Assembly (NCBI GenBank): GCA_002862435.1
Contig: PKDC01000011.1
Coordinates: 1-64,000 of the forward strand
From: Pseudomonadota bacterium
GTDB lineage: Bacteria > Pseudomonadota > Gammaproteobacteria > UBA5335
Reading direction: 5' to 3'
Length of the DNA stretch: 64,000 nt
Position 1 is the first letter of the stretch; each line of letters begins with the position of its first letter. The position numbers and the translations under genes are program-made. Positions 1-64,000 of the stretch are shown piece after piece. The notes beneath the pieces were generated by a model, which saw only the letters and a program-made list of their open reading frames with translations, had not been told where the DNA came from and did no database searches.

Positions 1-22
1 TTTGTTCACTGGGGAGCTGCCG

Positions 23-871
23 ATGACCGACCGCTACGCCGTTGTGGGACACCCCATCGCCCACAGTCAATCCCCCCGGATCCACCGCCTGTTCGCGGCG
101 CAGACGGGTCAGGATCTGAGTTATGAAGCCATCCTCGCGCCGCTGGACGGGTTTGCCGTCACGCTGCGCCGGTTTGTTGCCGAGGGCGGCAAGGGGCTGA
201 ACGTCACGCTCCCGTTCAAGGCGGAAGCCTTCATTTTGGCTGATATCTGTTCCCCTCGTGCCACCCAGGCCAGCGCCGCGAACACGCTCACGGTCGGTGC
301 CGACGGTCGCCTGTGGGGTGACAACACCGACGGCGTGGGGCTGGTGCGGGATTTGAAGGAGGCGCTTGGACTGACGCTGTTCGAACGTCGACTCTTGATT
401 CTGGGAGCGGGGGGAGCCGCCTGCGGCATCCTGGGGCCGCTGCTGGAGGAAGGGCCTCGCGGATTGGTGGTTGCCAACCGGACGGCGGCGCGTGCCGAGG
501 CGCTGGCGGACCGTTTTCACTGTCTCGGTCCGGTGCGTGGAACGGGATTGGCAGCGCTGGCAGGGGCCGGTCCATTCGACCTGATCCTCAACGCAACGGC
601 CGCCAGCCTGTCCGATGCGGTTCCCGACCTGCCGCCTGGGCTGGTGGCGGCCCATACCGTGTGTTACGACCTCGCCTATGGCCACGGACCGACTGCGTTC
701 ATGCACTGGGCGCAACAGCAGGGCGCGGCGCGTGCTGAAGACGGCCTCGGCATGCTGGTGGAACAGGCTGCTGTGGCCTTTGAGCTGTGGCGCGGTATGC
801 GCCCCGATACGGCCCCGGTGCGAGCCGCTTTGCGTCAGGGCGCGCCGCAAGCCCCCGATGCCGATTCATGA
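23..871 (+). CDS. aroE: Shikimate dehydrogenase AroE
   Basis: Reduces 3-dehydroshikimate to shikimate with NADPH in the chorismate pathway. Near the N-terminus is the shikimate-binding SQSP motif, followed by NVTLPFK with the catalytic lysine, NTDG with the catalytic aspartate, and the GAGGA dinucleotide-binding loop in the middle of the protein. The length of 282 residues is normal. I chose the ATG at 23 because GGGGAG lies seven bases upstream and the protein then begins MTDRYAVVGHP, as expected; a TTG at 2 is in frame but has no ribosome site. The stop overlaps the next start as ATGA, so the two genes are translationally coupled. Confidence 0.95.
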   Translation: MTDRYAVVGHPIAHSQSPRIHRLFAAQTGQDLSYEAILAPLDGFAVTLRRFVAEGGKGLNVTLPFKAEAFILADICSPRATQASAANTLTVGADGRLWGDNTDGVGLVRDLKEALGLTLFERRLLILGAGGAACGILGPLLEEGPRGLVVANRTAARAEALADRFHCLGPVRGTGLAALAGAGPFDLILNATAASLSDAVPDLPPGLVAAHTVCYDLAYGHGPTAFMHWAQQQGAARAEDGLGMLVEQAAVAFELWRGMRPDTAPVRAALRQGAPQAPDADS

Positions 872-1410
872 GCCCGTATGCCCAGGCCCAGCAATGGCTG
901 GCCGCTCAGCCGGATTGGGTCGCCGACATCAGCCGGCGCGCCACCGAACTCGATTGCCAGGCTGCCGGCCGCGTGGGGTTGACGCCGTGCCCGCCGCAGC
1001 TTGCGTTTGATTTACGCGGTACCCGGGCCGGTTGCGCCAGCGCCGATGGCCGCATCCGCCTAAATCCCGTCCTGTTGCGGGAGAACCCGGCGGACTTCCT
1101 GGCGCAGACGCTGCCCCACGAGGTGGCCCATTGGGTCGTGTTCCGCTGGCGGCCGGGCGCCGCGCCCCATGGGCCTGAGTGGCGCGAAGTGATGAATGGG
1201 CTCGATGCGCCGGCCCGGCGCTGCCATGGCTTTGATGTGGGCCGGGCAAGAGTCAGAATCCTGCGTCGCCACCCCTATGCCTGCGCTTGCCGGGCACATG
1301 AGGTGAGCGCCATTCTCCACCGGCGCATCCAGGGCGGAGCAGCCTATCGCTGTCGCGCCTGCGGTAGCGTGCTTCGCCCACAAGGGGAGGCAGGTGCGGG
1401 CGGGGATTAG
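868..1410 (+). CDS. SprT-like zinc metallopeptidase family protein
   Basis: A 180-residue protein with the HEVAH form of the HExxH zinc site and a C-terminal CxC...CxxC zinc ribbon, the layout of SprT-family proteins. The eukaryotic relative SPRTN cleaves DNA-protein crosslinks, but the bacterial role is poorly known, so only the family is assigned. The start is the ATG that overlaps the aroE stop (ATGA), implying cotranscription. Confidence 0.85.
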   Translation: MSPYAQAQQWLAAQPDWVADISRRATELDCQAAGRVGLTPCPPQLAFDLRGTRAGCASADGRIRLNPVLLRENPADFLAQTLPHEVAHWVVFRWRPGAAPHGPEWREVMNGLDAPARRCHGFDVGRARVRILRRHPYACACRAHEVSAILHRRIQGGAAYRCRACGSVLRPQGEAGAGGD

Positions 1411-1547
1411 CGCAAAAATACGCGATCCATGGAATCTTGCCAGCTAAGACAGTGCGGCTTTGCATCCCAGATGAACCAAAAGCGGGCTAATATCAGCTTG
1501 GCATTTCGCCGAGGCATCGATTGCAGGGCAGACAGGGAGGAAGCGTC

Positions 1548-1889
1548 ATGTTGAGACAGGTTTGCGGTGTGGAGGATCTGGCGGTCGGGGCCATGCAAAA
1601 GTTCGATGTCGCCGGAACGTCGATTGTGCTGTATCGACTGCAGGATGGCTTCTATGCCACCCAGCGGCTGTGCAGCCACACTTGGGGGCCGCTGGATCGG
1701 GGGCGGCTGGAGGGTGATTGTGTGGTGTGCCCCTTGCATCGGGCGCGTTTCGATGTACGGACCGGGGCGGTCAAGCAGTGGGCCAACTTTCCGCCTGGGA
1801 TCCAGTTGCTGAATTTCCTGCGTGGTCACAAGCCGTTGACCACCTATCCGGTGGAACTGAAAGAGGATCGGGTCTGGGTCGATGTCTGA
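1548..1889 (+). CDS. Rieske-type [2Fe-2S] ferredoxin
   Basis: A 113-residue single-domain Rieske protein. The cluster ligands are visible as CSH (CxH) followed about 20 residues later by CPLH (CxxH), in the form seen in ferredoxin components of dioxygenases and NirD-like proteins. No partner oxygenase or reductase is adjacent, so the electron acceptor is unknown. The ATG at 1548 has GGGAGGAAG upstream. It stands alone, 137 bases after the SprT-like gene. Confidence 0.85.
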   Translation: MLRQVCGVEDLAVGAMQKFDVAGTSIVLYRLQDGFYATQRLCSHTWGPLDRGRLEGDCVVCPLHRARFDVRTGAVKQWANFPPGIQLLNFLRGHKPLTTYPVELKEDRVWVDV

Positions 1890-1926
1890 TCCACGCTATA
1901 TGCCCTATCCGGCGCGGCGCTTGGGC

Positions 1927-1932
1927 TATAAT
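1927..1932 (+). promoter_or_regulatory. Candidate -10 box upstream of lysC
   Basis: A perfect TATAAT sits about 95 bases before the lysC start, followed by a GC-rich discriminator. No good -35 hexamer is seen at 16-18 bases upstream, so the call rests on the -10 alone. I saw no lysine riboswitch fold in the leader. Confidence 0.4.
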
Positions 1933-2025
1933 CGCCCGCTTTAATCCGAAGCCACGGGCGCGGCGCGTCTGCAGGGGAGCGCTTCGGCGCGGCGCACTAT
2001 TTCAGTCAAGGATTTTCGATTCACC

Positions 2026-3255
2026 ATGGCCTTGATCGTCCAGAAATACGGGGGCACCTCGGTCGCCACCATCGAGCGCATTGAGCAGGTGGCCCGCAAG
2101 GTCATCTCCGCGCGCGCGCGCGGAGACAGCGTGGTGGTCGTGGTGTCGGCGATGAGTGGGGAAACCGACCGCCTGTTGGGGTTGGCCCGCCAGATCGCGG
2201 CCCGTCCGGATGCGCGCGAGGTGGACGTCCTGATCTCGACCGGCGAGCAGGTCACCATCGCCTTGCTGGCCATGACGTTGCAGAAGCTCGGCTGCCCGGC
2301 GCGCTCCTATACCGGCGTACAGATTCCCATCGTCACCGACGCGGCTTTTGGCAAGGCGCGCATCGCGCAGATCGATCCCGCCCGGATGCAGGCCGATCTG
2401 GCGGCGGGACGCGTGGTGGTGGCGGCAGGTTTCCAGGGGGTGGACGCCGACGGCAATATCACCACATTGGGCCGCGGCGGTTCGGACACCACCGGCGTCG
2501 CCCTGGCGGCTGCCCTGGGTGCCGATGAGTGCCAGATCTTCACCGACGTCGACGGGGTCTACACCGCCGATCCACGCATTGTGCCCACGGCCCGGCGCCT
2601 TGATCACGTCACCTTCGAGGAAATGCTGGAGTTGGCGAGTCTAGGCGCCAAGGTGCTGCAGATCCGGTCGGTGGAGTTCGCCGGCAAATACAATGTCCCG
2701 CTGCGGGTCCTGTCGACGTTTCAGGACGGACCGGGCACGCTGATCACCTATGAGGAGCAGCAGGTGGAAGAGGTCATCATCTCCGGCATCGCCCATAATC
2801 GCGATGAGGCCCAGATCACGGTGAGCGGCATTGCCGACCAGCCCGGGGTGGCGTACCGCGTGCTGGGGCCGGTGGCCGATGCCAATATCGAAGTGGACAT
2901 GATCGTGCAGAACGTGGCGCGCGACGGCACCACTGATCTCACTTTCACGGTCCATCGCAATGATCATGAGCGCGCATTGGAGATTCTGCGTGCCGGGCAG
3001 GCGGAACTGAATGCCCGGGAGATCGCCGGGGATGCCGGTATCGCCAAGGTCTCCGTGGTCGGGGTGGGGATGCGCAGCCATGCCGGCGTGGCCGCGCGCA
3101 TGTTCGCCGTGCTGGCCACTGAGGGCATCAACATCCGCATGATCTCCACTTCCGAAATCAAGATTTCGGTGGTGGTGGGCGAAAAATACATGGAACTGGC
3201 CGTGCGCGCGCTGCATGAGGCCTTCGGTCTGGACCAGAAACCCAATTCCCATTAA
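2026..3255 (+). CDS. lysC: Aspartate kinase LysC
   Basis: Phosphorylates aspartate, the first step to lysine, threonine and methionine. The protein starts with KYGGTS, the kinase nucleotide and substrate loop, has GRGGSDTT in the middle, and ends in two ACT domains (about residues 265-400) that usually bind the feedback amino acids. At 409 residues it matches the monofunctional beta-proteobacterial and pseudomonad type rather than the fused ThrA/MetL type. Order lysC-csrA-tRNA-Ser is conserved in pseudomonads and relatives. Confidence 0.97.
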   Translation: MALIVQKYGGTSVATIERIEQVARKVISARARGDSVVVVVSAMSGETDRLLGLARQIAARPDAREVDVLISTGEQVTIALLAMTLQKLGCPARSYTGVQIPIVTDAAFGKARIAQIDPARMQADLAAGRVVVAAGFQGVDADGNITTLGRGGSDTTGVALAAALGADECQIFTDVDGVYTADPRIVPTARRLDHVTFEEMLELASLGAKVLQIRSVEFAGKYNVPLRVLSTFQDGPGTLITYEEQQVEEVIISGIAHNRDEAQITVSGIADQPGVAYRVLGPVADANIEVDMIVQNVARDGTTDLTFTVHRNDHERALEILRAGQAELNAREIAGDAGIAKVSVVGVGMRSHAGVAARMFAVLATEGINIRMISTSEIKISVVVGEKYMELAVRALHEAFGLDQKPNSH

Positions 3256-3340
3256 TGGCGAGGAGGGTCGGCCGATATCATCGGGAGATCACAGGATGTG
3301 GCCTGTCCCGGACGCGTCAATGGATTGCAAGGAGCTTTAG

Positions 3341-3541
3341 ATGCTGATTCTGACAAGACGAGTGGGTGAGACGGTCATGGTGGGTGATGAAGTCACCATC
3401 ACCGTGCTGGGGGTGAAGGGCAATCAGGTGCGCCTGGGCATCAACGCTCCCAAGGATGTGGCCGTTCACCGGGAGGAAATCTATCAACGGATCAAGCACG
3501 AACATGATGAGCAGGAACCCGAAGGTTCAGTCGGGCGTTGA
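3341..3541 (+). CDS. csrA: Carbon storage regulator CsrA
   Basis: A 66-residue RNA-binding global regulator that blocks or stabilises target mRNAs at GGA sites. The family signature [10 protein letters not shown] at the N-terminus and the following [10 protein letters not shown] and AP..V.VHREEIY segments are all present. A strong AAGGAG lies six bases before the ATG. The position directly after lysC and before a serine tRNA is the usual one. Confidence 0.97.
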
Positions 3542-3551
3542 GCGGCGGCGC

Positions 3552-3580
3552 TTTACCCATTGCCGCAATCTCGATAGAAT
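3552..3580 (+). promoter_or_regulatory. Sigma70-like promoter for tRNA-Ser
   Basis: TTTACC, a 17-base spacer and TAGAAT are followed by a CCCCGC discriminator, the GC-rich type typical of stable-RNA promoters. The predicted start is about 55 bases before the tRNA. Confidence 0.6.
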
Positions 3581-3642
3581 CCCCGCTTCTTGAGTGTTGT
3601 CACCCAGCCCGGAGCGGCCTGCGGTGATGGATGATCGATCAC

Positions 3643-3733
3643 GGAGAGATGGCCGAGAGGCCGAAGGCGCTCCCCTGCTAAGGGAGTATGGGCCAAAAGC
3701 CCATCGAGGGTTCGAATCCCTCTCTCTCCGCCA
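3643..3733 (+). tRNA. tRNA-Ser (anticodon GCT)
   Basis: The acceptor arm GGAGAGA pairs with TCTCTCC, the long variable arm is that of a class II tRNA, the anticodon loop reads CTGCTAA, and the T-loop is GGTTCGAATCC. The 3' CCA is encoded. It reads AGC/AGU serine codons. Confidence 0.95.
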
Positions 3734-4069
3734 CTTTCCGGGATGAATCCGATTTATTCCGGGGTAGCTTGATGTAGCCCGTCCCGGTCTTCGGTGACTG
3801 CCCTGTCTTGAAGCGCGTTCATCCCCGCGTTCCTGATGCGATTCTTCTGGGGTCCAGCCTTCCTGCCCCCCCAGGCTGTGCCATCGCACTTGATCTCGAA
3901 TGTTGACTGAATAGCGCCCATCCTTGAGGGCCGACTCGGCCATCCGGAACCCGGCGCGAATCCCGGCCACTGTGCCAGAAAAGATAACATTGGCGCGAAA
4001 ATTGCTTTTATTTTCACCGCTAGTTGCAGGCTCAGTCGCTCGTGTTTTTCGAAATGTGCAGGAGGATGG
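3734..4069. other. Intergenic region without a supported gene
   Basis: 336 bases between tRNA-Ser and the permease. A reading frame on the minus strand runs through it but also through the tRNA, has no recognisable domain and no ribosome site, so I do not call it. The DNA becomes AT-rich after about 3980, where the permease promoter must lie. I saw no integrase remnant at the tRNA 3' end. Confidence 0.5.
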
Positions 4070-5452
4070 ATGGCGCAGCAGGGATTGTGGCGAACCAAAT
4101 CAATCGAGCAGGCGAATGACACCGGGGAATCGGGGCTTCATCGCGCGTTGTCTGGGCTTGACCTGACGCTGCTGGGCATCGGCGCCATCATCGGCGCGGG
4201 CATCTTCGTACTCACCGGCATCGCGGCGGCGACCAAGGCGGGACCTGCGTTGACGCTGTCCTTTGTGCTGGCGGGGCTGGCCTGCCTGTTCGCGGCCCTG
4301 GTCTACGCCGAATTTGCCAGCACCGTGCCGGTTTCGGGCAGCGCCTACACCTATTCCTACGTGACGCTGGGGGAACTCGGCGCTTGGATCATTGGCTGGG
4401 ACCTGATCCTGGAATATTCGGTCGCCTCGGCAGCAGTAGCCATCGGCTGGTCGGGTTATTTCAACCGCGTCCTGTCCGGGATCGGCCTGGGTTTGCCGGA
4501 TGTCCTCACGCGAACGCCATTTGATGGGGGTTGGCTCAATCTGCCGGCCTTTCTGATCATCCTGGGTGTAAGCGGGATTCTGGCGCTGGGAATCCGGGAA
4601 AGCAGTCGCTTCAACAATGCCATCGTGGTGCTCAAGCTGGGCATCATCGCGCTGTTTCTGGTGGCGGCTATCCCGCAAGTCGACACGACCAACTGGGATC
4701 CCTATTTCCCCTTTGGCTGGAACGGGGTGGTCAGCGGCGCCGGGCTGATTTTCTTCGCTTACATTGGCTTCGACGCGGTGTCCACCGCCGCCGAGGAAGC
4801 GCGCAACCCCCAGCGCGACATCCCGCGCGGCATTCTCGGTTCACTGGTGATCTGTACGCTGATCTATATCATCGTGGCCGCCGTGCTGACGGGGATCGTT
4901 CCCTATGCCCGGCTCAACGTTCCGGACCCTGTCGCGTTTGGCCTGGAACATATTGGGGCACATACCGCGGCGGGCTTGATCAGCGTGGGCGCCATCGCTG
5001 GCCTGAGCTCGGTGCTGCTCGTGCTGCTCTATGGCCAGAGCCGCATCTTTTTCGCCATGTCTCGGGACGGTCTGTTGCCGCCGGTTTTCTCCCAGGTGCA
5101 TCCGCGTTTTCGCACCCCGGTGCGGGTGATCATGGTCACGGGGTCACTGGTGGCCTTGGTGGCGGGGTTCATGCCGATCCAGCAGGTGGCGGAACTGGTC
5201 AATGTCGGGACACTGTCTGCCTTCATCATGGTCTCGGTGGCGGTGATGGTGCTGCGTTACACCCGCCCTGAACTGCACCGTCCATTCCGCACGCCCTGGG
5301 TGCCGCTGGTCCCGCTACTGGCGATTGTTTTCTGCGGCTACCTCATCGCCAGCCTGGATGCCGTCACGCTCTGGCGGTTCGTGATCTGGATGGCTTTGGG
5401 TCTGGTGATTTATTTCCTCTACGCGCGCCATCACAGTCGCCTGGCGCCCTGA
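4070..5452 (+). CDS. APC-family amino acid permease (cationic amino acid transporter type)
   Basis: A 460-residue inner-membrane protein with about 12 hydrophobic segments. The first helix carries GIGAIIGAGIFV, the glycine-rich substrate-binding break of the APC superfamily, and FAYIGFDAVSTAAEE in the middle is typical of the YfnA/CAT subgroup, which imports basic or neutral amino acids. The substrate cannot be told from sequence. The ATG at 4070 follows GGAGG. Monocistronic, convergent with the next gene. Confidence 0.88.
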   Translation: MAQQGLWRTKSIEQANDTGESGLHRALSGLDLTLLGIGAIIGAGIFVLTGIAAATKAGPALTLSFVLAGLACLFAALVYAEFASTVPVSGSAYTYSYVTLGELGAWIIGWDLILEYSVASAAVAIGWSGYFNRVLSGIGLGLPDVLTRTPFDGGWLNLPAFLIILGVSGILALGIRESSRFNNAIVVLKLGIIALFLVAAIPQVDTTNWDPYFPFGWNGVVSGAGLIFFAYIGFDAVSTAAEEARNPQRDIPRGILGSLVICTLIYIIVAAVLTGIVPYARLNVPDPVAFGLEHIGAHTAAGLISVGAIAGLSSVLLVLLYGQSRIFFAMSRDGLLPPVFSQVHPRFRTPVRVIMVTGSLVALVAGFMPIQQVAELVNVGTLSAFIMVSVAVMVLRYTRPELHRPFRTPWVPLVPLLAIVFCGYLIASLDAVTLWRFVIWMALGLVIYFLYARHHSRLAP

Positions 5453-5486
5453 TGCTGATTCCCAAGATGGAGCCTGTCGGCTCGGC

Positions 5487-5951
5487 TCAAGTCGCGGCGT
5501 AGATCGGATCCGGGAGGTGGGATTGCACCTCCGCCGCGGTGTGGATTCGGGTGAGGTCCAGATTGAGACTGGCGAGCACCTGTTTGGCCACCTGTTCATC
5601 CAGCGTCCCACGGAGCAAGCCCAGGAAACGCGGCGGTGCCACCAGCACCAAGCCATCGAAATCATGGGCATTGTGGTGAACATGGAGGCGCTCGGCCAGC
5701 TCATGGGCAAAGCGCTGGGCCTCCTGGTCATGGGGATCGGTGGTCGCTTCCATGCCGTGTCGATGGTGCCCCTGGGTATCGACGGCTCGCCCGGCCCGGT
5801 CGGACAGGAGTTCATGATCCTGTAGCCGGGCAGCAGAGTGGACCGCATCCTCCAACTCGACCAAGGGGCCGCGCGGGGTCTCAGCCCGGAACAGCCGCGC
5901 CCGAGACGCATCCGCCACCACGACCCATACCTTACGCTTGTTGTGATCCAT
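5487..5951 (-). CDS. Host attachment protein family (stand-alone, function unknown)
   Basis: A 154-residue soluble protein starting with basic residues then VWVVVADASRARLF, the opening of the bacterial 'host attachment' family named after a plant-attachment gene of Agrobacterium. The middle is rich in histidine and the end has a VAPPRFLG motif followed by a helix, a layout that resembles the eRF1 domain 3/Rossmann-like group. The family name should not be read as function here. Short monocistronic gene between the permease and minE. Confidence 0.75.
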   Translation of the reverse strand: MDHNKRKVWVVVADASRARLFRAETPRGPLVELEDAVHSAARLQDHELLSDRAGRAVDTQGHHRHGMEATTDPHDQEAQRFAHELAERLHVHHNAHDFDGLVLVAPPRFLGLLRGTLDEQVAKQVLASLNLDLTRIHTAAEVQSHLPDPIYAAT

Positions 5952-6042
5952 GATGAACTCCCGCTACGTCATGACGCCATTGGAATGACCATAACAGAAG
6001 CGCTGCGCGCACGATTGACCTGGATCAGGGAAGGCGGCGCCT

Positions 6043-6294
6043 TCAGCGGTCGGGCAGGACGATGTTGAGTTCCAGAATGTCGCAATCGCCCTGATGATCG
6101 ACCTCGACCCTCACTGCATCGTCGCTCACGGTCACATAGCGCCGCACCACCTCCAGCAGGTCACGCTGCAGGCTGAGGAAATAATCCGGGCGCTGGTTTT
6201 CGCGACGCTGATGGGCCACCACGATCTGCAGCCGTTCCTTGGCCACCGAGGCGCTGGATTTGCTGGATGAGCGGAAAAAACTCAGGATACCCAT
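6043..6294 (-). CDS. minE: Cell division topological specificity factor MinE
   Basis: An 83-residue protein with the N-terminal amphipathic membrane-targeting segment (MGILSFFR), an anti-MinCD segment and the C-terminal topological domain. It stimulates MinD ATPase and drives pole-to-pole oscillation, so that division occurs at mid-cell. Last gene of minCDE, three bases after minD. Confidence 0.95.
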   Translation of the reverse strand: MGILSFFRSSSKSSASVAKERLQIVVAHQRRENQRPDYFLSLQRDLLEVVRRYVTVSDDAVRVEVDHQGDCDILELNIVLPDR

Positions 6295-6297
6295 GGC

Positions 6298-7104
6298 TCA
6301 ACCTCCGAACAATCGCCGCAGGAAGCTCTTTTCCTCTTCCACGAAACGCAATGGCCGCGATTCGCCGAGATAGCGGGCCACCGTATCGCCATAGGCCTGG
6401 CCAGCCTCGCTCTTGTCCTCCAAGATGACCGGCGTTCCGGCGTTGGAACACTGCAATACCGTGGGAGACTCAGGAATGACCCCGAGCAGCGGGATGGAGA
6501 GGATGTCCTGGACATCCTGCAGGCTCAGCATCTCGCCCTTGCTGACCCGCTTCGGTGCATAGCGGGTGATGATCAGGTGTTCGTTCACCTTGCCATCCTG
6601 GCGCTCTGCGTGGCGCGTTTTGCTGGCCAAGAGGCCCAGCACGCGGTCCGAGTCCCGTACCGAGGACACCTCGGGATTGGTGACCACGATGGCGTCATCG
6701 GCGAAGTACATTGCCAGATGCGCGCCCTTTTCGATCCCGGCGGGGGAGTCGCACAGAACATAGTCGAATTCGCGGGACAAGTCGTCCAGCACGCGACCCA
6801 CCCCCTCCTGGGTCAGCGCGTCCTTGTCTCGGGTCTGGGAGGCCGCCAACACGGCCAGATTGGGCAGGCGCTTGTCCCGGATCAGGGCCTGGCCAATGGT
6901 GGCCTCTCCCTGAATCACGTTGACGAAGTCATACACGACGCGACGTTCGCAGCCCATGATGAGGTCGAGGTTGCGCAGGCCGACATCGAAGTCGACGATG
7001 GCAGTCTTGAAGCCCCGCAGGGCCAGGCCGGTTCCAAAGGCGGCGGAGGTGGTGGTTTTCCCGACCCCGCCTTTACCGGAGGTCACCACAATAATGCGTG
7101 CCAA
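6298..7104 (-). CDS. minD: Septum site-determining ATPase MinD
   Basis: A membrane-associated P-loop ATPase of the ParA/MinD class that recruits MinC to the cell poles. The deviant Walker A motif GKGGVGKTT is at the N-terminus and the C-terminal amphipathic helix (EEEKSFLRRLFG) is present. I place the start at a TTG at 7104: it gives MARIIVVTSGKGG, the invariant family start, and has GGAG seven bases upstream. An ATG at 7137 would add 11 unrelated residues. The length of 268 residues is normal. Confidence 0.95.
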   Translation of the reverse strand: MARIIVVTSGKGGVGKTTTSAAFGTGLALRGFKTAIVDFDVGLRNLDLIMGCERRVVYDFVNVIQGEATIGQALIRDKRLPNLAVLAASQTRDKDALTQEGVGRVLDDLSREFDYVLCDSPAGIEKGAHLAMYFADDAIVVTNPEVSSVRDSDRVLGLLASKTRHAERQDGKVNEHLIITRYAPKRVSKGEMLSLQDVQDILSIPLLGVIPESPTVLQCSNAGTPVILEDKSEAGQAYGDTVARYLGESRPLRFVEEEKSFLRRLFGG

Positions 7105-7171
7105 AGGGAATGCTCCTCGTGAGTTCAAATCAGGCAAATGAAGTGAGTGTCAGCGACATAAGGTGAACCGG

Positions 7172-7867
7172 CTACAGGGGGAGAACGTGCAGGTTCTCGC
7201 CGTCCAGGTAAATCTGTGCGCCTTGCCCCCGGAGCGCCGGTTCCACATCCTCGGCCAGTCGATAGTAGCCCGCTACGGAAATCAGTTCGGCTTCCAGCAC
7301 CCGACAGAAGATGCGGGCGCTGCGGTCGCCACGCAACCCGGCCAGGGCGCGACCGCGCAGGGCGCCGTAGACATGGATGCTGCCCTCGGCGAGCAATTCG
7401 GCGCCATGGCTTACCGGCCCCACCACGACCAGATCGCCTTTGGCGTAGATCTGTTGGCCGGAGCGTACCGGCTCAGTGACCAGACGGGTGGTTGGCGTGG
7501 CCTCCACAACCATTGGCCGGGGCTCTCCCGCGGCGGACCGGCCTTCGGCGAGCACGCCAAGCGCCAGGGTGCGGGCTTGCTGCTCATGGGCGCCGTCTGC
7601 GCCGCGCACCGCCACAGGCACTAGATCCAGGGCTCGCAGGCGCTCCACCAGAGTCGACAGGTCCCAGTCGCCTTCGGGCACTGCCTGCAGGTCCAGGACA
7701 ATCGGTGCGCCTTTGAAAAAATCGGGTGCCTGCTGAATGCGCCGCGTCACCTGGCGGGCAATGCGCTCGGGATCGGCATCGAACACCTTCAGCACCGTGA
7801 AGGTGAAGCCCGCGCCCTTCAGTTCGCAGGCCTGGACGCGAGAAACGCTTGAGGGACGGGTCGCCAT
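7172..7867 (-). CDS. minC: Septum formation inhibitor MinC
   Basis: A 231-residue FtsZ antagonist. The N-terminal domain opens with ELKGAGFTFTVLKV, then comes a proline and arginine rich linker, then the C-terminal beta-helix with repeated glycines (GDLVVVGPVSHGAELLAEGS, GALRGRALAG) that binds MinD. First gene of minCDE. Confidence 0.95.
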   Translation of the reverse strand: MATRPSSVSRVQACELKGAGFTFTVLKVFDADPERIARQVTRRIQQAPDFFKGAPIVLDLQAVPEGDWDLSTLVERLRALDLVPVAVRGADGAHEQQARTLALGVLAEGRSAAGEPRPMVVEATPTTRLVTEPVRSGQQIYAKGDLVVVGPVSHGAELLAEGSIHVYGALRGRALAGLRGDRSARIFCRVLEAELISVAGYYRLAEDVEPALRGQGAQIYLDGENLHVLPL

Positions 7868-7938
7868 GGGCTGGACTCCGGGCCGGATGATTCAGAGGGA
7901 TACAACGCCGGCTATCGACGAACACTTGGGGTCAAACA

Positions 7939-8268
7939 TCACAAACCAGAGCGGACATTGCGGACCCGTCCGAAGTGCCAAGCCAAGCTCAAGCCCAAGA
8001 CCAATACGCCGAAGCCCAGGGCTGCTGTCTCGGCATTGTAACCGGGTTCATAGGGAGCCATGGCCCCCAGCAACAGGCAACCCCCCACAAAGTTGGCAAA
8101 GCCCCACAGGATGTTGACGATGGGGGAGGAATCCCCCACCCCGGGCGGCTGAGCGAAGGGGGTCGGAAAGGCCTTTCCGGAGAGGCCGTGCACAAAATGG
8201 GGAATACCATTTGCCAGGAAAATTCCTGCCAGAAAACGCACCAGCAGCAGGCTCCATGCCATGATCAT
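7939..8268 (-). CDS. Small conserved integral membrane protein
   Basis: 109 residues with three likely membrane helices: residues about 3-22, 45-67 and 78-100. The segment LAGIFLANGIPHFVHGLSGKAFPTPF resembles small membrane proteins of unknown function found widely in proteobacteria; a loose DoxX-like appearance is not strong enough for a name. It lies 71 bases upstream of minC on the same strand. Confidence 0.65.
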   Translation of the reverse strand: MIMAWSLLLVRFLAGIFLANGIPHFVHGLSGKAFPTPFAQPPGVGDSSPIVNILWGFANFVGGCLLLGAMAPYEPGYNAETAALGFGVLVLGLSLAWHFGRVRNVRSGL

Positions 8269-8317
8269 CGCTCCATCGGGACAGTGTGGTGCAAGCGATT
8301 TCGTTCGCCTTGCGCGC

Positions 8318-9007
8318 TTATTCCAGAATCGACTTGGAAACGATCTGGATCGACTCCGGTGTCACGTCCAGATCATAGACGATGGGAACCCCCGTTGGGA
8401 TTTCCAGGCCCATGATGTCGGCATCGGAAATCCCCTCGAGATCCTTGGTCAGGCCACGCAGGGAATTGCCATGGGCGGCGATCAGCACCTGGCGCCCAGC
8501 GGCCAGATGGGGGCGGATGTGATCCTGAAAATAGGGGCGCACCCGCTCGCAGGTGTCTTTCAGGCTTTCGCCGTGGGGCGGCGGGGTGTCGAAACCGCGC
8601 CGCCAGATCTTGAACTGGGCCTCGCCATGCTGCGCCAACACCTCGTCCTTGTTCAGGCCCTGCAGGTCGCCGTAGTGGCGTTCGGCCAGCGCGGTCACAT
8701 ACAGGTAGGCCGGGAATTCGTTGGCGCCCGGCTGGTAGCTCTCCCGGGGCAGGGTGCCCTCGGCAGGCAGGAAGATGGGCGCGCGACCGCTGCGGTTTTC
8801 CCGCAGCACCACCTGCAAGGTGGTGATGGCGCGTTGCAGATGAGAGCTGAAGGCGACGTCAAAACTGCGATCCGCCAGCAGGCGACCGGCCCGGGCCGCT
8901 TCTTCCCAGCCTTCCGCTGCCAGCGGCACATCCACCCAGCCGGTGAAGCGGTTCTGGGCATTCCAGACGGATTTGCCATGCCGAATCAAAACCAGGCTTG
9001 CGTGCAT
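8318..9007 (-). CDS. gpmA: 2,3-bisphosphoglycerate-dependent phosphoglycerate mutase
   Basis: Interconverts 3- and 2-phosphoglycerate in glycolysis. LIRHGKSVWN carries the phosphorylated histidine. YGDLQGLNK, the second-histidine region AAHGNSLRGL and the catalytic glutamate context are all present. The length of 229 residues is normal. The ATG at 9007 has AAGGGGAA upstream; the open frame extends further but without family similarity. Confidence 0.95.
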   Translation of the reverse strand: MHASLVLIRHGKSVWNAQNRFTGWVDVPLAAEGWEEAARAGRLLADRSFDVAFSSHLQRAITTLQVVLRENRSGRAPIFLPAEGTLPRESYQPGANEFPAYLYVTALAERHYGDLQGLNKDEVLAQHGEAQFKIWRRGFDTPPPHGESLKDTCERVRPYFQDHIRPHLAAGRQVLIAAHGNSLRGLTKDLEGISDADIMGLEIPTGVPIVYDLDVTPESIQIVSKSILE

Positions 9008-9107
9008 TGGAATTCCCCTTTTTGGCGGTGTCATGGCGCGAAGGGGTTCATTGTAAGGGAACCGGGCCGAGACGCGAACGGGGGCGTCCGACCCGGATTT
9101 CGGAGCA

Positions 9108-10166
<1,059 letters not shown>

Positions 10167-10766
10167 TTACAGTTCGCTGCTGTGCTCGGCGAGATAGCTG
10201 GCCACACCCTCGGCGGTGGGTTTCATGCCCGCCTTGCCTTTGCGCCATCCGGCGGGGCAGACCTCGCCATGCGCTTCGGTAAACTGCAGGGCTTCCACCA
10301 GACGCAGCATCTCGTCTACTTCCCGGCCCAAGGGCAGGTTGTTGACTACCTGATGCTGCACGATGCCTTCCTTGTTGATCAGGAAAGACGCCCGCAGCGC
10401 GACGCCATCCGGATGTTCCACGCCATAGGCACGGACAATCTCGTGGCGCACATCGGCGACCATCGGGAACTGGACAGGGCCAATGCCGCCTTTTTCCACC
10501 GGCGTATTGCGCCAGGCATGGTGAGTGAACTGGGAATCGATGGACACGCCGACCACCTGCACGCCCAGGTCCTTGAACTTGGAAACCCGATGGTCATGGG
10601 CAATGATTTCCGAGGGGCACACGAAGGTGAAGTCCAGCGGCCAGAAGAACAGGACAACGTATTGACCCTTCAGATCCGACAGACGGAAGGCTTCGTTGAT
10701 GCTGCCATCGGGCATGACGGCGGCGGCGGTGAAGTCGGGGGCGGGTTGGGTGACCAGAACGCTCAT
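10167..10766 (-). CDS. 2-Cys peroxiredoxin (AhpC/Prx1 type)
   Basis: A 199-residue thiol peroxidase that reduces hydrogen and organic peroxides. The peroxidatic cysteine is in FTFVCPSE and the resolving cysteine in GEVCPAGW near the C-terminus, as in typical dimeric 2-Cys enzymes. The electron donor is probably the thioredoxin system encoded next door by trxB. A GGAG precedes the ATG. No OxyR gene is seen nearby. Confidence 0.92.
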   Translation of the reverse strand: MSVLVTQPAPDFTAAAVMPDGSINEAFRLSDLKGQYVVLFFWPLDFTFVCPSEIIAHDHRVSKFKDLGVQVVGVSIDSQFTHHAWRNTPVEKGGIGPVQFPMVADVRHEIVRAYGVEHPDGVALRASFLINKEGIVQHQVVNNLPLGREVDEMLRLVEALQFTEAHGEVCPAGWRKGKAGMKPTAEGVASYLAEHSSEL

Positions 10767-10868
10767 GGCAGGAACTCCTTCCTTATGGATAAAAACCGGG
10801 TTACAGGTTCCATTCTAAGAAACCCATTGGGATAAATGAAATGAAAAAAATATTAATCGGAAATAGAT

Positions 10869-10887
10869 TGAAGCTATCGAAGCTTCA
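10869..10887. promoter_or_regulatory. Inverted repeat in the AT-rich gap upstream of the peroxiredoxin
   Basis: TGAAGCT and AGCTTCA flank a five-base centre (ATCGA). The gap between SQR and the peroxiredoxin is AT-rich and should contain the peroxiredoxin promoter. The dyad could be an operator or the end of a weak terminator; I cannot decide. Confidence 0.35.
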
Positions 10888-10932
10888 TCTGGGCGGTCAT
10901 TTTCCCCGGATCGCCGGGCGGGCACACCGCAT

Positions 10933-12183
10933 TCAGGCCGGTTCGGGATAGTTGCGGGCCCTGTGATGGGGCAGGTTGATCTCATAGCCCCGCAACATGA
11001 TTTCCCAATACAGGAACGGCAACAGGCTGGTTTTCAGCCACCACATGCTGCGCCGCTCCACATAGGGATCAAGCGGGAAGGTGGGCGTGACCACGCCGTC
11101 ATAGACGAACTCGGCCAGCATGACCTTGCCGTTGGCGGTGGTCAACGGGCAGGTGCCGTAGCCGTCATAGCGATGAGTCGGTTCCTTGCCGCGCATCTGG
11201 GCCAGAAGATTCTTCACCACCACGGGCGCTTGCTGGCGCACCGCGCCGGCGGTCTTGGAATTGGGTGTGGCGGCCACATCCCCCAGGGCGTAGATATTGG
11301 GGTATTTCACGTGGCGCAGGCTGAATTTGTCGACATCCACAAAGCCGGTCGCATTGGCCAGGGTGCTTTGGCGGATGAAATCCGGGGCCCGCTGGGGTGG
11401 GGTGACGTGCAGTAAATCAAAAGCCTGCTCCACGCGGGTCTTCTGACCGTCGCCCGCTGTGGCTTCGAATGTTGCACGCCGGGCAGGCCCGTCCACTGCC
11501 ACCAGATGGTGTTGGTAATGCCGATTTACGCCGTAGCGATCGGCGACTTTTTCCAGCGCGCGGGCAAAGGGAGGGACCCCGAAGATCACCGGCGTGGCAA
11601 GGTAATAGTGCAGGTCGGCGCTTTGCCCCTTGCGCTGGAAATGGTCGGCGGCGAGATACAGGATTTTCTGGGGCGCGCCAGGGCATTTGAAAGGCATGGG
11701 CGCGGCGGTGAATACGGCATTGCCGCCCTGGTAACCCTGGATGCACTCCCATGTATAGGGGGCCATGTCGTAACGGTAATTGCTGCATACCCCGTTCTGC
11801 CCCAAGCTTGCTTCCAGCCCGTCGATGGCGCCCCAGTCGCAGATGATGCCGGGGCAAACGATGAGATGGTCGTAGCCCACAGTCGCGCCATTCGCCAACA
11901 CCACTTGATGATGCTCGGGCTCGATCGCGCTGACTGCATCCTGGATCCAGGTGGCCCCCATCGGCATCAGGCCCCGCATGGCGCGGCGGGTGGACGTGTC
12001 GGCAAACACACCACCGCCCACCAGGGTCCAGCCGGGCTGGTAGTAATGGAATTCAGCCGGCTCGATCACCGCGACGTCGAGGCGGTTGTTCAGGCGTAAC
12101 AGGCGGGAGGCGACCGCCAGGCCGGCGGCGCCGCCGCCGATGACGACGATTTGGTGGCCCTGGGACGGAAACGTGGCAGCCAT
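10933..12183 (-). CDS. sqr: Type II sulfide:quinone oxidoreductase
   Basis: A 416-residue FAD protein that oxidises sulfide and passes electrons to quinone at the membrane. The FAD loop is GGGAAGLAVASRL; HYYQPGWTLVGGG, KCPGAPQKILYL, LLHVTPP, GDVAATPNSKTA and YDGYGTCPL follow in the order of mitochondrial SQOR. The cysteines in KCPGAP and GTCPL match the two redox cysteines of that type. The C-terminal hydrophobic stretch (LLPFLYWEIMLRGY) probably anchors it to the membrane. Supports a sulfur-oxidising lifestyle. Confidence 0.88.
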   Translation of the reverse strand: MAATFPSQGHQIVVIGGGAAGLAVASRLLRLNNRLDVAVIEPAEFHYYQPGWTLVGGGVFADTSTRRAMRGLMPMGATWIQDAVSAIEPEHHQVVLANGATVGYDHLIVCPGIICDWGAIDGLEASLGQNGVCSNYRYDMAPYTWECIQGYQGGNAVFTAAPMPFKCPGAPQKILYLAADHFQRKGQSADLHYYLATPVIFGVPPFARALEKVADRYGVNRHYQHHLVAVDGPARRATFEATAGDGQKTRVEQAFDLLHVTPPQRAPDFIRQSTLANATGFVDVDKFSLRHVKYPNIYALGDVAATPNSKTAGAVRQQAPVVVKNLLAQMRGKEPTHRYDGYGTCPLTTANGKVMLAEFVYDGVVTPTFPLDPYVERRSMWWLKTSLLPFLYWEIMLRGYEINLPHHRARNYPEPA

Positions 12184-12288
12184 GGTTATTTCCTCTGGAA
12201 GCGCTCAACCGGTTCTTAAGATAGCCGCAAAACGGGGTTGTGGTCAGTCACGCTTGTGTTGCACGGGCGCGAGGCATGGCCTTTGGGC

Positions 12289-12828
12289 TCACGACGAATC
12301 CGCGAGGAGGCGCTCCATGGTGAGCGCCCCCGCATAACGGGGCGCCCAGTAATCCGGGTCGATGGCATCGACTCGGACACTCTTTCCGGAGGAGGGCGCA
12401 TGCACCATACGACCCTCGCCCATGTAGATCCCGACGTGCGACACCGCGCCGTCGATGCGGAAAAACAACAGATCCCCTGGCGCCAAAGCGCGGGGAGGAA
12501 GCTTGCGTGCCTGCTCGGCTTGGTCGATGGCGCGGCGCGGCAAGCGAAATCCCGCCTGGCGATAGGCGTAGGTCACCAGACCGCTGCAATCGAAACCGCC
12601 CGGCGCCATGCCGCCCGGCCGATAGGGCTGGCCGGTCATCGCCAGGGCCTGAGCCACCACCTCAAGGCGCCGGGACGCCAGATCGGGGAACTGCCCTGGG
12701 GCAGGCAGGGCCCCCGGCGCGGGCGGGTGAATCGGCGTACAAGCGCTCAGTGCCAGCAGCAGCCAAAACAAGGTCATGCGCCCGTTGACCACCGGCAACG
12801 CTGGGAAAGGGGACCCAAGCCAGCGCAT
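12289..12828 (-). CDS. NlpC/P60-family cell-wall peptidase lipoprotein
   Basis: A putative envelope endopeptidase acting on peptidoglycan stem peptides. FDCSGLV carries the catalytic cysteine, SHVGIYMG and MVHAPSSGK the histidines. The N-terminus has a hydrophobic run ending in the lipobox LSAC. The start could be the ATG at 12828 (five bases after mgtE, 179 residues) or 12777, which would start right at the hydrophobic core; I prefer 12828 because it adds a positive charge before it. Confidence 0.82.
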   Translation of the reverse strand: MRWLGSPFPALPVVNGRMTLFWLLLALSACTPIHPPAPGALPAPGQFPDLASRRLEVVAQALAMTGQPYRPGGMAPGGFDCSGLVTYAYRQAGFRLPRRAIDQAEQARKLPPRALAPGDLLFFRIDGAVSHVGIYMGEGRMVHAPSSGKSVRVDAIDPDYWAPRYAGALTMERLLADSS

Positions 12829-12833
12829 CCTGT

Positions 12834-14282
12834 TCACAGCAGAAACACACTTGCCAGGCCCAGAAAGATGAAAAAACCGCCGCTGTCGGTGATGGCAGTG
12901 AGCAACACGCTCGATCCCAGGGCCGGATCCCGTTCCAACCGATGCATGGTGAGGGGAATGAAAATCCCCATCAGGGCAGCCAGCGCCAGATTGAGCAGCA
13001 TGGCGGTGCTCATGACCAGGCCCAGTTTCAGATTGCCATAGAGCAGATAGGCCACCGTGCCGACAGCACCACCCCATACAACGCCATTGAGAAGCGCCAC
13101 CTGCATTTCCTTGCGGATCAGCCGACGGGTATTGCTGCCGGTGATCTGTCCCAGGGCCAGGGCGCGGATGATCAACGCAGAGGTCTGATTGCCGGTGTTG
13201 CCGCCGATGCCGGCCACGATGGGCATGAGCGCCGCCAAGGCCACCAGCCGCTCGATGGTGCCCTCGAACAGGCCGATCACCCGCGAGGCGATCAGGGCCG
13301 TGACCAGATTGACGGCCAGCCAGGGCCAGCGGTTGCGTACGCTGGGGCCGACCCCGGCGAACAGGTCTTCCTCCTCGCGCAGGCCGGCCCGTCCCAGCAT
13401 TTCCGCATCGCGTGCTTCTTGCAGGAAATCCACCACCGCGTCGACGGTGAGTCGCCCCAGAACACGTCGCTGGGCATCCACCACGGGCGCCGAGACCAGG
13501 TCATAACGCTCGAAGGCCTGGGCCGCTGCACTGGCCGCGTCGAGCGGGGAGAAGGTCACCACATCCCGCGCCATTACCTCGGACACGCGGCGGACCGGAT
13601 CCTCTGCCACCATGCGGCGCAGCAGCAAGGCCCCGGTGAGGACGCCGTGCCGATCGGTCACGAACAGCTTGTCCGTATGGTCGGGCAGTTCCCCCATGCG
13701 CCGGAGATAGCGATACACCAGATCCAGGGTGATGTCTTCCCGGATGGTCACCGGTTCGTAATCCATCAGCGTGCCGACCGTGTCCTCGGGATAGGACAGG
13801 GCGGTTTGCAGCCGGGCGCGATGCCGGGCATCCATGGTGTCCAGCACCCGTTGCAGGACGTCGCGCGGCAGGTCGGCGGCCAGGTCCGCCAGTTCGTCCG
13901 CGTCGAGCTGTGCCGCTGCCGCCTGCAGTTCGGTCTGGTCCATGCGGGCGATGAGGCTTTCGCGAACCGCGTCGGAGACCTCCAGCAGGATTTCCCCATC
14001 CTGGTCCGCCCGCACCAGATCCCAGACCGTCAGGCGATCCTCCAATGGCAGGGATTCCAGAACATAGGCGATATCGGCCACATGAAGACGATGGAGCTTG
14101 CGCTCCAGTTCGCTCAGGTGCTGGCGGTGCAGGACCTGTTGTTCGAGGGCGTGACGCGGGGTGTCGCTGCGTTCCAGCACGTGCTCGACCAAGTGCTGTT
14201 TGCGCAGCAGATTGGTGACCTCCTGCAGGATGTTCTGCAAGTGGTTGCTGTCGGCCGGTCGCTGGATCGGAGCTGTTTCCAT
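12834..14282 (-). CDS. mgtE: Magnesium transporter MgtE
   Basis: A 482-residue Mg2+ channel. The N-terminal superhelical domain (about 1-145) is followed by a pair of CBS domains (145-270) that gate the pore by binding Mg2+, then five membrane helices with the pore motif GIGGNTGNQT. It starts 24 bases after the DUF1841 gene on the same strand, so it may be expressed from the nth end of the metG-rnf operon. No M-box riboswitch was seen. Confidence 0.95.
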   Translation of the reverse strand: METAPIQRPADSNHLQNILQEVTNLLRKQHLVEHVLERSDTPRHALEQQVLHRQHLSELERKLHRLHVADIAYVLESLPLEDRLTVWDLVRADQDGEILLEVSDAVRESLIARMDQTELQAAAAQLDADELADLAADLPRDVLQRVLDTMDARHRARLQTALSYPEDTVGTLMDYEPVTIREDITLDLVYRYLRRMGELPDHTDKLFVTDRHGVLTGALLLRRMVAEDPVRRVSEVMARDVVTFSPLDAASAAAQAFERYDLVSAPVVDAQRRVLGRLTVDAVVDFLQEARDAEMLGRAGLREEEDLFAGVGPSVRNRWPWLAVNLVTALIASRVIGLFEGTIERLVALAALMPIVAGIGGNTGNQTSALIIRALALGQITGSNTRRLIRKEMQVALLNGVVWGGAVGTVAYLLYGNLKLGLVMSTAMLLNLALAALMGIFIPLTMHRLERDPALGSSVLLTAITDSGGFFIFLGLASVFLL

Positions 14283-14306
14283 GAAAACTCCGCGGTCAGG
14301 TGAGGA

Positions 14307-14732
14307 TTACAGGCGGCGCAGGCAATCGAAGTAACGGATCTCGTCGGGCGGCAGGCCCGATTGCTGGGACTCCCACAGCACCTGACCCAGACAGCCCATC
14401 ATCAGGTGTTCGGCCGCATGAGCCGAGCCTTGACGGGCGGCCAGGCGACGGTGGAGCCGGCGAATGCCGGCCGGTCGGTCGGTCCCCACCTGCTCGCGCA
14501 AGGCCAGATGCATCCCCATGTGAAGAAAGGGATTCTCGCCGCCGTCTTCGGGGAGAAACTCCGCCTGCGCCAGTTCCACGGCCGGCGTTTCCAGCAGCGC
14601 ATGATACTCGGGGTGTTCGCCGATCAGTGTCGCGAGGGCACTCTCCAGCGGTGTCAGTGCTTGTTGGTCGCGCGCCTTGCGCCAGGCGGTCGCGTACTGG
14701 GTGCGCAGGGCGGCGCGGTCGTTGCCGAACAT
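14307..14732 (-). CDS. DUF1841 family protein
   Basis: A 141-residue soluble protein beginning MFGNDRAALRTQYATAW, with PLE and EHPEYH motifs that mark the DUF1841 family of proteobacteria. Function unknown. It starts directly after the nth stop codon, an association with nth seen in many gammaproteobacteria. Confidence 0.82.
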   Translation of the reverse strand: MFGNDRAALRTQYATAWRKARDQQALTPLESALATLIGEHPEYHALLETPAVELAQAEFLPEDGGENPFLHMGMHLALREQVGTDRPAGIRRLHRRLAARQGSAHAAEHLMMGCLGQVLWESQQSGLPPDEIRYFDCLRRL

Positions 14733-15422
14733 TCAGCGCACTCCGGATCGCGGTGTGGCGGCGGAGGGCATTGGGTCTGCAAGGGGTGCTGTCTGGAAAT
14801 GCGATGCACTGGCGCACAGATCCACAATGGGGCAGCGCTCGCACAAGGGTTTGCGCGCCTTGCAGGTATAGCGCCCGTGGAGAATGAGCCAATGGTGGGC
14901 GTGCTGGCGGTAGGCCTCGGGGACCTGCGTCATCAGCTTGTCCTCCACCTCCCGCACCGTCCTGCCGGGGGCAAGTCCGGTGCGGTTGGCGACCCGGAAG
15001 ATATGGGTATCCACCGCCATCGTGGGTTCGCCAAAGGCCACGTTGAGCACGACATTGGCGGTTTTGCGGCCGACGCCCGGCAGTGCCTCCAGTTCGGCGC
15101 GGGAGGCGGGCACCTGCCCCTTGTGGCGCTCCACCAGCAACCGGCTCATGGCTAGGATGTGGCGCGCCTTGGAGGGGTAGAGCCCGATGCTGCGGATGTG
15201 TTGTTTCAAGCCGTCCTCGCCCAAAGCCAGCATGTCCTGAGGTGTCTGCACTATTTGGAACAACTGTGTGGTGGCTTTGTTCACGCCCACATCGGTGGCC
15301 TGGGCCGACAGGATCACCGCCACCAGCAACTGGTAGGCGTTGTGATAAACCAGTTCCGTTTCCGGTTCCGGGTTGGCTGCAGCCAGGCGGGCAAACAGTT
15401 CGGCGCACTGTTCTGGAGTCAT
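14733..15422 (-). CDS. nth: Endonuclease III
   Basis: DNA glycosylase/AP lyase that removes oxidised pyrimidines. The helix-hairpin-helix LPGVGRKTANVVL holds the catalytic lysine, VDTHIFRV the catalytic aspartate, and the C-terminal C-x6-C-x2-C-x5-C carries the [4Fe-4S] cluster. A 20-residue tail follows the cluster. Its start overlaps the rnfE stop, as in the classical rsx/rnf-nth order of E. coli. Confidence 0.95.
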   Translation of the reverse strand: MTPEQCAELFARLAAANPEPETELVYHNAYQLLVAVILSAQATDVGVNKATTQLFQIVQTPQDMLALGEDGLKQHIRSIGLYPSKARHILAMSRLLVERHKGQVPASRAELEALPGVGRKTANVVLNVAFGEPTMAVDTHIFRVANRTGLAPGRTVREVEDKLMTQVPEAYRQHAHHWLILHGRYTCKARKPLCERCPIVDLCASASHFQTAPLADPMPSAATPRSGVR

Positions 15423-16066
15423 GGCGGGCCCGATGGCAGGTCATTCCCAGTTTTATCGGCCGTTCGCTTGTCCCGCACGACGCGTTCGGCGGCGATCAGC
15501 AGCGCGAGCAGGATGAAACCACCCGTCGGCCAGGCCGCGAGAGGGAAGATGACGGCGTCGAGCACCGGCAGGGAAGTGGTGCCGGCCTGTGGCAGCTGCG
15601 CCAGGGCGCCAGTGGCGAACAGTTCCCGCACTGCGCCGACCAGCGGCGGTAAGCCAATGGGGACAAGCGTGAAAATCCCGGTATTCCGGGCAGGCGGGAG
15701 CGCGCCAGGGTGAGGCTTTGCGCATGCGCCAAAGACGAGCAGGAGACCCGCGCCGGCCACCAAAGGCAGGGAGCCGCCAATCGCGGAGTGCAGGGCGTGC
15801 AGGTAGGCGTCCAGGAATCGGTCCAGCGCACTTACCGCGCCGGCCAGCACCAGCGCGGCGACGGGCAGGTGGATTTCCGGCGGAACAGCCCGCCTGAATC
15901 CGATTCGCAATAGCAAAGCGAGGCCGAGCATCATACCGCTGCTTGCCCCCAGCGCCAGCCCGCCCAGCAGGGAATTGCTGGGCAATGCCAGGGGAATTGC
16001 CGCCAGCACAAGCCCAGCCGGCATGGCTCTGGGTAAGGATAAATCGGTAGATAAACGGGTGTTCAT
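15419..16066 (-). CDS. rnfE: Rnf electron transport complex subunit E
   Basis: A 215-residue integral membrane subunit of the RnfD/NqrD-E type with about six helices. Pairs with RnfA across the membrane. It lacks some of the usual conserved motifs at the N-terminus but position, size and topology fit. It overlaps rnfG upstream and nth downstream, each by four bases. Confidence 0.82.
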   Translation of the reverse strand: MNTRLSTDLSLPRAMPAGLVLAAIPLALPSNSLLGGLALGASSGMMLGLALLLRIGFRRAVPPEIHLPVAALVLAGAVSALDRFLDAYLHALHSAIGGSLPLVAGAGLLLVFGACAKPHPGALPPARNTGIFTLVPIGLPPLVGAVRELFATGALAQLPQAGTTSLPVLDAVIFPLAAWPTGGFILLALLIAAERVVRDKRTADKTGNDLPSGPP

Positions 16067-16722
16067 GGCGACTCAACGGGTTCAGGCGCAGGCACCAGCA
16101 GTTTTTCCCGATGTTGCTGGAAATACTTCAGGGCACCCGCCACCGCGTGGATCACCGCGCGCGGTGTCAGGGTCGCGCCGGTGATCTGGTCGAAGGCACC
16201 GCCATCCTTGCGCACGTTCCAACGCTCCTCCGGGGGATTCCCCAGGCTGCGACCATCGAATTGTGTGATCCAGGTCGAGTGAGCACGGTCGATGCGATCC
16301 CCGAGACCTGCGGTTTCATGATGTCGCGTCACTCGCACGCCCCGGATGCGACCCTCGGCGTCGATCCCCACCAGCAGCTCGATCTGGCCGCTGTAGCCAT
16401 CCGGGGCCACAGCCGGCAGCACCACAGCGTCCACCCGTTCGTCCACGATGATCTGGTAGGCCGTGAAAGGCGCATTCTGATGCAGTTCGCCAGCGGCGGA
16501 AAGGGTCAGGAATCGCAATGCGCCCGGCGCGGTCGTGGCCGGTCCTGCGATCTCCTGCACCTGAGCCAGCCGATCCCGTTCCCGGTGCCTCGCCATGCGC
16601 GGTTCGGTCCACTCGACCGTGACCCATACCAGCCCCAGCATCACCAGGGCGCAGCCCCCCAGCAGCCTGCCGGCCCGTAGCGCACGGCGCCAACCGGCGT
16701 CAGGCGTCATCGGGGGTTCCAT
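16063..16722 (-). CDS. rnfG: Rnf electron transport complex subunit G
   Basis: A 219-residue periplasmic subunit with one N-terminal anchor helix (about residues 20-37). ITGATLTPRAV carries the threonine to which FMN is covalently bound. AGLGDRI is also typical. It overlaps rnfD and rnfE. Confidence 0.92.
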   Translation of the reverse strand: MEPPMTPDAGWRRALRAGRLLGGCALVMLGLVWVTVEWTEPRMARHRERDRLAQVQEIAGPATTAPGALRFLTLSAAGELHQNAPFTAYQIIVDERVDAVVLPAVAPDGYSGQIELLVGIDAEGRIRGVRVTRHHETAGLGDRIDRAHSTWITQFDGRSLGNPPEERWNVRKDGGAFDQITGATLTPRAVIHAVAGALKYFQQHREKLLVPAPEPVESP

Positions 16723-17710
16723 AAGGCCTCGGGATGGTCAGGCGATCAATGAGCGGCACGGCGAGGTTCATCAGCAACACCGCGAAGGCAAACCCATCGG
16801 GGTAGGCGCCAAAGGTGCGGATGAGATAAACCAAACCCCCGATTCCTGCACCATAGATCAGCCGGCCACGAGGGGTGGTGCTGGCGGACACGGGATCGGT
16901 GGCGATGAAAAAGGCGCCCAGCAGGGCGGCGCCCTGCGTCAGGTGGAACAGTGCCGAGGGATAGCGATCCGCGTCGATGACCTGGAAACTGAAAGCGCAC
17001 AGGGCCAGCGTGCCGAGTACGGCCAGCGGAATGCGCCAGTTGATGATGCCGCGCGCGAGCAGGTACAGGCCACCCACCCCATAGGCCAGGTTCAGCAGCA
17101 GCCCGGCCCGCGCGCACGGGGGACCACCCTGTTCGGCGATTTCGAACAGGGTATGGGTCAGCGCCAGTTGGGTTCGCACATGCCCCAAGGGCGTGGCGCC
17201 GGTCAACCCATCCCAGGCCATGTCGGCGCCGATCCAGGCCTTCCATGCCAGCGCGCCATCCCAGACCGCAGCCGTCGCCGGCCAGCGGGTCATGGCGACC
17301 GGAAAGCTCACCAACAGGAAGGCATAGGCCGCCATCGCCGGATTGAAGGGGTTCTGGCCCAGGCCGCCGTACAGGTGTTTGGCAAAGAGCACGCCAAAAG
17401 CGGTTCCCAGTACCGGCAATGCCCAGGGTAACCAGGGTGGCAACGACAGGGCGATGAGCACGCCGGTTACGGCGACACTGCCATCCCGCAGGGCCGGCCC
17501 CAGCGGGCGTTTGCGCAAGCTGAGGGCACTCGCCTCGCACAGATAGGCGGTGCCCAGGCACAGTGCCAGGTTGACTGCCACACCGGGCCCTCGGACGATG
17601 AGGGCAGTCAGCGCACCCGGCGCCAGCGCCAGCAGGACTTGGGTCATCACCCAGCCCACCGGGCGGGCATGGGGCCCGTGGGGCGCAGGTGCTGTGGGAA
17701 ATGCCGTCAT
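16700..17710 (-). CDS. rnfD: Rnf electron transport complex subunit D
   Basis: A 336-residue multi-helix membrane subunit. The covalent FMN site is LTGATPL in the middle of the protein, and GGLGQNPFNPAMAAYAFLL is the family signature. It couples electron flow between ferredoxin and NAD to cation translocation together with RnfC and RnfG. It overlaps rnfC by four bases. Confidence 0.93.
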   Translation of the reverse strand: MTAFPTAPAPHGPHARPVGWVMTQVLLALAPGALTALIVRGPGVAVNLALCLGTAYLCEASALSLRKRPLGPALRDGSVAVTGVLIALSLPPWLPWALPVLGTAFGVLFAKHLYGGLGQNPFNPAMAAYAFLLVSFPVAMTRWPATAAVWDGALAWKAWIGADMAWDGLTGATPLGHVRTQLALTHTLFEIAEQGGPPCARAGLLLNLAYGVGGLYLLARGIINWRIPLAVLGTLALCAFSFQVIDADRYPSALFHLTQGAALLGAFFIATDPVSASTTPRGRLIYGAGIGGLVYLIRTFGAYPDGFAFAVLLMNLAVPLIDRLTIPRPYGTPDDA

Positions 17711-19239
17711 GGCGCCCCTTCCTTGGGCGGTTTGTCTTCGGTTTGCCGACGCGCTTTCAGTCGCGCCAGGCGCGCGCGCGGATCTTCCCGGTGCAGCTGA
17801 TCACGGGCGGATTGGTGGCGGTTCTCGCGCTGGATCTTGAGCTGTTCCAGACGCGCCTCGCGGGCTTCGAAACGGCCCTTGAGCCAGGCGGCCCGTTGAT
17901 CTTGTCCCTCTGCATGGGCGAGTTCAGTCTTGGCATCGCGGAAGGTCTGCACCAGAGGGATCTGGCTGGGGCAGACCACATCGCAACAGCCGCATTCGAT
18001 ACAGACATCCAGCGCATGGGCTTCCAGGGCCGCCGCGTCCCCGCTGCGGGCATAGGCATGCAGCTGTTGCGGCAGCAGGCGCACCGGACAGACCTCGGCA
18101 CAGGCTCCGCAGCGGATGCAGGGGAGGACGGCCTGGGGCGCCTGGCGTTGTGCAGCGGCGGCGACCCAGAGCGCCTGGCTGGCCTTGCCGACGGGCAGGG
18201 CATCATCCGGCAGGGCCAGGCCCATCATGGGACCGCCGAGGATGAGTTGACTGGCTTGATCGGTGTAGCCGCCGCAGACAGCGATGAGGTCAGCCATCGG
18301 GGTCCCCAGGCGCACCACCAGATTGGCAGCCCGCGCCAGGCCGGGGCCGCTCATGGTGACGATGCGGGAGGTCAGCGGCTCGCCACGCAGCAGTGCATCA
18401 CCGGCAGCGACGACAGTGGCCACGTTCAGACAGACACAGCCGATGTCCGTGGGCAGGCCGGCGCGCGGCACTTCCCGCCCCGTCAGCAGGCGAATGAGGA
18501 TGTCCTCCGCCCCTGCGGTATAGCGGGCCGGGACCCGCACGATGCGCGCCTCATCCATGCCCACGGCCGTGAGCGCCGCCTCCAGAGGGGCGGAATCCAG
18601 CGTTTCCTTGAGCCCGATGAGCACCTGGGGCTTGCCAAGGAAGGCCGCCAGGGCGCGGGCGCCCTGCGCGATCCGTTCCGCTTGATGGCGCAGCAAGGCT
18701 TCATCGCAGCGGATATGTGGCTCGCATTCGGCGGCGTTGAGGATGAGCGTGTCGACTTCCGCTGCCACGGCGCAGGCCAGTTTGGCCGCAGTGGAAAAAA
18801 CCGCGCCCCCTAAACCCACTACGCCCGCCTCTGCCAGCCGCTTCAACACCGCTGCCCGGTCCATCAGCGCGGGATCACAAGGGGGCAGGCGCGGCAGCGC
18901 GCTGTCCGCTCCGTCGGTGCGGATCACGATGCAGGGGACGGTGAGGATCGCCGCATGCAAGGCGACAGGGCGCGGCTCGATGGCGATGACTGCCCCCGAA
19001 CTGCTGGCATGAAGCGCCGCATCCCAGGGGCCGGGTAGCCGGGCGATGCGTTGTCCGCGCAACACCTGTTCGCCCACCTGCACCTGGGGCAGGGCTGCTT
19101 CTCCCGCCCGCGCTTGCAACGGCAAAATGAGCAATGGGGGGAGGGGCGCCTCTTCGAAGGGCAAGGCGGGCTCCGGCCGGGACGGCTGCAGCGCCAGCCC
19201 GCCACGCAAGCCGTAGCGCGCCGATTCAACGCGGACCAT
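17707..19239 (-). CDS. rnfC: Rnf electron transport complex subunit C
   Basis: A 510-residue peripheral subunit that binds NADH and FMN (GVVGLGGAVFSTAAKL) and two [4Fe-4S] clusters (CIRCGACAEVCP and CIECGCCDVVCP). The charged C-terminal tail is a predicted coiled coil, as in other gammaproteobacterial RnfC proteins. The ATG at 19239 overlaps the end of rnfB by 14 bases; the longer open frame is only a shadow of rnfB. Confidence 0.94.
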   Translation of the reverse strand: MVRVESARYGLRGGLALQPSRPEPALPFEEAPLPPLLILPLQARAGEAALPQVQVGEQVLRGQRIARLPGPWDAALHASSSGAVIAIEPRPVALHAAILTVPCIVIRTDGADSALPRLPPCDPALMDRAAVLKRLAEAGVVGLGGAVFSTAAKLACAVAAEVDTLILNAAECEPHIRCDEALLRHQAERIAQGARALAAFLGKPQVLIGLKETLDSAPLEAALTAVGMDEARIVRVPARYTAGAEDILIRLLTGREVPRAGLPTDIGCVCLNVATVVAAGDALLRGEPLTSRIVTMSGPGLARAANLVVRLGTPMADLIAVCGGYTDQASQLILGGPMMGLALPDDALPVGKASQALWVAAAAQRQAPQAVLPCIRCGACAEVCPVRLLPQQLHAYARSGDAAALEAHALDVCIECGCCDVVCPSQIPLVQTFRDAKTELAHAEGQDQRAAWLKGRFEAREARLEQLKIQRENRHQSARDQLHREDPRARLARLKARRQTEDKPPKEGAP

Positions 19240-19795
19240 GACGCGGGGGTTCCGGTTGCAGACTGGGGGGCGGTTGCCAGGGGCGGGTGGCGGCCACCGG
19301 TTCGAGCAGGATGCAGTCCACCGGGCAGACCGGCAGGCACAGGGCGCAGCCGGTGCATTCATCGGCCAGCACGGTGTGAGCGAGTCCACGGGCGCCGATG
19401 ATGGCATCCACCGGGCAGGCATCCAGACACAGGGTGCAGGCCACGCAGCGCATCTCGTCCACCCACGCCACGGCGGGTGCCGGCAGGGCGGGCGCGGGGA
19501 AGTCGGCAACATGGGCGTCCAGACCCAGCAATTGCAGCAAGCGATCCCGGGTTTTCGTGCCGCCGGGCACGCAGCGATTGGGGGGTGCCTCGCCTGCCGC
19601 GAGCGCCTGCGCGTAGGGTCGACAACCCGCATAGTCGCATTGGCCGCACTGGGTCTGGGGCAGTGCCGATTCCAGTTGTTCGACCAAGACCGAATGATCG
19701 TCCGGCCAGCGAGCAGCCATCCGCGACAGGACCACCCCGAATCCGGCAATGGGCACCAGCAGCACCGCCATGGCTGTCCAGTCCACCGGGGTCAC
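19226..19795 (-). CDS. rnfB: Rnf electron transport complex subunit B
   Basis: A 189-residue Fe-S subunit. One N-terminal helix (residues about 8-25) is followed by a four-cysteine cluster CGQCDYAGC...C and two ferredoxin-type motifs, CVACTLCLDACP and CTGCALCLPVCP. I place the start at a GTG that overlaps the rnfA stop (GTGA), giving MTPVDWTAMAVLLVP. No ATG gives a sensible N-terminus. Confidence 0.93.
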   Translation of the reverse strand: MTPVDWTAMAVLLVPIAGFGVVLSRMAARWPDDHSVLVEQLESALPQTQCGQCDYAGCRPYAQALAAGEAPPNRCVPGGTKTRDRLLQLLGLDAHVADFPAPALPAPAVAWVDEMRCVACTLCLDACPVDAIIGARGLAHTVLADECTGCALCLPVCPVDCILLEPVAATRPWQPPPSLQPEPPRHGPR

Positions 19796-20373
19796 ACCTT
19801 CACCAGACCATTGAAGCCCAGAAACGCCAGCGCCACCAAGGCCAAGGAAACCAGGGCGATGGGCAGGCCCCGGAACGGAGTGGGCACGTCGGCAATGCCC
19901 AGGCGCGCCACCAGCGCCGCGAGCGGGACCAGGACGAGCCCGACCCCCAGGGCCGTGCCCAAGCCGATGGCCAGGGCGGCGCCGAGCGAGGCGGGCGTCG
20001 GCATCAGAACGAGCCCAAGCCCCAGGATCGTCCAGTGGACACCAAACAGGGCGAGATGGGGGTTCAAGGTCGCGCGCAGCGCATAAGGACCGGCCCGCAG
20101 TCCCAACACGGCGAATTGGGCGATGAGGGCAGTGATGCCCAGCAGTATGGGTAGCCGCAAGGCGTCCCAGCCCTGGGGGCGTAGCACCAGGGACTCGAGC
20201 AGCCAGCCCAGCGCGCTGGCCAGAACGAGCACCGGCGCCCCCAGCAGGCTGGCCCACAGCGCCCGGTTTCCGTTGGATGTCGCGTCCAGTGCGGGACTCA
20301 GGCCCAAGCCGAGGTTCAATGCCACGTTTTGCAGCAGCGCCGTGGCGATCAAGGGCGTCATCCAGTCACCCAT
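19792..20373 (-). CDS. rnfA: Rnf electron transport complex subunit A
   Basis: A 193-residue six-helix membrane subunit, first gene of the rnf set. The N-terminal ATALLQNVALNLGLGLSP replaces the usual NN..L..FLG motif; it is a divergent member, but the gene order leaves little doubt. It starts 30 bases after metG, so metG-rnfABCDGE-nth form one transcription unit. Confidence 0.87.
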   Translation of the reverse strand: MGDWMTPLIATALLQNVALNLGLGLSPALDATSNGNRALWASLLGAPVLVLASALGWLLESLVLRPQGWDALRLPILLGITALIAQFAVLGLRAGPYALRATLNPHLALFGVHWTILGLGLVLMPTPASLGAALAIGLGTALGVGLVLVPLAALVARLGIADVPTPFRGLPIALVSLALVALAFLGFNGLVKV

Positions 20374-20403
20374 GACGATGCGCCGGGATTGCGCTGGAAA
20401 TCG

Positions 20404-22566
20404 TCATTTCACCCGCATGCCGGGGGTGGCGCCCGTATCCGGGGCCAGCAGGAAAATGCCCTTGCCGTCTCCCGCGGCGAGCACCATGCCCTCGGACAGG
20501 CCGAATTTCATTTTGCGCGGTGCGAGGTTGGCGACCATGACCGTGAGTCGTCCGGTCAGATCCTCGGGCCGATAGGCGGACTTGATGCCGGCGAACACCG
20601 TGCGCTGCTCGGATCCCAGGTCCAGGGTGAGGCGCAACAGCTTGTCGGCTCCCTCGACCGCCTGCGCGTCAACGATGCGCGCCACGCGCAGGTCGATTTT
20701 GGCGAACTCCTCGATGCCGATGGTGGGGAGAATATCCGGGATGTCGATGTCGTCGGCTTGTCGTGCGATTAAGGGGTTGAAAGCGGGTTCCGCCGAAGGG
20801 CTCTTGGACGCATCTACGATGGCCTTGATTTGCTCAGGCTGAACCCGATGCGCCAGCGGGTGGTAAGGATTGATTTGGTGACCGAACAAGGGATTTTTGA
20901 TGTCGTCCCATTGAATTTCCTTGATGTTCAGGAATTTCTCGGCTTCTACAGCAAGTTTCGGCACGACCGGCTTGAGATAGATCACCAGGATCCTGAACGC
21001 ATTCAAGGCAATGGTCGCAATTTCCTGAATCTCAGGATCGTTCTGATTTTGTTTGGCGAGTTTCCACGGTTCTGCTTTTTGGATGTAGTGATTCACCGAG
21101 TCGGCGCATTCCATCACAGAGCGAATGACTTTTGCGTAATCGCGATTTTCATAGGCTTCTGCAATGAATTGTTCTTTACTTTCCAATGAATTCAGCGTGA
21201 TGAAGCCGTCTTCGCGCAATGTGTATTGTTCGGCAGCGCCCGGGAAGGTCGATCCTACGAAGGCGTGGCCTAGGAACGGAGCGTTTCTATTATTAGGCTG
21301 TTTTGATTCTGCGTATTCTGATTGCAGGGAGGCGAGCATGCCGTCGAAATGGCTGGTGATAAAGCCGGCACAGCGGCTGGCAATGTTAGCCAGCTTGCCG
21401 ACCAGGTCCGCGTTCACCCGCGCGGCGAAATCCTCCAGGTTGAGGTCGATGTCCTCGACTTCCGAGCCCAGCTTGGCGGCGAAGTAATAGCGCAGGTATT
21501 CGGGTGTGACGTAGCGGGCGAAGGTCTCGGCGCGGATGAAGGTGCCGCGCGATTTGGACATTTTCAGGCCATTGACGGTGAGGAAACCGTGGGCGAACAC
21601 CGCCGTGGGCATGCGAAACCCAGCCCCATGCAGCATGGCTGGCCAGAACAGGGTGTGGAAATAGGCGATGTCCTTGCCGATGAAGTGATACAGCTCGGCG
21701 GTGCTGTCAGGCGCCCAGAAGTCGTCGAAGGCCAGCGCCGCGCCTTGGGCTTCGCGCCGGGCGCACAGGGCCTGGAAGCTCGCCATGTAGCCGATGGGGG
21801 CGTCCAGCCAGACGTAGAAATACTTCCCCGGCGCATCGGGAATCTCGAAGCCGAAATAGGGCGCATCGCGCGAGATGTCCCAGTCGGACAGGCCGGCCTC
21901 GAACCATTCATCGAGCTTGTGGCGCACCGCCGGCTGCAGCGCACCGCGATCGATCCAGTCCCTCAGCACGGCCTCGAAGTCAGCGAGCTGGAAAAAATAG
22001 TGCTCCGACTCGCGCTCCACCGGGACTGCGCCGGAGAGCACTGAAACGGGGTTCTTGAGGTCGCTGGGCGTATAGGTTGCCCCGCAGACCTCGCAGGAAT
22101 CCCCGTACTGATCAGCGGCGCCACAGCGTGGACATTCGCCCTTGATGAAGCGGTCGGGCAGGAACATATTCTGCACCGGGTCGTAGGCTTGGCGGATGGT
22201 GCGTCGAGCAATGTGGCCGGCGTCGCGCAGTCGGGTGTAGATCAGTTCGGCGAACTCGCGATTCTGGTCCGAGTGCGTGGTGTGGTAGTGATCGAACCCG
22301 ATGCCGAAGCGAGCGAAGTCGGTAGTGTGCTCGAGCCACACCCGCTGGATCTGCACCTCGGGCGTGATGCCGTGCTCGCGCGCTTTCAGCATGATGGGCG
22401 TGCCATGGGCATCGTCGGCGCAGACATACAGGCATTCATGGCCGCGCATGCGCTGGAAGCGGACCCAGATGTCGGTCTGGATGTACTCCACCAGATGGCC
22501 CAGATGGATGGGGCCGTTGGCATAGGGCAGGGCACTGGTGACGAGGATGCGGCGTGGAGCGTTCAT
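20404..22566 (-). CDS. metG: Methionyl-tRNA synthetase
   Basis: A 720-residue class I synthetase. [14 protein letters not shown] contains the HIGH site, the zinc knuckle [18 protein letters not shown] follows, KMSKSRGTF is the KMSKS loop, and the C-terminal 110 residues form the tRNA-binding EMAP-like domain ([11 protein letters not shown]). Between about 20770 and 21345, the anticodon-binding part, the DNA is clearly more AT-rich than the rest and the codon choice changes, which suggests an imported segment. The start at 22566 is the ATG giving [18 protein letters not shown]. Confidence 0.95.
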
Positions 22567-22621
22567 GGCGGCAAGTGCGTCGGTAAGGGGCCGAGTAGTA
22601 TGCCATAGCACCCCGGGGCGA

Positions 22622-22649
22622 TTGGCGCTGCGGGTTTCTGGCGTAAAAT
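22622..22649 (+). promoter_or_regulatory. Promoter upstream of mrp
   Basis: TTGGCG, a 16-base spacer and TAAAAT lie in the 111-base divergent gap between metG and mrp, about 30 bases before the mrp ribosome site GGGAGG. Confidence 0.55.
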
Positions 22650-22677
22650 CGCTCTTTTGCTCGCCGGGAGGCGCGAC

Positions 22678-23763
22678 ATGACCGACGATGCAGTACTGCG
22701 GACCCGAATCGAAACCCTGCTGGGCGATGTGCAGGATCCCTACAGCGGCTGCGATCTGCGCGCCGTTGCTGCCATCGACCGCAAGGGCGAGGCTTGGGCG
22801 GTGGAATTGCGCTTGGGCTACCCCTGCGGAGACCACGCCAAGACGCTGGCGGCGACCGCCCAGGCTCACCTGACCCAGGCCTTGCCCGGTGTCGATATCC
22901 GCGTGCAGGGCAGCATGGTCTTGAATGCGCCGCCTCCGGACACCACCCGCCAGGCCGTGCCGGGAGTGGACTGGATCATTGCCGTGGCCTCCGGCAAGGG
23001 CGGGGTGGGCAAGTCCACCACTGCGGTCAACCTGGCCCTGGCGCTGGCCGCGGACGGCGCGCGCGTGGGTCTGCTCGATGCTGACCTTTACGGCCCCAGC
23101 CAGCCGCGCATGCTTGGCTATGTCGGCGCGGCGCCCCAAGCGGGGGCGGACGGCCGGCTGCCGCCGGTGGAGCGCTACGGCCTGCGCACCATGTCGGTGG
23201 GCTATCTGGTGGACGAGGATCAGCCCATGATCTGGCGCGGCCCCATGGTGACCCAGACCCTGACCCAATTGGTGCGCCAGACCGATTGGGGTGGCGTGGA
23301 CTACCTCATCATCGACCTGCCGCCGGGCACCGGCGATGTGCAGATTTCGCTGAGTCAACAGGTGCCCCTGAGCGGCGCCGTGATCGTCACCACACCCCAG
23401 GACATCGCGCTGCTGGATGCCCGTAAGGCTTTGCGCATGTTCGAGAAGGTGTCGGTGCCGGTGCTGGGGGTGATCGAGAACATGAGCACCCACATCTGTT
23501 CTCGGTGCGGTCATGAGGAAGCCATTTTCGGCCATGGCGGCGGCGAGCGCATGGCGGCGCAATATGGTGTTCCTCTCCTGGGCAGCCTGCCCTTGGACCT
23601 GCGCATCCGCGAACAGACCGACCGCGGCCGCCCCACGGTGGTAGCCGAGCCCGGTGGGGCGCTGGCCCAGGCCTACCACGACATCGCCCGGCGCGCGAGC
23701 GCCCATCTTGTCCAGGCTGCCGCGCCCTCCGTCTTTCCCGAGATCCGTGTCGTGGATGATTAG
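22678..23763 (+). CDS. mrp: Mrp/ApbC iron-sulfur cluster carrier ATPase
   Basis: A 361-residue P-loop protein that carries and delivers [4Fe-4S] clusters. An N-terminal DUF59 domain (about 1-85) precedes the deviant Walker [11 protein letters not shown]; the C-terminal [16 protein letters not shown] has the CxxC that bridges the cluster between subunits. The ATG at 22678 has GGGAGG seven bases upstream. Convergent with metG, as in many gammaproteobacteria. Confidence 0.94.
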
Positions 23764-23769
23764 ACCGCG

Positions 23770-24216
23770 TTACCCCGGAATGTCCGGTTCGACCAGCGTG
23801 GCGAACTGCGCAAGCGACTCCTGCCATCCGAGGTAGCACATCTCCAGCGGGATGATCTCCGGGATGCCTTCCTGCACGACTGACAGCGCGGTGCCGCAGG
23901 ACACCGGCTCGAACTTCACCGTGACCTGCATCACACCGGGAAGGTTCGGGTCATCGAACTTGTCGGTGTACCGGACCAGCTGGTTTGGGACCAATTCCAC
24001 GTACTCCCCGCCGAACGAGTGCGAGTTGCCGGTCGAGAAGTTGCGGAAGGACATCTTGAACGTGCCGCCGACAACGGCCTCGAGGTGATGCACGGTGCAG
24101 GTGAAGCCATAGGGAGGCAGCCACTTGGCCAGCGCATCGGCCTCGGTAAAGGCTCTGTAGAGTTGCTCGGGCTTGGCTCGGAGAACGCGGTGCAGACGAA
24201 CGCTGCGGACAGACAT
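23770..24216 (-). CDS. SRPBCC/AHSA1-family ligand-binding protein
   Basis: A 148-residue protein of the START/AHSA1 fold, with RVLRAKPEQLYRAFTEADALAKWLPPYG at the N-terminus and a conserved GW..SL near the end. Related proteins bind hydrophobic ligands, but no substrate is known. I chose the second of two ATGs (24216) because AAGGGG is then seven bases upstream. It ends six bases from the mrp stop, on the opposite strand. Confidence 0.78.
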   Translation of the reverse strand: MSVRSVRLHRVLRAKPEQLYRAFTEADALAKWLPPYGFTCTVHHLEAVVGGTFKMSFRNFSTGNSHSFGGEYVELVPNQLVRYTDKFDDPNLPGVMQVTVKFEPVSCGTALSVVQEGIPEIIPLEMCYLGWQESLAQFATLVEPDIPG

Positions 24217-24427
24217 GGTCATACCCCTTCTGGGAATTGAGGAGGCTGCGAGGTGGCAGTCTCTGTAAGTACGATGAACCAACCGCCGGTGTTTCGACAG
24301 CGTCGGTCTAGGGATTCCTGCGGTTGCTTGTGTCTTCCACGCCTGCGCTCGCCTCGCCGAGGTGCCTTAGCGATATGCACAGGTTCAACTTGCGGCGAAG
24401 AATAACAAGAGCCTGCTTGATGCCGAC

Positions 24428-25165
24428 CTATAGCACTTCCCGCAGCACGGCGCGGACCTTGTCCATGCCCGCGCTGAGGCTGGCGGCGATGTCGCCATGG
24501 ATGTCGCTGCCCGCAGGCCCCAGGCCCGCGGCCCAGTTCACCGACACGGCGAGCGTGGCGTAGGCCAGCCCCAGTTCTCGCGCCAGCGCGGCCTCGGGCA
24601 TGGCGGTCATGCCTACCATGGTGCAACCCTCGGCGCGCAGCTTGCGGATTTCCGCGGCCGTTTCCAGCCGCGGTCCCTGCATTACGGCGTAGATTCCATT
24701 GGGCATGACCGCCACCTGTGCCCGCGCCGCCGCCGCGATGAGCGCGTCGCGTAGCGCGCCATCGTAGGGTTCGGTGCAATCGGCATGCAGTACCCGCCCT
24801 TCCTCGGAGAAGGTGTGAGCACGTCCCCAGGTGTAATCGATGATCTGATCGGGAACCGCCAGAGCCGCCGGTCCCAGCTCGGCGTGAATGCCACCCACGG
24901 CCGCGACAGCGATCACCCGACGGATGCCCAACTGATGCAGCGCCCAGATATTGGCGCGATAATTCACCAGATGAGGGGGATAGCGGTGATCCTGCCCATG
25001 GCGGGCCAGAAACACCACGGGCCGGCCGACATAAAGCCCCAGATGGAGCGGCGAGGAAGGCGGCCCATAGGGCGTCTCCACCGTGCGATCCTCAACGAGC
25101 GTGAGCCCCTCCAGTTGGGTGAGCCCGGTGCCGCCGATGACGGCGGTGGTGACCTCGGTTGGCAT
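24428..25165 (-). CDS. mtnP: S-methyl-5'-thioinosine/thioadenosine phosphorylase
   Basis: A 245-residue nucleoside phosphorylase of the MTAP family that recycles methylthio-nucleosides from polyamine synthesis. IIGGTGL-like phosphate loop (AVIGGTGLTQLEGL), HGQDHRYPPHLVNYRAN, QGPRLETAAEIR and MTAMPEAALARELG mark the family. In pseudomonads the closest relatives use methylthioinosine. The start is the ATG at 25165 with GGGAGA upstream; another ATG at 25180 overlaps the hpt stop. Confidence 0.85.
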   Translation of the reverse strand: MPTEVTTAVIGGTGLTQLEGLTLVEDRTVETPYGPPSSPLHLGLYVGRPVVFLARHGQDHRYPPHLVNYRANIWALHQLGIRRVIAVAAVGGIHAELGPAALAVPDQIIDYTWGRAHTFSEEGRVLHADCTEPYDGALRDALIAAAARAQVAVMPNGIYAVMQGPRLETAAEIRKLRAEGCTMVGMTAMPEAALARELGLAYATLAVSVNWAAGLGPAGSDIHGDIAASLSAGMDKVRAVLREVL

Positions 25166-25176
25166 CGTTCTCCCAT

Positions 25177-25734
25177 TCATGATCCACGCACCGCATAAAT
25201 ACCTGGCACATTGCGCCAATAGCCCTTGTAGTCCATCCCGGCGCCGAAGACGTAGCGGTCCGGCACCTCCAGCCCGACGTAATCCGCCCGCGTGTCCAAT
25301 CGGTTGCGGTCGTGGCATTTCTGGGTCAGCACGGCGGTACGCAGCTCGACAGTACCCTGCCCCGCGCACCAGGTCTGCAAGGCATGCAGGGTGACGCCTT
25401 CGTCCAGAATGTCATCCACCAGCAGTACCACCCGCCCCATCAATGACACGCGCGGCTCATGGATCCAGCGCAAGGCTGCGCCCTGGATTTCGCCGTCATA
25501 ACGGGTGGCATGGAGGTAATCGAGTTCCAGCGGGAACGCGAGGTGCTGCAGCAACAAGGCCGTCGGCAGCAAGGCGCCGGTCATGACGCACAGCACCAGC
25601 GGATTGCGCCCGGCCAGATCTGTCGTGATGGCCTGCGCCATCCGAGCAATCGCCGCCGCCACCGCCTCCGCCGGATACAGGCAATCGGCCTCGGCCCACA
25701 CCCGCTCGACTTCTTGCAGCCGATCCTCACGCAT
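25177..25734 (-). CDS. hpt: Hypoxanthine-guanine phosphoribosyltransferase
   Basis: Purine salvage enzyme, 185 residues. VVLLVDDILDEGVTL is the PRPP-binding motif and VMTGALLPTA the flexible-loop region; DYVGLEVPDRYVFGAGMDY is the base-binding end. The ATG at 25734 has AAGGGG nine bases upstream, and overlaps nagZ by eight bases. It forms a salvage cluster with the phosphorylase just downstream. Confidence 0.9.
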   Translation of the reverse strand: MREDRLQEVERVWAEADCLYPAEAVAAAIARMAQAITTDLAGRNPLVLCVMTGALLPTALLLQHLAFPLELDYLHATRYDGEIQGAALRWIHEPRVSLMGRVVLLVDDILDEGVTLHALQTWCAGQGTVELRTAVLTQKCHDRNRLDTRADYVGLEVPDRYVFGAGMDYKGYWRNVPGIYAVRGS

Positions 25735-26764
25735 TCCGCTCATCCCCTTCGGTTTCTTCACAGGCCCGGCGGGCCAGTGCCAGCACCCGTTCGGCGCGCT
25801 GAGGTTCAATCACGGGCTCGCCGCGGCCCTGCAAGCCGGCATGACGCCCGTCGAATCCGGGCGGGCGTTCCCAGCGCAACTGATCCAGCAAACGCACCAC
25901 GGCCGCGCGATCATTGCAGGCCAGGAGCAGGTCGCAGCCCGCCGCGAGCGCCGCCTCGGCCCGCGCCAGTTCATCGCCGATGACGACGGCTCCGGCCATG
26001 CCCAGATCATCGCTCACCACGGCCCCGGTAAAGCCCAATCGCCCGCGCAAGACTTCCCTGATCCAGCGCCGGGAGAAACTCGCCGGCTGCTCGCAAAGGG
26101 CGGGATACACCACATGGGCGGTCATCACTGCCGCAAGATCCGGCGCCAGCGCCGCAAAAGGCTGGAGGTCCTGCGCCTCGATCTCGGCCAGGGGACGTGC
26201 GTCGCGCGGCAGTTCGAGGTGGGAATCCCCCCGCACCGAGCCATGTCCCGGGAAATGCTTGCCCGTCGCCCCCATGCCGGCGTCCCGCATGCCCGCGATG
26301 TAGGCCCGGCCCAAGGTCGTCACCCCGGTGGGATCGGCATGAAAGGCGCGCGCGCCGATGATTTCGGTATTGCCGGCCAGGTCCAGCACCGGGGCGAAAC
26401 TGGCGTCCACATCCAGCGCCCGCAACTCCACGGCCATCAGCCAGCCCAGCTCATGAGCCGCCATTCGCGCCTCTTGGGGATCGCGAGCGAAAAGCGAGCC
26501 GAGCCAGCCCAGCGGCGGCAGGCGGGTGAAGCCTTCGCGCAGGCGCTGCACCCGGCCCCCTTCCTGATCCACGGTCACCAGCAAGGGAGTGCGTCGCGCC
26601 CGCAGCGCGCCGATCAAGGCGCGCAACTGGGTCGGCGTCTCGTAGTTGCGCTCGAACAAAATCACCCCGCCGATCAAGGGGTGGGCCAGCAGCTCGATTT
26701 CCTCGGGCGGGAGCGCGGGGCCATCCAGGCCAATCAGCAAGGGTCCGGGTCGCTGGACCGTCAT
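25727..26764 (-). CDS. nagZ: Beta-N-acetylhexosaminidase NagZ
   Basis: A 345-residue cytoplasmic glycoside hydrolase family 3 enzyme that removes GlcNAc from recycled anhydromuropeptides. KHFPGHGSVRGDSH is the catalytic loop holding the histidine-aspartate dyad; VSDDLGMAG holds the nucleophile aspartate. The start at 26764 overlaps the stop of the L,D-transpeptidase gene (ATGA). Confidence 0.93.
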   Translation of the reverse strand: MTVQRPGPLLIGLDGPALPPEEIELLAHPLIGGVILFERNYETPTQLRALIGALRARRTPLLVTVDQEGGRVQRLREGFTRLPPLGWLGSLFARDPQEARMAAHELGWLMAVELRALDVDASFAPVLDLAGNTEIIGARAFHADPTGVTTLGRAYIAGMRDAGMGATGKHFPGHGSVRGDSHLELPRDARPLAEIEAQDLQPFAALAPDLAAVMTAHVVYPALCEQPASFSRRWIREVLRGRLGFTGAVVSDDLGMAGAVVIGDELARAEAALAAGCDLLLACNDRAAVVRLLDQLRWERPPGFDGRHAGLQGRGEPVIEPQRAERVLALARRACEETEGDERNA

Positions 26765-27264
26765 CGAGCTTCCTCCGTGATCCATACCGGCATGCCGGGC
26801 TGACAATGATCGAACAATTCGATGACATCCGCGTTATGCATGCGCACGCAGCCCTTGGAGCCGGGGATGCCGAGCGGTGTCTCGTCCGGTGTGCCGTGGA
26901 TATAGATGTAGCGGCGCTGGGTATCCACCGGTCCCAGCCGGTTATGGCCGACTTCGTTGCCGCACAGCCACAGGATGCGGGTCAGGATCCAGTCCCGCTC
27001 GGGATGACAGGCGCCCAGCGTCGGGGTATAGCGCTCGCCGGTCCAGCGCCGCCCGATGAACACCGCGCCGATGGGAGCGTCCCGCCCGATCAGCGCGCGG
27101 ATGCGATGCCAACCCCGTGGCGTCTGGTAACTGCCCATGACTTCCCCGGCGCCACGCTTGGCGGTGGACACGGACCATCGCCGCAGACAACGTTCCCCCG
27201 CCATCAGGGAGAGCGTCTGATCGGCCAGGGCGATGTGGATCCAGGAGGGCGGGAAAGGCGTCAT
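26761..27264 (-). CDS. L,D-transpeptidase (YkuD domain)
   Basis: A 167-residue YkuD-domain protein. IHGTPDETPLGIPGSKGCVRM contains the histidine and the catalytic cysteine of the HxxGT...SxGC[VI]R motif. Relatives crosslink peptidoglycan or attach proteins to it, yet no signal peptide is visible, so it may act elsewhere or be exported another way. Overlaps its neighbours by four bases on both sides. Confidence 0.87.
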   Translation of the reverse strand: MTPFPPSWIHIALADQTLSLMAGERCLRRWSVSTAKRGAGEVMGSYQTPRGWHRIRALIGRDAPIGAVFIGRRWTGERYTPTLGACHPERDWILTRILWLCGNEVGHNRLGPVDTQRRYIYIHGTPDETPLGIPGSKGCVRMHNADVIELFDHCQPGMPVWITEEAR

Positions 27265-27746
27265 GCCCGCTCCGCCTCGGTCCATTCCCGGTAGGGATGG
27301 TGGACCAGGGCGATGTTCAGGAAACGCGGTTCGGCGCTGAGCTCGCGGCCGACCCAGGGCGGCCGCGCGAAGACGGCGGTGGGATCATCCAGCTCGATCT
27401 CCGCGACCACCAGCCCGGCGTTGGCACCGAGGAATTCATCCACCTCCCACAGCCACCCGCCATAAGGCACATGATGGCGGCGCTTTTCCACCACCGGGCC
27501 CACGGTGAGGTGTTGCAGCATTTCTCGGGCATCGGCCAGCGGAATGGGGTATTCGAATTCGTGGCGCACGATGTCCCGCGTGGCGCCCTTGATGTTGAGC
27601 CAGGCGCTATCCCCGGCGATGCGCACCCGGGTGATGCCGCCGCCCTCCAGATTGAGGTAGCCCTGCACCAGCGCCTGGCTGTCACGCACCGCGGCGCGCC
27701 AGTCCGCGCTGATCACCTGAAACTTGCGTTCGATCTCAAGCGCCAT
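27261..27746 (-). CDS. CYTH-domain protein (inorganic triphosphatase-like)
   Basis: A 161-residue protein beginning MALEIERKF, the ExExK signature of the CYTH fold, followed by alternating basic and acidic strands. Bacterial members often hydrolyse triphosphate; the exact substrate here is not known. It overlaps rlmD by 11 bases. Confidence 0.87.
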   Translation of the reverse strand: MALEIERKFQVISADWRAAVRDSQALVQGYLNLEGGGITRVRIAGDSAWLNIKGATRDIVRHEFEYPIPLADAREMLQHLTVGPVVEKRRHHVPYGGWLWEVDEFLGANAGLVVAEIELDDPTAVFARPPWVGRELSAEPRFLNIALVHHPYREWTEAERA

Positions 27747-29100
27747 GGCGTCTCCCCCGTTCGAAGAGCGCAACCGATTCCACATGGCCGGTGTGGGGGA
27801 ACATGTCCATCACTCCTGCCGCCGTCAGTTCCAGGCCATGCACATGCACCAGAGCCGCTGCATCGCGTGCGAGAGTGGCCGGATGACAGGACACATAGAC
27901 CACCCGCCGCGCACCGGTGGCCGCCACGGCGCCCAGCACCTCCCGCGCGCCTGAACGGGGCGGATCGAGCAGGACGCCGTCGAAGCCTTCCCGGCCCCAG
28001 GGCGGCGGATCGAGGGCGGCAGGATCGTAGAGATTGGCCGTCAGGAAACGGGCCCGGGGCAACGCGTGGCGCTCGGCGTTGGCGCGCGCCCGCGCCACCA
28101 GATCGGCGTCGCCCTCCACGCCCATGACTTCGCGTGCACGCCGCGCCATGGGCAGGGTGAAATTGCCCAACCCACAGAACAGGTCCAGCAAACGGTCCGC
28201 CGGATCCGGATCCAGCAAGGCCATCGCCTGAGCCACCATCAGCCGGTTCATCGCCTCGTTCACCTGGGTGAAATCATGCGGCCGGAAGCCCATCTCGATG
28301 CCATCCTCCGGCAGCCGGTAGGCCAGGGTCTGATCCGGAGCCCAGGCGCCGGGGATGGGCGCCGCGCTGTCCGGCCCCTTGGCTTGCAACCAGAACTGGA
28401 TGCGGTGCGCTACGCCGAAGCTACGCAAACGCTCCAGATCCGCCGCCGTGGGTTCGTCCATCACCCGCAACACCAGCACGGTGAGCGCATCGGTGATCGC
28501 CACCTCGATCTGGGGCAGGCTGTCGACGATGCTGAGGCCGGCAATCAACTCGGCCAGCAGGCCCAGGCGCGCGCCCACCCGTTCGTCCAGCACCTCGCAG
28601 CGCTCCGTCTCGGCAATGAATGCCGAGCGCCGCTCGCGGAAGCCCACCAGCACCCGATCCTTGGCGCGCACCCGGCGCACCGCGAGCCGGGCCTTGCGAC
28701 GATAGCCCCACACCGGCCCGGTCAAGGGCGGCAACACCCGCTCGGGCTGCACCCGCCCGATGTGCTTGAGGTTGTCCAGCAGCACCTGCTGCTTGGCGAG
28801 GATCTGGGCCTGCGGGTCCATGTGCTGCAGGCTGCAGCCGCCACAACGCGCATAGGCCGCGCAGCGGGGGACGACCCGATCCGGGCTCGCGCTCAGGATC
28901 TCGCTGACCTCGCCCTCGTCATAGGCCCGGGTGCGGCGGTTGGCCAGCACACGGACCGTTTCGCCGCGCAGCGCGCCGTGGATGAAGATCCGCTTGCCAT
29001 CCAGTTGGCCAATGCCGCGACCATCATGGGCCATGGCAGTGACCTCCACCGGGCCGCATGCCACCGGGGCCATGCGTACCAGCGCCCGACGCCCGCCCAC
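27736..29100 (-). CDS. rlmD: 23S rRNA (uracil-5-)-methyltransferase RlmD
   Basis: A 454-residue enzyme that methylates U1939 (E. coli numbering). An N-terminal TRAM domain is followed by the [4Fe-4S] cysteines (CAAYARCGGC and ERC), the SAM motif LDLFCGLGNFTLP and the catalytic cysteine in YVSCHPATLARD. I chose a GTG at 29100 because GAGGG precedes it by nine bases; an ATG at 29073 lacks a good site but leaves a full TRAM domain. Confidence 0.92.
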   Translation of the reverse strand: MGGRRALVRMAPVACGPVEVTAMAHDGRGIGQLDGKRIFIHGALRGETVRVLANRRTRAYDEGEVSEILSASPDRVVPRCAAYARCGGCSLQHMDPQAQILAKQQVLLDNLKHIGRVQPERVLPPLTGPVWGYRRKARLAVRRVRAKDRVLVGFRERRSAFIAETERCEVLDERVGARLGLLAELIAGLSIVDSLPQIEVAITDALTVLVLRVMDEPTAADLERLRSFGVAHRIQFWLQAKGPDSAAPIPGAWAPDQTLAYRLPEDGIEMGFRPHDFTQVNEAMNRLMVAQAMALLDPDPADRLLDLFCGLGNFTLPMARRAREVMGVEGDADLVARARANAERHALPRARFLTANLYDPAALDPPPWGREGFDGVLLDPPRSGAREVLGAVAATGARRVVYVSCHPATLARDAAALVHVHGLELTAAGVMDMFPHTGHVESVALFERGRRHGA

Positions 29101-29111
29101 GCGCGCTGCCC

Positions 29112-29885
29112 TCAGCCAGCCCAGGCGGCGGCGAAGGCCTGCAGATGGGGACGGCCATCCTCCACCAGCAGACTGCGCACCCGCGCCTGCTCGGTCGCAT
29201 AGCTTTCCGCATCCAGTTGACCGCGCATCAGCTGAAAGCGGAGATAGACCAGATAGGTATTCAGCACATCGGTCTCGCAATAGTCGCGGATGCGCCCCAG
29301 TTCACCGGCGAGATAAGCGTCCCAAACGAGGCTCCCCGCCATGCCCATCTTGCCCGGCTGGCCCAGCAGCAGGGCAATGTCCTGCAAGGGCGCGACCGCG
29401 CGCCCCTGGTAACCCGACAACACATCCATCAGGTCGGTATGGCGCCAGTGAAAGCGCGACAGGTAGTTGTTCCAGCGAAACCCGCTGTCCTGTTCGCCGA
29501 CATCCCAGTAACGCGGGGCGGCAATTCCATGCAACAGCGCGCGATAGTGCAGCACCGGCAAGTCAAAGCCGCCGCCATTCCAGCTCACCAGGGTGGGCGA
29601 GAAGCGCTCCAGCCCTTCGAAAAAGCGCTGGATCAACTCGGACTCGGAAGACTCCGGATCGCCCAGCGACCAGACCTTGAGTTGATCACCGCGCCGCAGA
29701 CAGACGGAAATGGCGACGATGCGGTGCAGGTGGTGGGGCAGAAACTCATCGCCGCCGGTCTTCTGGCGGCGTTGGTGGAACATGATGCGGGCCACGTCCT
29801 CATCGGACAGCCCCTCGGTGTCATACAGCCGCCGCCCGCCCGCAGTGTCGGGCACGGTTTCGATATCAAAAACAAGCAGGTTCAC
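29112..29885 (-). CDS. Predicted 3'-5' exonuclease (PolB-like DEDD family)
   Basis: A 257-residue stand-alone exonuclease domain related to the proofreading domain of family B polymerases. FDIET is Exo I, LVSWNGGGFDLP is Exo II, and YCETDVLNTYLVY is Exo III with the last catalytic aspartate. Its cellular role has not been settled. It starts 20 bases after cysM and ends 11 bases before rlmD. Confidence 0.85.
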   Translation of the reverse strand: MNLLVFDIETVPDTAGGRRLYDTEGLSDEDVARIMFHQRRQKTGGDEFLPHHLHRIVAISVCLRRGDQLKVWSLGDPESSESELIQRFFEGLERFSPTLVSWNGGGFDLPVLHYRALLHGIAAPRYWDVGEQDSGFRWNNYLSRFHWRHTDLMDVLSGYQGRAVAPLQDIALLLGQPGKMGMAGSLVWDAYLAGELGRIRDYCETDVLNTYLVYLRFQLMRGQLDAESYATEQARVRSLLVEDGRPHLQAFAAAWAG

Positions 29886-29905
29886 GAATCGTCCTCGCGG
29901 ATCGC

Positions 29906-30796
29906 TCAGGCGGGAAACACGCCGGTGGAGAGGTAGCGGTCACCGCGATCACAGACGATGCCGACGAGGGTGGCGCCACGGACTTCCTGGGCCACGGTCA
30001 GCATGGCGGCCACGCAGCCCCCGGAGGAAATGCCGGCGAAGATGCCTTCCTGAGCCGCCAGCGCCCGGGTGGTCATCTCGGCCTTGTGCTGGTCCACGTC
30101 GATGATGCGATCCACATCCGCAGGATCGAAGATGCGCGGCAGGTACTCAGTCGGCCAGCGGCGAATCCCTGGAATCTGGGCGCCGTCGGCAGGCTGTACA
30201 CCGATGATGCGGATGCGCGGGTTTTGTTCCTTCAGGTAACGCGACACGCCCATGACGGTGCCGGTGGTGCCCATGGAACTGATGAAATGGGTCACCTTGC
30301 CCTGGGTATCGCGCCAGATTTCAGGTCCCGTGGTTTCATAGTGCGCCAGCGGATTGTCCGGGTTGGCGAACTGATCCAGGATCTTGCCGCGCCCCTCGGC
30401 CACCATCCGGTCGGCCAGATCCCGCGCACCTTCCATGCCGGCATCGGCCGACACCAGGATCACCTCCGCGCCGAAGGCCTTCATGGTGGCCACGCGCTCG
30501 CTGCTGGCGCTCTCGGGCATGATCAGAATCATGCGATAGCCCTTGATGGCCGCCGCCATGGCCAGCGCAATGCCGGTGTTGCCGCTGGTGGCCTCGATCA
30601 GGGTGTCACCGGGGCGAATATGCCGTCGTTCCTCGGCATGCCGGATCATGGAAACCGCCGGGCGATCCTTCACCGAACCCGCTGGGTTGTTGCCCTCCAG
30701 CTTGACCAGCAAAGTGTTGTCGGTGGCCTGTCCCAGGCGCTGCAGACGCACCAGAGGCGTGTTGCCGATGAAGGATTCGATGGTGGGGTAGGTCAT
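29906..30796 (-). CDS. cysM: Cysteine synthase B
   Basis: A PLP enzyme that makes cysteine from O-acetylserine and sulfide or thiosulfate. NPAGSVKDRPA contains the PLP lysine, EATSGNTGIALA the phosphate loop, and SSMGTTGTVMGVSRYLKE the CysM-type signature. With 296 residues it is the shorter B isozyme, in line with thiosulfate use. The ATG at 30796 gives MTYPTIESFIGNTPLV. Confidence 0.94.
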   Translation of the reverse strand: MTYPTIESFIGNTPLVRLQRLGQATDNTLLVKLEGNNPAGSVKDRPAVSMIRHAEERRHIRPGDTLIEATSGNTGIALAMAAAIKGYRMILIMPESASSERVATMKAFGAEVILVSADAGMEGARDLADRMVAEGRGKILDQFANPDNPLAHYETTGPEIWRDTQGKVTHFISSMGTTGTVMGVSRYLKEQNPRIRIIGVQPADGAQIPGIRRWPTEYLPRIFDPADVDRIIDVDQHKAEMTTRALAAQEGIFAGISSGGCVAAMLTVAQEVRGATLVGIVCDRGDRYLSTGVFPA

Positions 30797-30979
30797 GGGG
30801 CGATTGTACGGCATGGCATCGGACGGTAAAACGTCCAGCGCGCCCGGTTTGCCCCATTCAGGGCCGGATCATGGTTCGGCGGTCAGGTCACTGGCACAGG
30901 GACAATCGGCTGCACAGGCCGATCAGGTCGGAAACTGCGCCCACACGATGCGCGGGAGGCGCAGGATTCAGCGGAAAAG

Positions 30980-31055
30980 TGGCGTCCCCACGGGGATTTG
31001 AACCCCGGTCGCCGCCGTGAAAGGGCGGTGTCCTTGACCACTAGACGATGGGGAC
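30980..31055 (-). tRNA. tRNA-Glu (anticodon TTC)
   Basis: 76 bases with encoded CCA. The acceptor GTCCCCA pairs with TGGGGAC, the anticodon loop reads CTTTCAC within a CCGCC/GGCGG stem, and the T-arm is CCGGGGTTCAAATCCCCG. Cotranscribed with tRNA-Ala upstream. Confidence 0.95.
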
Positions 31056-31095
31056 GTGGTGCCCGATGGGTATTTCACCCCAGTTCGGGAAAACG

Positions 31096-31171
<76 letters not shown>

Positions 31172-31189
31172 CTGTTCGGGAAGCCGCAA

Positions 31190-31218
31190 ACTTTAATGTT
31201 CGATGCGGGTTTCGTCAA
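31190..31218 (-). promoter_or_regulatory. Promoter of the tRNA-Ala/tRNA-Glu pair
   Basis: On the minus strand, TTGACG, a 17-base spacer and TAAAGT lie about 18 bases before the tRNA-Ala 5' end. The -35 overlaps the last codons of the kinase gene. Confidence 0.6.
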
Positions 31219-33761
31219 GTCCCCCGGCCGCCGAAACCCGTCCCGGTGTAGTTGTTTTCGATGCACCGCAACAAGGCCAGCCGCATGGCGCCCGCATTCG
31301 GATAGCGTTTGTTGACGTCCTTTTCCAGTGCCTTGTCGATGATGTTGCGCAGACACGCCGGCACGCCGCCTCGCAGGACCATGAGATCGGGATGGGGTTC
31401 GTTGGCAATGCGGGTCATCAACGTCGCCACCGTGTCCCCCTCGAAAGGCCGGCGCCCACTCACCAGCTCAAACAGCACCACCCCCAAGGAAAACAAATCC
31501 GAGCGTCCGTCCAGCGGCCGCCCCGAAAGCTGCTCGGGAGACATGTAGGGCGGCGTCCCCAGGACGGTGCCGGTGCGGGTCTTGCCACTGCTGCCGATGC
31601 GGGCAATCCCGAAATCGGCCACTTTGACCTGGCGTCCGGTCTTGTCCAGCATGATGTTACTGGGCTTGATATCGCGATGCACCACCCCGTTGCGATGGGC
31701 AAAATCCAGGGCCTCGGCGATCTGCGCCGCCATTTCCATGATGCGATTGATGGGCAACAGGCCTTCCTTGCGGGTATAGCGGCGCATGTCATGGCCATCC
31801 ACCAGTTCCATGGCGATGTAACCCAATCCATGATCCTCCCCCACATCGTAGATGGTGACGATGTGAGGGTGGTTGAGCCGCCCGGCCACCTCCGCCTCAT
31901 GAAAGAATCGCTCCTTGACCTGTTCAAGTTCCTCGGCTTCGAATTCCTGCTGCAGATTCAGCGTCTTGATCGCCACCACCCGATTGATGCGCGGGTCCAC
32001 GCCGCGATAGACGGCGCCCATGGCACCCTTGCCCAGCTGATTTTCGATGGTGTAACGGCCGAGGGTGCGAATCGCCGCGCCATTGCTCCCGCCGGTCGCG
32101 GATTTGCTGGTCGGCGCCGCAGCTGGAGCGGCTTTCACCAGCGGGCCAGGCGGTGGCAGCACACCGGTCATTTCCCGCGTTTCCCCTTCCGCGCGTTTGG
32201 CACGCAAGCGCGCCAGAATCGGCTGGGCTTGGGCCGCCGGCAAATCGGGAACCGCCGCAGCACCCGCCACCGCGATCAGGGGCGCCGAAGTCACGGAATT
32301 TCCGCGCAATCGGCGCCACCATTGCGCAAGCAGCTGGCGCAGCCGACGTCCTGGCTCCGCCCACCAGGGGCGCACGTCCCCATCATCCGCCAGATAGGCG
32401 AGATCCCGCAGATGGGCAAGACCACGCTGCACACCCACCACGGTTCCGCCCAGGATCAGCAACAGGGCCGGCGTTCCCAGGGCCACCCACCAATGCTGAA
32501 ACACCAGCAGATATCCCAGGGTAGCCAACAGGCCCGCTCCCAGGCCCCAGGCCAATGCCATTGCCAGCCAACCGGGCAACAGCGGCAGCATCAGCACCAG
32601 CAGCGCCGCAGCGGCAAGCGCCACCCAACGCCCCTGTTCCGCCCACGGTGGCCGGGTATAGAAATCCAGGCTGGCCAGACGCTGCATCAAACCAGCCTGC
32701 CATTCGATCTCGGTACGGAGGCCATCCGTTGCCATGCGTCGCTGCACATCCAATTCAGGCGCCAGCCCCACAAACACCATGCGTCCCCGGAACAAGCCAT
32801 TGGGGGTCGGCGACAGATCGGCCAATCGCACCCGCCGCCAGCTTGGCATGGCGCCCCCCATGCGCCCGGGATACACCCGCATCTCGGCATCCGTGGCAAT
32901 GAAGTGGGTACCCAGGTAAATTCCCCGGCCCGGCTCCACGCGCAGCGCCATGGAAGATCCCTCCAGCCAGCGACTGGCCAATAACAGCGCCAAGGCCGCG
33001 TGGTAACGGCCCTGATAGCCGATCACCAGTGGCAAGCCGCGCACGATGCCATCCCCATCGGCTGGGGCGTCCAGGTAACCCGCGCCCGCGGCGGCGGTAG
33101 CCAGGCGTGGCGCCGGAAAGATCGGCCGCTCCGTGGGCTTGGGGCTGGTGAGCCAGGGTGCGCCATCGCTGCTCGTCACCGTGGTTCCGGGACGGGGTGC
33201 AATGGCATGACGCCTGAGTGAATCTGGCAAATCAACCGGTTCGGACAGCGATCCCAGCCGATCGCCAAAACGGAATGGCAGGTAGGTCATACCGCCATCG
33301 CCCATGACCCGCGCCAGCAAGCCAGTGCGGTCCAGATCCCGCTCGCCATCGGCGAGCAGCCGCTGCATGCGGTTGACACTGGCGCGATCGGCCGCAACCA
33401 GCTGGCTCTCTCCCAGCACTTGGCCCAGCGTCGTAAACCAGACGGGCAGGCCCGGATCCGATTCCAGCGGCAAGACCAATCCGACACCCCGCGCCCCATC
33501 GGCACGCAACAAGTGAATCAGTCGCGCCAGCTGGGTCTGCAGATCTTCCGCCTGTCCACCCAGGCTGCGGGCATCGATTTCGACCAGGGCAAGGCTCACA
33601 TCGGCGCCCGGACTGCGGGCCAACTGCAGCCCTCGGTCATAAAGCTGCCATTCCAGATGTTGCAGCGCGGGGGCACGCAGCAACGTGGCCAGGCCCACCA
33701 CCAGCACCAGGATGATCGGCCAGACCCACTGTCCTGTCAGCCAGTCTTTAAGCGAACGCAT
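31215..33761 (-). CDS. CHASE2-domain transmembrane Ser/Thr protein kinase
   Basis: An 848-residue sensor kinase. An N-terminal helix (about 13-30) precedes a periplasmic CHASE2 sensory domain (about 35-360), three membrane helices (about 375-450), a proline/alanine-rich linker and a C-terminal Hanks-type kinase. Kinase motifs are GKGAMGAVYRG (P-loop), VAIKTL (lysine), HRDIKPSNIML (catalytic) and DFGIAR, all intact. The activation loop has TRTGTVLGTPPYMSPEQ. The ligand and substrates are unknown and no phosphatase gene is adjacent. The start is an ATG with normal spacing. Confidence 0.9.
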   Translation of the reverse strand: MRSLKDWLTGQWVWPIILVLVVGLATLLRAPALQHLEWQLYDRGLQLARSPGADVSLALVEIDARSLGGQAEDLQTQLARLIHLLRADGARGVGLVLPLESDPGLPVWFTTLGQVLGESQLVAADRASVNRMQRLLADGERDLDRTGLLARVMGDGGMTYLPFRFGDRLGSLSEPVDLPDSLRRHAIAPRPGTTVTSSDGAPWLTSPKPTERPIFPAPRLATAAAGAGYLDAPADGDGIVRGLPLVIGYQGRYHAALALLLASRWLEGSSMALRVEPGRGIYLGTHFIATDAEMRVYPGRMGGAMPSWRRVRLADLSPTPNGLFRGRMVFVGLAPELDVQRRMATDGLRTEIEWQAGLMQRLASLDFYTRPPWAEQGRWVALAAAALLVLMLPLLPGWLAMALAWGLGAGLLATLGYLLVFQHWWVALGTPALLLILGGTVVGVQRGLAHLRDLAYLADDGDVRPWWAEPGRRLRQLLAQWWRRLRGNSVTSAPLIAVAGAAAVPDLPAAQAQPILARLRAKRAEGETREMTGVLPPPGPLVKAAPAAAPTSKSATGGSNGAAIRTLGRYTIENQLGKGAMGAVYRGVDPRINRVVAIKTLNLQQEFEAEELEQVKERFFHEAEVAGRLNHPHIVTIYDVGEDHGLGYIAMELVDGHDMRRYTRKEGLLPINRIMEMAAQIAEALDFAHRNGVVHRDIKPSNIMLDKTGRQVKVADFGIARIGSSGKTRTGTVLGTPPYMSPEQLSGRPLDGRSDLFSLGVVLFELVSGRRPFEGDTVATLMTRIANEPHPDLMVLRGGVPACLRNIIDKALEKDVNKRYPNAGAMRLALLRCIENNYTGTGFGGRGT

Positions 33762-34054
33762 GAATCCGTGCTGCCCCTAAGTGTCCCAATTCATTTGAAT
33801 CGCGGGAATCCCGGCACGCGCAGGGCGGAAAACCGACCCGCCATCTTCAGTGGGTCGGCTTGGCTGCGGCCCGTACCGCATCCTGGAAGGGATTCCAGCA
33901 ATGGTTTCAGGAGGTCTATCGGCAAAGGGACAAGCCGGGTTGAGGGTTGATTGCCGGCCACAGGATGAAGCGAAGTGGCCCCGGAAATCTGAGCGGCGCC
34001 TTAAGGTGGAAACTCCCTGCATGCAGCCGGGCCGAGGAGGGCTTGGCGACAGGG

Positions 34055-34293
34055 GTTTCAAGGGTCAAGAAGAACGCGCGGTGCACTCGCCCACCTGCCT
34101 TCAAGGCGCAAATCGCCCTGACGATACTGCGAGAGGATAGGACGCTGACCGACCTGACCGGGCGGTTCGGCTGCAGCCCAACCAGGTCACCGGAGGGAAG
34201 CGCCAGCTGGTCGAGCACACCAGCGGCGCATTCGGAGGTGGCGCCGAGCCGGCGGCGCCGGCGGATCTGCAGCCGCTGAAGCTGGCCGCGTAA
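34055..34293 (+). pseudogene. IS3-family transposase OrfA remnant
   Basis: One frame reads PPAFKAQIALTILREDRTLTDLTGRFG, and after a shift near 34178 another frame continues NQVTGGKRQLVEH. Together they match the helix-turn-helix OrfA of IS3-type elements (…FGVHPNQITQWKRQL…). The rest of the element, including OrfB, is missing. Confidence 0.7.
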
Positions 34294-34437
34294 ATGATCA
34301 TCCCTGGCGCGCACCGAGTCGCCCACTGAGTCGCCCACTGCGTCGGTCGGTTCGTCGCAAGCGCCGACTGCAGCCATGGACAACGCTGCACGGCCGGCAA
34401 TCCGCACAGAGTCCACTTGCAAGTAGGGGAATGCTGT

Positions 34438-34802
34438 TCAGACAAACGGGGCCGCTTCTAAACCTTGGCGCCGTAGCTCTCTATCCAGATGTCCCTGGAT
34501 TTCCCGAACCGGCATGTCGCGGGTGTAGAGCGGCAGGATCTTAACGTCAAAGCCGGTCCAGCAGGTTTGGTGCTTGAGGACGCGTTGGGGCTCGAAGCTA
34601 CCGTGGCGGTCACAGTGGGGATCAACAGCAGTTCGCCGAGTCCGCCTTTGAGGGTCTTTTTGCGCTTGCTGTTGCGGCTGTTGCCCGCAGGGTGGCGACC
34701 GGCTCGTGTCGAGCATGGCCAAGGTGCTCAGCCATCTCGACTTCCAGGCGCACTCCACCAGCTTCTTGGTGAGTTGCTTGAGCAGCCGTTCTCGCCGAAC
34801 AT
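34438..34802 (-). pseudogene. IS256-family transposase remnant
   Basis: Read across at least two frame changes, the minus strand gives LLKQLTKKLVE-, EMAEHLGHA, GNSRNSKRKKTLKGGLGELL, DRHGSFEPQRVLKHQT and GFDVKILPLYTRDMPVREIQGHL, in the order of the N-terminal 150 residues of IS256-type transposases. The catalytic DDE part is absent. With the IS3 remnant upstream it fills most of the 33762-34965 gap; the remaining DNA there shows no gene. Confidence 0.72.
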
Positions 34803-34913
34803 GTCTTTGGGTTTCTTTCCTGAAGCGCGGCAGTTTCCTGTCATACGACCGTTGACACCAAAATTCCTACACCTTCACTCGTGCGCCTGCAGGTGATGGC
34901 AGATCCCGGACAG

Positions 34914-34941
34914 CCGAATGCCCGCTGAAGCGGGCATTCGG
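34914..34941. terminator. Strong hairpin downstream of csbD
   Basis: CCGAATGCCCGC, loop TGAA, GCGGGCATTCGG: a perfect 12-bp stem 24 bases beyond the csbD stop. It lacks a T-run on either strand, so it could equally be an mRNA-stabilising stem. Confidence 0.5.
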
Positions 34942-34965
34942 TGTGCGATATCTTAATGAAATTTC

Positions 34966-35166
34966 TTAATGGAGCTGACTTTCAAAGGCGCGAATCTGCT
35001 CTTCAGCCCGTTCCTTGGTGATGCCGTAGCGTTCCTGAATTTTCCCTATCAGGTAATCCCGATCACCCTCCAGGCGCGTCAGATCGTCATCGGTCAGATT
35101 GCCCCATTGGGCCTTGATACGGCCGGTTAGCTGCTTCCATTTGCCTTTGATTTGGTCTTCGTTCAT
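34966..35166 (-). CDS. CsbD-family stress protein
   Basis: A 66-residue highly charged helical protein starting MNEDQIKGKWKQLTGRIK, the family signature, with LEGDRDYLIGKIQERYG near the end. In other bacteria CsbD-like genes are induced by general stress; function unknown. GGAGG lies six bases before the ATG. Confidence 0.88.
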   Translation of the reverse strand: MNEDQIKGKWKQLTGRIKAQWGNLTDDDLTRLEGDRDYLIGKIQERYGITKERAEEQIRAFESQLH

Positions 35167-35223
35167 TTTATCCTCCAGTATCTTCATGGCATCCAGAGAC
35201 TGTTTTGTCTCAGATCTGTTCTC

Positions 35224-35847
35224 TCACGAACCTACCTTGAGAGCCTGTGTGTTGACTTTCTTTACACCTTTCACGCCTTGCGTCAATGAAATGGCCTTAT
35301 CGCGCATGGCGGTAGTGGGGACCCGGCCGGCCAGCGTCACCACGCCATCCTTGGTTGAGACATTGATATCAAGACCTTTCACATCAGAGTCGGCCAGCAA
35401 TTGAGATTTGACTTTGGTGGTGATCCACGCATCACCAGCCATGTGTTCCCCTTCTTCGGCAACTTCCTTGGTTTTCGCCGTCGCTGTCTGCGGATTCAGG
35501 GAGGAATCTCCAACAATCAAGGAGTTGGCGACGACCTGCACACCATCCACCGCTTTCGCGATTTCTTCAGCGCGCGCTTTCGCTGCAACCGTCGGGGCTG
35601 TACCACGCAAGGTTACGACACCAGCTTCAGTGTCGACATTTATGTTGATCCCGCGGGTCGTTTCGTCAGCAAGCAGGCGAGTCTTGACCTGCGCCGTGAT
35701 CGCCGCATCGTCCACTCTTTGCGTGGCGCTCCGCTCCGCTGCGCTGGCCGGGGTGGCGAATAAGGCCGGGGCAAGAACAGCAAGGCCAAGGGTCAATGTG
35801 GTGGTTTTCAAAAATGAGCGTTTTTTCGACTGAATGATCATTGACAT
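35224..35847 (-). CDS. BON-domain periplasmic protein (OsmY-like)
   Basis: A 207-residue protein with a signal peptide (KKRSFLKTTTLTLGLAVLAPALFATPASA) followed by two BON domains (about residues 50-115 and 135-205), each with a GV.VV.LAG/RG core. BON proteins bind membranes and help cells withstand osmotic shock. The ATG at 35847 follows AAGGA. Its neighbours CsbD and DUF1328 suggest a shared stress role. Confidence 0.87.
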   Translation of the reverse strand: MSMIIQSKKRSFLKTTTLTLGLAVLAPALFATPASAAERSATQRVDDAAITAQVKTRLLADETTRGININVDTEAGVVTLRGTAPTVAAKARAEEIAKAVDGVQVVANSLIVGDSSLNPQTATAKTKEVAEEGEHMAGDAWITTKVKSQLLADSDVKGLDINVSTKDGVVTLAGRVPTTAMRDKAISLTQGVKGVKKVNTQALKVGS

Positions 35848-35887
35848 AATTCCTTTCGATTCAGGGGGAGATTGGTTAATAGACAGT

Positions 35888-36049
35888 TCAAAGAGGGCGG
35901 CGGCCGCGGAAGAAAGAAAGCAGAAACAAGACCAGGAAGAGAATAAACAGAACCTGGGCAATCCAGCTTGCGGTTCCTGCAATGCCGCTAAAACCGAGCG
36001 CTCCTGCAATGATGGCTATGATCAAAAACATTACGGCATAACTTAACAT
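35888..36049 (-). CDS. DUF1328 small membrane protein (YtjA-like)
   Basis: A 53-residue protein with two helices: [20 protein letters not shown], then a GIAGTAS turn, then [19 protein letters not shown] and a basic RGRRP end. This is the DUF1328 pattern. It lies 40 bases upstream of the BON gene on the same strand. Function unknown. Confidence 0.85.
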
Positions 36050-36450
36050 ATTGGTTTCCTACTATCATGGAATGGCCAATTTCGATAAAGTTCAAATTAA
36101 ATAAAATACCTCGCTTGAATCGTGCATAGAAAGAAGGCTTTTTCAGTTGCCACAACCTCCAAGCTGCCAGAGAGCGGATTGAGATCATGATATTTTGTCT
36201 ATTTAATCAATTTCTTGAGATGCGGATGGATCCGAAGACGCGGCCCGTTTTTCAGGCATGCTCTTACATATCAGATGAGATTTCAGTATCTCAAGTGTCT
36301 CAAAAATGAGACGCAAACTTATCGACATGATTGACATCATGAAATGAAGACTTCCGTATATGAAAAAGGTTCAGTCTCCCGCCGCCTGCTTCAAGTTTGC
36401 AGTGCAATAAAATTCTGCAAGTTACTGATTTATATTAAGAAAGAATCGAA
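36050..36450. other. AT-rich intergenic region, no gene seen
   Basis: About 400 bases of low-GC DNA upstream of the DUF1328 gene. It should hold the promoters of the stress-gene group. No open frame on either strand has both a ribosome site and a recognisable sequence. Confidence 0.5.
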
Positions 36451-36459
36451 TTGAATTTC

Positions 36460-36675
36460 ATGGTCGAGGCATCGCCGACGTCGGCGATTCAATTGGCAGG
36501 CAATAGCATTCAGATCGCCTTGAGAGACGTGCGAGAGGTCCATGCCTTTTGGGAGGCGGTTACCAGAATGAAGTGCAACACCCTGGACTTGATAGGGTGT
36601 TGGGATGGGAAAGCGCACGATCATTTGACGGTGGATGAGCGGAATGCGATTCACCGGTGCCTGAACCAGGGATAG
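36460..36675 (+). CDS. Small hypothetical protein
   Basis: 71 residues from the ATG at 36460 (a TTG at 36451 is also in frame). Not recognised. The middle reads VREVHAFWEAVTRMKCNTLDLIGCWDGKAHDHLTVDERNAIHRCL, which looks like real protein rather than random sequence. Two hairpins (CAGCGG/CCGCTG and CCGCC/GGCGG) follow the stop. Confidence 0.35.
   Translation: MVEASPTSAIQLAGNSIQIALRDVREVHAFWEAVTRMKCNTLDLIGCWDGKAHDHLTVDERNAIHRCLNQG
36471..36488. repeat. Perfect 18-bp palindrome
   Basis: ATCGCCGACGTCGGCGAT, nested within an outer AATTGAAT...ATTCAATT pair. It overlaps the beginning of the small hypothetical gene. Confidence 0.6.
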
Positions 36676-36730
36676 AGTCAGCGGGCGATCAGCCGCTGGC
36701 TTGAGATCGGCCGCCCTCGGCGGTATAGAA

Positions 36731-37656
36731 AAGGGGTCAGGTCTTGCAATACAACATTACCCCACTGGTTGTGGCTTCATGATTTTTCACTATCCGGCTG
36801 ACCGTTGAATAGTGCACGCCGAAATGCTGCGCAATTGCAGCCATCGTATGCTGACCAGACAGATACGCGCGTGCCATCGCTTCATTGCGTGCATAACGTT
36901 GTTCAAAATCTGCCAGCGGCTGCGTCAGGCCGCGTCGCTGGGCGCGGGGTATCTCATCCAGCGCCGGTTGGCGCGCGATCTGCGTCTGCATCTTTTTAAC
37001 GAAGGCGTCTGATCCCAAATAAATCTGCCCCTGCAACTGGGTCCATACGCTGGGCAGACGCGCACCCTCATGCACAAACGCCACATATTTGCGGATTGCG
37101 CTGGCACGCTGGCGGCCAAATTGCGCCAGAGTCCAATCGGTTTGCAACCACTCGGGTGTGGATGCCTGCCCACAAGTGGCAAGGTAGCTGCTCCACGGCC
37201 AGTCATCCAGCCGCCTGACCATCCCCGCACGCAGCGGGTTTAACACCACATAACGCGCCAGCTCAAGCAGGTAGCTGTCCCGCTCCACTAAAATGGCCTT
37301 GTATCGCCCCTGAAACACATGTCCCACGCGCCCGTGCTGGCGGTTGAAACGCTGCGTGTAAAGACCATTAAGCTGCCGCATCCCCTTCGCCAGATTCGCC
37401 TCCGGCGTTTCAATCAAAAGATGGTAGTGATTTGTCATCTGACACCAGGCGTGACACACCCAGTTAAAGCGCTTGCAGACCTGGCCTAACACCGCCAGCC
37501 ACACCTCCCGGTCAGCGTCCGACAGGTAAATATCCTCCTGCCCATCCCCCCGCGAAGTCACATGGTAAAGCCCACCAGCCAGTTCAAGTCTTAAAGGTCG
37601 CGCCATAAGGTTAGTTTGACATGGGGGAAATGTGTTAATGCAAGACCTGACCCCTT
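36731..37656 (-). mobile_element. RAYT-type transposase unit bounded by 18-bp inverted repeats
   Basis: AAGGGGTCAGGTCTTGCA at 36731-36748 and its exact reverse complement at 37639-37656 bracket the transposase gene. Such ends are characteristic of domesticated Y1 (REP-associated) transposases found as single genes in chromosomes. Confidence 0.7.
36737..37606 (-). CDS. REP-associated tyrosine transposase (Y1/IS200-like)
   Basis: A 289-residue HUH transposase. MARPLRLELAGGLYHVTSRGDGQEDIY is the RAYT start and NHYHLLIET carries the two histidines of the HUH motif; the nucleophilic tyrosine is probably in the following helix. The C-terminal 70 residues (AMARAYLSGQHTMAAIAQHFGVHYSTVSRIVK) form an added helix-turn-helix. 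The frame is intact, so the enzyme may be active. Confidence 0.85.
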   Translation of the reverse strand: MARPLRLELAGGLYHVTSRGDGQEDIYLSDADREVWLAVLGQVCKRFNWVCHAWCQMTNHYHLLIETPEANLAKGMRQLNGLYTQRFNRQHGRVGHVFQGRYKAILVERDSYLLELARYVVLNPLRAGMVRRLDDWPWSSYLATCGQASTPEWLQTDWTLAQFGRQRASAIRKYVAFVHEGARLPSVWTQLQGQIYLGSDAFVKKMQTQIARQPALDEIPRAQRRGLTQPLADFEQRYARNEAMARAYLSGQHTMAAIAQHFGVHYSTVSRIVKNHEATTSGVMLYCKT

Positions 37657-37681
37657 GGCTTTTGTGACCCCTTGGCTTTTG
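37648..37681. repeat. Tandem 17-bp direct repeat beside the RAYT end
   Basis: TGACCCCTTGGCTTTTG occurs twice in a row. The first copy overlaps the right inverted repeat, suggesting a duplicated end. Confidence 0.65.
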
Positions 37682-37700
37682 ATGGTCTCCCTGTTTTTAG

Positions 37701-37764
37701 GCCCAACGTTTGAGTTCAGGCTGCGGCCCGTCAGGACTGTCGCGCCTGCAGAGAATGGTTAGCC
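37701..37764 (-). repeat. attC-like site 1 (integron cassette recombination site)
   Basis: On the minus strand, GGCTAAC and GTTGGGC bound about 64 bases with an internal imperfect palindrome (GCAGGCGCGAC...GGCCGCAGCCTG). The right-hand core fits GTTRRRY. The stop codon of the preceding cassette gene lies in the first core, as in classical cassettes. Confidence 0.65.
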
Positions 37765-38154
37765 CTCACCTTTCAATATGGCGGCCTCAACTTTGATGAT
37801 GATGCTTTCAATAGTGCTAATCATTGCATCTACATCCTGCCTACGAGACTCAAGCGGCTTCAGATTTCTTGCAAGGGTTGCCCTTTCGCCGTCCCGAGAT
37901 GCTCGCTGGAAAAAGCGAATGAAACCTCCCAGTTTTCCTCCGCCGCGCACCATGGAACCCCGGCTTCTTACGGCGTGCGTATGCTCTGCACGCAGTTCCT
38001 TTTGCTGGGCGTTTAGGTTCTTCTTAAGAAGCGCAAACTCCTTCTTCTTCAGCTTCAATTCCTTTAGCGCCAACTTTGCCTCTGCAAGGCCTTTGGCTTC
38101 GACGGTGATTTTTGTTCCTTCAATTTTTACGAATTTAGATGGTGTCAGGTTCAT
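37759..38154 (-). CDS. Cassette A: coiled-coil hypothetical protein
   Basis: 131 residues, not recognised. Lysine-rich and helical from residue 25 to 60 (LALKELKLKKKEFALLKKN), then a glycine turn, then a second helix; probably a coiled coil. The stop TAA is part of the GGCTAAC core of attC site 1, and the gene starts just after attC site 2, so it fills one integron cassette. A GTG nine bases upstream is an alternative start. Confidence 0.6.
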   Translation of the reverse strand: MNLTPSKFVKIEGTKITVEAKGLAEAKLALKELKLKKKEFALLKKNLNAQQKELRAEHTHAVRSRGSMVRGGGKLGGFIRFFQRASRDGERATLARNLKPLESRRQDVDAMISTIESIIIKVEAAILKGEG

Positions 38155-38175
38155 TCTCTCCACCTTGCTAGTGAG

Positions 38176-38241
38176 GGCTAACCTTTGAGATGAGCCGCGA
38201 GCGCCAGACCGGTTCGGGTCGGCTCGAGCGAAGGGTTAGGC
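38176..38241 (-). repeat. attC-like site 2
   Basis: On the minus strand, GCCTAAC and GTTAGCC bound 66 bases. An inner pair, GAGCCGACC and GGCTC, plus CGAACCGG form the hairpin arms. It separates cassettes A and B. Confidence 0.7.
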
Positions 38242-38724
38242 GTCAGCTACCGAGTAGAAGTCAACTTCTACGCCGGCTTCGCGGAAGATTTGGTGAGCAA
38301 CCTTCCCGGTCTCGTGCCACTTCGACTTCTTTTCGACGGAGTCCGGATTGAGCGCGACGACGCGCTTGACTCCAGCTTGGATGATAGATCCAGCACATCG
38401 GGCGCAGACAGGCTTTCCCCAGATGTAGAGGGTCGAGCCGGTAGATCGAGAGCCGGCAGCAATGAGTGAATTCTGTTCGGCGTGGACCACCAGCTCAAGT
38501 TTGATGTTCTGATCTTCGAGCCTTTCGGCGGAGTCTTCGACGCCCATCGGAAAGCCGTTGTAGCCAATGGAGATGTCGCCACCTCGCTTGGTGAAGACAA
38601 CTGCTCCGACCTTCGCGTTTGAATCCTTGGACCATTCGGACACGAACTTGGCTAGTTCGCAGAAGCGTGAATCCCATTTGTCCGTGGGCTTTGAGTCCAG
38701 TAGAAGGTTCACATAATCTCCCAT
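38236..38724 (-). CDS. Cassette B: deoxycytidylate/cytidine deaminase-like protein
   Basis: A 162-residue zinc deaminase. VVHAEQNSL holds the zinc histidine and catalytic glutamate; KPVCARCAGS holds the two zinc cysteines. The N-terminal part (DSNAKVGAVVFTKRGGDISIGYNGFP) is that of dCMP deaminases and ComE-like proteins. The substrate is unproven. The start is six bases after the core ATTAGGC, and the stop TAA lies in the GCCTAAC core of attC site 2. Confidence 0.82.
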   Translation of the reverse strand: MGDYVNLLLDSKPTDKWDSRFCELAKFVSEWSKDSNAKVGAVVFTKRGGDISIGYNGFPMGVEDSAERLEDQNIKLELVVHAEQNSLIAAGSRSTGSTLYIWGKPVCARCAGSIIQAGVKRVVALNPDSVEKKSKWHETGKVAHQIFREAGVEVDFYSVADA

Positions 38725-38730
38725 TCTGAC

Positions 38731-38791
38731 GCCTAATGTTTAAGTTCAGGTCGCGGCCAGTAAGGGCCGTAGGCCTGCACCGGATGTTTAG
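38731..38791 (-). repeat. attC-like site 3
   Basis: On the minus strand, CTAAACA and ATTAGGC bound about 60 bases with inner arms GTGCAGGCC and GGCCGCGACCTG. The cut-site base is A instead of G in ATTAGGC, which should weaken recombination. Confidence 0.6.
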
Positions 38792-39213
38792 TTTTCATCA
38801 TATATTTTTTTCAATTCTTCCCGAACCGCCAGGATATATTCGGCCCTAAGTGTTGAAAAATTATGCTCTGCCGATTTCTTACCCTGCTTGTGACTTTGCA
38901 AGCAATAGTCATAGATTCTTTTTGCCACGCTAGAAACCTCATCAGAAGCTGTAATTTCGACATTGGCAAGGCAAGTACTGATTTCTAAAAATTGAGAAGC
39001 TGTGGAATATTTATCATCTATTGAATGCAGAATATATTCCTAGGAAGTCACGAAGAAGTCAGCATAGACTTTTCGGCGGTCTGAGATAGTATTTTTCGCC
39101 AACTCAAGCTTCCACTCCTGTCTCTTAATCTGCTTAGTTGCGAAGAAATTCACTACGCTTCCGACCAGAACCCCGGATAGTGCAATTATTGCTGGAATGA
39201 GTTCAGCGTACAT
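38788..39213 (-). pseudogene. Cassette C: membrane-anchored hypothetical protein with an internal amber codon
   Basis: The frame starts MYAELIPAIIALSGVLVGSVVNFF, a single membrane helix, and continues as a charged helical domain to YDEN. Codon 58 is TAG (39040-39042), yet the same frame stays open for 83 more codons, so a single point mutation probably broke it. The final TAA lies within the attC site 3 core. AT-rich compared with the chromosome. Not recognised. Confidence 0.6.
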
Positions 39214-39252
39214 ATTTTCCTAATTTTTAATAACGCACTTGTTGCACATGAA

Positions 39253-39309
39253 ACCTAACTATAATCAGACATCCAAAAAGGCGTCATTCATTACACCTTG
39301 TGGTTAGCC
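39253..39309 (-). other. attI-like site
   Basis: Between the intI remnant and cassette C, GTTAGGT (minus strand, 39259-39253) fits the GTTRRRY core and directly precedes the first cassette. A second element, GGCTAAC, lies 50 bases upstream. The DNA between has no strong hairpin, as expected of attI rather than attC. Confidence 0.5.
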
Positions 39310-39350
39310 TAAATATTTTATAGAGCGAGATTAAGTGAAGGTTCTCGGTC

Positions 39351-39783
39351 ATGTCAAACGTTGTAAAGCACCTTAAAGAACCTGTCGATCACACCTCTGG
39401 CGCAGCAGACAAACCGATTCTTCTTGACGAGGCGCGCGCCCGTACCCGTCGGCTGAATTACAGCATCCGCACCGAGGACGCCTGCGTCGATTGGGTGCGG
39501 CGGTTTGTCTTTATCCATGTCCGGCGACACCAGCGCGATTTAAACGCGACCGAGAACGAAGTGTTCCTGTCGCATCTCACGATAGCCGGCAAGGTGTCGG
39601 CCTCGACCAGGAACCCGGCGAAGAGGGCGTGCAATTTTTTATCGGCAGGTGATTGAGATTGATGAGTCATGGCTGACGGACGTCGCGTCGACTCGCCAGG
39701 GCAAGCGCTTGCCGGGGGTGCGGGCGCTGACGCACGATGGCGCAGCCCGCCGCCGGTCCCCGCTGCAAGGCGGCTTTTGGTAA
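39351..39783 (+). pseudogene. intI: Integron integrase IntI, truncated and frameshifted
   Basis: The first frame gives LLDEARARTRRLNYSIRTEDACVDWVRRFVF..RH..., FLSHL and KVSASTRNPAK, the N-terminal core-binding domain of integron integrases. At a run of six Ts (39635-39640) the frame changes, and FYRQVIEIDESWL and RQGKRLP continue the same domain until a stop at 39783. The catalytic domain with the RHRY residues is lost. Reads away from the cassettes, the standard integron geometry. Confidence 0.75.
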
Positions 39784-39812
39784 GCTGGGCGCTTTTCCCA
39801 TGGGGGCCCACG

Positions 39813-40448
39813 GTGGCGGTACGCACGCGCGTCAAGATCTGCGGCATCACGCGGCTCGACGATGCCCTGCGGGCCGCGGACCTGGGGGCGGACGCCATTG
39901 GTCTCGTGTTCTATCCCAAGAGTCCCCGTTTCCTGGACCCCGCTGCCGCGTCGCGCTGGATTCACCGGGTGCCGGCCTTCGTGACCGTGGTGGGCTTGTT
40001 CCTGGATGCCGAGCCGTCGACAGTCGAGGGCGCGCTGTCTGCGCTCCCCCTGGAGCTGCTGCAATTCCACGGGCGCGAGTCGCCGGGCGATTGCCTGCGC
40101 TACGGTCGGCCCTACATCAAGGCGCTGGGTATGGGCGGTGAGACGGACGTGCCGGCCCAGGCCCGCGCCCATGAGCTGGCGCGTGGCATGCTGCTCGATA
40201 GTCATGCGCCGGGCGAGGCGGGCGGGCGTGGGATCGGGTTTGCCTGGGACCGCATTCCCGCCGAGCGGCCCTTGCCGCTGATCCTGGCGGGGGGGCTGGA
40301 TGCCGGCAATGTGGCGGCGGCGATCCGCCAGGTGCGGCCGATGGCGGTGGATGTGAGCAGTGGCGTGGAGAGCGCCCCCGGCGTGAAGGATTCCCAGCGT
40401 ATGCATGACTTTATGGAGAGTGTGAGGCGTGCCGATGCCGAAAGTTGA
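39813..40448 (+). CDS. trpF: Phosphoribosylanthranilate isomerase
   Basis: A 211-residue TIM-barrel enzyme of tryptophan synthesis. RVKICGITR holds the catalytic cysteine at the N-terminus; [12 protein letters not shown] and VDVSSGVES are the phosphate loops near the end. I chose the GTG at 39813 with GGGGG six bases upstream; no ATG gives a better start. It begins 30 bases after the intI remnant and overlaps trpB. Confidence 0.93.
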
Positions 40449-41649
40449 ATTGCCGGGGGGCGCGCTCCCCGATGCCCGGGGCCATTTCGGTCCCTACGGG
40501 GGGCGCTTCGTCCCCGAGACCCTGATGGCGGCGCTGGAGATGCTGGCGCAGGCCTACCACGAGGTCGGGCAAGACCCTGATTTCCGCCGCCGGCTGGATC
40601 TGGACCTGGCCCACTATGTCGGCCGGCCGTCGCCGCTCTATCTGGCCGAGCGACTCACCCGCGAGGTGGGCGGGGCGCGCATCTATCTCAAGCGTGAGGA
40701 TCTGAACCACACCGGCGCGCACAAGATCAACAATACGGTGGGGCAGATCCTGCTTGCCCAGCGCATGGGCAAGCACCGCATCATTGCCGAGACCGGTGCC
40801 GGCCAGCATGGCGTGGCCACGGCAACGGTGGCGGCGCGTTTGGGGCTGGCGTGTGTGGTGTACATGGGGGCCGAGGACGTCAAGCGCCAGGCGCCCAACG
40901 TCTACCGCATGAAGCTGTTGGGTGCCGAGGTACGCCCGGTGGAATCTGGCAGCCGCACGCTGAAGGACGCCATGAACGAGGCCATGCGCGACTGGGTCAC
41001 CCATGTGGACGACACCTTCTATGTCATCGGCTCGGTGGCCGGGCCGCATCCCTATCCCATGATGGTGCGGGATTTCCAGTGCATCATCGGTCGGGAAACC
41101 CGCGAGCAGATGCTGGCTCTGGAAGGGCGGCTGCCCGACGCGCTGGTGGCCTGCGTCGGGGGCGGGTCCAATGCCATGGGCCTGTTCCATCCCTTCCTGG
41201 CCGATACGGCGGTGGCGCTGTATGGCGTGGAGGCGGCGGGCCACGGCCTGGATTCCGGTCAGCATTCGGCGCCGCTGTCGGTTGGCCGGCCGGGCGTGCT
41301 GCACGGCAGCCGCACCTATCTGTTGGATGACGCCGATGGCCAAATCCAGGAAGCGCATTCCATCTCGGCAGGGCTCGACTATCCGGGGGTCGGCCCGGAG
41401 CACAGCTGGCTGAAGGATTGTGGCCGTGCGAACTACGTCCATGCCGACGATGAGGAGGCCCTGGCGGCCTTTCATCGCCTGACCCGCACCGAAGGCATCA
41501 TTCCGGCGCTGGAAAGCGCCCATGCGCTGGCCTATGCCGAGCGCCTCGCGGCGCGGATGTCACCGGAGCAGATCATCGTGGTGAATCTGTCCGGTCGCGG
41601 TGACAAGGACATTCCCACCATCGCGGCCCGGGAGGGGATCGTCCTATGA
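40435..41649 (+). CDS. trpB: Tryptophan synthase beta chain
   Basis: A 404-residue PLP enzyme condensing indole with serine. HTGAHKINN contains the PLP lysine, [12 protein letters not shown] the catalytic glutamate, and GGGSNAMG the phosphate loop. The ATG at 40435 has GAGG upstream; a GTG at 40429 is an alternative. Overlaps trpF by 14 and trpA by four bases. Confidence 0.96.
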
Positions 41650-42488
41650 GCATCCCGCCGGTTGAATCCCGTATCGACCGCCGTTTTGCCGCCTTGCGGG
41701 CGCAGAATCGGGCGGCCCTGGTGACTTATTTGATGGCTGGCGATCCGGATGCCGGGACCACGGTCGCGCTGATGCATGCGCTGGTGGCCGGCGGAGCCGA
41801 TGTGATCGAGCTGGGCGTGCCCTTCTCTGATCCAGTGGCGGATGGGGAGGCCATCCAGCTTGCCGCCGGCCGCGCCTTGCGTGCGGGCATGACGGTGCAT
41901 GGCGTGCTGGATCTGGTGCGCCGCTTCCGTATGGACGATGCCGAGACGCCGGTGGTGCTGATGGGCTATCTCAACCCCATCGAGCGCATGGGCTACGGGG
42001 CGTTCGCCCAGGCTGCCACCACCGCTGGGGTGGATGGAGTGCTGACAGTCGACCTGCCGCCGGAGGAGGGGGAGGGCCTGCTGCCGGCGCTGCGCGAGGC
42101 GGGCTTGGCGCCCATTTTCCTCGTCGCTCCCACCACCACCGATCAGCGCATGGCCTGGATCTGCGACCAGGCGCAGGGCTTCGTCTATTACGTCTCGCTC
42201 AAGGGCGTGACCGGCGCCGCCAGCCTGGATCTGGCGGCGGTGGGCGATCGCCTGGCGGTGCTGCGGCGCCTGACCCGCTTGCCGGTGGGGGTGGGCTTCG
42301 GCATTTCAGGACCCGCGCAGGCGGCCGCCGTCGCGGCGGTGGCGGACGCCGTGGTGGTGGGCAGCGCCTTGGTGCAGACCATCGCGGGCGGCATGCCGGA
42401 GCAGTTGCCGGGCGCCCTGGAAACCCAGGTGCGCGCCCTGCGCAATGCCATGGACACAGCGCCGCGTCCGTCCCGGGAGGGCAACTGA
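41646..42488 (+). CDS. trpA: Tryptophan synthase alpha chain
   Basis: A 280-residue TIM-barrel lyase that releases indole and passes it to Trp[16 protein letters not shown] holds the catalytic glutamate and aspartate; [12 protein letters not shown] is the phosphate-binding loop. Coupled to trpB through ATGA. Confidence 0.96.
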
Positions 42489-43358
42489 ATGAACTGGTTT
42501 ACCAAATTGATGCCGTCGCGCATCCGCACCCAGAGTGAACAGAAGCGGGCGGTGCCGGAAGGGGTGTGGGAACGCTGCGAGTCCTGCGAAGCGATGCTCT
42601 ACCGGCCCGAGCTGGAGCGCAATGTCGAGGTCTGTCCCAAGTGCGGGCATCACCGGCCCATCGAACCGCGCCGGCGACTGGCCCATTTTCTCGATCCCGA
42701 CAGCGCGGTGGAACTGTTCGCTGGCGTGGAGCCCGTTGACGCGCTCAAATTCCGCGACAGCAAGAAGTACAAGGATCGCCTCACCCAGGCCCAGAAGGCG
42801 ACGGGTGAGAAAGACGCCCTGCTGGTGATGAAGGGTTTGCTCAAGCATTTGCCCGTGGTGACCGCGGCGTTCGATTTCCGCTTCATGGCCGGTTCCATGG
42901 GCGCGGTGGTGGGGGAGAAGTTCGCCCGCGCCGCCCGCCAGAGCCTCACCGATCGGGCACCCTTGATCTGCTTTTCCGCCAGCGGCGGCGCGCGCATGCA
43001 GGAAAACCTGTTTTCGCTGATGCAGATGGCCAAAACCAGCGCCGCCCTGGCCGAATTGTCGGCTGCCCGGGTGCCGTACATTTCCGTGCTGACCCATCCC
43101 ACCACGGGCGGCGTGTCGGCCTCCCTGGCCATGCTGGGGGACGTGAATGTCGCCGAGCCTTTGGCCTTGATCGGCTTCGCCGGTCCCCGGGTGATCCAGC
43201 AGACCGTGGGCCAGACCTTGCCCGAGGGCTTCCAGCGCAGCGAGTTCCTGTTGGATCATGGCACCGTGGATATCATCATGGATCGCCGGCAGATGCGCGA
43301 TCGCCTCGCCAGCCTGCTGCATCTGCTGATGGGCACGCCGGGGGTCGCCGCCGGGTGA
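42489..43358 (+). CDS. accD: Acetyl-CoA carboxylase carboxyltransferase subunit beta
   Basis: A 289-residue subunit that, with AccA, transfers the carboxyl group to acetyl-CoA for fatty acid synthesis. The N-terminal zinc ribbon is CESC...CPKC, and [16 protein letters not shown] with [15 protein letters not shown] forms the crotonase-like active site. Begins right at the trpA stop codon. Confidence 0.96.
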
Positions 43359-44626
43359 GCGCCGCCGTCGAGCGGCGCAGCCTGGCGCAATGGCTGACCC
43401 ATCTGGAGCGTCTGCATCCACGCGAGATCGAGCTGGGGTTGGCGCGGATCCGCGCTGTCTACGCAGCGATGGGGCGGCCGCGTCCGGCCCCGGTGGTGAT
43501 CACGGTGGCGGGGACCAATGGCAAGGGGTCCAGTGTTGCGTTTCTGGAGGCGGTGCTGATCGCCGCCGGTCGGCGCGTGGGCAGTTACACCTCGCCCCAT
43601 CTGTGGCGCTACAACGAACGGGTGCGCCTGGATGGCGAGCCGGTGGACGATGCGGCCCTGTGCGCCGCTTTCGAGCGGGTGGAGCGGGCGCGGGGTGCGG
43701 TCAGCCTGAGCTATTTCGAGTTCGGGACCTTGGCGGCGCTGGATCTGCTGGCCTGCGCGGGCCTCGAGGTGGCGGTGCTGGAGGTGGGGCTGGGGGGGCG
43801 CCTGGACGCCGTCAACGTGCTGGACCCCGATATCGCCCTCATCACGTCCATCGATCTGGATCATCAGGATTGGCTGGGCCCCGATCGCGATCACATCGGG
43901 CGCGAGAAGGCGGGCATCAGTCGGGCGACCCAGCCCTTGGTCTGCGCCGATCCCAACCCGCCGGCAGGCCTGCTGCAGCATGGCCTGGGCACGCCGCGCT
44001 GGTGCGCCGATAGCGATTTCCGCATGGCGCGCCGGGAGGACGGACGCTGGGATTTTCGCAGCGCGACGCTGTGCTGGTGTGATCTGCCCGCCCCGGCCCT
44101 GAAGGGCGCGCACCAGTACGGCAATGCGGCCGGCGCGCTGGCGGCGCTGGCCCAATTGCCGCCCGTGCTGCAGCCGGAGCGGGACGCCGTGGTGCGCGGC
44201 CTGCAAACGGCGCGCCTGGCTGGCCGGCTGGATCACCGTCCGGGCGCCATTACCCAGGTGTTCGATGTGGCCCACAATCCGGCGGGCGCGCAGTCGCTGG
44301 CGATCCATCTGGCGACGTTGCCCACAATTGGCACGCGACGGACGGTGCTGGGGATATTGGGGGATAAAGATGCGGGCGCCATGATCGATGCGCTCATCCC
44401 CCAGACCGATGTCTGGTATCTCACCGATTTGCCGGGACCGCGCGGGGGATCGGCAGAAGCGCTCGCGACCCAATTGCGAGCCTTGCATCCCGATGCCACC
44501 ATCCTGTTGCCTGGAGATCCAGAGCGAGCGCTCGCGCAGGCGTTGGCGGACGCTCTACCCGGCGATCGTGTGGTGGTGACGGGTTCGTTCCTGACCGTGG
44601 CCCTGGCCGCGCCGGCACCTTTATAA
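43355..44626 (+). CDS. folC: Bifunctional folylpolyglutamate/dihydrofolate synthase
   Basis: A 423-residue ATP-dependent ligase that makes dihydrofolate and adds glutamates. [13 protein letters not shown] is the ATP loop, [15 protein letters not shown] the folate signature, and [12 protein letters not shown] the C-terminal site. Starts with a GTG overlapping the accD stop (GTGA). Confidence 0.94.
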
Positions 44627-44671
44627 TATGCAGTTGATGATGCGCGCCCGCATCAGGTATGGAGGATGGCG

Positions 44672-45430
44672 ATGGATCCGGTCCTGAAACGACGTCTGGT
44701 TGGGGCGGCGGTGTTGTGGGGGGCGGCCATGCTGATCTTGCCCTGGGTTCTGGACCCCGCCCGCGAATCCACGCCGGACCCCACCGTCGTCGCCTCCAGC
44801 GATCCGGATCGGGAAATGCGGACCATTGATCTGACGCCGCCGCCGCCGCGCGCGCCGCCTGCGGTCAGTGCGCCTGTCCCGGCGGTGAGCGAACCGGAGC
44901 CCTCGGCCGAGCCGCCCCCCGCGCTGGCGGAGATGGAAGACGCCCCAGCCAACGCGCAACCGGAAGCGCCGCCACCGCAGCAAGCATCGGCCCCGGCTCC
45001 TGTGCCTGCTCCAAAGCCCGCGTCCGCCGCGCCGCGTCCGCCCGCCGTGCCCGCCAAACCCGCCGCGGCTCCTGTGGTGACGGCGCCGAAACCCGTGGCG
45101 GCAACCAAGCCCCCGCCGCCCGCACCCACTCCGGTCCCGGCCGCTCCCGCGTCGGTTGCAACCACGCAGCCGCCGCCATCCCCCGGCGCGCCGGGCTCCG
45201 CCTGGTCCGTGCAGGTGGGCAGCTTCGGGGATATGCAAAACGCCCAGAGCCTGGCGGCCCGCCTGTTGCAGCGCCAGCACAGCGCCCAGGTGAGTACCCT
45301 GATGGTCAACGGCCGGACCTTGTATCGCGTCCGGGTGGGCCATCTGGGACGCCGGGAAGATGCCGAGGCGCTGCGGGTGCGGATCGAACAATCGATGGGG
45401 TTGAATGGCCGGGTGGTACCGGATCCATGA
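44672..45430 (+). CDS. dedD: SPOR-domain protein, DedD-like
   Basis: A 252-residue division-associated protein. One N-terminal helix (about 10-28), a long proline/alanine-rich periplasmic linker (about 60-170) and a C-terminal SPOR domain (SAWSVQVGSFGDMQNAQSLA...YRVRVG) that binds denuded septal peptidoglycan. I chose the ATG at 44672, six bases after GGAGG, over the one at 44666. Position between folC and cvpA is typical of dedD. Confidence 0.88.
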   Translation: MDPVLKRRLVGAAVLWGAAMLILPWVLDPARESTPDPTVVASSDPDREMRTIDLTPPPPRAPPAVSAPVPAVSEPEPSAEPPPALAEMEDAPANAQPEAPPPQQASAPAPVPAPKPASAAPRPPAVPAKPAAAPVVTAPKPVAATKPPPPAPTPVPAAPASVATTQPPPSPGAPGSAWSVQVGSFGDMQNAQSLAARLLQRQHSAQVSTLMVNGRTLYRVRVGHLGRREDAEALRVRIEQSMGLNGRVVPDP

Positions 45431-45470
45431 TCCTTAGGGTTCACAAGCCTCTGGTCGTGGGACCTGCGCC

Positions 45471-45977
45471 TTGAATCCCGTGGATGTGCTGATTTTGGTG
45501 GCACTGATCATCTCCTTGGGGGTGGCGTTCCTGCGCGGCCTGGTCCAGGAGGCGATGTCCCTGGCGACCTGGGTCGCCGCCGTGGCGGCGGGTTACCTGT
45601 TGGCGGAACCGGTGCAGCCCTATCTGACAGGACTGGTAGCGCACCCTACGGCCCGGCGCGTGCTCGCCGGCGCCCTCATTTTCGTGCTGGTCCTGATTAC
45701 GGGCGGCTTGCTGAACCGTTTCCTGTCTCAAGGGGTGCGCCGCCTGGGGCTGGGGGGAATGGATCGCTTGCTGGGGCTGGGTTTCGGCGCGCTGCGGGCG
45801 ACCGCCTTGATCACCGTGGTGGTGATGCTGCTGCAACTGACCCGGCTGCCGCAGCATGAGTGGTGGGTGCAATCGCGCCTGCTGCCGTATTTTTTGCCGT
45901 TGGCGGCGCAACTGCAGGCGGCCTTGCCGGCCGAGGCGGCCATCCCCGATTTTGCGTCGACGGCGGATGGTCGTTGA
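45471..45977 (+). CDS. cvpA: CvpA-family membrane protein
   Basis: 168 residues, four predicted helices. LN(M)NPVDVLILVALIISLGVAFLRGLVQE is the family start. E. coli CvpA is needed for colicin V production, but the general function is unclear. It begins with a TTG at 45471, which gives the family form MNPVD; a GTG nine bases later is the alternative. Located before purF as usual. Confidence 0.87.
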   Translation: MNPVDVLILVALIISLGVAFLRGLVQEAMSLATWVAAVAAGYLLAEPVQPYLTGLVAHPTARRVLAGALIFVLVLITGGLLNRFLSQGVRRLGLGGMDRLLGLGFGALRATALITVVVMLLQLTRLPQHEWWVQSRLLPYFLPLAAQLQAALPAEAAIPDFASTADGR

Positions 45978-46014
45978 ATCCGCTCCGCTTGGGAATTTCC
46001 GAGGTAATTGAACT

Positions 46015-47532
46015 ATGTGCGGTGTAGTCGGCATCGTCGGGCAGGCCCCGGTGAACCAGGATTTATACGACGCCCTGACGGTGCTCCAGCACCGCGGGCA
46101 GGACGCCGCAGGCATCATGACCTGCGACGGCAACCGGCTTTACATGCGCAAGGAAAACGGACTGGTCCGCGATACCTTTCAGGCTCAGCACATGTTCGGG
46201 CTGCGCGGCAACATGGGCCTGGGGCATACCCGTTATCCCACCGCCGGCTGTTCAACGCCTGCCGAAGCGCAACCGTTCTACGTCAACTCGCCGTTCGGGA
46301 TTTCCCTGTCCCACAACGGCAACCTGACCAATGCCGATACGCTCAAGCGCGAGCTGTTCGAGCAGGACATGCGCCACATCAACACCTCTTCCGACTCGGA
46401 GGTGCTGCTGAACGTGTTTGCCCACGAACTGCAGGTGCAGGGCAAGATCCGCATCCAGCCCGAGGATATTTTCGCCGCCGTGGCAGGGGTGCACCGCCGT
46501 TGCCGGGGCGCCTACGCCGTGGTGGCCATGATCACCGGCTATGGCATCGTGGGCTTCCGCGACCCCTATGGCATCCGCCCGTTGATCTACGGCCGGCGCG
46601 TCACGCCCAGCGGCACCAGCTACATGATCGCCTCGGAGAGTGTGGCGCTGAAGGTGCTCGGTTTCGAGCCGGTCGCCGACGTATTGCCTGGCGAGGCGGT
46701 GTTCATCGACCTGCACGGCGAGGTGCATCGCAAGGTCTGCGCCGAGCACACCCTGCATTCGCCCTGCATCTTCGAATACGTCTATTTCGCCCGTCCCGAT
46801 TCCATCATTGAAAACGTCTCGGTCTACAAGGCGCGACTGCGGATGGGGGACTACCTGGCGAAGAAGATCGAGCGCGAATGGGCCGAACGGGACATCGACG
46901 TGGTGATCCCGATTCCCGACACCAGCCGCACGGTTGCGGTGCAGGTCGCCCACCATCTCAACGTGAAGTACCGCGAGGGCTTCATGAAGAATCGCTACAT
47001 CGGGCGCACGTTCATCATGCCCGGCCAGCAGTTGCGCAAGAAATCGGTGCGCCAGAAGCTCAACGCCATCGATCTGGAGTTTCGCGGCAAGAACGTCCTG
47101 CTGGTGGACGATTCCATCGTGCGCGGCACCACCTCGCGCCAGATCATCGAGATGGCCCGCGAGGCCGGTGCCAACAAGGTCTATTTCGCCTCCGCCGCGC
47201 CGCCGGTGCGGTTCCCGAACGTCTATGGCATCGACATGCCGGTGTCCTCGGAACTGGTGGGTTATGGCCGCAGCGAAGAGGAAATCTGTCACGAGATTGG
47301 TGCCGACCGTCTGATCTATCAGGATCTCGCGGATCTGGAGCGGGCGGTGCGCTGGGAAAAAGACGGGGAGCGCATCGATCGCTTCGACAGCTCCTGCTTT
47401 TCCGGCGAGTATGTCACCGGCGATGTGACGCCAGAATACCTGGAGCGGCTGGCGCTGCGGCGTTCGGATGCCGCCAAGGAAGACACCGCGGGCAGCGACT
47501 TCCCGGTGATCGAAATCTACAACGGGATCTAA
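46015..47532 (+). CDS. purF: Amidophosphoribosyltransferase
   Basis: A 505-residue enzyme for the first step of purine synthesis. The protein starts MCGVVGIVG, where the cysteine becomes the N-terminal nucleophile of the glutaminase. [16 protein letters not shown] and SHNGNL follow; the C-terminal half has the PRPP motif [14 protein letters not shown]. Likely under PurR in many gammaproteobacteria, but I saw no clear operator. Confidence 0.96.
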
Positions 47533-47538
47533 ACGATA

Positions 47539-48726
47539 ATGGACGGACACGATCCGGACGATTTTGACTTCGAGACCCGCGCGATCCGCGCCGGGATCGA
47601 GCGCAGCGACCAAGGCGAGCATTCCGAGGCCATCTACGCCACCTCAAGCTTCGTCTTTGCCAGTGCCGCCGAAGCGGCGGCGCGCTTTTCCGGTGAGCAG
47701 TCCGGCAATATCTACAGCCGTTTCACCAATCCCACGGTGCGCATGTTCGAGCGGCGGCTGGCGGCGCTGGAAGGCGGCGAGGCCTGCGTGGCCACCAGTT
47801 CCGGCATGTCAGCGGTGCTGTCGGTGTGCATGGCGCTGTTGCGTCAGGGCGATCACGTCGTGGCCGCGCGTGGCCTGTTCGGCACCACCACCAGCCTGTT
47901 GACGCAATACCTGACCCGTTTCGGTATCGCGGTTAGCTTCGTTTCGACCACCGACTACGCGGCCTGGGCGGCGGCCATCGAGCCGGGGCGCACCCGGCTC
48001 TTGATCATCGAAACCCCCACCAACCCCTTGGGGGAGGTGGCGGATATCCGCCAACTGGCCACGCTGGCGCATGACGTGGGTGCGCGGCTGGTGGTGGACA
48101 ACTGTTTCTGCACCCCCGCCCTGCAGCGGCCCCTGGCCTTGGGGGCGGATCTGGTGATCCACTCCGCCACCAAATATCTAGACGGGCAGGGGCGCTGCAT
48201 GGGCGGCGCGGTGGTGGGGGATGCCGAGACGGTGGGCAAGGAGGTGCTGGGCTTCCTGCGCACCGCAGGGCCCAGCCTGAGCCCCTTCAATGCCTGGATC
48301 TTTCTCAAGGGCCTGGAGACACTCGCGTTGCGTATGCGCGCCCACAGCGAACAGGCGCTGGAACTGGCTCGGTGGCTGCAGACGCAACCGGGCGTGGCGC
48401 GCGTCTATTACCCTGGCCTGCCCGACCATCCCCAGCACGCCCTGGCCGCTGCCCAGCAATCCGCCTTCGGCGGCATTGTCTCCTTCGAGGTTGCGGGCGG
48501 CCGCGCGGCCGCGTGGCGGCTGATCGATGCCACCCGGCTGATCTCCATTACGGCCAACCTGGGCGATACCAAGACCACCATCACCCACCCGGCAACCACC
48601 ACCCACGGCCGCTTGCCGGCCGAGGAGCGCGAGAAGGCGGGTATCGGGGAGGGCTTGTTGCGCTTGTCCGTGGGGCTGGAATCGCTGACGGATCTGAAGC
48701 GGGATCTGGCGCGCGGGCTTGCGTGA
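47539..48726 (+). CDS. metZ: O-succinylhomoserine sulfhydrylase
   Basis: A 395-residue PLP enzyme of the Cys/Met gamma family that makes homocysteine directly from O-succinylhomoserine and sulfide. SATKYLDGQGR contains the PLP lysine, SRFTNPTVRMFE and ETPTNPLGEVADI are family motifs. It lies six bases after purF, the position usual for metZ in pseudomonads. Direct sulfhydrylation fits an organism with ample sulfide. Confidence 0.93.
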   Translation: MDGHDPDDFDFETRAIRAGIERSDQGEHSEAIYATSSFVFASAAEAAARFSGEQSGNIYSRFTNPTVRMFERRLAALEGGEACVATSSGMSAVLSVCMALLRQGDHVVAARGLFGTTTSLLTQYLTRFGIAVSFVSTTDYAAWAAAIEPGRTRLLIIETPTNPLGEVADIRQLATLAHDVGARLVVDNCFCTPALQRPLALGADLVIHSATKYLDGQGRCMGGAVVGDAETVGKEVLGFLRTAGPSLSPFNAWIFLKGLETLALRMRAHSEQALELARWLQTQPGVARVYYPGLPDHPQHALAAAQQSAFGGIVSFEVAGGRAAAWRLIDATRLISITANLGDTKTTITHPATTTHGRLPAEEREKAGIGEGLLRLSVGLESLTDLKRDLARGLA

Positions 48727-48818
48727 GGGCCAAGCCCGAAGGCGCGTCACGCGATCTAGGCACGATTGCGGCGAATAATCGCCTTGGAACAGCGGTAAAT
48801 CGGGGCGAGGGATGAAGT

Positions 48819-48893
48819 GGTGGGCCGTCAGGGACTCGAACCCCGAACCTACTGATTAAGAGTCAGCTGCTCTACCATTGAGCTAACGGCCCA
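48819..48893 (-). tRNA. tRNA-Lys (anticodon CTT)
   Basis: 75 bases with encoded CCA. The acceptor GGGCCGT pairs with ACGGCCC, the anticodon loop reads CTCTTAA, and the T-arm is TTCGGGGTTCGAGTCCC. tRNA-Lys(CTT) is the usual integration target of PAPI-1/PFGI-1-like elements, and such an element lies 100 bases away on its 5' side. Confidence 0.92.
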
Positions 48894-48899
48894 AAACAA

Positions 48900-48985
48900 T
48901 CAGGGATCATTGGGAAGAAGAAAAGGCGAAGTAGTCAGGGATCATCGCAAATCCCACCTGTTGTGTCAATCAACAACACACAGGG
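48900..48985. promoter_or_regulatory. Direct repeats and dyad upstream of parA
   Basis: TCAGGGATCAT occurs at 48900-48910 and again at 48935-48945. TGTTGT and ACAACA flank an eight-base centre at about 48960-48979, just before parA. Such signals could be partition or autoregulatory sites. Confidence 0.4.
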
Positions 48986-48994
48986 ATGAGTCCG

Positions 48995-49834
48995 ATGGCT
49001 CTGACATTGACGATCGTTTCGACGAAGGGCGGGGTCGGCAAAACCACGCTGGCGGCCAATCTGGCCGCGCTCCTGGCGGACATTGGCCAGCGCGTGCTGC
49101 TGGTCGATGCCGATCCGCAACCCACACTCTCCAGCTATTACCCCATCGCGGACTTCGCGGCCGGCGGGCTCACCCGCCTGATCGTCGATGCCAGCGCGGA
49201 GGGGACCGTCAGCCGCACCCATATTGCGAACCTCGACATCGTGGTCTCGGATGATCCGGAGGGGCGGCTGCAGAACTGGATCCTGCATACGCCCGACGGA
49301 CGGGTGCGCCTGCGGCACCTGCTGCGCCGCATCGATGGGCGTTACGACCTCATCATTGTGGACACCCAGGGCGCGGTCGGCCCGCTGCAGGACGCGGCGG
49401 TGCTGGCCGCCGACCTGCTGGTCAGCCCCATTCCGCCGGAGATCCTGTCGGCGCGCGAATTCGCGCGCGGGACCCTGGCCATGCTGGAGCGGCTGCGCCC
49501 CATGGCCGCGCTCGGCGCCCCCGTGGGGCCGCTGCGCGGGGTGATCTACCGCGTGGACCGCACGCGCGATGCCCGCGGCATCGCCGGCGAGCTGCGCAAG
49601 GAGAGCTATGCCGAGAGCCGCGGCGGCATCACCATTCTGGATGCCGTCATCCCGGCCAGTGTGGCCTTCCGGGAGGCGGCGACCCGGCGCGAGCCGGTGC
49701 ACCGATGGGACAGGGGGCGATCCCTCGAGGCCATGACGGCGCTGGGGGCCGAACTGCTCCCGCACCTCAGCGAGGACCTGTTCCGCTTCGCGGCGGCGCC
49801 CAAAGGCGCTGAACAAGAAGGGGGTGAAGCGTGA
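48995..49834 (+). CDS. ParA-family ATPase of an integrative element
   Basis: A 279-residue partition ATPase. TIVSTKGGVGKTTLAANLA is the deviant Walker A; VDADPQPTLSSYYPIADF and VDTQGAVGPLQ, together with PIPPEILSAREFARGTL and PVHRWDRG, match the Soj-like ParA of PAPI-1/SPI-7 elements. It keeps the excised element stable. An ATG at 48986 is also in frame, but GGGA has better spacing to 48995. Confidence 0.9.
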   Translation: MALTLTIVSTKGGVGKTTLAANLAALLADIGQRVLLVDADPQPTLSSYYPIADFAAGGLTRLIVDASAEGTVSRTHIANLDIVVSDDPEGRLQNWILHTPDGRVRLRHLLRRIDGRYDLIIVDTQGAVGPLQDAAVLAADLLVSPIPPEILSAREFARGTLAMLERLRPMAALGAPVGPLRGVIYRVDRTRDARGIAGELRKESYAESRGGITILDAVIPASVAFREAATRREPVHRWDRGRSLEAMTALGAELLPHLSEDLFRFAAAPKGAEQEGGEA

Positions 49835-51453
49835 GCAACCGCAATCCTCCCCCCAATCTCGGCGAGCTGCTGCTCCAGCCCAATTTCGGGCAGTCGCGGC
49901 CGCTGGACAAGCCCGGCGATCCCATCGTCCCGACGCAGCTGCTGCTGGATGTGACCAAGATCCGTCGCTATGAGCAGGATCCCCGCCAGCACGCCAATTC
50001 CCAGTTCGAGGAGATCAAGGTGTCGATCCTGGCGCAGGGCGGCATCAACAATCCGCTCACCGTGACGCGCCGGCCCGGTGAAGAGCATTACATCATCGAG
50101 GCCGGCGGCAACACCCGCCTGCGCGCGCTGCAGGAACTCTGGGATGAGACCGGGGATGACCGATTCCACTACACCCATGTCCTGTACAAGCCCTGGGAAT
50201 CCGAATCCCAGATCCTGACCCGCCACCTGATCGAGAACGAGCTGCGCGGCGAGATGCTGTTCGTCGACAAGGCGCGCGGCCTCGAGGCGCTGCGCCGGCA
50301 GTGGGCCGCTGAAAGCGGGTTGGATGATCTCTCGCGGGGCGAGTTTCAGCGTCGCCTCAAGGCCGCCGGCTTCACGATTTCGGAGCGCGCCATCACCCGC
50401 CTGCGCTTCACGGCCCAGATCGCAGAATCCCTGCCCGAGGCTACGGCCGATCCTTCGTTCGGCCGCGAGGTCGTCGATCGCGTCATGGCCCTGCATGGCG
50501 CGGCGCGGCGCATCTGGGCGGACAATGCCCTGCTCGAGGCGGAATTCCCCGCCGCGTGGGACCGAGCCCTGACCGAATCGGATTCGCCGGAATTCAGCCT
50601 GGTCGCGCTCCAGCACAACCTGGCTTGCATCCTGGGCGAGTGGGTCAGCGGCAAGGACGCCGGGGACATCAGCCTCGAACTGGACTGCCTGATCTATGAG
50701 CGGCGCGGAGTAGCCCCGAGCGAGCCGCTGCCGTCAGCTCCGCCCTTCACCGAACCAGGCGCTGCGGTATCTGCTGAAGCACCCCTCGTGCATCAGGCGC
50801 CGGATGCCCAGCCTGAGCTGGGCACCGAGTGGCCTGAGGCGGATGTCGTCGAGCCGGAGCCCGCACCCTGGCCGGACGATGTGGCTGATCCGCCGGAATC
50901 CCCGGCCATGGGTGCAGTGGATCCCGGCAAAGGCCGCGCGGATGCGCCCAGGGGAGCGTTTGGGCCCGGAGCCATACCCTCGCCCATCCCGATGAACGAC
51001 CTCAAGTCGCTCAAGGCGCGGGCTTATGTCCTGGCGCAGCGTATCGCGCAGCATTACCGGATGGGGCCGATCATCGCGCCGGCTCCGCAGACACACTTCG
51101 GCTTTATCCTGACCGATATCCCGCATAACACCATCGATGAGACCCCGAAGCACATCCCGATCGAGCAGGTATGGTGGCTGTTGTACGGTTTCTGCCACCA
51201 GGAAGAAATCGATGCGGCGCTGCTGGACCGGCTCACGCCGGCCGACAGTGAATTCCGCCGGTTCGCCCCGAGCTGCGACCCGATCGAACTCGCCGGGATC
51301 CTCCTGGACAAGGAGCCGCCGTTGAACGGCCCCGTGTTCATGCGGGCCATCTCGACGGTCGATGACCGGGAGCTGCAGGACGTCATCGACCTGATGGCGA
51401 CCTACCGCGAGCTGCGGGTCCACTTCCTGCGGAATCGGGAGAGCCGGCTGTGA
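49831..51453 (+). CDS. ParB-family protein of an integrative element
   Basis: A 540-residue protein. The ParB/Srx domain lies at about residues 40-150 (RRYEQDPRQHANSQFEEIKVSI, EAGGNTRLRALQEL), followed by a helix-turn-helix region, then an acidic, proline-rich linker (about 290-385) and a separate C-terminal domain. The length and layout match ICE-type ParB rather than chromosomal ParB (about 300 residues). GTG start overlapping the parA stop. Confidence 0.87.
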   Translation: MSNRNPPPNLGELLLQPNFGQSRPLDKPGDPIVPTQLLLDVTKIRRYEQDPRQHANSQFEEIKVSILAQGGINNPLTVTRRPGEEHYIIEAGGNTRLRALQELWDETGDDRFHYTHVLYKPWESESQILTRHLIENELRGEMLFVDKARGLEALRRQWAAESGLDDLSRGEFQRRLKAAGFTISERAITRLRFTAQIAESLPEATADPSFGREVVDRVMALHGAARRIWADNALLEAEFPAAWDRALTESDSPEFSLVALQHNLACILGEWVSGKDAGDISLELDCLIYERRGVAPSEPLPSAPPFTEPGAAVSAEAPLVHQAPDAQPELGTEWPEADVVEPEPAPWPDDVADPPESPAMGAVDPGKGRADAPRGAFGPGAIPSPIPMNDLKSLKARAYVLAQRIAQHYRMGPIIAPAPQTHFGFILTDIPHNTIDETPKHIPIEQVWWLLYGFCHQEEIDAALLDRLTPADSEFRRFAPSCDPIELAGILLDKEPPLNGPVFMRAISTVDDRELQDVIDLMATYRELRVHFLRNRESRL

Positions 51454-52769
51454 GTACCGATCCCAGGATCCTGGACCATATCCAGGAGTCGGTGAACGCT
51501 CTGCTGGACGGTTCCGCCTCCGGCGACCTCATGTTCTTCGCCGGCGTGCAGCAGGAATCCATCCCCACCGCGCTCTTTCTAGATCCTACCCTGCGTCCGG
51601 TGGACCGCAACCTGTGGGTGGTGATGCGGCTGGGCATGCGCGCCGTCGGCCAGCGCGCCGCATTTCCGAGCTACGAGGACCTGGAAAACGTATGGCGGGT
51701 CGGCTCGAGGGACACGCTGTCGATCAGCTACGCCCTGCTGCGTCTGCGGGGCTGGCTGACGCGCGTCCATGCGGTGCGGGATGCGCAGGGCCGCCACCGC
51801 GGCCAGATCTGGATGATGCACGACGAGCCGGCGCCGCTGGCTGAGATCATCGAGATCGATCCCGACTACATGAGATTCTTTGATGATTGCCGCAGCCATC
51901 GCAGTCCGCGGATCCGGGCGGCGGCCGCCGCGATGGACGCTTCCCTGTCCGCGGCCATCGCGCGGGGCGAAGACATTACCGCCCATGCCGCGGCCTCAGC
52001 CAGGCGCTTCGGCTCCCTGTCTGCCCGTCATGGCAATGATGGAGATTTCTTCGGCGCCAGCCTGGGCGTCCTGGAAAGCTTCCGCGAGCAGGAAAAGGTG
52101 GTCGAGGCGGATGAAGAGCCAAGTCCGAAAATCGGACTTGGTGAAATTGACCGGGTCAGAAAATCTGACTCGGTTGAACCGGGTCAGAAAATCGGACCAG
52201 GAACCAACTCATTGAATAATAAAGGAAATACAGAACAATGTTATTCTGGCACGGATCGTGCTATTAAATCCTGTAGTAGTATTAAGAATATTAAAACTAC
52301 AACTACAACTGATTCTCCTGAGGAGGCTTCTACACCCAGGAAATCGGTACTTTTTCCCGAAATACTCCAGGCCCTCCTGCCCAAGAACGAGCAGGACCTG
52401 ATCGCGCGCTACATCACCCAGGCCCCTGAGCAGCATCGCCCGGGAATCCTCGAGTACCTGGCCGAGCGCATGGCGGCCGGTAAGGTGCAAAAGCCGGTGC
52501 CGTTTGCCATCTCGCTCGTCAAGGCAGCCAAGGACGGGTTGTTTTTCCGCCAGCCGGCGGCCGCTCCGCCCCTACCTGTCTTCAGGCCCTCTCCCCCGCC
52601 GTCAACCGTGGCGGTCCAGGAGTTGCGTGCGCTGGCCGGTGAGGCCGCGGGGCTGCGGCGCCTGATCACCAGCATCACAGATCCGGCGATGCGGGCCAAG
52701 CTGGCCGAGCAGTTCGCCGAGATCGAACGAAAAATCACCGAAACCAGAAAACCGGGGGTGTTTCAATGA
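51450..52769 (+). CDS. STY4528-type integrative element replication protein
   Basis: A 439-residue protein. The N-terminal part (DLMFFAGVQQESIPTALFLDP, VWRVGSRDTLSISYALLRLRGWL, HDEPAPLAEIIEIDPDYM) matches the STY4528 family of pathogenicity-island replication proteins, with a winged-helix appearance. Residues about 225-300 form a serine/threonine/asparagine-rich linker encoded by AT-rich DNA with dyads. GTG start overlapping the parB stop. Exact function not established. Confidence 0.8.
   Translation: MSTDPRILDHIQESVNALLDGSASGDLMFFAGVQQESIPTALFLDPTLRPVDRNLWVVMRLGMRAVGQRAAFPSYEDLENVWRVGSRDTLSISYALLRLRGWLTRVHAVRDAQGRHRGQIWMMHDEPAPLAEIIEIDPDYMRFFDDCRSHRSPRIRAAAAAMDASLSAAIARGEDITAHAAASARRFGSLSARHGNDGDFFGASLGVLESFREQEKVVEADEEPSPKIGLGEIDRVRKSDSVEPGQKIGPGTNSLNNKGNTEQCYSGTDRAIKSCSSIKNIKTTTTTDSPEEASTPRKSVLFPEILQALLPKNEQDLIARYITQAPEQHRPGILEYLAERMAAGKVQKPVPFAISLVKAAKDGLFFRQPAAAPPLPVFRPSPPPSTVAVQELRALAGEAAGLRRLITSITDPAMRAKLAEQFAEIERKITETRKPGVFQ
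52121..52320. other. Candidate replication origin inside the replication gene
   Basis: Three dyads with an AAA centre: AAGTCCGA-AAA-TCGGACTT (52121-52139), GTCAGA-AAA-TCTGAC, and GGTC...GACC. ACCGGGTCAGAAAATC is repeated at 52150 and 52178. An abrupt AT-rich tract of about 110 bases follows. Repeats next to an AT-rich melting region within a rep gene is a common plasmid origin layout; here it is an inference. Confidence 0.4.
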
Positions 52770-53329
52770 GTCCGAACGCGGAAGGCGCGGCCTTGCTGGC
52801 CGACATTCTGGTCACGCTCGCCACTGCGGCACGTCGCGCCCACGACGACGCCGAGCTGCAGGAGGTCCTGGTGCGCGAATTCGGCTGCAGCGTCGAATCC
52901 CAGCGGACGCTGGCAACCATCCACCCCGCCATGTTCCGGCAGGTTTCGTTCCTGTCCAAGATCCTGCGGGTCGAGGTGCGCGAAGACTACCTCGAGCGAG
53001 CCCGCAACTGGGAATCCCAGTATCTCGCCCAGGAGGAGCTGGTCAGCGCGCTGGTGGAGGCCGGCGCGACGCGCGAACTGATGGGCCGGTGGTTCGGCCT
53101 TTCCCCGAAAGCCTACACCGCCCGGCGCCGCATGCTGGGCCTGCCCGCCACGCCGGGCCGTCCCCGTTGCCAGGGCAATGACGACCCGGAACTCATCAGC
53201 CGCGTCCTGTCCGCATGGTCGGCCGCCGTGGGGACCCCACCAGAACGATTTTTGCAGGCGGCCCGGCAATCCGGGCAGAGTGTCTGCACGGTCTACCGCA
53301 TCGTCGAACAAGCCAGACAACAGGAGTGA
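52766..53329 (+). CDS. DUF2857 (STY4526-type) integrative element protein
   Basis: A 187-residue helical protein. GATRELMGRWFGLSPKAYTARRRMLGLP is the DUF2857 core, a helix-turn-helix-like segment, followed by a second helical half (CTVYRIVEQAR). Found with the ParA/ParB module in this ICE class. Start overlaps the previous stop (ATGA). Confidence 0.78.
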   Translation: MSPNAEGAALLADILVTLATAARRAHDDAELQEVLVREFGCSVESQRTLATIHPAMFRQVSFLSKILRVEVREDYLERARNWESQYLAQEELVSALVEAGATRELMGRWFGLSPKAYTARRRMLGLPATPGRPRCQGNDDPELISRVLSAWSAAVGTPPERFLQAARQSGQSVCTVYRIVEQARQQE

Positions 53330-53333
53330 GCCG

Positions 53334-54155
53334 ATGAATACCAGTACCCGCATTTTTTCCGACCCGGAGGAGCGTCCCGCATCTGCGCGCCCCGAATCGA
53401 TCGTCGTCACCGATTCCAGTGTCTATGTGGGCGATCCCGGCCCGCTCTGGGGCGGCAGCAAGATCACCCTGCACACGCGCCAGGGCCGCAATCTGGTAAT
53501 GGGCCGGTCCGCCCAGGAAGGAGCGGCCAGCGCCAAGGCCTACCGCATCAAGGGCCTGTTCGACTATGCGCGCCAGGTGCGTCAAGTCGCCCACTACGCC
53601 TCCATGGACGATCCCTATGCCGACTGGACGTTGCTCAAGCTCGAGGCGGCCTACAAGGAAACCGAGGGCTGGCTCAAGCACACCCGGCAGGAACTCGAAG
53701 GCAAGCTGACCGCGTTCCGCGGGGTGGACATCCACATTGCCGAGTCCGTCCATCCGATCGAGGTGTCGGTTCAGTTCCAGAACCCCTACGCCTACCTGCC
53801 GATCTACCTGATCGCCGATGCCGATCAGTTGTTCCTGACCATCCTCACCGCCGCGCATGCGGCGCGCATCAGCCGCGACCAGAAGGAAAAGCTGATGCGC
53901 GAGGTCTCGGCCAAAATTCGGGCCTTCATTTACGCCCCGGACGGCTGGCGCTTCCTCGGCGCTCTGGTCAGCCGCACGGTGGTGAGCCGAGGCGTGGACG
54001 ATGAGACCCTGCACCCCCGCATCCGCAAGGCACTGGCCGAGGCCCGGCAGCGCATGGGCGAACTGCCCCAGGAGGTCCTGGATCGCACGGTGCGCGGCGA
54101 ATTTGCCCCAGACATCCGCAAGCCCATGGTGTTCAAGGAGGATGAGGAACAGTGA
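53334..54155 (+). CDS. TIGR03761-family integrative element protein
   Basis: A 273-residue protein of the PFL_4669/TIGR03761 family of ICE proteins: LHTRQGRNLVMGR, DDPYADWTLLKLE, NPYAYLPIYLIADADQL and MREVSAKIRAFIYAPDGWR are characteristic. Function unknown. The ATG at 53334 has AGGAG upstream. The stop lies in the first copy of the 49-bp repeat. Confidence 0.82.
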   Translation: MNTSTRIFSDPEERPASARPESIVVTDSSVYVGDPGPLWGGSKITLHTRQGRNLVMGRSAQEGAASAKAYRIKGLFDYARQVRQVAHYASMDDPYADWTLLKLEAAYKETEGWLKHTRQELEGKLTAFRGVDIHIAESVHPIEVSVQFQNPYAYLPIYLIADADQLFLTILTAAHAARISRDQKEKLMREVSAKIRAFIYAPDGWRFLGALVSRTVVSRGVDDETLHPRIRKALAEARQRMGELPQEVLDRTVRGEFAPDIRKPMVFKEDEEQ

Positions 54156-54293
54156 CCGGGGCCGGTGGCCCGGGGCAGCGTTGCAGGAAAATGTGCAACA
54201 GTGACCGGGGCCGGTGGCCCGGGGCAGCGTTGCAGGAAAATGTGCAACAGTGACCGGGGCCGGTGGCCCGGGGCAGCGTTGCAGGAAAATGTG
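54150..54293. repeat. Three tandem 49-bp repeats
   Basis: The unit begins at 54150, 54199 and 54248 (the third lacks its last three bases); the copies are identical. Each contains a stem: CCGGGGCC, GGT, GGCCCGGG, and outer arms GCAAC/GTTGC join adjacent units. The array ends seven bases before the next start codon. Confidence 0.9.
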
Positions 54294-54300
54294 AGGTCAC

Positions 54301-55062
54301 ATGGATTTGAAGCAGCTTTTTAATCAGCTCGTACACCACCATGTCCCGGTGGACACGGCGGTGCTGTTCCTGGTCGATCTCGCGGGCGGGTCCCTGGGGG
54401 ATGTCGCAAACGCGCTCGGCTGTAGCAAGAGCACCGTCTGCCGGGCGATCGAAAGTGATTTCCCGAAAGGCGACGTGCGTCAGGCGATTGCCGGTATTCT
54501 GGAATTCGACCCATGGGAGGCGGAGGCCGTTGTCAAGAATTCCGTCGAGCCAGAGATCCGGAATCCCCCGACTCCAGCCGGGATCCTCGAGGTCCTGCGC
54601 CAGGCCGGCGTTCCACTGCACCGTGCTGCCGCCATGCTGGCCGCGGATCGGGGGGTGACCCTCGACGAGGCCCAGTTGCGGATGCTGCAGAGCGGGCTGG
54701 GCAGCGTTGAGGTCCGCCAGCGCATCACGGCTGCGCTGGGTGTCGATCCATGGGCCCGGAATATTGATGAAGTCGATGCCGTCGACCGGGAGGAGCTGCT
54801 GCAGGTCTTCAAGGACGCCGGTGTGCCGATGCACAAGGTGGTGGCGCTGCTGTGCGAGCTGGCGGGCACCTCCCTGGCGGCCGTGGCCCGGCAGGCGGGC
54901 TGTCGCAGGAATTCTGCCTACGCGGCCATGCGCGGCGAGTTCGCGCCGCCGGAAGCTCTGCGCGCGGCTATGCGCGAGGCGGTGAGGATGGATCCATGGG
55001 CGGTCTATGAGGGGCGCAAGCCACGCGGCTGGCGCGGCGGGACCGCCGCGTCCGGTAGATAA
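54301..55062 (+). CDS. Protein with three HTH-like repeats, unknown function
   Basis: 253 residues built from three copies of a domain of about 80 residues, each ending in a hydrophobic-Asp-Pro-Trp motif (DPW at 70-72, 149-151 and 231-233). Copies start with LL..F..AGVP-type helices; copies 1 and 3 contain a helix-turn-helix (SLGDVANALGCSKSTVCRAI and SLAAVARQAGCRRNSAYAAM), copy 2 is degenerate there. I do not recognise the family. A DNA-binding role is inferred. The three 49-bp DNA repeats lie immediately upstream. Confidence 0.7.
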   Translation: MDLKQLFNQLVHHHVPVDTAVLFLVDLAGGSLGDVANALGCSKSTVCRAIESDFPKGDVRQAIAGILEFDPWEAEAVVKNSVEPEIRNPPTPAGILEVLRQAGVPLHRAAAMLAADRGVTLDEAQLRMLQSGLGSVEVRQRITAALGVDPWARNIDEVDAVDREELLQVFKDAGVPMHKVVALLCELAGTSLAAVARQAGCRRNSAYAAMRGEFAPPEALRAAMREAVRMDPWAVYEGRKPRGWRGGTAASGR

Positions 55063-55150
55063 AAAATTCATCTACCGGCTTTGTGTTTTGTAGATCAGAA
55101 AAATATCTACCGATTTTCCCCTTTAAGGGATAAGGGCCATTCCCTTAAAG
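55052..55150. promoter_or_regulatory. Cluster of three dyads between two ICE genes
   Basis: CCGGTAGAT-N9-ATCTACCGG (55052-55078), GTAGAT-N9-ATCTAC (55090-55110) and CTTTAAGGG-N12-CCCTTAAAG (55121-55150). The first two share the same half-site and spacing, which is what an operator for a dimeric regulator looks like. The first overlaps the stop codon of the three-repeat gene. Confidence 0.6.
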
Positions 55151-55188
55151 ACCCTTTGATAACAATTCAAACAAGGCATGGAGCACCG

Positions 55189-55632
55189 ATGGCGGAGTGG
55201 CTGGGGTGGTGGACGCTGACCGAGGCGCGGCAGCGGCGGGATGATCTGCTTGCCGAGCGGCAACGGATCCATATCGAACTGCGGAAGATGCCGGAGGAGT
55301 TCAAGCGCGAGTTCGAAGGGCAGATGGGGTCCTTGCCGGCATACATCGTCATGGGCTCGATCAACACCGGCGGGGCCCAGGTCAGATGGCGGCTGCGCGG
55401 ACGAGACAAGCAGAGCTCCGTCCTGATGGGCGGCAAGGCGGCATCTAAGATGCTTGCGGAGGCGCCGGCGCAGGTGCGGGGGCGGCTACTGGACTATGAG
55501 CGGCGCGGCTACTGGCTCAATGCTGCGGTCGCGGTGAGGGATCGCGAGATCAAGGTCATCGAGCACTACCTGAACATTCTCGAGCGCCAGCGCCAGCAAA
55601 AGCGACGCGAAAAAACGAGCGAATCCGAATAA
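55189..55632 (+). CDS. DUF3158-like integrative element protein
   Basis: A 147-residue charged protein. The segment AQVRWRLRGRDKQSS and the final long helix (AVRDREIKVIEHYLNILERQRQQKRR) loosely resemble DUF3158 proteins, which sit at this place in related elements; similarity by eye is weak. The ATG at 55189 follows GGAGC. Upstream dyads suggest separate control. Confidence 0.5.
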   Translation: MAEWLGWWTLTEARQRRDDLLAERQRIHIELRKMPEEFKREFEGQMGSLPAYIVMGSINTGGAQVRWRLRGRDKQSSVLMGGKAASKMLAEAPAQVRGRLLDYERRGYWLNAAVAVRDREIKVIEHYLNILERQRQQKRREKTSESE

Positions 55633-55709
55633 CGCTTTTTGCTGGCTGGGCTTGCGCCGATCGTGCAGGCTTTATGCGGTGGAAAAGCCGATTTGGGAGG
55701 GGAACAGGA

Positions 55710-56177
55710 ATGAACGAGTTTCGGGGACGCGGCAACCTGGGGGCCACCCCGGAACTGCGGTGCATCGAGGACGGCGCAGAGGGGCGCAATGTACTGCCCT
55801 TGCGGATCTACTTTGACCGGCTGGTGCCGACGCGGGAGGGTCAGTCGGGGGGATTCGAGGACCGGGGCGGATTCTGGCTCAATGCCTCCGTGTGGGGGCG
55901 GCGGGCCGAAACCCTGCAGCCGCTGCTCGCCAAGGGGATGCGGGTCTACGTCGAGGGCACCCTGGTCCAGCGCGCCTGGCAGTCGCGGGAGACGGGCGAG
56001 GACCGGGTCGGGATGGAACTGGAGGTCGATTACCTCGCGATCGATCCGAGCCGGATCGCGCGCATCGATGTGCGCGAGCGCGGCGTCAATGGCGAGGATG
56101 GGGCGCCGGCGCCGGACCCACCGCGGCAGGAGGCTGCGCCAGCCGCTAGGCGCGGCCGGAAAGGTAATGCAGGCTAA
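55710..56177 (+). CDS. ssb: Single-stranded DNA-binding protein of the element
   Basis: A 155-residue OB-fold protein: RGRGNLGATPELRCI at the start, FWLNASVWGRRAETLQPLLAKGMRVYVEGTL in the core, and a basic C-terminus (RRGRKGNAG) lacking the acidic DDIPF tail of housekeeping SSB. ICE-borne SSBs of this class protect the single strand during replication or transfer. GGGAGG precedes the ATG. Confidence 0.85.
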   Translation: MNEFRGRGNLGATPELRCIEDGAEGRNVLPLRIYFDRLVPTREGQSGGFEDRGGFWLNASVWGRRAETLQPLLAKGMRVYVEGTLVQRAWQSRETGEDRVGMELEVDYLAIDPSRIARIDVRERGVNGEDGAPAPDPPRQEAAPAARRGRKGNAG

Positions 56178-56252
56178 TCATGGATTTGTAGCGATTTGTC
56201 CATACAAAGCACCGTATTAGAATTGGTTACTCACTTTATGAGGTTATTTAAA

Positions 56253-56585
56253 ATGAACTTTGATCGCGTAAAAGGATGGCGACTGTTCGGGATCGGCATG
56301 GCGATGATCGTTATCGGTGCGGCAGGGCTGAAAACGGTGGATGCGTCGGAGATAGCTCCGCTGAGCGCCGAGGAACTGCGCCAGATCGAGGGTCGGTTTT
56401 CGCGGCTGGTCGTGCTGAGCGCGCTGGCTGGATCGGTCGTCATCCAGGGCGGGCAGGTGGCGTGGTCCGCCATCCAGAGCGGCTGGAAGGCGGCCAGTAC
56501 GGGCGGTGATCGGCGCGCTGCCCAGGAGCGCCGGGCTTGCCGGGTTCCTGTTGCGTTGAGGCGCGGGGAGTGGCTTTCGGGTTGA
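56253..56585 (+). CDS. Small membrane protein, unknown
   Basis: About 110 residues from the ATG at 56253, which has GAGG nine bases upstream. Two hydrophobic segments (GWRLFGIGMAMIVIGAAGL and LVVLSALAGSVVIQGGQVAWSAI) flank an acidic linker. The last 25 residues are arginine-rich and look like read-through into unrelated sequence. Not recognised. Confidence 0.45.
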   Translation: MNFDRVKGWRLFGIGMAMIVIGAAGLKTVDASEIAPLSAEELRQIEGRFSRLVVLSALAGSVVIQGGQVAWSAIQSGWKAASTGGDRRAAQERRACRVPVALRRGEWLSG

Positions 56586-56675
56586 AGCGTCGCAGCCACT
56601 CCGGTGCTCGAAGTGTTGGACATTGATCCCTGGGCAGTCCTGGAAACGATGAATCTGGCCGGGAGGGGCATGTGA
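56586..56675 (+). pseudogene. Remnant of a DPW-repeat domain
   Basis: In the same frame as the preceding gene but after its stop, the sequence reads TPVLEVLDIDPWAVLETMNLAGRGM, then a stop overlapping the topB start. This matches the end of each repeat in the 54301-55062 protein (…VRMDPWAVYEG). It appears to be a fossil fourth copy. Confidence 0.5.
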
Positions 56676-59006
56676 GGCTGTTCCTGTGTGAAAAGCCCTC
56701 CCAGGGCTGGGACATCGGGCGGGTTCTGGGCGCCACCAGGGACAGCGGCGGCTGTCTGGTAGGGGATGGGGTGATGGTCACCTGGTGCATTGGCCACCTG
56801 CTCGAGATGGCGCCGCCGGAAACCTACGGCGAGGCATTCAAGACCTGGGACCTGGGGGCTTTGCCGATCCTGCCGGAGCAGTGGCGGATGGAGGTCAAGG
56901 ACAGGGCGCGCGGGCAGTTCAAGCAGATCGAGGAACAACTGGGACAGGCCAAGGAAGTGATCATCGCCACGGACGCGGACCGCGAGGGGGAAGTCATCGC
57001 CCGCGAGATCCTGGAGCGCTGCCGCTGGCGCGGCCCTGTGGGGAGGCTGTGGCTCTCGGCGCTGGATCCTGTGTCCATCCGCAAGGCGCTGGCGCAGATC
57101 CAGGACGGCAAGCGCACGGAACCGCTGTATCAGGCAGGACTGGGCCGGTCACGGGCCGACTGGCTGGTGGGCATGAACCTGACCCGCGCCTATACCGTCC
57201 TGGGCCGGCAGGGCGGTCACGATGGCGTCCTGTCGGTGGGGCGCGTGCAGACACCCACGCTGGCGCTGGTGGTGGAGCGGGATCGGGAGATCGAGGGCTT
57301 CAAGCCCGCGGCCTACTACGACCTGCTGGCGCAGATCGCAGTGCCGGGCGGGCTGTTCCTGGCGCGCTGGCGGCCCGCCGGCGCGGGCCTGGATGAGCGC
57401 GGTAGCTGCCTGGACCGGGCCAAGGCGCAGGCCGCGCTCGCACGGGTGACGGGCGCCGCCGGGCGGATCATGCTGGCGCAGCAGGCGCGCAAGGCCGAGC
57501 CGCCTCCGCTGCCGTTCAGCCTCAGTGCGCTGCAGCAAGAGGCGTCCCGGCGCTGGGGAATGCCCGTCAAGGCCGTTCTCGCGGCCGCTCAGGCGCTCTA
57601 CGAGACCCATAAAGCCAACCACCTACCCCAGATCCGATTGCGCCTATCTGCCGGTCTCACAGCACGCCGAGGCAACGGCGGTGCTGGCCGCGCTCGCCCG
57701 CAGCGATGCAAAGGTCGCGTCGGCGGTCGCCAATGCCGATGCCGCCCTGCAGTCCGCGGCCTGGAACGATGCCCAGGTGACAGCGCACCACGCCATCATT
57801 CCCACTGCCGCCGTCGTGGATCCGGCGCGCATGAGCCTCGATGAGCGGCGCATCTACGAGCTGGTGCGCGGGCGGTATCTGGCCCAGTTCTATCCCGACT
57901 ACGAATACCTGCAGACCGATGTGGAAGCGGAGATCGGCGGGGAGGTCTTTGTGGCGCGTGCGCGCCAGGGCGTGGTCACCGGCTGGCGCGCGGTCCCGGG
58001 CCTGGTCCGGGCCGAGGGCGAAGGGAAAAGCAGCGGGGAGGAGGGGGCCGGCGAGGATGAAGCCAACCAGGCGCTGCCGCCGATGCGAGCCTGCGAGGAC
58101 TGCCGTTGCCTGGAGGCCTCGATCCGGGAAGGGTGTACCGAGCCGCCGCGGCGCTACACCGAGGGCACGCTGGTCGCGGCCATGAAGTCGGTCGGCAAGA
58201 GCGTTCAGGACCCCGCCTTGCGCAAGATGCTGCGGGAGACGAGCGGCATCGGCACCGAGGCGACGCGGTCCGGAATCCTGGAAACCCTGTTCCAGCGTGG
58301 CTACATCGAGCGCAAGGGCAAGAAGGAGATCGTCAGCACGGCCACCGGGCGGGCCCTGATCGACCAGGTGACGCCTGAGCTGCGCGATCCTGTCCTCACT
58401 GCAGTCTGGGAGCAGGGCCTGGACGAGATCGCGGCCGGAAAGCGCGCACTGCACGCCTTCCTGGCGCAGCAGGCCGATTGGGTGCGCCAGCAGGTTGGGC
58501 GCGTGCAGTGCGGAGAAGCCGCCTGGACGGCGCCGGCAGGCGCCGCAGGGGCTCACCCCTGCCCGGCCTGTGGGCAGCCCCTGCGGCGCCGCAAGGGGGG
58601 CTATGGGATGTTCTGGGGCTGCTCCGGCTATCCCGAATGCCGGCAGACCTTGCCCGATGCGCGCGGCAAGCCGGGCCGGAGGGTCGGAGAGAGATCGCCA
58701 AAGGGCCCGGCCGCCGCCGGAAAAGGCGGCCCGGTGAACAGGCAGGCCTCGGCGACGAGCGCATGGCGCTGCGCCTGCGGCGGAGAGATCTGGGAATCGG
58801 CCAAGGCCTGGCAATGCCAGAGCTGCCAGGCCATCGTCTGGCGGCAGACGGCCGGCAAGACGCTCACCGAGCGCCAGGCGCAGCGGTTGCTGGGCGGAGC
58901 CTCGGTCGAACTGGCCGGGCTCAAGAGCCGGGCCGGCAAGCCGTTTTCGGCCACGGCGCGCATCGAGGGCGGCAAGGTCAAGCTGGTGTTCGGAGGTGCG
59001 AGATGA
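56672..59006 (+). pseudogene. topB: DNA topoisomerase III, frameshifted
   Basis: Type IA topoisomerase of the element. Toprim motifs (LCEKPSQ, ATDADREGEVIAREIL), SVGRVQTPTLALVVERDREI and FSLSALQQEASRRWG are in the first frame; after a one-base excess at 57611-57622 the next frame gives TTYPRSDCAYLP, the catalytic tyrosine motif (TAC at 57624), and the C-terminal domain with two zinc ribbons (CPAC...CSGYPEC and CACG...CQSC). GTG start. As written, the first reading frame ends at 57844 with no catalytic tyrosine. Confidence 0.88.
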
Positions 59007-59245
59007 CCCGTCGGGATCAGGACATGGAGTGGGAGGATAAGGTGATCGACCTGCTGTTCCGGCTGCGCTGGATCGAACACAAGGTCCGCAGCGTCCGCCA
59101 CGAAGCGGACGGCTGCGAGATCGAGGCCTGGGTGGGCCTGCCCGGCGAAAGCCTGTGCCAGGGCACGGTGTTCCGGGCCGCGACCCTGAGCCGGTGCATC
59201 GACCTGGGCATGGCGGCGACATCACGTACCTGCGCTCGAATCTGA
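59003..59245 (+). CDS. Small hypothetical protein downstream of topB
   Basis: 80 residues starting at an ATG that overlaps the topB stop (ATGA), preceded by GGAGG. The sequence MEWEDKVIDLLFRLRWIEHKVRSVRHEADGCEIEAWVGLP is not recognised. The last residues (MAATSRTCARI) may have been changed by the breakpoint to the IS region. Confidence 0.5.
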   Translation: MTRRDQDMEWEDKVIDLLFRLRWIEHKVRSVRHEADGCEIEAWVGLPGESLCQGTVFRAATLSRCIDLGMAATSRTCARI

Positions 59246-59309
59246 GTGAGCTTATGAGCAATGGTCGCGCGCATTCATCGCGGTAGTGATCATTGGAATG
59301 TTGGTGTAC

Positions 59310-59893
<584 letters not shown>

Positions 59894-60086
59894 TGGCGGA
59901 TGGTTGACGGAAGAAATTGGTCCTCGGTCAGCCATTTCGGAGCAGTGCAAACTGCTGCGAATTCCTGCGAGCTTGCGGGTCGGCAATGGTCCGGAATCTC
60001 CGGAGGGTTGCGGGTGCGGGGGCCAGTTGTCCGGGATTTCCGGATAACTGGCGGGAGACATCCAACTTTACCGGTACCCGCTCGGG
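59894..60086. other. Junction DNA between the Cas3 fragment and hsdR
   Basis: About 190 bases without a supported gene. Two related inverted motifs, TCCGGAATCTCCGGA and TCCGGGATTTCCGGA, occur 47 bases apart and look like ends of an insertion element, but I cannot assign a family. Confidence 0.4.
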
Positions 60087-63000
60087 TCATGCCTTCGGAG
60101 CCATATCGCCCGACGACCTTGGCCCTCGGGGTGATAGCCGCTCATAGACCTGGCTGCCGAGCCATTTTGATACCAGCTCCTGCATGTCGGGTTTGCCCAT
60201 GTAGTCGGTGAACAGTTCCTCGTTCAGCTCCATGCGCTCGATAAACAGCGATTCCAGCACCTGCCGGAACACCAGCTGGAACTTGTCCAGCGAGTTGACC
60301 TCGGCAGCCTTCTGAAGCGCTTCGTTCTGGCTAGCCGCCTCCGCAATCTGGTCGAAGAACAGCTGATCGGCTTCGTTGAGTTCGCCGCCAAAACGCTCGT
60401 TGATGATGTCGATGAGGCGCGACAGTGAAACGTGCTCCTCTCGCACCATGCCGGAGCCCACCTCGCGAGGTCCATCCAGCGGTTTGGCATAGCCTTCGTT
60501 CAGGCTGATCGAGCCTTCACTGATCTTCTGCAGGCGGTAGTAGTCGAGTTCGACTTCCTCGTCGAACTGGTAGCCCGGCCCGCTCTTGCGCTTTGGCAGC
60601 TTCAGCGCGAGGTGCCGCAGGTAGGTGAACAGCTTTTCCAGATCGCTGTCCTGGTAGGGAATCACCTGGCTCAGGAAGCTGTACAGATTGCGGAAGGCCT
60701 GCACCTTACCGCGCCACAGCTCGGCTTCCTCCTCTTCCGTGTTCTGCAACTGCACGAAGCGCGCGACCGTCTGATCGAGAATCGCGTTCATCAACTTGTG
60801 GTCGCTGGGGCTCTGGCGGCGCTTTGGGGCGAAGAACACGCGAGCGAACTCGGCGACCTCGGTCTGCAGGTAGATGCCCGAGGCATCGAGCTCGGCCTTG
60901 ACCTCGTAGAGCTTGTCGGGATCGACCTGCTCGCCCATCACCGAGCCCTCAAAGTACTGGCGGAAGGCCTCCTGGATCTCGGCAGGATCGTTGACGAAGT
61001 CCAGCACGAAGGTGTCGTCCTTCAACGGGTGAGTGCGATTCAGGCGTGACAGCGTCTGTACGGCCTGGATGCCTGCCAGGCGCTTGTCCACATACATCGT
61101 GTGCAACAGCGGCTGATCGAAGCCGGTCTGGTATTTCTCGGCCACCAGCAGCACCCGGTATTCCGGCTTGGCGAAGGTATCGGGCAGTTCCTTTTCGCGC
61201 ACCCCGCCGTTCATCTCCACTTCGGTGTAGGTCTTCTCGGGAATCCTGTCGTCTTCGACAGTGCCGGAGAACGCCACCAGGCTCTTGATCGGGTAACCCT
61301 TCTCGGCGATGTAGCGGTCGAACTCCTGTTTGTAGCGCACCGCCTCCAGCCGCGAGCCGGTTACCACCATCGCCTTGGCGTGGCCGCCGATCTTGTGCCG
61401 GGTGAAGTGCTGAAAGTGCTCGACCATCACCTCGGTCTTCTGGCCGATGTTGTGCGGGTGCAGGCGCATGAAGCGGCCCAACGCCTTGGCGGCCTTCTTG
61501 CGCTCGACGTTCGGGTCGTCCTCGGCCTTCTTGATCAGCTTGTAGTAGGTCTTGTAGGTGACGTAGCTTTTCAGCACATCCTCGATGAAGCCTTCCTCGA
61601 TGGCCTGGCGCATGGTGTAGCGGTGAAAGGGCTCGCCATTGCGGCCGAAGATCGCCAGCGTCTTGTGCTTGGGCGTCGCGGTGAAGGCAAAGAAGCTCAT
61701 GTTCGGCTGATGGCCCCGCTTGGCCATGGAACGGAACAGGCGCTCGAGCTCGACTTCGCCTTCCTCCTCGGCCATCTCCTGGGCCTTGCGGCGCAGTTCG
61801 GCGCCGCCCAGCACGCCCTTGAGTTCCGTCGCCGTCTCGCCGGACTGCGAGCTGTGGGCTTCGTCAATGATCACCGCGTACTTGCGGGTCGGCAGATGGC
61901 TGTTGCCGCTACCGCCGCGTTCCTCGCTCAGCTTGGCCAACTGCCCGGCCACGAACGGAAACTTTTGCAGCGTGGTGATGATGATCGGCACGCCGGCTTC
62001 CAGGGCCTCGGCGAGCTGGCGCGAATCCTCGTCGATCTTCTGCACCACGCCCTGGCGGTGGTCGAACTGGTAGATCGTGTTCTGCAACTGGCGGTCCAGC
62101 ACCACGCGATCGGTGATGACGACCACGCTGTCGAACAGGCGTTCGTCCTGCGTGTTGTGCAGGCTGGAGAGCCGATGCGCCAGCCAAGCAATGGTATTGC
62201 TCTTGCCACTGCCGGCCGAATGCTCGACCAGGTAGTTGTGTCCCACGCCCTCGCTGGCGGCGGCCGCCACCATCCGGCGCACCGCCTGCAACTGGTGATA
62301 GCGCGGATAGATCAGGCTTTCCTTGCGCACCTTCTTGCCGTCATCCGTGGTTTTCTCTTCGACATCGAGATGCAGGAAGCGGGCGAGCAGGTCGAGCAGG
62401 CTGTCGCGTTGCAGCACCTCTTCCCACAGGTAGGCCGTCTTGTAATTCCTGCCCTCCCGGTCGGGCGGGTTGCCCGCCCCGCCATCCCAGCCCCGATTGA
62501 AGGGCAAAAAATGCGTGCTGCCGCCCGCCAAGCGCGTGGTCATGTGCGCGGCTTCGGTATCGACCGCGAAGTGCACCAGCGTCCGTTTGGTGAACACGAA
62601 GATCGGCTCGCGCGGGTCACGGTCGTGCCGATATTGGTGAATCGCATTGGCGGCGGTCTGGCCACTGAGCGAGTTCTTGAGTTCCAGCGTCACCACCGGG
62701 ATGCCGTTGACCGACAGCACAACGTCCAGCGATTTCTCGTTCTTCGGGCTGAAATGCAGTTGCCGGGTCAACCCCAGCCGATTGGCCTGGTAGCGTGCCT
62801 CCAGCTCAGGGTTCAGCCCGTGCGCCGGGCGAAAAAAAGCCACGCGCAGCGTCTTGCCGAAACATTTGAAGCCGTGACGCAGGGTGGCCAGCGTGCCGTG
62901 GGTGTCCAGCCACTTGCACAGGGATTCCAGCACCCGCGCGCCGGTCTGCTCGCCGTGCAGCGCCTCCAGCTTTTCCCACAGCTTGCTTTGGGTGGCCTGG

Positions 63001-63137
63001 ATGAAGGCCAGCGCTTCGGCGGGGAAGACTGCGCGCTCGCGGTCGAAGCCCTGGTCATCGACCCGCGTGTAGCCAGCGCCCAGCAGGACCGCCTCGATGG
63101 CGGTTTCAAAGGCGGCTTCGCTGGTGCTTTTTGCCAT
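60087..63137 (-). CDS. hsdR: Type I restriction enzyme HsdR subunit
   Basis: A 1016-residue motor and nuclease subunit. The nuclease region (PVVTLELKNSLSG with the ExK motif) lies at about 155-215, the helicase Walker A is HSAGSGKSNTIAWLAHRL, and DEAH is in VIIDEAHSSQSG; SAT-like FTATP and QTLSRLNRTHP complete the motor motifs. Needs HsdM and HsdS, which must lie beyond the window's right end. The ATG at 63137 gives MAKSTSEAAFETAIEAVL; the longer frame is a shadow of vapC. It is eight bases downstream of vapC. Confidence 0.92.
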   Translation of the reverse strand: MAKSTSEAAFETAIEAVLLGAGYTRVDDQGFDRERAVFPAEALAFIQATQSKLWEKLEALHGEQTGARVLESLCKWLDTHGTLATLRHGFKCFGKTLRVAFFRPAHGLNPELEARYQANRLGLTRQLHFSPKNEKSLDVVLSVNGIPVVTLELKNSLSGQTAANAIHQYRHDRDPREPIFVFTKRTLVHFAVDTEAAHMTTRLAGGSTHFLPFNRGWDGGAGNPPDREGRNYKTAYLWEEVLQRDSLLDLLARFLHLDVEEKTTDDGKKVRKESLIYPRYHQLQAVRRMVAAAASEGVGHNYLVEHSAGSGKSNTIAWLAHRLSSLHNTQDERLFDSVVVITDRVVLDRQLQNTIYQFDHRQGVVQKIDEDSRQLAEALEAGVPIIITTLQKFPFVAGQLAKLSEERGGSGNSHLPTRKYAVIIDEAHSSQSGETATELKGVLGGAELRRKAQEMAEEEGEVELERLFRSMAKRGHQPNMSFFAFTATPKHKTLAIFGRNGEPFHRYTMRQAIEEGFIEDVLKSYVTYKTYYKLIKKAEDDPNVERKKAAKALGRFMRLHPHNIGQKTEVMVEHFQHFTRHKIGGHAKAMVVTGSRLEAVRYKQEFDRYIAEKGYPIKSLVAFSGTVEDDRIPEKTYTEVEMNGGVREKELPDTFAKPEYRVLLVAEKYQTGFDQPLLHTMYVDKRLAGIQAVQTLSRLNRTHPLKDDTFVLDFVNDPAEIQEAFRQYFEGSVMGEQVDPDKLYEVKAELDASGIYLQTEVAEFARVFFAPKRRQSPSDHKLMNAILDQTVARFVQLQNTEEEEAELWRGKVQAFRNLYSFLSQVIPYQDSDLEKLFTYLRHLALKLPKRKSGPGYQFDEEVELDYYRLQKISEGSISLNEGYAKPLDGPREVGSGMVREEHVSLSRLIDIINERFGGELNEADQLFFDQIAEAASQNEALQKAAEVNSLDKFQLVFRQVLESLFIERMELNEELFTDYMGKPDMQELVSKWLGSQVYERLSPRGPRSSGDMAPKA

Positions 63138-63145
63138 GGTCCCTC

Positions 63146-63526
63146 TCAGCGGATGAGCTGGATATCCATATCCAGGTTCAGCTCGGACCAGGCCCGGTCC
63201 GCGGTAAGAATCGGCAGCTTGCGCTCCAGGGCCAGCGCCAGACAGGCGCGATCGGCCAGCGACAGGCCGTGGTGGCGTGTCTTGTCCCATAATAGGGCGG
63301 CGATTTCGGCCTGCTCCTGCGTGAACGGCATGAAGATGACACCCGCCTCCGCGAATTCCTGCCGCATCCCGGCGATGTCGGCCTGACGGCGCAGGGATTT
63401 CTGCACGACTTCCGACCAGTTCACCGCGCAAACCATGGCGCCCGACAATACCGACCAGACCCGGTCGGCCCCTGGCTCGTCGTGCAGAAACGCCAGCAAA
63501 CTCGATGCATCAAGGACCAGCGTCAC
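63146..63526 (-). CDS. vapC: PIN-domain toxin, VapC-like
   Basis: A 126-residue RNase toxin. VLDASSLLAFL supplies the first aspartate, NWSEVVQKSL the glutamate, SLADRACLALAL and LTADRAW the remaining acidic residues of the PIN site. All are present, so it is probably active. It overlaps the antitoxin gene by four bases. Confidence 0.88.
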   Translation of the reverse strand: MTLVLDASSLLAFLHDEPGADRVWSVLSGAMVCAVNWSEVVQKSLRRQADIAGMRQEFAEAGVIFMPFTQEQAEIAALLWDKTRHHGLSLADRACLALALERKLPILTADRAWSELNLDMDIQLIR

Positions 63527-63792
63527 CCCTCCGCCGCCTCCTTCGCTGCCTCGGCACGACGCTCCGCGATCAGCTCATCCACCAGACTGACCTCTTTGGG
63601 AATGTGGCGAAACCGATCCTGGAGCCGTTTCTCGATCGCCTCGCGCCGCTCCAGTACCAGCGTTTCGCCCTCTTGCCGGGCCACCAGCCGATCCCCCGGC
63701 TTCAGGTGCAGCGCCTTGCGCAGGGCGGCGGGAATGACCAGCCGGCCTTGCGCGCCGACCTGGACTTCGTTGTTTGAAGGATTTGTTGCCAT
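63523..63792 (-). CDS. vapB: AbrB/SpoVT-type antitoxin
   Basis: An 89-residue antitoxin. The swapped-hairpin DNA-binding domain is at the N-terminus (VQVGAQGRLVIPAALRKALHLKPGD) and the C-terminal acidic helix is the likely toxin-binding part. The ATG at 63792 has GAGGG upstream; a longer frame from 63927 adds unrelated residues. The pair normally represses its own promoter. Confidence 0.87.
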   Translation of the reverse strand: MATNPSNNEVQVGAQGRLVIPAALRKALHLKPGDRLVARQEGETLVLERREAIEKRLQDRFRHIPKEVSLVDELIAERRAEAAKEAAEG

Positions 63793-63889
63793 ATCGCCCT
63801 CTATCGTGCCAACCGGAATTGAGTGTGGCACATGCTCACGACCCGTGCCAGAAATTTCCGCTCCGCTGATCCGCCAGCCCAACCGACTA

Positions 63890-63922
63890 GATGGCTGTTT
63901 CAAACGCCGCTTCGCTGGTCGC
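63890..63922 (-). pseudogene. Fossil copy of the hsdR 5' end
   Basis: Read on the minus strand the sequence encodes ATSEAAFETAI then a stop; the true hsdR start encodes STSEAAFETAI. The two 33-base segments (here and 63096-63128) differ at only a few bases. It marks where hsdR may once have begun, before the toxin-antitoxin pair was inserted. Confidence 0.6.
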
Positions 63923-63923
63923 T

Positions 63924-64000
63924 TCATACGACAGCCCTCGCTTGTCTTTTTTTCAGCCAGTAGACGACGACCTGTGCGAATTCAGGCAGATCGCCTGCTT
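63924..64000 (-). CDS. C-terminal end of an upstream gene (partial)
   Basis: A frame entering from the window edge reads GDLPEFAQVVVYWLKKRQARAVV and ends with TGA at 63924-63926. Too short to identify. From position it could be the preceding gene of the restriction operon. Confidence 0.4.
   Translation of the reverse strand, partial: AGDLPEFAQVVVYWLKKRQARAVV

Follow-up and report, generated by a model that had tools for sequence, protein, structure and literature searches.

A probable relic of a sedentary chromosomal integron with three cassettes, one of five sibling remnants in a gammaproteobacterial genome

In the sedentary chromosomal integrons of Vibrio, Xanthomonas and Pseudomonas, an integrase gene (intI) lies divergently to an attI core, from which cassettes with attC sites read away, and attCs of one type recur within a host. 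Cassettes enter beside attI through IntI-mediated recombination at G^TT between attI and the folded bottom strand of attC. Descriptions of decaying integrons usually concern a single dead intI and the array next to it. Published data indicate that 20–22% of hosts carry more than one intI and that pseudogenes make up about one third of intI genes, with intragenomic duplication as the origin of some (PMC2426708, PMC9024848). Nearly identical pairs of functional and dead intI have been described (PMC2426708), and clusters of attC sites without an integrase (CALIN) have been proposed to represent degraded integrons (PMC9024848).

The locus considered here lies in a 64,000-nucleotide stretch of DNA (hereafter, the window) that is part of contig C18 of a draft genome. 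Judged by its sequence, the locus fits a sedentary chromosomal integron in all tested features except for a working integrase. It has the same divergent intI, attI core and attC cassettes reading away, and one of its attC sites (37701–37764) is ~85% identical to attC sites of contigs C1 and C22; it differs in that its array is very short, its intI is dead, it adjoins trpF and it is one of five sibling platforms. With the pseudo-integrons of PMC2426708 it shares a broken intI and intragenomic duplication, but in place of nearly identical pairs of functional and dead genes the genome has five diverged and uniformly dead copies, and an intact intI was not found in the draft. As in CALIN, attC cassettes are present without a working neighbouring IntI, although here a remnant of intI and the attI can still be discerned beside the array; since there are at least two attC sites and no intact neighbouring intI, IntegronFinder would probably class the locus as a CALIN. 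As regards mobile integrons (classes 1–3), the neighbours of the locus are chromosomal housekeeping genes, and in the phylogenetic tree the intI belongs to a subfamily of its own. Five dead siblings are an extreme of a known pattern and not a new kind of system; what is unusual is their number and the presence of different cassettes at each dead platform.

We conclude that the window very probably contains an integrase-less sedentary chromosomal integron, a static three-cassette relic that is one of five sibling remnants. Its features are as follows (R1 and R2 are the attC covariance models described below):

39351..39656, plus strand: intI remnant, N-terminal SAM-like domain, reading frame kept as far as the deletions (TIGR02249, NF011946, PF13495)
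39649..39732, plus strand: intI remnant, frame-shifted continuation (DNA alignment with the C1, C20 and C22 copies)
39260..39350, minus strand: attI region common to the paralogous copies (60–77% pairwise identity with C14, C1 and C20)
39253..39259, minus strand: attI core GTTAGGT, junction of attI and cassette 1 (homology of C18, C1, C20 and C14 ends here)
38788..39213, minus strand: cassette gene 1, 141 codons, membrane-anchored small protein (ORFs 39040–39213 and 38788–38928, one frame)
38731..38793, minus strand: attC of cassette 1, degenerate, R' ATTAGGC (R2 17.7 bits, E 0.049 in 64 kb)
38236..38724, minus strand: cassette gene 2, dCMP/cytidine deaminase-like, 162 aa (PF00383, E 2.6e-16)
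38176..38241, minus strand: attC of cassette 2 (R1 49.5 bits, E 4.5e-9; R2 47.7 bits, E 4e-10)
37759..38163, minus strand: cassette gene 3, 134 aa (intact ORF)
37701..37764, minus strand: attC of cassette 3 (R1 25.8 bits, E 0.0025; R2 37.5 bits, E 2e-7)

Profile searches with ORF 39351–39656 (plus strand) returned the integron integrase models NF011946 (E 2e-14) and TIGR02249 (E 1.2e-13) over profile positions 1–88, together with PF13495 (E 1.2e-10). The scores of the two integrase models are below the whole-protein cut-off because the window intI is truncated, but they are the best matches of the fragment, in agreement with the initial annotation, which had read an IntI-like N-terminal domain in the rightward direction. 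The XerC, XerD and phage-integrase models gave no match to this ORF at E ≤ 0.1, which speaks against 39351–39783 encoding a phage integrase rather than IntI. The gene cannot be regarded as encoding a functional integrase, given its truncation and two 1-nt deletions, one near 39629 and the other in the T-run at 39635–39640. Only the N-terminal domain is kept, and the region of the IntI-specific C-terminal insert is gone; homology to the other intI copies is lost near 39723–39732, just before trpF (39816), and the chromosomal housekeeping run trpF-trpB-trpA-accD-folC lies downstream. The deletion in the T-run leaves the heptamer T TTT TTA at 39635–39641, a classic −1 slippage motif that would locally restore the intI frame. 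Programmed frameshifting at this motif is not favoured, as the copies are disabled in other ways and such a site is lacking from the nearest intact IntI.

The homology among the copies stops at a GTTRRRY core, so the attI core could be located independently of any consensus. In the window, the attI edge ends in GTCTGATTATA followed by GTTAGGT; the corresponding edges are GTCTAATTATA followed by GTTAGCT in C1 and ATCTAATTATAAA followed by GTTAGCC in C20, and the core in C14 is GTGAGGC. The plus strand at 39253–39259 reads ACCTAAC, and GTTAGGT on the minus strand has the correct orientation for a leftward array; the core proposed ~90 bases before intI is thus present. The segment 39253–39309 was considered as a fourth attC, but it scores only 7.1 bits and corresponds to the attI region. 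A search for Pc revealed a single weak sigma-70-like match directed into the array (39287–39258, minus strand, 9/12).

For the attC sites, we applied two covariance models of our own. The training set of R1 comprises 12 sites, taken from class 1 integrons on plasmids and from integrons of other genomes; its R and L pairs were set by hand, and it contains no sequence from the genome under study; R2 additionally includes attCs from the other contigs of this genome, with the sites of the window excluded. All three sites are matched by R2, for which the next match across the 64-kb window has an E of 4, while R1 misses the site at 38731–38793. The TAA stop of each of the three cassette genes falls within the R'' core of the following attC. 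Therefore, the three leftward genes with attC-like sites and a TAA in the core, as initially described, are all present, with the correction that gene 1 is broken by a premature TAG (39040–39042) and that its attC is degenerate. Gene 1 read through the TAG yielded no match in the family search, and the protein of gene 3 yielded none in the profile search. A hand-written scan for attC arm pairing detected only 38176–38241 in the array, and comparable scores came from other parts of the window and from shuffled sequence; the covariance models were used instead. At the gathering threshold, Rfam reported four tRNAs only and no attC. Directly beyond the last attC lies a gene for a REP-associated tyrosine transposase (36737–37606, NF047646), flanked by imperfect 33-base inverted repeats (36731–37656).

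The genome is a 2.88-Mb draft of 70 contigs with an estimated contamination of 6.19%, in which no full-length IntI was found, although an intact intI could be missing from such an assembly. A DNA search of this genome with 39230–39800 revealed four further long matches, on C14, C1, C20 and C22. The five intI remnants thus lie on five contigs, share 77–85% DNA identity, are all broken and are monophyletic in the tree (support 100/96). The attI is kept by four copies (C18, C14, C1 and C20) and lost from C22; past the attI core, each copy is followed by different genes or cassettes, and one or more separate attC sites occur at every sibling locus. The C14 copy keeps an IntI-like C-terminus (TIGR02249 positions 260–313, E 4.6e-25). 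Across the whole genome, R2 gave 15 attC matches at E ≤ 1 in eight or nine loci, some without an intI remnant nearby; the two weakest of these matches may be due to chance.

Several further observations concern these loci. On C22 (L012:7423-9676), the intI remnant is accompanied by HAD hydrolase-, ShosT- and ShosA-like genes and then an attC, the ShosA-like gene (of an anti-phage system) being matched at E 1.8e-47; on C1 (L011:7853-8506), a cassette gene matches the phage-defence family PD-T4-10_B (E 2.6e-35). Miniature attC-like sites of 27–28 bases are found at L011:7800-7827 and G000:C31:24502-24528, in these, almost nothing separates the R''-L'' arm from R', which gives the impression of a deleted hairpin. 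Pieces of a gene resembling an IS3-type orfA transposase gene, named by eye from the translation, occur in the window (59309–59625) and, towards the distal ends of the C14 and C20 arrays and close to the terminus of contig C22, at L009:5382-5698, L010:5-123 and L075:8253-8371.

According to the explanation that we prefer, cassettes would have been inserted at attI (G^TTAGGT, 39253–39259) by IntI-type recombination with folded attC sites, producing the leftward array. Frameshifts and the loss of its trpF-proximal part would then have inactivated intI, so that what persists is a static relic of three cassettes, with one of the cassette genes and one of the attC sites themselves in decay. At the four other loci, sibling remnants of this intI would persist next to different genes or cassettes, in three cases together with attI, and multiplication of the platform would have coincided roughly with its death or followed it, the copies being essentially free of coding constraint. 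Segmental duplication, homologous exchange and IS-assisted transfer are candidate routes of copying, while the action of the product of its own intI seems unlikely. The weak attC at 38731–38793 counts against this explanation, as do the survival in the window of no more than the N-terminal IntI domain and the draft state of the genome. In addition, if the platforms were already dead on separating, their differing cassettes require either an integrase in trans or very early exchange.

The relative timing of copying and death can be approached through the distribution of substitutions. Private single-copy changes in the SAM-like domain fall on codon positions 1, 2 and 3 in the numbers 15/17/18, versus 25/12/89 for the control pairs of intact IntI (chi-square p about 2e-5, an approximate value since the intact pairs overlap). 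Such a flat pattern relative to that of the intact pairs makes it possible to conclude from the sequences that the copies diverged almost wholly without coding constraint, as pseudogenes, and this near-neutral divergence would date the multiplication of the platform to roughly when it died or to a later time. The 1-nt deletion in the T-run is common to four of the five copies (C1 is without it), which hints that a dead intI was copied, although changes in homopolymers may arise repeatedly and the tree does not decide the matter.

What would then have filled the platforms? The first possibility is that the five copies separated while alive and swapped cassettes by means of their own IntI, all of them dying soon after, with the T-run deletion being convergent. 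The different cassettes at each attI would thereby be explained without a trans-acting integrase, and a homopolymer deletion can indeed recur, the tree not grouping its four carriers; however, five early deaths would be needed, and purifying selection has left almost no trace (15/17/18). We regard this course of events as quite possible, at somewhat less than even chances. The second possibility follows from the opposite order: if copying took place once the integrase was dead, only an integrase in trans could account for each attI having different cassettes. A dead intI-attI platform would have been copied to five chromosomal places, and an integrase since lost or located outside the assembly would have loaded the cassettes, the dead platforms thereby acting as additional docks for cassettes; we consider this rather unlikely.

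It could also be supposed that related integrons were acquired horizontally on five separate occasions, a single plasmid or donor lineage being a conceivable source, and did not multiply within the genome. This is compatible with the cassettes differing per platform and with the DNA search, in which the same-genus genomes G001–G003 had no copy of this intI subfamily. On the other hand, the five copies form one well-supported clade sharing a long 5' segment, four of them share a 1-nt deletion, and their neutral divergence makes no functional life elsewhere visible, so that separate acquisitions appear improbable. The nearest neighbour of the clade in the tree is the intact IntI of another genome, G269 (L171), which has an open frame of 352 aa. 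Of 369 sampled genomes of the class, 64 had matches to the N-terminal part; five fall in the genome under study, and the next highest number at the same threshold is three. G003 possesses six attC sites on five contigs and the remnant of a different intI, a decayed N-terminal piece located ~3.5 kb from an attC site (G003:C1, L207:11522-11719).

Comparison with relatives also bears on the integrity of the assembly and the history of the locus. All five integron contigs align with those of the congeners (94–98% for G001, 70–81% for G002 and G003), which makes mis-binning or contamination an unlikely source of the five copies. For two of the integrons, G001 contigs begin at the integron edge or close to it; the absence of copies from G001 may therefore be an assembly effect, and we do not accept it as proof of recent gain. 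Upstream of trpF, dusA is found in G002 and G003 and truA in G004, with no integron in any of the three. The gene order on the trpF side of the window and on the matching flanks of C1 and C14 differs from that in the same-genus genomes, and for these three copies homology of the flank is lost at the integron or close to it. Rearrangement by recombination between integron copies is not supported, as the G003 pieces adjoining the C1 and C14 breakpoints correspond here to C10:27409 and C4:48914, where the models find no integron. The closest named TrpF proteins (59% identical) come from unclassified gammaproteobacterial and Competibacteraceae MAGs, in line with the proposed gammaproteobacterial host.

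The reading of the locus as no integron at all, but as a phage or Xer recombinase fragment beside palindromic intergenic repeats, can practically be discarded: the SAM-like N-terminal domain is common to many tyrosine recombinases, but no recombinase models other than PF13495 and the two for integron integrases are matched, the sites whose R'' cores contain the stop codons are found by independent attC models, and the C14 sibling keeps an IntI-like C-terminus.

With regard to the static relic among five siblings, the integrase profiles, the attC models and the orientation agree on the integron layout initially annotated (divergent intI, attI and cassette array). The description as a small, now immobile sedentary integron holds for this locus, but it has to be extended, as the locus is one of five sibling remnants accompanied by scattered attCs. 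The sibling arrays likely carry anti-phage genes (ShosTA-like and PD-T4-10-like), which fits the view of cassettes as a store of defence functions. The five sibling platforms constitute internal replicates for the timing of integrase death versus duplication and for the filling of attI in trans.
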